Origin: a virus
Virus record (IMG/VR): IMGVR_UViG_3300001213_000048
Coordinates: 1-21,408 of that record
Strand: one strand, 5' to 3'
Length of the DNA stretch: 21,408 bases
Position 1 is the first letter of the stretch; every line of letters begins with the position of its first letter. The notes beneath the pieces were generated by a model. The model was not told the DNA's origin. It saw nothing but the letters and a program-made list of their open reading frames with translations, and did not search any database. A program made the translations under genes and the position numbers. This document shows, piece after piece, positions 1 through 21,408 of this stretch.

Positions 1-216
1 CGGACCACCGTTCGGATCATCGGCACCGACGATGCGCCACGCGAGGTTGTGCCGGCCGGTATCCGCGAGATCGCTAAGCGGTTCGGGGTGTCACCGGCGG
101 CTGTGTCCAACCGGATCAACCGGGACCCCACGTTTCCAGAGCCGTTTCTCCGGGTGCAGGCGGGGCCTGTGTACGACCTGACCGCCATTGAGCGGTATTG
201 GGGCGAATCGGACTAA
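1..216 (+). CDS. C-terminal part of a helix-turn-helix DNA-binding protein (5' end outside window)
   Basis: An open frame runs from base 1 to a TAA at 214-216 and gives 71 residues. The segment around GIREIAKRFGVSPAAVSNRI reads as a helix-turn-helix (helix, turn at G-V-S, recognition helix), followed by FPEPF and GPVYDLTAIERYW. That arrangement resembles small excisionase- or MerR-like HTH proteins of actinophages, which often sit just before the terminase genes. The likely role is DNA binding, either regulatory or as a packaging accessory. The start lies beyond the window, so length and domain composition are unknown. The HTH is seen in the sequence; the role is inferred. Confidence 0.7.
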   Translation, partial: RTTVRIIGTDDAPREVVPAGIREIAKRFGVSPAAVSNRINRDPTFPEPFLRVQAGPVYDLTAIERYWGESD

Positions 217-257
217 TCATCCTGTATGTGTCAAAGGTCTGTGGTAGGGAGGGGATC

Positions 258-716
258 ATGGCAGCCAAGAACGTAGCGCGTGACCAGGCGATATTCCGCG
301 ATTACGCACTCGGCGCATCCGTTCCTGTGCTAGCCATGGCGCACAGCCTGACAGAGAACCGTGTCTATCAGATCATCGCCGCACAGCGGGCGCTGGTGCC
401 GCACCGCACCGCTGATGACCTGCGCATGGATCTCACGGTCCAGCTGAATGAGCTACGTGCCGCTGCACATGAGATCGCGCTGAGCGGACCGCTACCGGTG
501 CACGCGCCCAAGTCAGCGGTACTGGTGCCGGAGGGCTCAGAGGACATCCTGACCCCGGTCATCGGGGCGGACTACTCCGGCCAGCTCACGGCGATGCGAA
601 CCATTGAGCGGATCGCGCAGCGGATCGCCAAGATGTACGGCCTTGATACCGAAAAGGTCGAGACCAGCGGGACCGTCAGATACGAATTGGTGGGAGTCGA
701 CACCGATGAACTCTGA
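258..716 (+). CDS. Probable small terminase subunit
   Basis: This 152-aa protein starts at ATG 258 behind a strong AGGGAGGGG Shine-Dalgarno; a longer TTG-initiated version (198) lacks such a site. Residues ~10-45 look like a helix-turn-helix (YALGASVPVLAMAHSLTENR...IIAAQ), as expected for DNA recognition by a small terminase. The C-terminus (AMRTIERIAQRIAKMYGLD, then a short strand ending ELVGVD) matches the ending common in actinophage small terminases, where helices drive ring assembly. It lies ahead of the large terminase, separated by three small genes. It would bind the packaging site and regulate the motor. A different HTH protein remains possible. Confidence 0.55.
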   Translation: MAAKNVARDQAIFRDYALGASVPVLAMAHSLTENRVYQIIAAQRALVPHRTADDLRMDLTVQLNELRAAAHEIALSGPLPVHAPKSAVLVPEGSEDILTPVIGADYSGQLTAMRTIERIAQRIAKMYGLDTEKVETSGTVRYELVGVDTDEL

Positions 717-999
717 CCAGCCGGGACCTGAAGCGTTCTCAGCTTTCCAGGATTGGATCTCTCGGCACCGTCACGCGATGACGGAGCCGTTCGAGCAGGG
801 GCTGTGGGACGCCGCACGGGCCGCGCGTGAGGCGTACGCCCGGCAGCACGATGTGGGGCCGGTCACCCTGACGGTATCGCCTGAACTGACAGACGCCGAG
901 ATCGATCGGATCTATGAGCTGTGGGGAGAGGTCAGGGACCGGATCAACACGGGGGTGGGCAACCCCGGCCGTGCGGAGCAGGGCCGGCACCGTGGCTGA
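706..999 (+). CDS. Hypothetical protein, 97 aa
   Basis: ATG 706 overlaps the end of the preceding gene by 11 bases and has GGGAG at 692-696, nine bases upstream. The protein is largely helical and charged (FQDWISRHRHAMTEPFEQGLWDAARAAREAYA), with a second helix around LTDAEIDRIYELWGEVRDRI and a basic, glycine-rich tail. No family was recognised. Its position between the two terminase genes and its overlap with both neighbours suggest co-translation with the packaging genes; a packaging accessory role is only a guess. Confidence 0.7.
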   Translation: MNSDQPGPEAFSAFQDWISRHRHAMTEPFEQGLWDAARAAREAYARQHDVGPVTLTVSPELTDAEIDRIYELWGEVRDRINTGVGNPGRAEQGRHRG

Positions 1000-1237
1000 G
1001 CTGCCAGCAGAGATTGCCGCGCGGCTCCGGTGTGCCCCGCCGCGCCCTCACTACGCCTACACGAACCCACAGGTACTGGTGCCGTTCTGGTTGAGTCGTC
1101 AACTGCGTGAGGCGGGCAATCTCGGAGGTTGGCCGCATCGGGTGGAGTTGTCCGCTTACGGAGATCCGGACCGGACGTTCATGGACCCGGACGGCACGAT
1201 CATCCACCAGCCGTGGGAGGGCGAAGACCGTGGTTAG
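992..1237 (+). CDS. Hypothetical protein, 81 aa
   Basis: The GTG at 992 overlaps the stop of the previous gene (GTGGCTGA). This is the only start that avoids a long overlap, and only a weak GGAG at 975-978 precedes it, so translational coupling is likely. The product is rich in Pro, Trp and Arg (RCAPPRPHYAYTNPQ, PFWLSRQL) and has a short acidic turn, DPDRTFMDPDGT. It has no membrane segment, signal peptide or Cys motif. No family was recognised. It belongs to the run of small overlapping genes between the terminase subunits. Confidence 0.65.
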   Translation: MAELPAEIAARLRCAPPRPHYAYTNPQVLVPFWLSRQLREAGNLGGWPHRVELSAYGDPDRTFMDPDGTIIHQPWEGEDRG

Positions 1238-1439
1238 GCTGCCCGTACGTTTGTGCCACACCCGGGGTGAGGCTGAGCACTACGCCCACGCGGAGTGCCC
1301 GCTGGAACGCAGGCTCCGGGAGATTTTCACCCGGCCCCGTCCGTTGCCGCTGGCGATCCTGCCAGCACGCCAGTTCTGGCTGGACACGACTGTGGAGCCG
1401 TACGTGCAGATATCCACAGGGCCTGTGGATATCGAATGA
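1230..1439 (+). CDS. Hypothetical protein, 69 aa
   Basis: The GTG at 1230 overlaps the previous stop by eight bases (GTGGTTAG). GGGAGGG at 1215-1221 is a strong Shine-Dalgarno that fixes this start. The protein carries two isolated cysteines with nearby histidines (LCHTRGEAEHYAHAEC), which might bind a metal, then a basic stretch with many prolines and a hydrophobic C-terminus. No family was recognised. Its stop overlaps the ATG of the large terminase (ATGA at 1436), so it is probably co-translated with it. Confidence 0.65.
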   Translation: MVRLPVRLCHTRGEAEHYAHAECPLERRLREIFTRPRPLPLAILPARQFWLDTTVEPYVQISTGPVDIE

Positions 1440-2800
1440 CCGCCACGCTCATCCACCGGTACGTGCCTCGCGGCGCGTGCCGGCAGATCTTCCGGGACCG
1501 GTCAGACGAGGTGCTGCTGACCGGTCCCGCTGGCACCGGCAAGTCCCGCGGAGCGATGGAAAAGCTGAATGCCGCGATGCTGAAGTACCCCGGGGCGCGG
1601 GGCCTCATCGTGCGGGCAACGCAGGTCAGCCTTGGCTCCACCGCCCTGGTGACGTGGCGGGAACACGTGGTCCCGGAGCCGCTGCTCACCGGTGAGGTGT
1701 GGTTCTACGGCGGTAGCGCGGAGGAAGCGGCGCAGTACCGGTACCGCAACGGTTCGAGCGTGACCATCGGCGGCATGGACAAGCCAACCAAGATCATGTC
1801 TAGCGAGTATGACGTCGCGTACGTGCAAGAGGCGATCGAGCTTGTGCCGGACGGGTGGGAGGCGATCACCACCCGGCTCCGCAACGGGCGCATGCCCTAC
1901 CAGCAGCTGATCGCGGATACCAACCCGAGTCACCCGCAGCACTGGCTGAAGCAGCGTTGCGACCGGGGCACCACGCGGGAACTGCTCAGCCGCCACACGG
2001 ACAACCCCGTGCTGTACGGGCCGGACGGAGTGCTCACAGCACGGGGCAAGGCGTACATGCGCAAGCTCGACCAGCTGACCGGCCCCCGGCGCCTCCGCCT
2101 GAAAGACGGACTATGGGTCGCCGCTGAAGGTCAGGTCTATGAAGGGTTCGACCCGGCCGTTCACGTGGTCCAGCCGTTCATGATCCCGGCCAGCTGGCCG
2201 CGGTTCTGGTCTGTTGACTTCGGGTTCACCAACCCGTTCGTGTGCCAATTCTGGGCTGAAGACCCTGACGGGAGGCTCCTCCTGTACCGCGAGATCTACC
2301 GCACACGGCGCCTGGTGGAGGAACATGCCGTCGACATCATGGACCAGGTGTCGACGCTGGACCCCGGGTATCGGCACAGCGGGTCGGACCGCCAGCGTGC
2401 CCACCACGGACGTATCTGGACGGAACCGAAACCCGAGTTCGTGGTCTGCGACCACGACGCGGAGGGCAGGGCCACCCTGGAACGGGAACTGGGCCGGCCG
2501 ACCCGTGCGGCGCACAAGGCCGTGCGGGAGGGGATCGAGGCGGTAGCCGCCCGGCTGAAGGTGGCCGGTGACGGGCGCCCCCGGTTGCAGCTGATCCGGG
2601 ACTGCCGGGTGCTCCGTGATCCGGAGCTGGCGGACGCGCTGAAACCCACCAGCACGGAGGAAGAATTCCCGGGGTACGTCCGGGCTGGCGGATCGAAGGA
2701 TGAAGATCCCGTGAAGATGAACGACCACGGGATGGACACCACGCGGTACATCTGCATGGAGAAAGACGATCGGGACGGCGGCAATTTCCGCTGGATCTAG
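1436..2800 (+). CDS. terL: Terminase large subunit (packaging ATPase and nuclease)
   Basis: This 454-aa protein is the two-domain DNA-packaging motor. The Walker A motif GPAGTGKS is at residues 30-37 and a Walker B-like segment EYDVAYVQEA at 124-133, ending in an acidic residue that fits the catalytic carboxylate. The C-terminal RNase H-like nuclease is marked by VDFGFTNP (Asp261), CDHDAEG (Asp339/Asp341) and NDHGMD (Asp430/Asp434). The ATG at 1436 overlaps the upstream stop as ATGA, and the Walker A then sits at the distance from the N-terminus usual for short phage terminases. The length is normal. It hydrolyses ATP to drive DNA into the prohead through the portal and cuts the concatemer. 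Confidence 0.95.
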   Translation: MTATLIHRYVPRGACRQIFRDRSDEVLLTGPAGTGKSRGAMEKLNAAMLKYPGARGLIVRATQVSLGSTALVTWREHVVPEPLLTGEVWFYGGSAEEAAQYRYRNGSSVTIGGMDKPTKIMSSEYDVAYVQEAIELVPDGWEAITTRLRNGRMPYQQLIADTNPSHPQHWLKQRCDRGTTRELLSRHTDNPVLYGPDGVLTARGKAYMRKLDQLTGPRRLRLKDGLWVAAEGQVYEGFDPAVHVVQPFMIPASWPRFWSVDFGFTNPFVCQFWAEDPDGRLLLYREIYRTRRLVEEHAVDIMDQVSTLDPGYRHSGSDRQRAHHGRIWTEPKPEFVVCDHDAEGRATLERELGRPTRAAHKAVREGIEAVAARLKVAGDGRPRLQLIRDCRVLRDPELADALKPTSTEEEFPGYVRAGGSKDEDPVKMNDHGMDTTRYICMEKDDRDGGNFRWI

Positions 2801-2815
2801 CGCTACCCTGAGCGC
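2800..2815. promoter_or_regulatory. Short inverted repeat at a start codon with no Shine-Dalgarno
   Basis: GCGCT and AGCGC flank a six-base spacer and end directly before ATG 2816. The spacer region contains TACCCT, a possible -10-like hexamer. No purine-rich ribosome-binding site is present for the next gene. The repeat may be a small hairpin or a promoter-like element; the evidence is weak. Confidence 0.25.
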
Positions 2816-3037
2816 ATGAACACCTTGGAGCGGGTCGCACGGTGGTACGCGACGTCCCGGTCCAGCGTGGCCTACGCCGCCCGCCGGGTGCTGCCCGCCG
2901 TCCGGCCCCGCCCGGCGTGGCTGGCGACCGGGGCTGGTGCCGCGTTCACCGTGGCTGCCTGGCAGGCGCACACCATCGCCGGACTGGTGATGCTCGGCGG
3001 TGTGCTGCTGGCCGCAGAGTGGAGGGTGAGCCGGTGA
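2816..3037 (+). CDS. Small membrane protein upstream of the portal
   Basis: A 73-aa protein with a basic, amphipathic N-terminal half (residues 1-34, many Arg) and a hydrophobic region from about 35 to 68. That region could form one or two membrane spans (WLATGAGAAFTVAAW and HTIAGLVMLGGVLLAAEW). It starts at ATG 2816 without a Shine-Dalgarno, 15 bases after the terminase stop, and its stop overlaps the portal GTG (GTGA). Small membrane proteins between terminase and portal occur in other actinophages with no established function. Holin-like or ejection-related roles are speculation. Confidence 0.7.
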   Translation: MNTLERVARWYATSRSSVAYAARRVLPAVRPRPAWLATGAGAAFTVAAWQAHTIAGLVMLGGVLLAAEWRVSR

Positions 3038-5052
3038 GCCGCTCTGTGCTGGGAGACATCGGGCATGCCCTGTCCCGGTTCACCAGCATGAGCGTTCCCG
3101 TGGCCGCGCGGCGCGGTTCGGCCAGCCTGATGACCGCGATGCGGGCAGGGTCCGCCAACCACCTGGAACAGCTGGGTGAAGTGCCCACCCTGTTCGCGGT
3201 GGTCAACGGGCTGGCGGAGGCTGTGTCCGGCGCTGAGTGGGGCATGTACACCCGGCCCGTCTCCGGACTGGTGGAGGACAGGCAGCCTGTACTCCGACAC
3301 GGGGCACTGGACCTGTGGACCAACCCGAACCAGAGCATGACTCAGGCCGAGTTCGTCCACGCGTTTGACCAGCACATGGAATTGGTGGGTGAGACCGATT
3401 GGCTGATCCGCAGGGACTACGAAAGTGGTCCACCAGCGGAACTGTGGCCGATCCGCCCCGACCGGCTCCGCCCCGACGAAGATCCGGACCTGTTTATCAG
3501 CGGGTGGGAGTACACCTCACCGGACTACCGGACCATCTCCCTTCCACCAGAGGATGTTCTACAGCTGAAGTTGCCCAACCCGTCCGACCCGTTCCGCGGT
3601 CTCGGGCCGGTGCAGGCGCTGATGATGGACCTGGAGTCCAGCCGCTACGGGGCGGAGTGGAACCGAAACTTCTTCACAAACGGTGCCGCCCCCGGCGGTG
3701 TGCTCGAATTCGATCATGATCTGAGTGACATCCAGTTCAAGCGGGTACAGAACAGCTGGGCAGCCGGCCACAAAGGCGTGAGCAACGCCCACAGGGTCGG
3801 CATCATCGAGCGCGGCCAGTTCCGCCCGACCACGTTCTCAATGCGGGACATGCAGTTCACAGAGCTGCGCAAGGTCTCGGGAGAGATCATCCGGCAGGCG
3901 TTCCGATACCCCACAGCGATGATGGGTATTTCGGACAACGTCAACCGGGCCAACGCGGAAGCCGCAGAGGTCATGCTGGCCAGCTGGCTGGTGGTCCCCC
4001 GACTAAAGCGGATCCGGGGCCTGCTCAACACCCGGTATCTGCGGCTGTGGGGCAAGGACCAGCCTCGCAGGTATCAATTCGACTTCACCTCACCCGTACC
4101 TGGCGACCGGGCGGCTGACGACAATGAGCGGACCAGCAAAGCATCGGCGTTCAAGACCCTGGTGGACTCCGGGGTTCACCCGGACGACGCCGCCGATGCT
4201 GTCGGGCTTCCTCGCATGCGGCAAAAGGTGGTGGTCACCTCACCTCCGCCTGCACCCCCCGCGCAAGCATCGCTACCGGCAGGGTGGATGATCCCGGCCG
4301 GTCATGTGCACCTGCCGATGTTCGGGCCACACGGTGCGGCACGGGACACGGACCCCGCGTATGTGGCCTACCAGCAGGAGCTTGACGCGCTGATCGAGCA
4401 GTGGGACCAGGTGACGGCTGCGCAGCGGCAGGAACTGGCGGAGCAGGTACGTCCCATCGTGGACTCGGGCAACCTCGCCGCGTTGGCCACCATCGCGGTG
4501 TCGACCGCTGCTGGCACCGCGCTGCTGATCGCAGCGATGATCCGGCTGTTCAACGCCGTTGCCGACCTCACCGTGGCGGACGCGGAGGCTGAGGACATTA
4601 CCATTGCCGCGGCGCGCGGACGTGAGGCGGATGTGCAGGCAGTTGCCACCGTGGTCTGTGAGGTCATGGCCAGCGGCCTGGCGGACAGCGCGGCGTCCGA
4701 GGCACTGCGGGTGCGCACGGAGGCCAGCACCGGTGAGGAAGTGTCCAGCCACGTCACGGAGTACCTGGCCGCGCTGTCCGGTGCGTACCTGGTGCAGAAG
4801 TTGGGCAGCGCCCTGTGGCGTGCGGCCGCCGGTGGGTGGGCTGCCACAGTGCGGCTCTCCGGGCTGCTGGTCAACTACCGGGTGGATGAGACCTTGGATG
4901 CGAACACCTGCCCACCGTGCCGTGAGATCAACGGCACGGTTCTCAAAGCGTGGGATGATGTTGTGAAGCTTGGCTACGCGCATGGCCCTTACCTGGAGTG
5001 TCAGGGCCGGGATCGGTGCCGGGGCCGGATCAAGACTATTTGGAGTGTGTGA
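3034..5052 (+). CDS. Portal protein fused to a MuF-like head morphogenesis domain
   Basis: This 672-aa protein starts at GTG 3034 behind GGAGGG. Residues ~30-400 are an HK97-type portal (NGLAEAVSGAEW near the N-terminus; NFFTNGAAPGGVLEF; FRYPTAMMGIS; NRANAEAAEVMLASWLVVPRL). A Pro/Ala linker near residues 404-411 leads to a helical region (~450-600) and a MuF-like C-terminus with DANTCPPCREINGTVLK (Cys626, Cys629) and a second Cys pair (Cys656, Cys662) in LECQGRDRCRG. Portals of this family alone are usually 400-500 aa, and MuF proteins are normally a separate downstream gene that is absent here. The portal forms the dodecameric DNA channel; MuF domains act in prohead assembly or are ejected. 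Confidence 0.88.
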   Translation: MSRSVLGDIGHALSRFTSMSVPVAARRGSASLMTAMRAGSANHLEQLGEVPTLFAVVNGLAEAVSGAEWGMYTRPVSGLVEDRQPVLRHGALDLWTNPNQSMTQAEFVHAFDQHMELVGETDWLIRRDYESGPPAELWPIRPDRLRPDEDPDLFISGWEYTSPDYRTISLPPEDVLQLKLPNPSDPFRGLGPVQALMMDLESSRYGAEWNRNFFTNGAAPGGVLEFDHDLSDIQFKRVQNSWAAGHKGVSNAHRVGIIERGQFRPTTFSMRDMQFTELRKVSGEIIRQAFRYPTAMMGISDNVNRANAEAAEVMLASWLVVPRLKRIRGLLNTRYLRLWGKDQPRRYQFDFTSPVPGDRAADDNERTSKASAFKTLVDSGVHPDDAADAVGLPRMRQKVVVTSPPPAPPAQASLPAGWMIPAGHVHLPMFGPHGAARDTDPAYVAYQQELDALIEQWDQVTAAQRQELAEQVRPIVDSGNLAALATIAVSTAAGTALLIAAMIRLFNAVADLTVADAEAEDITIAAARGREADVQAVATVVCEVMASGLADSAASEALRVRTEASTGEEVSSHVTEYLAALSGAYLVQKLGSALWRAAAGGWAATVRLSGLLVNYRVDETLDANTCPPCREINGTVLKAWDDVVKLGYAHGPYLECQGRDRCRGRIKTIWSV

Positions 5053-5053
5053 C

Positions 5054-5809
5054 GTGGCCAGACGGCGGAGGTTCACGGCGCTGCACCGTCCGGCAACGCA
5101 GGACTGGTGCAAGATCAAGGCTGCGCTTAACCAGGACGTCGACACCACGGAGGTGTACATCTATGACGAAATCGGCTACTGGGGCACCAGGGCTGGCGAT
5201 TTCGTCAACCAGCTCTGTGAGGTCAGCACACCAAAGATCGACCTGCACCTGAATTCTCCGGGGGGAGAGGTCTTTGACGGCGTGGCCATCGCGGAGTGCC
5301 TCCGGGCGCACCCGGCCGCTGTGACGGTGTATGTCGATTCCCTCGCGGCGAGCATCGCGACCGTGATCGCCATGTCCGGTGACAAGATCATCATCGGGCG
5401 GTCCGCGCAGATGATGATCCACAACGCGTCTGGCATGTGCTGGGGCACAGCCGCCGCGATGCGCGAGGAAGCGGACCTACTGGACCGGCTGTCCGGCCAG
5501 ATCGCGCAGACCTACGCGGACAGGTGCGGGAAACCCAAGTCCCACTGGCAGGCCGCCATGGACGCCGAGACCTGGTATTTCGGCAGTGAAGCTGTCGACG
5601 CGGGTCTCGCCGATGAGATCATGCCAATGAAACCCCGGCCGGGCACAGAGGACGATCCGGACGAAGACCTGCTCAGCGCACGGTGGGACCTGTCAGTGTT
5701 CCGCTACGCCGGGCGGGCGGAGGCCCCACCACCCGTCGCGGCACCCGTCGCACGGCTCGACTTGATCCCGGACGCCATCCGGGCAGCGTTCAGAAAGGAC
5801 GTGAGGTAA
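5054..5809 (+). CDS. Prohead maturation protease, ClpP/S14 family
   Basis: A 251-aa serine protease of the ClpP-like phage type. Motifs in order are LHLNSPGGEVFDG (residues 64-76, oxyanion-side loop), the nucleophile Ser100 in DSLAASIATVIAMSGD, His123 in MMIHNASG, and an acidic residue of MDAETWYF (Asp170 or Glu172) before AVDAGLADEIM. The start is GTG 5054, one base after the portal stop, with GGAG at 5042-5045 and a basic first segment ARRRRF. It would cleave the delta-like N-terminus of the capsid protein encoded next, allowing shell maturation. The C-terminal ~50 residues are Pro/Ala-rich and may be a linker or self-cleaved tail. Confidence 0.92.
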   Translation: MARRRRFTALHRPATQDWCKIKAALNQDVDTTEVYIYDEIGYWGTRAGDFVNQLCEVSTPKIDLHLNSPGGEVFDGVAIAECLRAHPAAVTVYVDSLAASIATVIAMSGDKIIIGRSAQMMIHNASGMCWGTAAAMREEADLLDRLSGQIAQTYADRCGKPKSHWQAAMDAETWYFGSEAVDAGLADEIMPMKPRPGTEDDPDEDLLSARWDLSVFRYAGRAEAPPPVAAPVARLDLIPDAIRAAFRKDVR

Positions 5810-7143
5810 TGGCACCGAAGGTTCCCATTCCAGTGAGCGCTGTCGAACTGGAAGAGATGCTCAGCCAACCGGCACGCATGCAAGAGGTGCTGGCGGACCC
5901 GGAGTCGCTGAAGGCATTCTTCAAGAACTACGCGCAGACCGTCATGCAGCGGGACACCGACCTGAACTCCCAGCTTCAGGACATGGTCAAGGCGGAATTC
6001 GCGACGTTCCTCCGCGACCACGGCCAGGAGATGAACGCGCGCACCAACGCGCTGCTGTCCCGTGGTCCGAAGGGCAGCGCGCGGTCCGCGCTGTACCGCG
6101 AGGACGCACCCGGCGCACGGCTGGACTCGGTCAGCGCACGGGACTTCTACCGGGCCATCTGGCACCTGAACACGTCGAACGACGCGCGCAAGCTCCGGGA
6201 CGGCTACAAGAACGCGTTCAGTTCGAACATCCCGTCCAGCGGTGGGTTCCTGGTGCCGGAGTCGATCCGGTCCACCCTCGCCGAACAGGCGCTGGAGCAG
6301 TCCGTGGTGCGCCCCCGCGCCATGGTCGTACCGATGGAAGCGGCCACGGTCGGGTTCCCTGTTGTGGACGACACCACTCACAACGGCTCCGTGCTGGGCG
6401 GCATGATCGCCTACTGGGCCGCCGAGGGTGATGACCTGACGGACACCTCGACCACGTTCCGCCAGGTCAAGCTTGAAGCCAACACCCTGACCATGTACAC
6501 GGAGGTGCCCAACCAGCTGTTGCAGGACAGCAGCGCGTCGCTGGGCGCGTTCATCGACTCGCAGTTCCCCCGTGCACAGGGGTTTTTCGAGGACATCGCG
6601 TTTCTGACCGGCAACGGTGTGGGGCAGCCTCTTGGCGTCCTCAACGCACCGAGCATGATCACGGTCAGCAAGGAAGCCGGCCAGCTGGCGGACACGATCG
6701 TGTGGCAGAACCTCCTGCGCATGTTCTGCCGGCTGCTGCCCAACAGCATCGGCACCGCCGTGTGGGTCATCTCGCCCGGCTGTTTCTTCGAGCTGGCCAC
6801 CATGGCGCTGAGCGTCGGCACCGGTGGGTCGGCCATCTGGCTGAACAACGGCGTCAGCGGTCCGCCCATGACCATTCTCGGGCGACCGGTGATCATCAGT
6901 GAGAAAGTCCCCAAGTTGGGGGACGCAGCCGACATCACCCTGATCGACTTCGCTCAGTATTTGGTCGGGGACCGGATGTACCTGGAAGCCATGTCGTCCC
7001 CGCACTACAAATTCCAGTCGATCAAGACCGCGTACCGCTTCATCCAGCGCGTGGACGGCCGCCCGTGGCTTCCGTCCGCACTCACCCCGGCCAATGGGGG
7101 CGACACCTTGGGTGCGTACATCCGGATCGAGGAACGCGCGTAA
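5809..7143 (+). CDS. Major capsid protein, HK97 fold, with N-terminal delta-like region
   Basis: A 444-aa protein starting at ATG 5809 (TAATG overlap with the protease stop; GAGG just upstream). Residues ~10-90 are helical and charged, a scaffold-like delta region (ELEEMLSQPARMQEVLADPESLKAFFKNY is typical). The shell domain follows, with SSGGFLVPESIRSTL near residue 143, EGDDLTDTSTTFRQVKLEANTL, DSQFPRAQGFFEDIAFLTGNGVGQPLGVL, and a C-terminal P-domain or E-loop core ending in RVDGRPWLPSALTPANGGDTLGAYIRIEE. No separate scaffold gene exists nearby, so the N-terminus probably serves as scaffold and is removed by the adjacent protease. A strong hairpin follows the gene. Confidence 0.92.
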   Translation: MAPKVPIPVSAVELEEMLSQPARMQEVLADPESLKAFFKNYAQTVMQRDTDLNSQLQDMVKAEFATFLRDHGQEMNARTNALLSRGPKGSARSALYREDAPGARLDSVSARDFYRAIWHLNTSNDARKLRDGYKNAFSSNIPSSGGFLVPESIRSTLAEQALEQSVVRPRAMVVPMEAATVGFPVVDDTTHNGSVLGGMIAYWAAEGDDLTDTSTTFRQVKLEANTLTMYTEVPNQLLQDSSASLGAFIDSQFPRAQGFFEDIAFLTGNGVGQPLGVLNAPSMITVSKEAGQLADTIVWQNLLRMFCRLLPNSIGTAVWVISPGCFFELATMALSVGTGGSAIWLNNGVSGPPMTILGRPVIISEKVPKLGDAADITLIDFAQYLVGDRMYLEAMSSPHYKFQSIKTAYRFIQRVDGRPWLPSALTPANGGDTLGAYIRIEERA

Positions 7144-7154
7144 CCCACCCATCC

Positions 7155-7178
7155 GGCGGGGGCCAGGCGGCCCCCGCC
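7155..7178 (+). terminator. Hairpin after the major capsid gene (terminator or processing site)
   Basis: A perfect 10-bp stem (GGCGGGGGCC with GGCCCCCGCC) and a 4-base loop lie 12 bases after the capsid stop. There is no T tract, as is common for actinobacterial terminators. It probably acts as a partial terminator or a 3' RNA stabiliser that keeps capsid transcript abundant relative to downstream genes. Confidence 0.7.
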
Positions 7179-7209
7179 CACGGATCGAGCAGGAAAGGAT
7201 GGACCCGTA

Positions 7210-7722
7210 ATGGAAGGTTTGGGCAGGCTGTTTGATCTCGCTCTCGGGTGGGCACCAGCCGATCTTCAGGGCGGCATCACCGGTCTCCGTGTCAACATGG
7301 AGGGCGCGTCCGCCATCACCATCGTGGTGATCAAGGCAGCCGGCACGGCGGGGGATGATCCCGCGTTTGATCTCCAGCAGCACACCGCCTACACGGGCGG
7401 AACCACCGCTGACCTGGACATCACCAATCACTACTACCTCAAAGCTGAGGTGACGCTGGACAATGACGAGACCTGGACTCGCGTTGCCCAGACCGCGGCG
7501 TCCGAGATCTCGGACCCGGGTGGTGCCACCACCTCCGCGGAGGAACAGCAGATTCTGGTCATTGAGGTTGCGGCGGAGCAGCTGTCTGCCGGGTACACCC
7601 ACGTCAGCCTGAACGCGACCGACCCGGCCAACGCGAACGCGCAACTAGGCGTGTGTCTGTACATCCTGCACGGACTGCGGGACCGGCGGACTCCGGCCAA
7701 CCTCGCGCAACTGCTGAGCTGA
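7210..7722 (+). CDS. Beta-rich structural protein, likely capsid-associated
   Basis: A 170-aa protein with alternating short hydrophobic strands (ITIVVIKAAGT, HYYLKAEVTLDNDETWTRVAQ, QQILVIEVAAEQL, GYTHVSLNATD) and no membrane segment, which suggests a beta-sandwich. It starts at ATG 7210 in a TAATG context, with AGGAAAGG at 7191-7198. Placement directly after the capsid gene and its hairpin fits an abundant virion protein such as a decoration or head protein. The final lines (LGVCLYILHGLRDRRTPANLAQLLS) form a helical tail. No named family is assigned, and the function is inferred only from context and fold. Confidence 0.65.
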   Translation: MEGLGRLFDLALGWAPADLQGGITGLRVNMEGASAITIVVIKAAGTAGDDPAFDLQQHTAYTGGTTADLDITNHYYLKAEVTLDNDETWTRVAQTAASEISDPGGATTSAEEQQILVIEVAAEQLSAGYTHVSLNATDPANANAQLGVCLYILHGLRDRRTPANLAQLLS

Positions 7723-7736
7723 GCGGAGAGACAGAC

Positions 7737-7748
7737 ATGAGTGTGTGG
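7737..7748 (+). repeat. 12-bp direct repeat, copy 1 (gene start ATGAGTGTGTGG)
   Basis: ATGAGTGTGTGG at 7737-7748 recurs exactly at 9193-9204. In both places it is the first four codons of a beta-rich structural gene, and similar GACAG-type bases precede it. The two copies bracket the fibre-type gene and its partner. Confidence 0.6.
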
Positions 7749-8108
7749 GCTCCGGTGAAAACTGTCTATGCGTCAATGGCACGGACGGCTACCCCGACCG
7801 CGATTGCGCAGACCACGGAAGGCCGCCGGGGCCTACACCTGGTCATTGACGTGACCGCTGTGGTTGACACCCCATCCGTGGTGCCGACCATTGAGGCACT
7901 TGACCCTGTCAGTGGTAAGTGGTACTCGCTGCTGGTCGGAGCGGCAATCGTCGCCACAGGTACCACCGTGCTGAAGGTGTACCCGGGAATCGCCCCTGTG
8001 GCGGGGGGAGCCGCTAGCGATGTGGTGCCGAACACGTTCCGCGTGACCATGACCCACGCGGACGCTGACAGCATCACTTACAGCGTTTCCGCAAGTTTGG
8101 TGCCGTGA
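7737..8108 (+). CDS. Small beta-rich structural protein beginning MSVW
   Basis: A 123-aa protein starting at ATG 7737, with GGAG at 7725-7728. It contains long beta strands (LHLVIDVTAVVDT, VVPTIEALDPVSGKWYSLLVG, TTVLKVYPGIAP, TFRVTMTHADADSITYSVSASLVP). This pattern resembles the small decoration or neck-type proteins encoded beside capsid genes in actinophages. Its first twelve bases are identical to those of the decoration-type gene at 9193, although the proteins diverge afterwards. It probably decorates the capsid or stabilises the fibre encoded next. The structural assignment is an inference from fold and position. Confidence 0.65.
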   Translation: MSVWAPVKTVYASMARTATPTAIAQTTEGRRGLHLVIDVTAVVDTPSVVPTIEALDPVSGKWYSLLVGAAIVATGTTVLKVYPGIAPVAGGAASDVVPNTFRVTMTHADADSITYSVSASLVP

Positions 8109-8893
8109 TGGCTGACTATCCGAACATTCTGGACACGCCTCCGGCGGCTCTCACCGGTGCCGCATTCACCGGCGCGATCACCGCACCCACCGTCGGGGTA
8201 ACCGGCACGACCGGGGCGCCGCTAGCAGGCCGCTTCGTCGGCGTCACTGCCGCCGGTCCGCCGGCAAGCGGGACGTACGCGGTGGGCGATTTTGTGGTCA
8301 CGCAAAATGGCCAAATCTTTGCCTGTACGGTGGCCGGCACTCCGGGTACGTGGGCAACTCCGGCCGATACCAGGTATAGCCTCGTGGTAGGCGAGTCATG
8401 CATGCCGCGCGGATTGGCGACATCCACTACCCTCACTCAGACGAGCGGGACAATGCGGGTCAGTGTCTTTGTAGCCACAAAGACTGAAACAAGTACGCAG
8501 GGCAAGATTCTGACTGGCGGCACCGCCGCCGCAGCCACGCCAACGCTGTGTCGTTTCGGAGTTTACGAGATCGCGACAGATGGCGCCGGAACCCTTGTCG
8601 CCGCATGCGCAAACGACACTGCGCTCCACTCAAGTCCAACCTGGGGATACTCCAGAAACTGGGTGGCCCCATTTACCAAGACCGCAGGAAAGACGTATGG
8701 ATTCGCCTCTCTCGTGGTGTCTGGATCTGCGATGCCACAGATTGTCGGATCTGGAGTTCCTTCGCCAACGGAGGCGATTTCAGATGTCCCACTATGTTTT
8801 TCGATTGGCGGTCAGGCCGATTTGCCATTGTCGTTTACCGCTGCATCCAGGGCCGCTTCTGGTCAGCGCATTTATGGGGTGGTGCTTCCATGA
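8108..8893 (+). CDS. Fibre-type receptor-binding or appendage protein
   Basis: A 261-aa protein whose ATG 8108 overlaps the previous stop (TGATG); GTG 8105 is an alternative start, and neither has a clear Shine-Dalgarno. The first 70 residues are Gly/Ala/Thr/Pro-rich with TYAVGDFVVTQNGQIFACT, a module common at the base of phage fibres. From about residue 95 it has the C-terminal beta domain often found in actinophage minor tail proteins: TPTLCRFGVYEI, LVAACANDTALHSS, YGFASLVVSG, LPLSFTAAS. This half is visibly less GC-rich than its neighbours. It lies among head genes, not at the tail tip, so it may be a head fibre or adhesin. Confidence 0.65.
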   Translation: MADYPNILDTPPAALTGAAFTGAITAPTVGVTGTTGAPLAGRFVGVTAAGPPASGTYAVGDFVVTQNGQIFACTVAGTPGTWATPADTRYSLVVGESCMPRGLATSTTLTQTSGTMRVSVFVATKTETSTQGKILTGGTAAAATPTLCRFGVYEIATDGAGTLVAACANDTALHSSPTWGYSRNWVAPFTKTAGKTYGFASLVVSGSAMPQIVGSGVPSPTEAISDVPLCFSIGGQADLPLSFTAASRAASGQRIYGVVLP

Positions 8894-9189
8894 GGCGTGA
8901 ATTGGTTTCCGAAAACGGAACAGTACGCCGGTGGCGCGTGATCAGCGACGCTGGAAATGCGGTCGGATATGACGACGAGACCATCCCTACCCCGGAGCAG
9001 GTCAACGAAGCGACGCTCCAGGAGCGTCTGTGCACCCTGGCGGTGGCTACCCGCACCTACCTGGCCCTGACCACGCCGACCGCCGCACAGACGACCGCGC
9101 AGGTGCGGCGCAGTGCCCGGGTTCAGCTGATCTTGACGCGCCTGGCGCTGCGGGACCTGGCGGACATCACAGACACGGAAGGAAACTGA
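8890..9189 (+). CDS. Small conserved phage protein, partner of the fibre-type gene
   Basis: A 99-aa protein starting at ATG 8890, overlapping the fibre stop (ATGA), with GGGGTGG at 8876-8882. The N-terminus is a short beta segment (VSENGTVRRWRVISDAGNAVGYDD). After a PTPEQVNEATLQ linker comes a helical region (RLCTLAVATRTYLALTTPTAAQTTAQVRRSARVQLILTRLAL) ending DITDTEGN. The pattern of a helix with YLAL-PT-AQ-AQV and a terminal aspartate-rich stretch is a small family that usually follows fibre or minor tail genes in actinophages. It could be a fibre chaperone or attachment protein. The family resemblance is from memory, and the function is unproven. Confidence 0.65.
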   Translation: MRRELVSENGTVRRWRVISDAGNAVGYDDETIPTPEQVNEATLQERLCTLAVATRTYLALTTPTAAQTTAQVRRSARVQLILTRLALRDLADITDTEGN

Positions 9190-9192
9190 CAG

Positions 9193-9204
9193 ATGAGTGT
9201 GTGG
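9193..9204 (+). repeat. 12-bp direct repeat, copy 2 (gene start ATGAGTGTGTGG)
   Basis: This copy is identical to 7737-7748. It also opens a structural gene with the codons for Met-Ser-Val-Trp. Confidence 0.6.
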
Positions 9205-9645
9205 ACTGATCCCGCTGACCTGCGCAAGTGGGCGCTGGGCATTGAGGTGACCAAGGCCAGTGGAACGTTGGCCGCTGAGACCAAGGCTCTGTTCACGGTG
9301 AGCGGCCGGGTGATGGTCACCAGTTTTTACGGTGTCGTCACCACCGCGATCACAGTCGCCAACAGCTTCAAACTCCAGCACAACCCGACCACGGGCGCCA
9401 CGTCTGACCTGGTCGCTGCAACCGACATCGGGACCACGGACACGCCGATCGGCAACGTGGTCGGCTTTTCCGGGGTCAAGACCGCCTCGATCGTGCACGG
9501 TCCTGGTAGCGCTCCCACGCTGACCGCTGGTCTCGTGATGACCGCTGGCAGCATCGAGCAGGTGAGTGCCGGCACGGACGGCGCGATCACCTGGTACCTG
9601 ACGTATGTGCCCCTGGACGCATCGGCCACGGTCGTTGCAGCCTGA
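9193..9645 (+). CDS. Probable capsid decoration protein
   Basis: A 150-aa protein starting at ATG 9193 behind GGAAGGAAAC. The sequence ALFTVSGRVMVTSFYGVVTTAI, LQHNPTTGATSDLVAATDIGTTDTPIGNVVGF and a C-terminus DGAITWYLTYVPLDASATVVAA fit a recurrent actinophage structural family. That family ends in a W-x-LTY-x-PLD strand and is usually encoded near the capsid gene. It is beta-rich, has no cysteine and is followed by the strongest hairpin in this part of the window, consistent with high expression. The role proposed is binding to the outer capsid surface. A tail-associated role cannot be excluded. Confidence 0.68.
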   Translation: MSVWTDPADLRKWALGIEVTKASGTLAAETKALFTVSGRVMVTSFYGVVTTAITVANSFKLQHNPTTGATSDLVAATDIGTTDTPIGNVVGFSGVKTASIVHGPGSAPTLTAGLVMTAGSIEQVSAGTDGAITWYLTYVPLDASATVVAA

Positions 9646-9679
9646 GGTAGCCTTGACGTGACGTTGAGGGACGTCGACC

Positions 9680-9742
9680 GCCACGTGCGGCTGGTGACCG
9701 GGCAGCTTCCCCCGCCCGTCCGATCCACCAGCCGCACGTGGC
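9680..9742 (+). terminator. Strong intrinsic terminator after the decoration gene
   Basis: A perfect 17-bp stem (9680-9696 with 9726-9742, core CCACGTGCGGCTGG) encloses a 29-base loop that can itself pair through CGGGC and GCCCG. The T-rich CTTTCT follows at 9743-9748. This is the longest perfect stem in the window and closes the block that starts at the hairpin after the capsid gene. Confidence 0.85.
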
Positions 9743-9766
9743 CTTTCTGTAGGGAGGGATGCCGCG

Positions 9767-9946
9767 ATGACCAGCGACGGATGGGCGTCTGTGCAGGCGC
9801 TCGTGGACACCAACCGGGCGTATGCTGAGCTTGATCCGGTGCTTGATCAGGACCGGTGCCCACAGTGCGGCACGTACGTGCAGGTGCGTCCGGACGGCGC
9901 GCGGGGTTGCACGTTCTGCGGCTGGTCTGACCGGGCGTACAACTGA
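9767..9946 (+). CDS. Zinc-ribbon miniprotein, 59 aa
   Basis: A short gene with ATG 9767 behind AGGGAGGG (9751-9758) and a TGA at 9944-9946. The helical N-terminus (SVQALVDTNRAYAELDPVLDQD) is followed by two knuckles, CPQC (Cys31, Cys34) and CTFC (Cys48, Cys51), spaced as in a treble-clef or zinc-ribbon fold. Third positions are strongly G/C, as in its neighbours, which supports coding. Comparable small CxxC proteins occur among head-tail genes of other actinophages without a defined role. RNA or DNA binding, or a structural zinc site, are both possible. Confidence 0.75.
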   Translation: MTSDGWASVQALVDTNRAYAELDPVLDQDRCPQCGTYVQVRPDGARGCTFCGWSDRAYN

Positions 9947-9959
9947 ATACAAGCCCTGA

Positions 9960-9980
9960 CCTGGTGCTTAGGCACCTAGG
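9960..9980 (+). other. Stem-loop ahead of the connector gene
   Basis: CCTGGTGC pairs with GCACC-T-AGG, giving eight base pairs with one bulged T around the loop TTAG. It lies 18 bases before GTG 9998, a start with no good Shine-Dalgarno. It could be a weak terminator or a translation-control hairpin. Confidence 0.35.
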
Positions 9981-9997
9981 ACAGAAAGCGAGTCAAA

Positions 9998-11056
9998 GTG
10001 ACGGGCGATGTGTGGTACGCGCCGCGCGAAAGCGTGAAGCGCGCGCTAGCGGCGATCGAGACCGCGCGCGGCAACGCGCAGATGGACGACGCGTGCCGGA
10101 CTGGCACCACTCTGGTGGACCAGCTGATCAACCGTCCAGACGGCGCCCTGGTTCCCACCATCGCCACCCGCTCCTTTGACTACCCGACCAACGCGGCCGG
10201 TACCCGGCTGTACCTCGGCGACATCGGGCTGATCACTCCGACGTCCGTCACCGCTGGCGGCACCGCGCTGACCCTCGCTGATCTCGTGTTCTACCCGCTG
10301 AGCGGGCCACCGTACGACTCCGTTGAGGTCGACCGGAGCACCGCCACCAGCCTGATCCACAGCACCACCAGCCAGGCCAGCGTGGATGTCGCAGGCCTGT
10401 GGGGGCACACCGACACCAGCCGGCCGGCCGGAGCGCTCGCCGCGGCGATCGTTACCACAACCGCCACCAGCCTGACCCTGACCGGACCGGGCGCCGTAGC
10501 GGCAGGGGTAGGGAGCCTGCTCCGCATCGACAGTGAGCGCATGGCCGTCACAGAGCGGGGCTGGGCACTGTCCGGGCAGAGCACCGGATCGGCACTGACC
10601 GCCAGCCTCAACGGATCCCTGCTCACCGTGGCGACCGGTGCGTCCTTCACCATCGGCGAGACGGTGCTGATCGGCGCCGAACGGTGCCTGATCGAGGACA
10701 TTGCAGCGGACACGTTGGTGATCCGGCGAGCGTGGGACGGGTCCACACTGGCCGCTCATGACCTCGCGACCGCCATCTACGTGAGCCGGTCTCTGACTGT
10801 GACGCGCGGCGAGGCAGGCACCATCGCGGCAACGCACCTCAACGGCGCGGCCGCCACCGTGTGGGCGCCTCCTCCGCTGGCAGCCGCCCTTGCTCGGGCG
10901 GAGGCGCAGAACACCGTGCTGCAAGAACAGTCCGGCTACACCCGCACCGTGGGGTCAGGGGACAACCTGCGCAACGCCTCCGGGGCCGGCATTGCCACGC
11001 TGCGCAAACAGGTTGAGGACGCGTACGGGTATGTCAACCTGGTGGGAACGGTGTGA
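9998..11056 (+). CDS. Putative head-to-tail connector (adaptor-type) protein
   Basis: A 352-aa protein starting at GTG 9998. The helical N-terminus (SVKRALAAIETARGNAQMDDACRTGT) precedes a beta-rich core with SFDYPTNAAGTRLYLGD, TSVTAGGTALTLADLVFYPLSGPPYDSVEVD, and two repeats of the kind seen in phage connector or neck proteins. One of these (RRAWDGSTLAAHDLATAIYV) and the later RGEAGTIAATHLNGAAATVW share a G-T-x-A-x-H-x-x-x-A pattern. The C-terminus is helical. It occupies the head-tail adaptor position, before the gp10-like and tail terminator genes. The exact family is not certain; no clear Shine-Dalgarno is seen, and a hairpin precedes the start. Confidence 0.6.
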   Translation: MTGDVWYAPRESVKRALAAIETARGNAQMDDACRTGTTLVDQLINRPDGALVPTIATRSFDYPTNAAGTRLYLGDIGLITPTSVTAGGTALTLADLVFYPLSGPPYDSVEVDRSTATSLIHSTTSQASVDVAGLWGHTDTSRPAGALAAAIVTTTATSLTLTGPGAVAAGVGSLLRIDSERMAVTERGWALSGQSTGSALTASLNGSLLTVATGASFTIGETVLIGAERCLIEDIAADTLVIRRAWDGSTLAAHDLATAIYVSRSLTVTRGEAGTIAATHLNGAAATVWAPPPLAAALARAEAQNTVLQEQSGYTRTVGSGDNLRNASGAGIATLRKQVEDAYGYVNLVGTV

Positions 11057-11060
11057 CGCC

Positions 11061-11444
11061 ATGGCGCTGATGTACGTGACCACCAGCGGGGCCATCGCCA
11101 CCGGTGACACGCCGTGGGTCATGAACGGGTTCGGTCCGGCACTGGCCGAACCAGTGGCGTACCAGGCGTATGCCGAGGTGCACCTCAACCTGGACCAGTC
11201 ACTACGTGACCCGACACCGGTCTATGAGACCACCATCGTGGTGGACCGGAGCGTGCCGGACTTCCGGGTGCATGACCAGGATCGCATGGTGTACGGCCCG
11301 TGGCTGGAAGGGACAGGTAGCCGCAACGCCACGACCAGATTCAAGGGGTATTGGAGCTTCCGGAGGGCTGTACAGCAGGTGGAAGCACAGGTGCCTGAAC
11401 TGGTGCAACCGGTGGTTGAGGAGAGGCTGGCGAGGCTGTCATGA
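11061..11444 (+). CDS. HK97-gp10-like neck or tail-completion protein
   Basis: A 127-aa protein starting at ATG 11061; ATG 11070 is an alternative start. The mid-region YQAYAEVHLNLDQSLRDPTPVYETTIVVDRS is followed by the diagnostic stretch VYGPWLEGTGSRNATTRFKG and a helix, YWSFRRAVQQVEAQVPELV. A YGPWLEG-x-GSRN motif before an amphipathic helix is widely found in the gp10-like proteins next to tail terminators in actinophages. The stop overlaps the next ATG (ATGA). It would join the head completion complex to the tail. Confidence 0.75.
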   Translation: MALMYVTTSGAIATGDTPWVMNGFGPALAEPVAYQAYAEVHLNLDQSLRDPTPVYETTIVVDRSVPDFRVHDQDRMVYGPWLEGTGSRNATTRFKGYWSFRRAVQQVEAQVPELVQPVVEERLARLS

Positions 11445-11899
11445 CCGACTTCGACCCGGAACCGGTGATCAACGCCGTTGCGTCCCACGCGGCCGCGTCC
11501 GGGTTCTTCGACCGGGTGAACGAGTTCGAGCCGGTCAACCCGCCCGGCACGGGCATGAGCGCCGCCGTGTGGTGCGACCGGATCGACCCGGTCCGGTCCA
11601 GCGGCCTGGCATCGACGTCCGGCCGGGTACTGATGTATGTCCGGCTGTACCTCCCCCTCAACACGGTGCAGCCGGACCAGGTCGATGTGGTGATGATCCG
11701 CGCGGTGTGGGACCTGCTTAACAGGTACGTGGGAGGCTACACGCTGGGCGGGTTGATCCGCTCCGTCGACGTCCGGGGAGCGGAGGGTGTGCCGATCAGC
11801 GCGAGGGCCGGGTACATCGAATACGGCGGTAAGCCGTTCCGGGCATATACGGTGGCGCTCCCCTTGATCATCAATGACATGTGGACGGAGGCACCATGA
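11441..11899 (+). CDS. Tail terminator protein
   Basis: A 152-aa protein starting at ATG 11441 with GAGG at 11432-11435. Its pattern is typical of siphovirus tail terminators: an N-terminal helix (PVINAVASHAAASGFFDRVNEFEP), then PGTGMSAAVWCDRIDPV, a strand RVLMYVRLYLPLN, helix, GGYTLGGLIRSVDVRGAEG, and a C-terminal strand YIEYGGKPFRAYTVALPLIINDMW. It caps the tail tube at the head-proximal end. It lies directly before the major tail protein and its stop overlaps that start (ATGA). Confidence 0.85.
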   Translation: MTDFDPEPVINAVASHAAASGFFDRVNEFEPVNPPGTGMSAAVWCDRIDPVRSSGLASTSGRVLMYVRLYLPLNTVQPDQVDVVMIRAVWDLLNRYVGGYTLGGLIRSVDVRGAEGVPISARAGYIEYGGKPFRAYTVALPLIINDMWTEAP

Positions 11900-12642
11900 C
11901 CAAACAGAACGGGCTGGGCGATGGCCTGCTGGTGGGAGGCTATGACCTCTCCGGCGATATCGGCTCGATCAAGAGCATCCGAGGTCCGATGGTTCCCTCC
12001 GTGGTGACCGGCATCAATAAGTCAGCGGTGGAGCGGGTCGGTGGCCTTCGTGACGGGGGCATGGACTACACCGCGTGGTTCAACCCGGACACAGCAGCGG
12101 CGCACCCCGTGCTGTCCGCCCTGCCCACCACAGATCAGGTGGCCATGTACCTCCGGGGCACCACACTCGGGTCACCGGCGGCATGCCTGGTGGGAAAACA
12201 GCTCAACTACGCGCCCACCAGGGCCGCCGACGCGTCCCTGAGCATCGAGATCACGATGGTGGCCAACAGCTACGGGGTGGAGTGGGGGGTGCAGCACACC
12301 GCCGGACTCCGCGCGGACACAGCCGCCACCAACGGCACCGGAGTGGACGGCACCGCAGCGACCGACTTTGGACTTCAGGCGTACCTGGAAGTGTCCGCGT
12401 TCACCGGCACCAGCGTCACAGTGAAGTTGCAGGAGTCATCCGACAACGGCTCAACCGACGCGTGGGCGGACGTCACCGGCGGAGGCTTCACCGCGGTCAG
12501 CGCCGCGCGCGCCACACAACGGATCGAGACAGCACGGGATCTCACGGTTGAGCGGTATCTCCGGGTGGTCACCACGGGCACGTTCACCGCGGCCACGTTC
12601 TGCGTGGTCGTGGTCCGCAATCAGACGGAGGTGCTGTTCTGA
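11896..12642 (+). CDS. Major tail (tube) protein
   Basis: A 248-aa protein. I chose ATG 11896, preceded by GGAGG at 11887-11891, over the in-frame GTG at 11881. Residues 6-135 are the tube domain (GLGDGLLVGGYDLSGDIGS; VTGINKSAVERVGGLRDGGMDYTAWFNPD; HPVLSALPTTD; YAPTRAADASLSIEI). From about residue 150 there is a second beta domain (FGLQAYLEVSAFTGTSVTVKLQESSDNG; RYLRVVTTGTFTAATFCVVVVRN), an Ig-like surface domain common on siphovirus tail tubes. The N-terminal domain shares an obvious motif with the gene at 13077, so the two are paralogues. It polymerises around the tape measure. Confidence 0.9.
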   Translation: MTKQNGLGDGLLVGGYDLSGDIGSIKSIRGPMVPSVVTGINKSAVERVGGLRDGGMDYTAWFNPDTAAAHPVLSALPTTDQVAMYLRGTTLGSPAACLVGKQLNYAPTRAADASLSIEITMVANSYGVEWGVQHTAGLRADTAATNGTGVDGTAATDFGLQAYLEVSAFTGTSVTVKLQESSDNGSTDAWADVTGGGFTAVSAARATQRIETARDLTVERYLRVVTTGTFTAATFCVVVVRNQTEVLF

Positions 12643-13070
12643 TGCTGCCCAATCTGCCCCCGCTGGCGTACCAGACGTACCGGATCGCGTCGCCCATCGC
12701 CACCCACCGGCGCCCGGCGTCGTGCGCGGAGGAACAGTGCGACGCGTGGCGGTTCGGCTGGTCCAGCCGGCTGGACGAGCGGACTCCGATGGGCCGGGTG
12801 CGCGCGGAGTACATCCGGGCAGGGTCCGGCCGACGGTTCCGGGCGGTCCGGGAGGACGACGGACAGACCCGCTTCGACTTCCCGCCTGGTCAGGACGGAT
12901 TCGGTCATCAGCACACCGTGCTGATCCGGCCCGAAACCTACCTGGTGCAGATCGGGGACTACCGGCTGCCCCACCGCCAGCTGCTCCGCAGACATACCCG
13001 GCCGATCGACTGGGTGGAGGACTGCGGGGAACACCTGGACATGGTCCGTACTGAATACCAGAGAGGGTGA
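12642..13070 (+). CDS. Conserved tail-region protein of unknown function
   Basis: A 142-aa protein starting at ATG 12642 (TGATG overlap with the tail protein stop). It has a CAEEQCDAWRFGW segment (two cysteines), MGRVRAEYIRAGSGRRFRAVRED, then PPGQDGFGHQHTVLIRPETYLVQIGDYRLPHRQ and DWVEDCGEHLD near the end. The C-x4-C, GQ-x3-F-x-HxH, GDYR and DWVED pattern recurs in proteins placed between tail-tube genes in actinophages. The clustered Cys and His might bind a metal. Function is unknown. It sits between the two tube paralogues, which argues for a tail assembly or joint role. Confidence 0.75.
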   Translation: MLPNLPPLAYQTYRIASPIATHRRPASCAEEQCDAWRFGWSSRLDERTPMGRVRAEYIRAGSGRRFRAVREDDGQTRFDFPPGQDGFGHQHTVLIRPETYLVQIGDYRLPHRQLLRRHTRPIDWVEDCGEHLDMVRTEYQRG

Positions 13071-13076
13071 CGCACG

Positions 13077-13487
13077 ATGGCAGGCAAGCAGGATGGCCTT
13101 GGTTGGACCACGTGGACAGTGGACAACAGCGCCGGTTCCGGAAAGGACATCCGGAACGACGCCACGGATATCCAGTTCGGAACCCCCCGCGCGGTACAGG
13201 TGGTCACCGGTCTGGACAAGTCAGCGTTTGAGCGGTTGCTCGGGCTGGCGGACATGACCCTGACCGCCACGATCGTGTTCAACCCGGATGCGGACAAGTC
13301 GCACTCGGTATTCAGCACCGTGCCAAGCACCTCCGTTGCTCGGACCAACGTCCTTGGCATCGGTGGCAAGAGCTTGACCACGGAGGTGCTGTTCACGGAC
13401 TACCCCCTGACCCGGGGGGCGGACGGCGCCCTGACCGCTAAGGTCCCGGGGGTCCTTGCCGATGGCACGGTGCCGACATGGGCGTGA
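13077..13487 (+). CDS. Second tail-tube paralogue
   Basis: A 136-aa protein starting at ATG 13077 behind GAGAGGG. Residues 43-80 (VTGLDKSAFERLLGLADMTL, then FNPDADKSHSVFSTVPSTS) match the major tail protein motif at its residues 37-82 (VTGINKSAVERVGGLRD, FNPD-x5-HPVLS-x-LPTTD). It is the tube domain alone, with no Ig-like extension, and ends LADGTVPTW. Paired tube-like genes separated by one small gene are seen in other actinophages. It may form a distinct ring, such as a tail-tip or initiator layer, or alternate with the major protein. The paralogy is visible; the role is inferred. Confidence 0.8.
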   Translation: MAGKQDGLGWTTWTVDNSAGSGKDIRNDATDIQFGTPRAVQVVTGLDKSAFERLLGLADMTLTATIVFNPDADKSHSVFSTVPSTSVARTNVLGIGGKSLTTEVLFTDYPLTRGADGALTAKVPGVLADGTVPTWA

Positions 13488-13909
13488 CCCCGTGGGTGGT
13501 GCAGCCGCAGGAAACGGATCTCACGTTCCCTGACCCCCGCCTGGCGGGGTTGCAGGTGCGCGTCAGAGAGCTGTCCGTGGGGGAGACGCTGGCCGGTCTC
13601 GCTGTGGGTGAGGCGGGGGTGCTCAGCACCTCCGCCCACCTTCAGGAGATGATCAGGGTGTTGTGCTCCGCGATTGTCAGCTGGAACTATGCGTTTCCCC
13701 CCGCCGTGGAAGCGCAGCCAGAGGTCGCACCTATCGACACCGACACGTTCAGTCGGATGGGCAAGGCCGATCTGCTCTCGATCAGTCGCGCGTGGGTGCG
13801 GGCGCAACTGGTGGTACCCACCCCTTTGGACGGGCCATCGACCTCTGGAACTCCGTTCCCGGAGGAATCGATACCAATGGAAATATCGTCGGGCGACCTG
13901 CTGAGTTAG
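13478..13909 (+). CDS. Tail assembly chaperone, zero-frame product
   Basis: A 143-aa protein starting at ATG 13478, overlapping the previous gene by ten bases, with only a weak ribosome-binding site. The N-terminal part (FPDPRLAGLQVRVRELSVGETLAGLAVGEAGV) and helix HLQEMIRVLCSAIVSWNY fit siphovirus gpG-type chaperones, and the position directly before the tape measure gene is canonical. Translation past residue 117 without shifting gives a short Ser/Pro-rich tail ending at 13909. It is made in excess over the frameshifted form and coats the tape measure during tube assembly; neither form is expected in the virion. Confidence 0.85.
   Translation: MGVTPWVVQPQETDLTFPDPRLAGLQVRVRELSVGETLAGLAVGEAGVLSTSAHLQEMIRVLCSAIVSWNYAFPPAVEAQPEVAPIDTDTFSRMGKADLLSISRAWVRAQLVVPTPLDGPSTSGTPFPEESIPMEISSGDLLS
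13822..13872 (+). promoter_or_regulatory. Programmed -1 ribosomal frameshift signal
   Basis: The heptamer C-CCT-TTG (13822-13828) fits X-XXY-YYZ in the chaperone's zero frame. After an 8-base spacer a stem-loop forms: ATCGA, CCTC and GGAAC (13837-13851) pair with GTTCC, GAGG and TCGAT (13855-13872). That makes 14 base pairs around a TCC loop, with one unpaired T on one side and CG and AA on the other. Spacer and stem dimensions match known -1 signals. Confidence 0.82.
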
Positions 13910-14043
13910 GCGATGCTCAGCTGATCTTGAACCTGTGCAGGCAGTTCCACTGTTTGCCGTCCGTCCTGCTGGCGGAGCCGGCTAGCCTGCTCCGGCTGAT
14001 GATGATCGAGGCGCGCGGGAAGGTGGACGATGTCGTCAGTTGA
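13828..14043 (+). CDS. Tail assembly chaperone extension, translated after a -1 frameshift
   Basis: This frame lies -1 to the chaperone gene and has no good start of its own. Joined at 13828 after CCCTTTG it adds 71 residues to the first 117, giving a 188-aa product. The extension ends with LNLCRQFHCLPSVLLAEPASLLRLMMIEARGKVDD. The LPS-x-LLAE helix is the hallmark of the T domain of gpGT-type chaperones, which contacts the tail tube protein. The stop at 14041-14043 overlaps the tape measure start at 14030. The frame and the slippery site both support a programmed shift, not a sequencing error. Confidence 0.85.
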   Translation, partial: GRAIDLWNSVPGGIDTNGNIVGRPAELGDAQLILNLCRQFHCLPSVLLAEPASLLRLMMIEARGKVDDVVS

Positions 14044-16141
14044 GATTGTCGTCACCGGTGACGACCGGTCCGGTCCGGCGCTGGACTCAGCTACCGGTCG
14101 CGTCCGGGCGTACGTCGCCGTTGTCCAGGAAGCCGGTACGGAGGGTGAGCGTGCGCTGGACAGGATCAGTGACAGCGCTGATCTGACCAGCCATTTTGTC
14201 CGGGACTTGACGGACGAGTTCCGGACGCTGTCCACACAGGCGTCCCCCGCGCTGGACCGGGCCGCCGATGGGATCGCCGACGTACGCAACGCCGCAGAGC
14301 GGGCCACGCCTGAGGTGCACGATCTCGGCGAAGCGGTGGAGGACGTCGGCGACCCGGCCGGACTGGCAGCCACCGCGGCAGGACTCCGCGAGGTCGGCGA
14401 CCAGGCGGAGCATGCTCGGGACCGGATCTCGCACATCGGCGATGGAGCGGGCGGGGGCGGAACGGCCGGCCGTAGCTTCCTTGCCGGTCTGATCCCGGAC
14501 ATGGACCGGGTGCGGGACCTTGGCCGGCAGACGGGCAGCGCGCTGTCCGAAGCTGCGACAGACGCTGTGTCCGGCCTGCCTATGGGAATCGGCAGGGTGC
14601 TGGCCGCAACCGGCCCCGTGGGGGCCGGGGTGATGGCGGTCAGTGGGGTGATGATCGCCAGCGCGCTGAGTGCCGCTGTCGCGGGTGCCCTGCTCGGAGG
14701 CATGGGCGCCGGAGCGATCGCCGCTGGCATCGCAGGGGCAGCACAGGACGCACGGGTGAAGACCGCGGCCGGCGAGGTCAAGGCGGTCATCGTCTCCGAG
14801 TTCCAGCAGGTGGGAGCCGAGTTCGCCGACCCGGTCCTGAAGTCACTGGCGCAGATGAAGACTGCGGCCAGTGACCTGAACCTGTCGGATTCGTTCGCGC
14901 CGTTGGCAGCGACAATCCAGCCATTGACAGATGGCATTATCGGGTTTGCCAACAACGCCATGCCCGGGTTCAACAGGGCGCTGGCAGCCTCCGAACCGAT
15001 CATCGACATGTTGGCTGATGAACTGCCGGGACTGGGTGACTCGGTCAGCCAGTTCATGGACAGCATGGCCGCTGCTGGGCCGGGAGCCGAGAAGTTCTTT
15101 CACATCCTGATCGAGGGACTGGGCACCGCGGTCGAGATGATCGGCGGATTCATCGAGACCGGCGCGCAAATCTACGACTTCATCGCTGGAGTCGAGGAAG
15201 CCATCGGCTTGTGGGACTTTTCGGACACTGAAAAGGACATGCGGCAGGTTGGTGAGACCTCCGGCGAGGTCTTCCCCGCCGTGGTGGACGCGGTCAACGC
15301 CGTCACGGACGCGCAGGAAGCGGCCAAGAAAGCAGCGGAAGACCTTGCTAACGGGTTGCGCGGGATCTTCGACGGTGCGATCGCGTTGCAAGAGGGCATG
15401 TTCAAGCTGACCGATTCGGTCAAGGAGAACGGGCATTCCCTGGACCAGACCAGCCGGAAGGGCCTTGAAAACGTCAAGGTCATCCGCAGCATGGTGGACG
15501 CCGCTATGCGCCAGGCGGACGCCGCACGGGAAGCCAGCATCGCCAGCGGGGACGCCGCCGGAGCGGAAGCGGCTGCCACCAGGGTCCGCGAAGCGGCTAT
15601 TCAGAAGATCTTGGCTCATGCAGCGGCCAGCGGACTGGACGCCGCACAGGTGCAGGCGTTGATTCATCAGCTTCAGGGGCTACCCACCGGTGACCGGTAC
15701 CTGAACTACAACATCCGGACCATCTACACCGTGCAGCGCGAGGAAGCCGAGCAGCGCTCCTTTGGCTCCGGGTATGCAGGGATCCCGGGGCACTCGGAGG
15801 GTGGACCGGTGGAGGGGCCGGGTACTCCGACCTCGGACAACCTGCTCCGTCGACTGTCACCAGGTGAGCACGTGATGACCACCGCGGAGGTGAACGCCGC
15901 CGGTGGACACGGTGAGGTGGCCGCGCTGCGTCGCGCCCTGCTGGCCGGAGCGGCAAAAGGCGGAGGTGGTACCGCGTCCCTGCTGGCCGGAGCGGCACCA
16001 TCCGGGAGCGGTGGAGGGGCGCGGTACTACACGATCAACGCGTACGCGCTGGACCCTGTCTCCGCCCGTGACCTGGTCATGGACGCCATCGACAGTTTCG
16101 AGCGGGACAACGGGGCGCGCTGGGTTCCGGTGACGTCATGA
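14030..16141 (+). CDS. Tape measure protein
   Basis: A 703-aa protein starting at ATG 14030, inside the end of the chaperone extension, with GAAGGTGG just upstream. The N-terminal ~150 residues are charged and helical (ERALDRISDSADLTSHFVRDLTDEFRTLS). A Gly/Ala-rich hydrophobic region spans ~183-240 (PMGIGRVLAATGPVGAGV; GALLGGMGAGAIAAGIAGAA), then come long helices. The C-terminus has HSEGGPVEGPGTPTSDNLLR followed by RLSPGEHVM, a segment typical of actinophage tape measures. Length sets tail length: by the usual ~0.15 nm per residue it predicts a tail near 100 nm. No lysozyme or peptidase domain is visible, which is short and simple for this family. Confidence 0.93.
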   Translation: MSSVEIVVTGDDRSGPALDSATGRVRAYVAVVQEAGTEGERALDRISDSADLTSHFVRDLTDEFRTLSTQASPALDRAADGIADVRNAAERATPEVHDLGEAVEDVGDPAGLAATAAGLREVGDQAEHARDRISHIGDGAGGGGTAGRSFLAGLIPDMDRVRDLGRQTGSALSEAATDAVSGLPMGIGRVLAATGPVGAGVMAVSGVMIASALSAAVAGALLGGMGAGAIAAGIAGAAQDARVKTAAGEVKAVIVSEFQQVGAEFADPVLKSLAQMKTAASDLNLSDSFAPLAATIQPLTDGIIGFANNAMPGFNRALAASEPIIDMLADELPGLGDSVSQFMDSMAAAGPGAEKFFHILIEGLGTAVEMIGGFIETGAQIYDFIAGVEEAIGLWDFSDTEKDMRQVGETSGEVFPAVVDAVNAVTDAQEAAKKAAEDLANGLRGIFDGAIALQEGMFKLTDSVKENGHSLDQTSRKGLENVKVIRSMVDAAMRQADAAREASIASGDAAGAEAAATRVREAAIQKILAHAAASGLDAAQVQALIHQLQGLPTGDRYLNYNIRTIYTVQREEAEQRSFGSGYAGIPGHSEGGPVEGPGTPTSDNLLRRLSPGEHVMTTAEVNAAGGHGEVAALRRALLAGAAKGGGGTASLLAGAAPSGSGGGARYYTINAYALDPVSARDLVMDAIDSFERDNGARWVPVTS

Positions 16142-17388
16142 GCCTGACCATCGATGGCAACGCCGTCACGTTCGAGGTCGCGCTGTCATCCACCTCCGGA
16201 ACCTACGGCCGGTGGGGCAGGAGCTTGTGGGGCAGCTTCCGATGGGGGCCGGGGGTCGAGTATGTGGACCTGTCCGACCGAATCGAGTCGTTCAGGACCA
16301 CCAGGCAATTTGAGCAGACCAGCCGGACCTGGCGGACCGGAACCGGCACGGTCGTGCTGGATAACGACGATGCGTACCTGTCCGCGCGGGCGGAGGCTGG
16401 CCCGTACATCGGCACGGTGATCCCTCGGCGGCCCTGTCGGCTGACCGCGGTACGGTCCGGGATCACCTACACCCTGCTGACCGGGCGGTGCAGCCTCAAA
16501 CCCAAGGTGCGGTACACCGGTGACGGCCGGGGGCACGCTGTGGTCGAGGCGCAGATCACAGACACATGGGCTGAGTTTCCCCGCATCGACCCCGTGGCGC
16601 TGGGCGCCGCCGTGGGGGCCGGGGACACGTTCGGCGATCGTGTCGCGCGGATTCTGGCGAGTTTCGGCTACACCGGTGCGGCCAGTATCCAGACCGGTGA
16701 CGTCACCATGCAGGCCACGGACCACTCAGCCGCCATCATTACGGAACTGAACAACACCGCAAAGGCTGAAGGCGGGTCCGTGTGGGTGGCATCAGACGGC
16801 GCCGTAATGGCCGCTGGCCGGGATGACCTGTTCACCGCTACCAGGTCCACCGTGGTTCAAGCCACGTTTGGCGGCTACACCCCGGGGTCTCTGAGCATCT
16901 CGGACCCCGAGGAAGACACAGGCGAGTCATACATCTGCAACCGGGCGGAGTACACCCGCGTCGGCGGCACCCGGCAGACGGCTGTGGACGAAGGTTCCCG
17001 CGGCACGTACGGCATGGAACGGGAAACCGAATCCGGTCTGATCTGTGAGACAGACGCACAGGCGCTGTCCCTCGCGCAATGGACGGTGGCCAGCCGGAGG
17101 CAGCCGCACGACACGGTGAGCCGCTGGACCGTGTACCCCGGCAAGGACCCGGCCACGTACTACCCCGTGGTGCTCGGGCTGGCTGAGCGGGACCTGGTCC
17201 AGGTGGACCTACATCCTCCGGGCGGCATCACACCGAGCTATATGTGTCATCTGTCCGGGGTGGAGCACACCGTATCTGCCAAGGATTGGCGCACTGTGTT
17301 CAGCGCATGGGCCGCCGAGCCATACACGACGTACGCCAGTAGCAGGTGGGGCCGCGGCCAGTGGGGCACGTTCCGATGGACACCGTAG
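16138..17388 (+). CDS. Minor tail protein with WG repeats (tail tip)
   Basis: A 416-aa protein starting at ATG 16138 (ATGA overlap). The N-terminus (YGRWGRSLWGSFRWG, residues 23-37) is followed by VDLSDRIESFRTTRQFEQTSRTW and a beta-rich core (GTVVLDNDDAYLS; PCRLTAVRSGITYTLLTG). That order resembles distal-tail and baseplate hub proteins encoded straight after tape measures. The C-terminus repeats the motif as RWGRGQWGTFRW (403-414). It would close the tube and anchor the fibre proteins. The assignment as a tip protein rests on position and on the ENDD-type beta domain; no enzymatic motif was found. Confidence 0.82.
   Translation: MSLTIDGNAVTFEVALSSTSGTYGRWGRSLWGSFRWGPGVEYVDLSDRIESFRTTRQFEQTSRTWRTGTGTVVLDNDDAYLSARAEAGPYIGTVIPRRPCRLTAVRSGITYTLLTGRCSLKPKVRYTGDGRGHAVVEAQITDTWAEFPRIDPVALGAAVGAGDTFGDRVARILASFGYTGAASIQTGDVTMQATDHSAAIITELNNTAKAEGGSVWVASDGAVMAAGRDDLFTATRSTVVQATFGGYTPGSLSISDPEEDTGESYICNRAEYTRVGGTRQTAVDEGSRGTYGMERETESGLICETDAQALSLAQWTVASRRQPHDTVSRWTVYPGKDPATYYPVVLGLAERDLVQVDLHPPGGITPSYMCHLSGVEHTVSAKDWRTVFSAWAAEPYTTYASSRWGRGQWGTFRWTP
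16210..16245 (+). repeat. WG-motif coding direct repeat, copy 1
   Basis: These 36 bases encode the pattern R-W-G-R-x-x-W-G-S-F-R-W at residues 25-36 of the minor tail protein. By eye, 28 of 36 bases agree with the copy at 17344-17379. Confidence 0.75.
17344..17379 (+). repeat. WG-motif coding direct repeat, copy 2
   Basis: These 36 bases encode R-W-G-R-x-x-W-G-T-F-R-W at residues 403-414, nine bases before the stop codon. The copy differs from the first mainly in its middle third. Confidence 0.75.
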
Positions 17389-17401
17389 GGAGTGATTCAG
17401 A

Positions 17402-18097
17402 ATGACAGCATGGTCAGATCTCACGGTTGTCACAGATGACCTGAGCAGTGCAGCGTGGGCGTGCACCGTCCGGGACCGGGTGATCAATCCGTTTGCCTCG
17501 GCGGCAACGCGGGACGCCACCATTACCAGCCTGGTAGCAGGAATGCACACTCACCAGGCTGACTCTGATCACACTTTCTTTCGTTCGTCGTCCGGCACGT
17601 GGGCGCCGGTAGCGCAAAGAATCGTGGGTACGAGGTACTACACAGGTACGGTAACCAGTACAGGCACAGAAGCGTCCATGGTCGCGTGGGCGGTTGCCGA
17701 TCCGGCGTCTGTGGTATTCGAGGATAAGCATTTTTACCGAATTGACTGCACAATCAGTCTGTACAACGATGGCACAGCAAATGCACTGTTTGATAACAAG
17801 TGCCGCTGTCGCGCAACCATTAACTCCATTGCTGGGCAGGAACTCGGAGTGTGGCGCCTGGCTGCTGGCGGGGGTTCGTCTCCGATTCTTACACACGAAG
17901 TATCATGCTTTGTGCACAACGCATCGGGTGCGTCAATCAGTCGAGCACTCAATATCACAGTGCAGAAATCAACCGGTGGAAACGCCTTTTTGGTGGGGTC
18001 AGATAGCCCTAGCGGCATTGTTGTATGGGACTGCGGCCCTACCAGCCGTGTAACGGCTACACAGCTCAGCGGTATGCGTGCGGTATCCCTGACCTGA
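17402..18097 (+). CDS. Tail fibre-type or receptor-binding protein
   Basis: A 231-aa protein starting at ATG 17402 with GGGAG at 17388-17392, overlapping the previous stop region. It is beta-rich throughout (SDHTFFRSSSGTWAPVAQRIVGT; YYTGTVTSTGTEASMVAWAV; FYRIDCTISLYNDGTANALFDNKC; VSCFVHNASGASISRALNITVQKS; SGIVVWDCGPTSRV). There is no membrane segment or catalytic motif. Codon use is less GC-biased (codons such as ATT, TTT, ACA and AAT) than in the flanking genes, a usual sign of a frequently exchanged host-range protein. No named family was recognised. Position after the tail-tip protein and before the lysis genes supports an adhesin role. Confidence 0.7.
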   Translation: MTAWSDLTVVTDDLSSAAWACTVRDRVINPFASAATRDATITSLVAGMHTHQADSDHTFFRSSSGTWAPVAQRIVGTRYYTGTVTSTGTEASMVAWAVADPASVVFEDKHFYRIDCTISLYNDGTANALFDNKCRCRATINSIAGQELGVWRLAAGGGSSPILTHEVSCFVHNASGASISRALNITVQKSTGGNAFLVGSDSPSGIVVWDCGPTSRVTATQLSGMRAVSLT

Positions 18098-18103
18098 CCC
18101 GGG

Positions 18104-18137
18104 TACGCTGTACACATCGACCTGAAGGGGGAAGCAC
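18104..18137 (+). promoter_or_regulatory. Leader with -10-like box and strong ribosome-binding site, copy 1
   Basis: TACGCT at 18104 is followed by ACACATCG and AAGGGGGAAGCAC (18125-18137), directly before ATG 18138. The same ordered elements precede the gene at 20170. No -35 hexamer is evident, so promoter activity is only a possibility; the Shine-Dalgarno itself is clear. Confidence 0.4.
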
Positions 18138-18965
18138 ATGCACCGAGAGAGGTACAGCGGACTGGCACGGGGGGTCCGCGCGGCGCAGCGATGGATGGCA
18201 GCCGCCCTGGTGGCGCTGTTCGTGGTTGCTATCGCTGTGGCCAGCTGTGGCGGGCCAGCCAAAGCACGCCCGGCCGGTGGGCCGCTGTCCATACTGGTGG
18301 TAGGGGATTCAATATCTACTGGGTGCAGCGACGTACCGGTGACCGGCTGGTGCGGGCGGCTGTCTGCCCTGTTGTCCGCGCGGAGCATTGAGCACAGCAT
18401 CGCGGGACACACCGTTGCCGGCCAGTCGTGCGTGACCCTGTCGTACGGGTTCGCTGCGCGGTTCGATCAGGTACAGCCCGATGTTGTGATCCTGAATTGC
18501 GGCACCAACGACGCACCGCTCACAGCCTCCGCGCAGAACCTTGTGGGTGAGCGCTGGCGGACCATGACCGAGTACGCATGGACGCACGGCGCTCACGTAC
18601 TACCAGTGTTCGTCCAATACAGCAATGAAGAAATCAATGAAGAAAATGGGCGATCCTGGCTGTTGCCGGGTGAGGGCGCAGCCAACGATGTGGTGTACGT
18701 CAACATGCAGTACTACATCAGCGCCGGATGGTTTGTCGGACTGGCTGACCTTCAGCGCGTTCCGGGTGATTGGAACTATCTGAACGGCGGCACAGACGGT
18801 ATTCACCCGAATGAATTCGGCCAGAACGTGTACGCGATCATTTTCTACCGAGCGATGCGGGGATTCTACGGCTGGCCGGACACCGTGCCGGAGCCGCGCG
18901 GTATGTGGGGGCACCGTGAGATCTACGGGCCACCGTCGTACATCCCGTGGGAGGTTGCAGCATGA
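18138..18965 (+). CDS. SGNH-type hydrolase with a predicted lipoprotein signal
   Basis: A 275-aa protein starting at ATG 18138 with AAGGGGGAAGC upstream. Residues 3-18 are Arg-rich, 20-36 are hydrophobic, and VASC (Cys37) is a good lipobox followed by GG. The rest is an SGNH/GDSL hydrolase: GDS at 56-58 (Ser58 nucleophile), GTND at 122-125 (Asn124), and DGIH at 220-223 (Asp220, His223). Such enzymes cleave acyl or acetyl esters on lipids and glycans. It lies between the fibre gene and the endolysin, with the downstream start beginning before its stop. A surface-anchored esterase could aid lysis, modify receptors or block superinfection; the substrate is unknown. Confidence 0.82.
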   Translation: MHRERYSGLARGVRAAQRWMAAALVALFVVAIAVASCGGPAKARPAGGPLSILVVGDSISTGCSDVPVTGWCGRLSALLSARSIEHSIAGHTVAGQSCVTLSYGFAARFDQVQPDVVILNCGTNDAPLTASAQNLVGERWRTMTEYAWTHGAHVLPVFVQYSNEEINEENGRSWLLPGEGAANDVVYVNMQYYISAGWFVGLADLQRVPGDWNYLNGGTDGIHPNEFGQNVYAIIFYRAMRGFYGWPDTVPEPRGMWGHREIYGPPSYIPWEVAA

Positions 18966-19825
18966 GCGTCGTTATCGACTACGCCTGGCGCCCACACCCG
19001 AGCGTTGAGGCGATGCGTGCGTACGGCGTGTCCGGAGTGGTCCGGTATCTGTCGTACCTTCCCAACGGCAAGGTCATTGACCGGGCGGAATATCAGGACC
19101 TGGTCAATGCTGGTTTTGACGTGGCTTTCGTGTGGGAGTACAACGCGGACGATTTCTCCCGGACGTCGTTCAACGCCACCTCAGCCGCACGGGAAGCCCT
19201 CCGCCAGCTGAACGTGATCGGAGCACCGGATGACACGGTGATCTATTACGGGCTGGATTGGGACGTACAGGCCAACCAGTGGGGCACGTGCTTGGCCAAG
19301 TTGCGCCAGGTCACTGCGGTGCACGGAGCGTCCCGGACGGGTATCTATGGCCCGTACGATGCGCTGGAAGGGGCGCATCGTGATGGCGTAGCCACGTGGT
19401 TCTGGCAGGCTGGGATGTCCACGGCCTGGTCGTACGGCCGTAACCGCAACGCCTGGCCTGGCGGGTTGCACCTCCGTCAGGTGAGAACTGTCGACCTCGC
19501 GGGGGCCGACGTGGACGTGAACACGATTCATCAGCTGAACTACGGACAGGTAGGGGGAGACATGCCACTGTCACCAGACGACATCAAGGCGATCACACAG
19601 AACGTGACGTGCGCGATCAAGCGCGGGGCATGGAGGGACGGGCACACCGAGGGGACGTTTGATCCCGGATACCGCGGCGGCCCGACGATCGAGACCGTGC
19701 AGGAGCAGGTGCAGGTGGTGGCGGAGGAACTGGTTGGGATCAGCGCGCGGCTGGACCAGCTGGCAACTGCTCCCATCGACTATGACCAGCTGGCGGCGGC
19801 ACTGGTGCGGAGGTTCACCTCATGA
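18962..19825 (+). CDS. Endolysin with DUF1906-like glycoside hydrolase domain
   Basis: A 287-aa protein starting at ATG 18962 with GGGAGG at 18949-18954; GTG 18947 is an upstream alternative. Residues 1-198 form a TIM-barrel hydrolase of the Rv2525c/DUF1906-like kind. Visible are VVIDYAWR (Asp6), GVSGVVRYLSYLPNGKVIDRAEYQDL, FVWEYNADDF (Glu59), YYGLDWDVQANQ (Asp99, Asp101), TGIYGPYDALE, WFWQAGMSTAWSYG and DVDVNTIHQLNYGQ. From residue ~200 there is a helical C-terminal domain (SPDDIKAITQNV; a coiled-coil-like ETVQEQVQVVAEELVGISARLDQL) in place of a typical wall-binding repeat. It would degrade peptidoglycan glycan strands. It has no signal peptide, so it depends on a holin. Confidence 0.85.
   Translation: MSVVIDYAWRPHPSVEAMRAYGVSGVVRYLSYLPNGKVIDRAEYQDLVNAGFDVAFVWEYNADDFSRTSFNATSAAREALRQLNVIGAPDDTVIYYGLDWDVQANQWGTCLAKLRQVTAVHGASRTGIYGPYDALEGAHRDGVATWFWQAGMSTAWSYGRNRNAWPGGLHLRQVRTVDLAGADVDVNTIHQLNYGQVGGDMPLSPDDIKAITQNVTCAIKRGAWRDGHTEGTFDPGYRGGPTIETVQEQVQVVAEELVGISARLDQLATAPIDYDQLAAALVRRFTS
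19552..19564 (+). promoter_or_regulatory. Internal ribosome-binding site and in-frame ATG in the endolysin gene
   Basis: AGGGGGAG (19552-19559) stands two bases before ATG 19562, which is in frame as Met201, exactly at the junction of catalytic and C-terminal domains. Spacing is shorter than ideal. Initiation here would give an 87-aa C-terminal-domain protein (19562-19825). Confidence 0.45.
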
Positions 19826-20085
19826 GGCCCACGCTGGCACGGATGGTGCACTACCGGGGCCGGCACGGACTCCAGACGGTCCGGGCCGCCGTGGTCACGG
19901 CGACACAGGCGGAGCTTGACCCGCGTGGTGTGGTCACCGGCCAGGTTCCGGCGCTGGACAGTCCCACCCACGTGCACCTGTGGGTGTTCACGCCGGGCGG
20001 ACCGGGATTCTCCGAGAGCAACGTTCCGCAGTGCACGGAGGCTGAGTTGCAACCGGGCACGTGGATGTGGCCACCCCGGGTCTGA
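19822..20085 (+). CDS. Small conserved phage protein, 87 aa
   Basis: ATG 19822 overlaps the endolysin stop (ATGA) and has GGAGG at 19809-19813. The sequence begins with a short basic stretch and MVHYRGRHGLQTVRAAVVTATQAE, continues THVHLWVFTPGGPGFSESNVPQC and ends PGTWMWPPRV. The combination of VHY near the start, an AAVVT strand and a terminal GTW-x-W-P resembles a widespread small phage family of unknown function that is often near lysis genes. It has no membrane segment. A terminator follows within 12 bases, so this is the last gene of its sub-operon. Confidence 0.75.
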   Translation: MRPTLARMVHYRGRHGLQTVRAAVVTATQAELDPRGVVTGQVPALDSPTHVHLWVFTPGGPGFSESNVPQCTEAELQPGTWMWPPRV

Positions 20086-20096
20086 CCGAACGGAGG

Positions 20097-20126
20097 ACGG
20101 CCGGCACGGGGTTCTGTGCCGGCCGT
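20097..20126 (+). terminator. Intrinsic terminator after the endolysin block
   Basis: An 11-bp perfect stem (ACGGCCGGCAC with GTGCCGGCCGT) encloses the 8-base loop GGGGTTCT and is followed by TTGCTT. It separates the endolysin group from the membrane-protein group. Confidence 0.85.
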
Positions 20127-20131
20127 TTGCT

Positions 20132-20169
20132 TACGGTGGATCAACACACATCGTAAGGGGGAAGCACTC
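20132..20169 (+). promoter_or_regulatory. Leader with -10-like box and strong ribosome-binding site, copy 2
   Basis: TACGGT at 20132, CACACATCG at 20145-20153 and AAGGGGGAAGCAC at 20155-20167 repeat the leader before the SGNH gene. It lies straight after a terminator, where a fresh promoter would make sense. No -35 box is obvious. Confidence 0.42.
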
Positions 20170-20511
20170 GTGACATTCATGGAGCGCGTGACTGCGGGAT
20201 CGGCCGTTATCGTGGCGGTAGCAGCGGCGCTGGCGGTGATCGGCAGAACACTGAGGCAGGCACACCACATGATGAAGAGAATCACTGCACTGTTGGACAC
20301 CCTCAACGGGACTCCAGAGCAGGATGGGCACCCGGCCCGGCCGGGGGTAGCGGAACGGCTTGACATGATCACTGCGACGCTGGACCAGCATGGTCAGCGC
20401 CTGGTCGCGATCGAGGCACAGGTGACCCCCAACGGCGGCACCACGGGCAGGCTGGGCGACACCGTGAGCAGGATCGCCACAGCGACAGGAGCGAGGGAGG
20501 CAACCTCATGA
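20170..20511 (+). CDS. Membrane protein with N-terminal anchor, lysis cassette
   Basis: A 113-aa protein starting at GTG 20170; AGGGGGAAG at 20156-20164 suits this start, and ATG 20179 is an alternative. One hydrophobic span lies at residues ~8-26 (TAGSAVIVAVAAALAVIG), followed by a charged helical tail with coiled-coil potential (HMMKRITALLDTLNGT; ERLDMITATLDQHGQRLVAIEAQV). Small one-span proteins with a cytoplasmic helical tail commonly accompany holins in actinophages. It is the first of three membrane genes with overlapping ends. A holin or holin-regulator role is inferred from context. Confidence 0.72.
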   Translation: MTFMERVTAGSAVIVAVAAALAVIGRTLRQAHHMMKRITALLDTLNGTPEQDGHPARPGVAERLDMITATLDQHGQRLVAIEAQVTPNGGTTGRLGDTVSRIATATGAREATS

Positions 20512-20741
20512 GGCGATGGTGGATCGACACGGGTGAGCGGGTGGTGTCCACGGCCGTGGGCGCCTTCCTCGCGGTCATGGTGGCCCGGCTGTCCGGGACG
20601 GACGCGTTCAGCGACGTGGACTGGCGCACCGCGCTGGACGTGTCCTCGCTGGCCGCACTCGTGTCCCTGATCAAGGCCATCCTGGCAACCAGGGTGGGCG
20701 ACAAGAACAGCGCGGCGCTGCTTCCCGCGGACAAGTCATGA
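20508..20741 (+). CDS. Holin (two transmembrane segments)
   Basis: A 77-aa protein starting at ATG 20508 with GAGGGAGG at 20492-20499. The N-terminal WWIDTGERVVSTAVGAFLAVMVARL contains the first span (~11-28); VDWRTALDVSSLAALVSLIKAILAT contains the second (~41-60); the C-terminus is polar. The D-x-x-ERV-x-ST start and the VDW-x-x-AL-x-x-x-x-x-AAL-x-SL-x-K second span match the small r1t-like holins of actinophages. It would permeabilise the membrane and release the endolysin. Both ends overlap its neighbours (ATGA). Confidence 0.82.
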   Translation: MRRWWIDTGERVVSTAVGAFLAVMVARLSGTDAFSDVDWRTALDVSSLAALVSLIKAILATRVGDKNSAALLPADKS

Positions 20742-20968
20742 CCGCGTTCACCCTGTTCTGGATCTCATGGGGTGTGCTGGGCGGGCTGGTCGAGTTGACC
20801 GCGCTGGCGCGCAAGGCACCAGACGACACGCTGTCAGAGCATGTCTGGCGCTGGATTCGTGTGGGTGACCCGCGCCCAACGGTGCCGTTCGTGCTGCTCC
20901 GGGTGTTCACGGCGGTGGCGTGTGTGTGGCTGGCGGTGCACTTTTCCACTGGCCGGCTGAGTTTCTGA
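20738..20968 (+). CDS. Second small membrane protein of the lysis cassette
   Basis: A 76-aa protein starting at ATG 20738 (overlapping the holin stop). It has spans at ~5-22 (TLFWISWGVLGGLVELTAL) and ~50-70 (PFVLLRVFTAVACVWLAVHF), separated by a polar loop with DDTLSEHVWRWIRVGD. An E-x-TAL first span with TLSEHVW and a final HF-x-TGR fits a small conserved actinophage membrane family placed next to holins. Whether it is a second holin, an antiholin or another lysis factor cannot be decided. A strong terminator follows. Confidence 0.75.
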   Translation: MTAFTLFWISWGVLGGLVELTALARKAPDDTLSEHVWRWIRVGDPRPTVPFVLLRVFTAVACVWLAVHFSTGRLSF

Positions 20969-20976
20969 CGTAGCAA

Positions 20977-21004
20977 GAAGCCCCGGCCACTCGGCCGGGG
21001 CTTC
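20977..21004. terminator. Strong terminator between convergent gene blocks
   Basis: A perfect 12-bp stem (GAAGCCCCGGCC with GGCCGGGGCTTC) has a four-base ACTC loop. CCTATTTC follows on the + side. It lies between the last rightward gene and the leftward pair, so it probably ends late transcription and may also work in the other direction. Confidence 0.9.
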
Positions 21005-21014
21005 CCTATTTCAT

Positions 21015-21040
21015 GATCCAAATTCTCGAGAATGTGGATC
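21015..21040. repeat. 26-bp palindrome with an AT-rich core
   Basis: The two 13-base arms are complementary at 12 of 13 positions: GATCCA and TGGATC flank the perfect 12-base palindrome ATTCTCGAGAAT, with one A/G mismatch between. It is more AT-rich than its surroundings and ends one base before the stop codon of the leftward gene. Operator, transcript hairpin or attachment-site core are all possible. Confidence 0.6.
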
Positions 21041-21041
21041 T

Positions 21042-21254
21042 CTAGCACACCGTCGCGGCGCGGCGCACCTCGACTTCCACGGCGGGATCGGCCATGATCC
21101 CGGGGAATTCCTCCCGGAGGGTCGAGATCACTCGCTGCACGCTGTCCTCTATGAGTGGGGCCGGGCACGCCAGGCTGAGTTCTTGCTGCTCCCGCACCTT
21201 GTTGGTGGCCACCAGTTCCACCAGCCGCGCGTCAAACGCATCGAAGTCAGACAT
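21042..21254 (-). CDS. Hypothetical protein, 70 aa, leftward
   Basis: On the minus strand, ATG at 21254-21252 is preceded by AAGGAG, a strong Shine-Dalgarno with good spacing; the TAG is at 21044-21042. The protein is acidic and mostly helical (MSDFDAFDARLVELVATNKVREQQEL; LIEDSVQRVISTLREEFPGIM; VEVEVRRAATVC), with two isolated cysteines. No family was recognised. It overlaps the upstream leftward gene by eight bases (ATGTCTGA) and ends at a palindrome. It belongs to the region beyond the late operon, where leftward small genes of early or regulatory function are common. Confidence 0.72.
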   Translation of the reverse strand: MSDFDAFDARLVELVATNKVREQQELSLACPAPLIEDSVQRVISTLREEFPGIMADPAVEVEVRRAATVC

Positions 21255-21408
21255 TGCTTTTCTCCTTGATCAGCAGCTCAGCCGTCCGGGTGCAGTCCTC
21301 GCACTTGCACAGCACCCACGGGGCGTGCTGCGGCTGACTGACCCGGGTAGGCCAGTCGATCGCCGTGGGCAGTAGATCAGCCGGGTGGTATGTGGTCCGG
21401 CCGGGGGG
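21247..21408 (-). CDS. C-terminal part of a Cys-cluster protein, leftward (5' end outside window)
   Basis: The minus-strand frame is open from the window edge (21408) to a TGA at 21249-21247 and gives 53 residues with strong GC third positions. It ends HAPWVLCKCEDC, then TRTAELLIKEKSNV. The C-x-C-x-x-C cluster suggests a metal site. The stop overlaps the next gene's ATG, so the two are translated together. Function is unknown; the N-terminal part is not in the window. Confidence 0.6.
   Translation of the reverse strand, partial: PPGRTTYHPADLLPTAIDWPTRVSQPQHAPWVLCKCEDCTRTAELLIKEKSNV

Follow-up and report, generated by a model that had tools for sequence, protein, structure and literature searches.

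A divergent SGNH hydrolase with a putative lipobox, encoded directly ahead of the endolysin in a probable actinobacterial phage, as a candidate accessory lysis esterase

Why would a tailed phage carry, directly ahead of its endolysin gene, a gene for an SGNH hydrolase whose N-terminus looks like a signal? The usual account of how Gram-positive hosts are lysed involves a holin and an endolysin, to which LysB, an alpha/beta-hydrolase acting as a mycolyl-arabinogalactan esterase, is added for bacteria with mycolic acids. The locus lies in IMG/VR record IMGVR_UViG_3300001213_000048, a 21.4-kb fragment whose 21,408 bases are referred to here as the window. Its genes encode a terminase, portal, ClpP-type protease, capsid and tail proteins, followed by a lysis cassette, and the phage that it comes from is a tailed one whose relatives are actinobacterial. 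Among named phages, the terminase is nearest to that of Thermobifida phage P1312 (61%) and then Streptomyces phage Dagobah (54%), and the capsid protein is nearest to that of Dagobah (47%). Relatives of the terminase also reside within genomes of Streptomyces, Actinomadura, Nonomuraea, Prauserella and Kitasatospora, all of which are without mycolic acids, and relatives of the capsid protein occur in more genomes from the same family and order as the Nonomuraea genome. Since these relatives are found in actinobacteria, the host of the window phage is probably an actinobacterium as well. The related terminase and capsid genes in bacterial chromosomes also imply that the wider phage group includes temperate phages. 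The features of the locus are collected in Table 1.

Table 1. Features of the SGNH hydrolase gene and the adjoining lysis cassette (window coordinates).
Feature	Coordinates	Strand	Basis
Gene upstream of the SGNH gene, end of tail module, function not assigned	17402..18097	+	Weak phrog_16452 match; low GC3
Ribosome-binding region ACCTGAAGGGGGAAGCAC ahead of ATG	18120..18137	+	Sequence
SGNH/GDSL hydrolase gene, 275 aa	18138..18965	+	ORF; PF13472, 53.1 bits
Putative signal segment, with an Arg-rich n-region at aa 1-19 and a hydrophobic core at aa 20-36	18138..18245	+	Hydropathy
Putative lipobox V34-A35-S36-C37, then GG	18237..18248	+	Matches PS51257 core expression; narrowly outside its position rule
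Catalytic block I, GDSISTG with Ser58	18303..18323	+	Sequence
Block III, GTND with Asn124	18501..18512	+	Sequence
Block V, DGIHP with Asp220 and His223	18795..18809	+	Sequence
ATGA overlap of SGNH stop and endolysin start	18962..18965	+	Sequence
Endolysin with Rv2525c-like (DUF1906) glycoside-hydrolase-like domain	18962..19825	+	PF08924, E 9e-17; phrog_13480 endolysin
87-aa protein, phrog_2293, no known function	19822..20085	+	PHROG
One-TM protein, phrog_9869 (ORF listed from 20116; ATG 20179)	20179..20511	+	PHROG, hydropathy
r1t-type holin, two hydrophobic segments	20508..20741	+	PF16945, 57 bits; phrog_443
76-aa membrane protein, phrog_3555	20738..20968	+	PHROG, hydropathy
Terminator-like 12-bp hairpin ending the cassette	20977..21004	+	Sequence

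The enzyme family is the firmest part of the answer. Residues 54-229 match Lipase_GDSL_2 (PF13472) along positions 1-176 of the 178-position profile (E 7e-14; 53.1 bits, against a cut-off of 32.9), and the Pfam family Lipase_GDSL also scores above its own cut-off, at 32.4 bits. The original prediction of an SGNH hydrolase with a full catalytic set was borne out, as all four residues are in place within blocks I, III and V, and a block II glycine (G95) lies near these motifs. Only GDSL-type families were matched by Pfam, which found in this protein no LysB- or cutinase-like alpha/beta-hydrolase domain and no tail-attachment or carbohydrate-binding region; the enzyme is a stand-alone domain of ~230 residues. 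It is very divergent, sharing about 23-29% identity with the relatives used for comparison, and AlphaFold2 models (pLDDT 44 and 36) were too poor to judge the three-layer SGNH fold. Searches by tblastn found no relatives of the protein in INPHARED phages at 1e-5 and none in plasmids, a peptide-pattern search of IMG/VR and GTDB contigs found none, and 394 genomes of the class held no match at E<=1e-9. Chromosomal SGNH matches were set aside, being ordinary distant members of the family, and an alignment of five SGNH proteins contained no stretch sufficiently conserved for scanning.

The N-terminus resembles an export signal. Five Arg and one Glu fall among the first 19 residues, and the hydrophobic core has a mean Kyte-Doolittle value of 2.96 across 15 residues. 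When the window was scanned for a lipoprotein pattern (a charged n-region, a hydrophobic core and [LVI][ASTVI][GAS]C within the first 45 residues), the SGNH ORF alone carried it among 134 ORFs of at least 60 residues; by chance the pattern arose in 4 of 19,800 composition-random N-termini and in 0.1% of shuffles of the SGNH N-terminus. The predicted lipobox, VASC-GG at the end of an Arg-rich, hydrophobic segment, thus stood as far as the core pattern goes. It did not extend to the stricter rules, as the Cys at 37 lies outside the PROSITE position rule (Cys at 15-35) and the Ser at -1 departs from the strict Gram-positive G+LPP pattern. Because of these two departures we grade lipidation at Cys37 as probable, not established. 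A true start downstream of the signal, which had been named as a finding that would undo the prediction, appears unlikely. An in-frame TGA at 18123 closes the frame, so that M1 (ATG at 18138) is the earliest possible start, and it is preceded by a good ribosome-binding region with GAAGGGGG six bases upstream. The later candidates are unsuitable: an ATG (M20) and GTGs lie within the hydrophobic segment and V54 within the first enzyme strand, and no common start codon in the ORF drops the whole signal segment yet keeps the enzyme core.

Where the gene sits bears most directly on its role. It shares one operon with the endolysin and the r1t-type holin, closed by a single terminator, and so falls within the lysis cassette, where neighboring genes mostly overlap by ATGA. 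A scan from 17300 to 21408 for sigma-70-like promoters, which would miss other types of actinobacterial promoter, found none. The third-position GC content (GC3) of the SGNH gene is 0.725, compared with 0.781 for the endolysin gene. We considered and rejected the reading of the SGNH gene as a moron, as a promoter or terminator of its own was not found and its GC3 is close to that of the endolysin. Judged by this arrangement, the gene appears to be built into the late operon at the tail/lysis boundary, unlike a typical set-apart moron. Immediately upstream lies a gene with a GC3 of only 0.58, where the other genes measured gave 0.72-0.91, and this low value suggests a recent import.

Among 49 viral records searched for PF13472, nearly all of them collected by terminase similarity and one by endolysin, the family was present in two. 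One of these, IMGVR_UViG_3300049437_000042, is the closest to the window phage by terminase (TerL 68%; holin 46%) and is called here the sister phage. Its cassette consists of an endolysin that carries a peptidoglycan-binding domain, then a phrog_9869-like protein, the holin, a 237-residue SGNH protein and a phrog_3555 protein. The sister SGNH gene shares an ATGA with the holin stop at one end and another with the start of phrog_3555 at the other, and thus occupies a junction that is direct in the window phage. Its product is 23% identical to the window SGNH protein and lacks a hydrophobic N-terminus. The simplest reading would be that the two phages acquired their SGNH genes separately, each at its own position in the lysis operon; a single move followed by strong divergence is possible. 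The presence of one kind of enzyme in two slots of the same operon suggests that an esterase is selected for at lysis.

Two side observations concern the same pair of phages. Cys72 and Cys98 of the window SGNH protein align, in a weak alignment, with cysteines of the leaderless sister enzyme (L103:12370-13080), and the pair might form a disulfide. The phrog_3555 membrane protein, whose family has no function assigned, ends the lysis operon in both phages, with 47% identity, and because it closes the operon in both it may be considered a candidate lysis protein.

The second PF13472 record (G043) was dropped as support: its SGNH-like gene neighbors the tail module, and the block III Asn is missing (GAVPYG). 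In that terminase relative, the SGNH-like gene is adjoined by a gene for a 1121-residue tail-module protein that matches a phosphodiesterase PHROG (L104:5429-8794). Other relatives whose endolysin has a DUF1906 domain (G001, G009 and G018) carried no SGNH gene, nor did one phage whose endolysin is 52% identical to that of the window; since such phages exist, the SGNH gene is accessory. None was found in the scanned stretches of eight prophages with related capsid genes or of terminase-related prophages.

We favor the view that the window SGNH protein acts as an accessory esterase in lysis after early export and tethering to the membrane, and assign this reading a probability of roughly one half. 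A lysis role is favored over superinfection exclusion or a trait of the lysogen because the gene is coupled to the endolysin through ATGA and has no recognizable promoter or terminator of its own, and because the sister lysis operon holds a second SGNH gene. The enzyme would be made late from the tail-lysis transcript, its translation coupled to that of the endolysin, and would be exported through Sec before the holin fires. Lipidated Cys37 would tie it, with a linker of ~14 residues, to the outside of the cytoplasmic membrane, from where the Ser-His-Asp site could remove acyl or acetyl groups held by ester bonds on a substrate near the membrane. Candidate substrates are O-acetylated wall glycan, a lipid-anchored glycan or teichoic acid, and phospholipid. 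PF13472 (GDSL-2) includes carbohydrate O-acetylesterases and Ape1, and O-acetyl groups on wall glycan confer lysozyme resistance (PMC9487903). The outcome may be better endolysin activity or a fuller burst of the envelope. The leaderless sister enzyme would instead be released by the holin together with the endolysin. Two observations point against the lysis-esterase reading: the pattern of a lysis-operon SGNH is limited to one sister phage, and the leaderless sister enzyme means that export before lysis is no common feature.

The same lysis role could be played by a secreted esterase that is not lipidated, either cut by signal peptidase I or retained through an uncleaved N-terminal anchor. 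AXA motifs at 33-35 and 41-43 provide such sites (AVA-S and AKA-R), and the departures of Cys37 and its -1 Ser from the lipoprotein rules favor this version; on the other side, chance seldom places a core lipobox just where the hydrophobic core stops, with GG next to it, and we regard unlipidated secretion as unlikely while giving it some weight. About as unlikely, in our estimation a shade more so, is superinfection exclusion or lysogenic conversion, in which a surface esterase alters the phage receptor or helps the lysogen. An export signal, temperate members in the wider phage group and a patchy, cargo-like distribution all agree with it, yet the gene is coupled to the endolysin start in a late operon without a recognizable promoter of its own, and the sister enzyme has no leader, its gene being held just as firmly within the lysis operon.

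A gene at the tail/lysis boundary could also encode a virion protein or cargo, a further point against the lysis-esterase reading. That the protein is a virion-associated tail depolymerase or deacetylase, encoded last in the tail module, draws on a weak PHROG tail-fiber match and on known SGNH domains in phage tail proteins, namely those of Curtobacterium prophages (PMC9862828) and Jacko gp52, which lies in a tail module. The signal-like N-terminus, the lone domain free of Pfam-detectable attachment regions and the endolysin coupling argue against this, and we consider it decidedly unlikely. Very improbable is a selectively neutral, recent gain of a host lipoprotein esterase with no role for the phage. 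Secreted SGNH enzymes are widespread in actinobacteria and a close phage relative was not found, but neither did the genomes of the class yield a source at the threshold used, the catalytic set is intact, the gene is tightly coupled to the next one, and its GC3 is near that of the adjoining endolysin.

The accessory lysis esterase that we favor would combine components that are known separately, as SGNH hydrolases, phage lysis esterases (LysB) and phage lysis lipoproteins (outer spanins) have all been described. In the literature searched, which comprised open-licence papers only, we did not find a lipobox-bearing SGNH protein reported in a lysis cassette, nor the combination of an SGNH esterase, a putative lipobox and endolysin coupling in an actinophage. 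An exported esterase coupled to an endolysin would indicate that phages of other actinobacteria have a further barrier or wall ester modification to remove, and the enzyme would be a candidate partner for endolysins. For the window phage it suggests an extra step in host bursting that weakens the wall or membrane. As a tentative and rather doubtful extension, some phages of non-mycolata actinobacteria may use a membrane-lipidated SGNH protein as a third lysis enzyme, which would take acyl or acetyl groups off a glycan of the wall or close to the membrane before the holin acts; this equivalent of LysB would have been acquired by sister phages in independent events.

SGNH enzymes reported from actinophages include the tail-associated deacetylases of actinobacterial prophages (PMC9862828) and gp52 of Microbacterium phage Jacko; these are larger, belong to tail modules or are proposed depolymerases, and have no endolysin coupling. 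With PF13472 hydrolases in general, the window protein shares the block I, III and V motifs and the full catalytic set, and differs in being very divergent and in sitting in a phage lysis operon. Outer spanins such as lambda Rz1 are likewise phage lysis lipoproteins whose export precedes lysis; they are non-enzymatic and act at the Gram-negative outer membrane. LysZ of a corynephage, described as spanin-like with a proposed action on lipid-anchored glycans (PMC13056207), is similar in being an accessory lysis protein, proposed for actinophages, that is anchored in the membrane and lies outside the cytoplasm, and is set apart by its description as a one-TM protein, whereas the window protein is an enzyme with a putative lipobox. 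LysB (PMC5707550) is, like LysZ, a precedent for an additional lysis protein of actinophages that acts on the envelope, and a survey of Arthrobacter phages notes that those phages lack it (PMC5513430). The original prediction had proposed a lysis aid in place of LysB, as one of three roles beside superinfection exclusion and service to a prophage-carrying host; the lysis aid is the part that we retain, on the grounds of coupling, operon and sister phage, and LysB serves only as an analogy. In both cases a serine esterase gene lies beside the endolysin gene in an actinophage lysis cassette, but the window enzyme belongs to a different family, SGNH, has a signal-like N-terminus, is encoded ahead of the endolysin, and comes from a phage whose relatives with known hosts infect non-mycolata.
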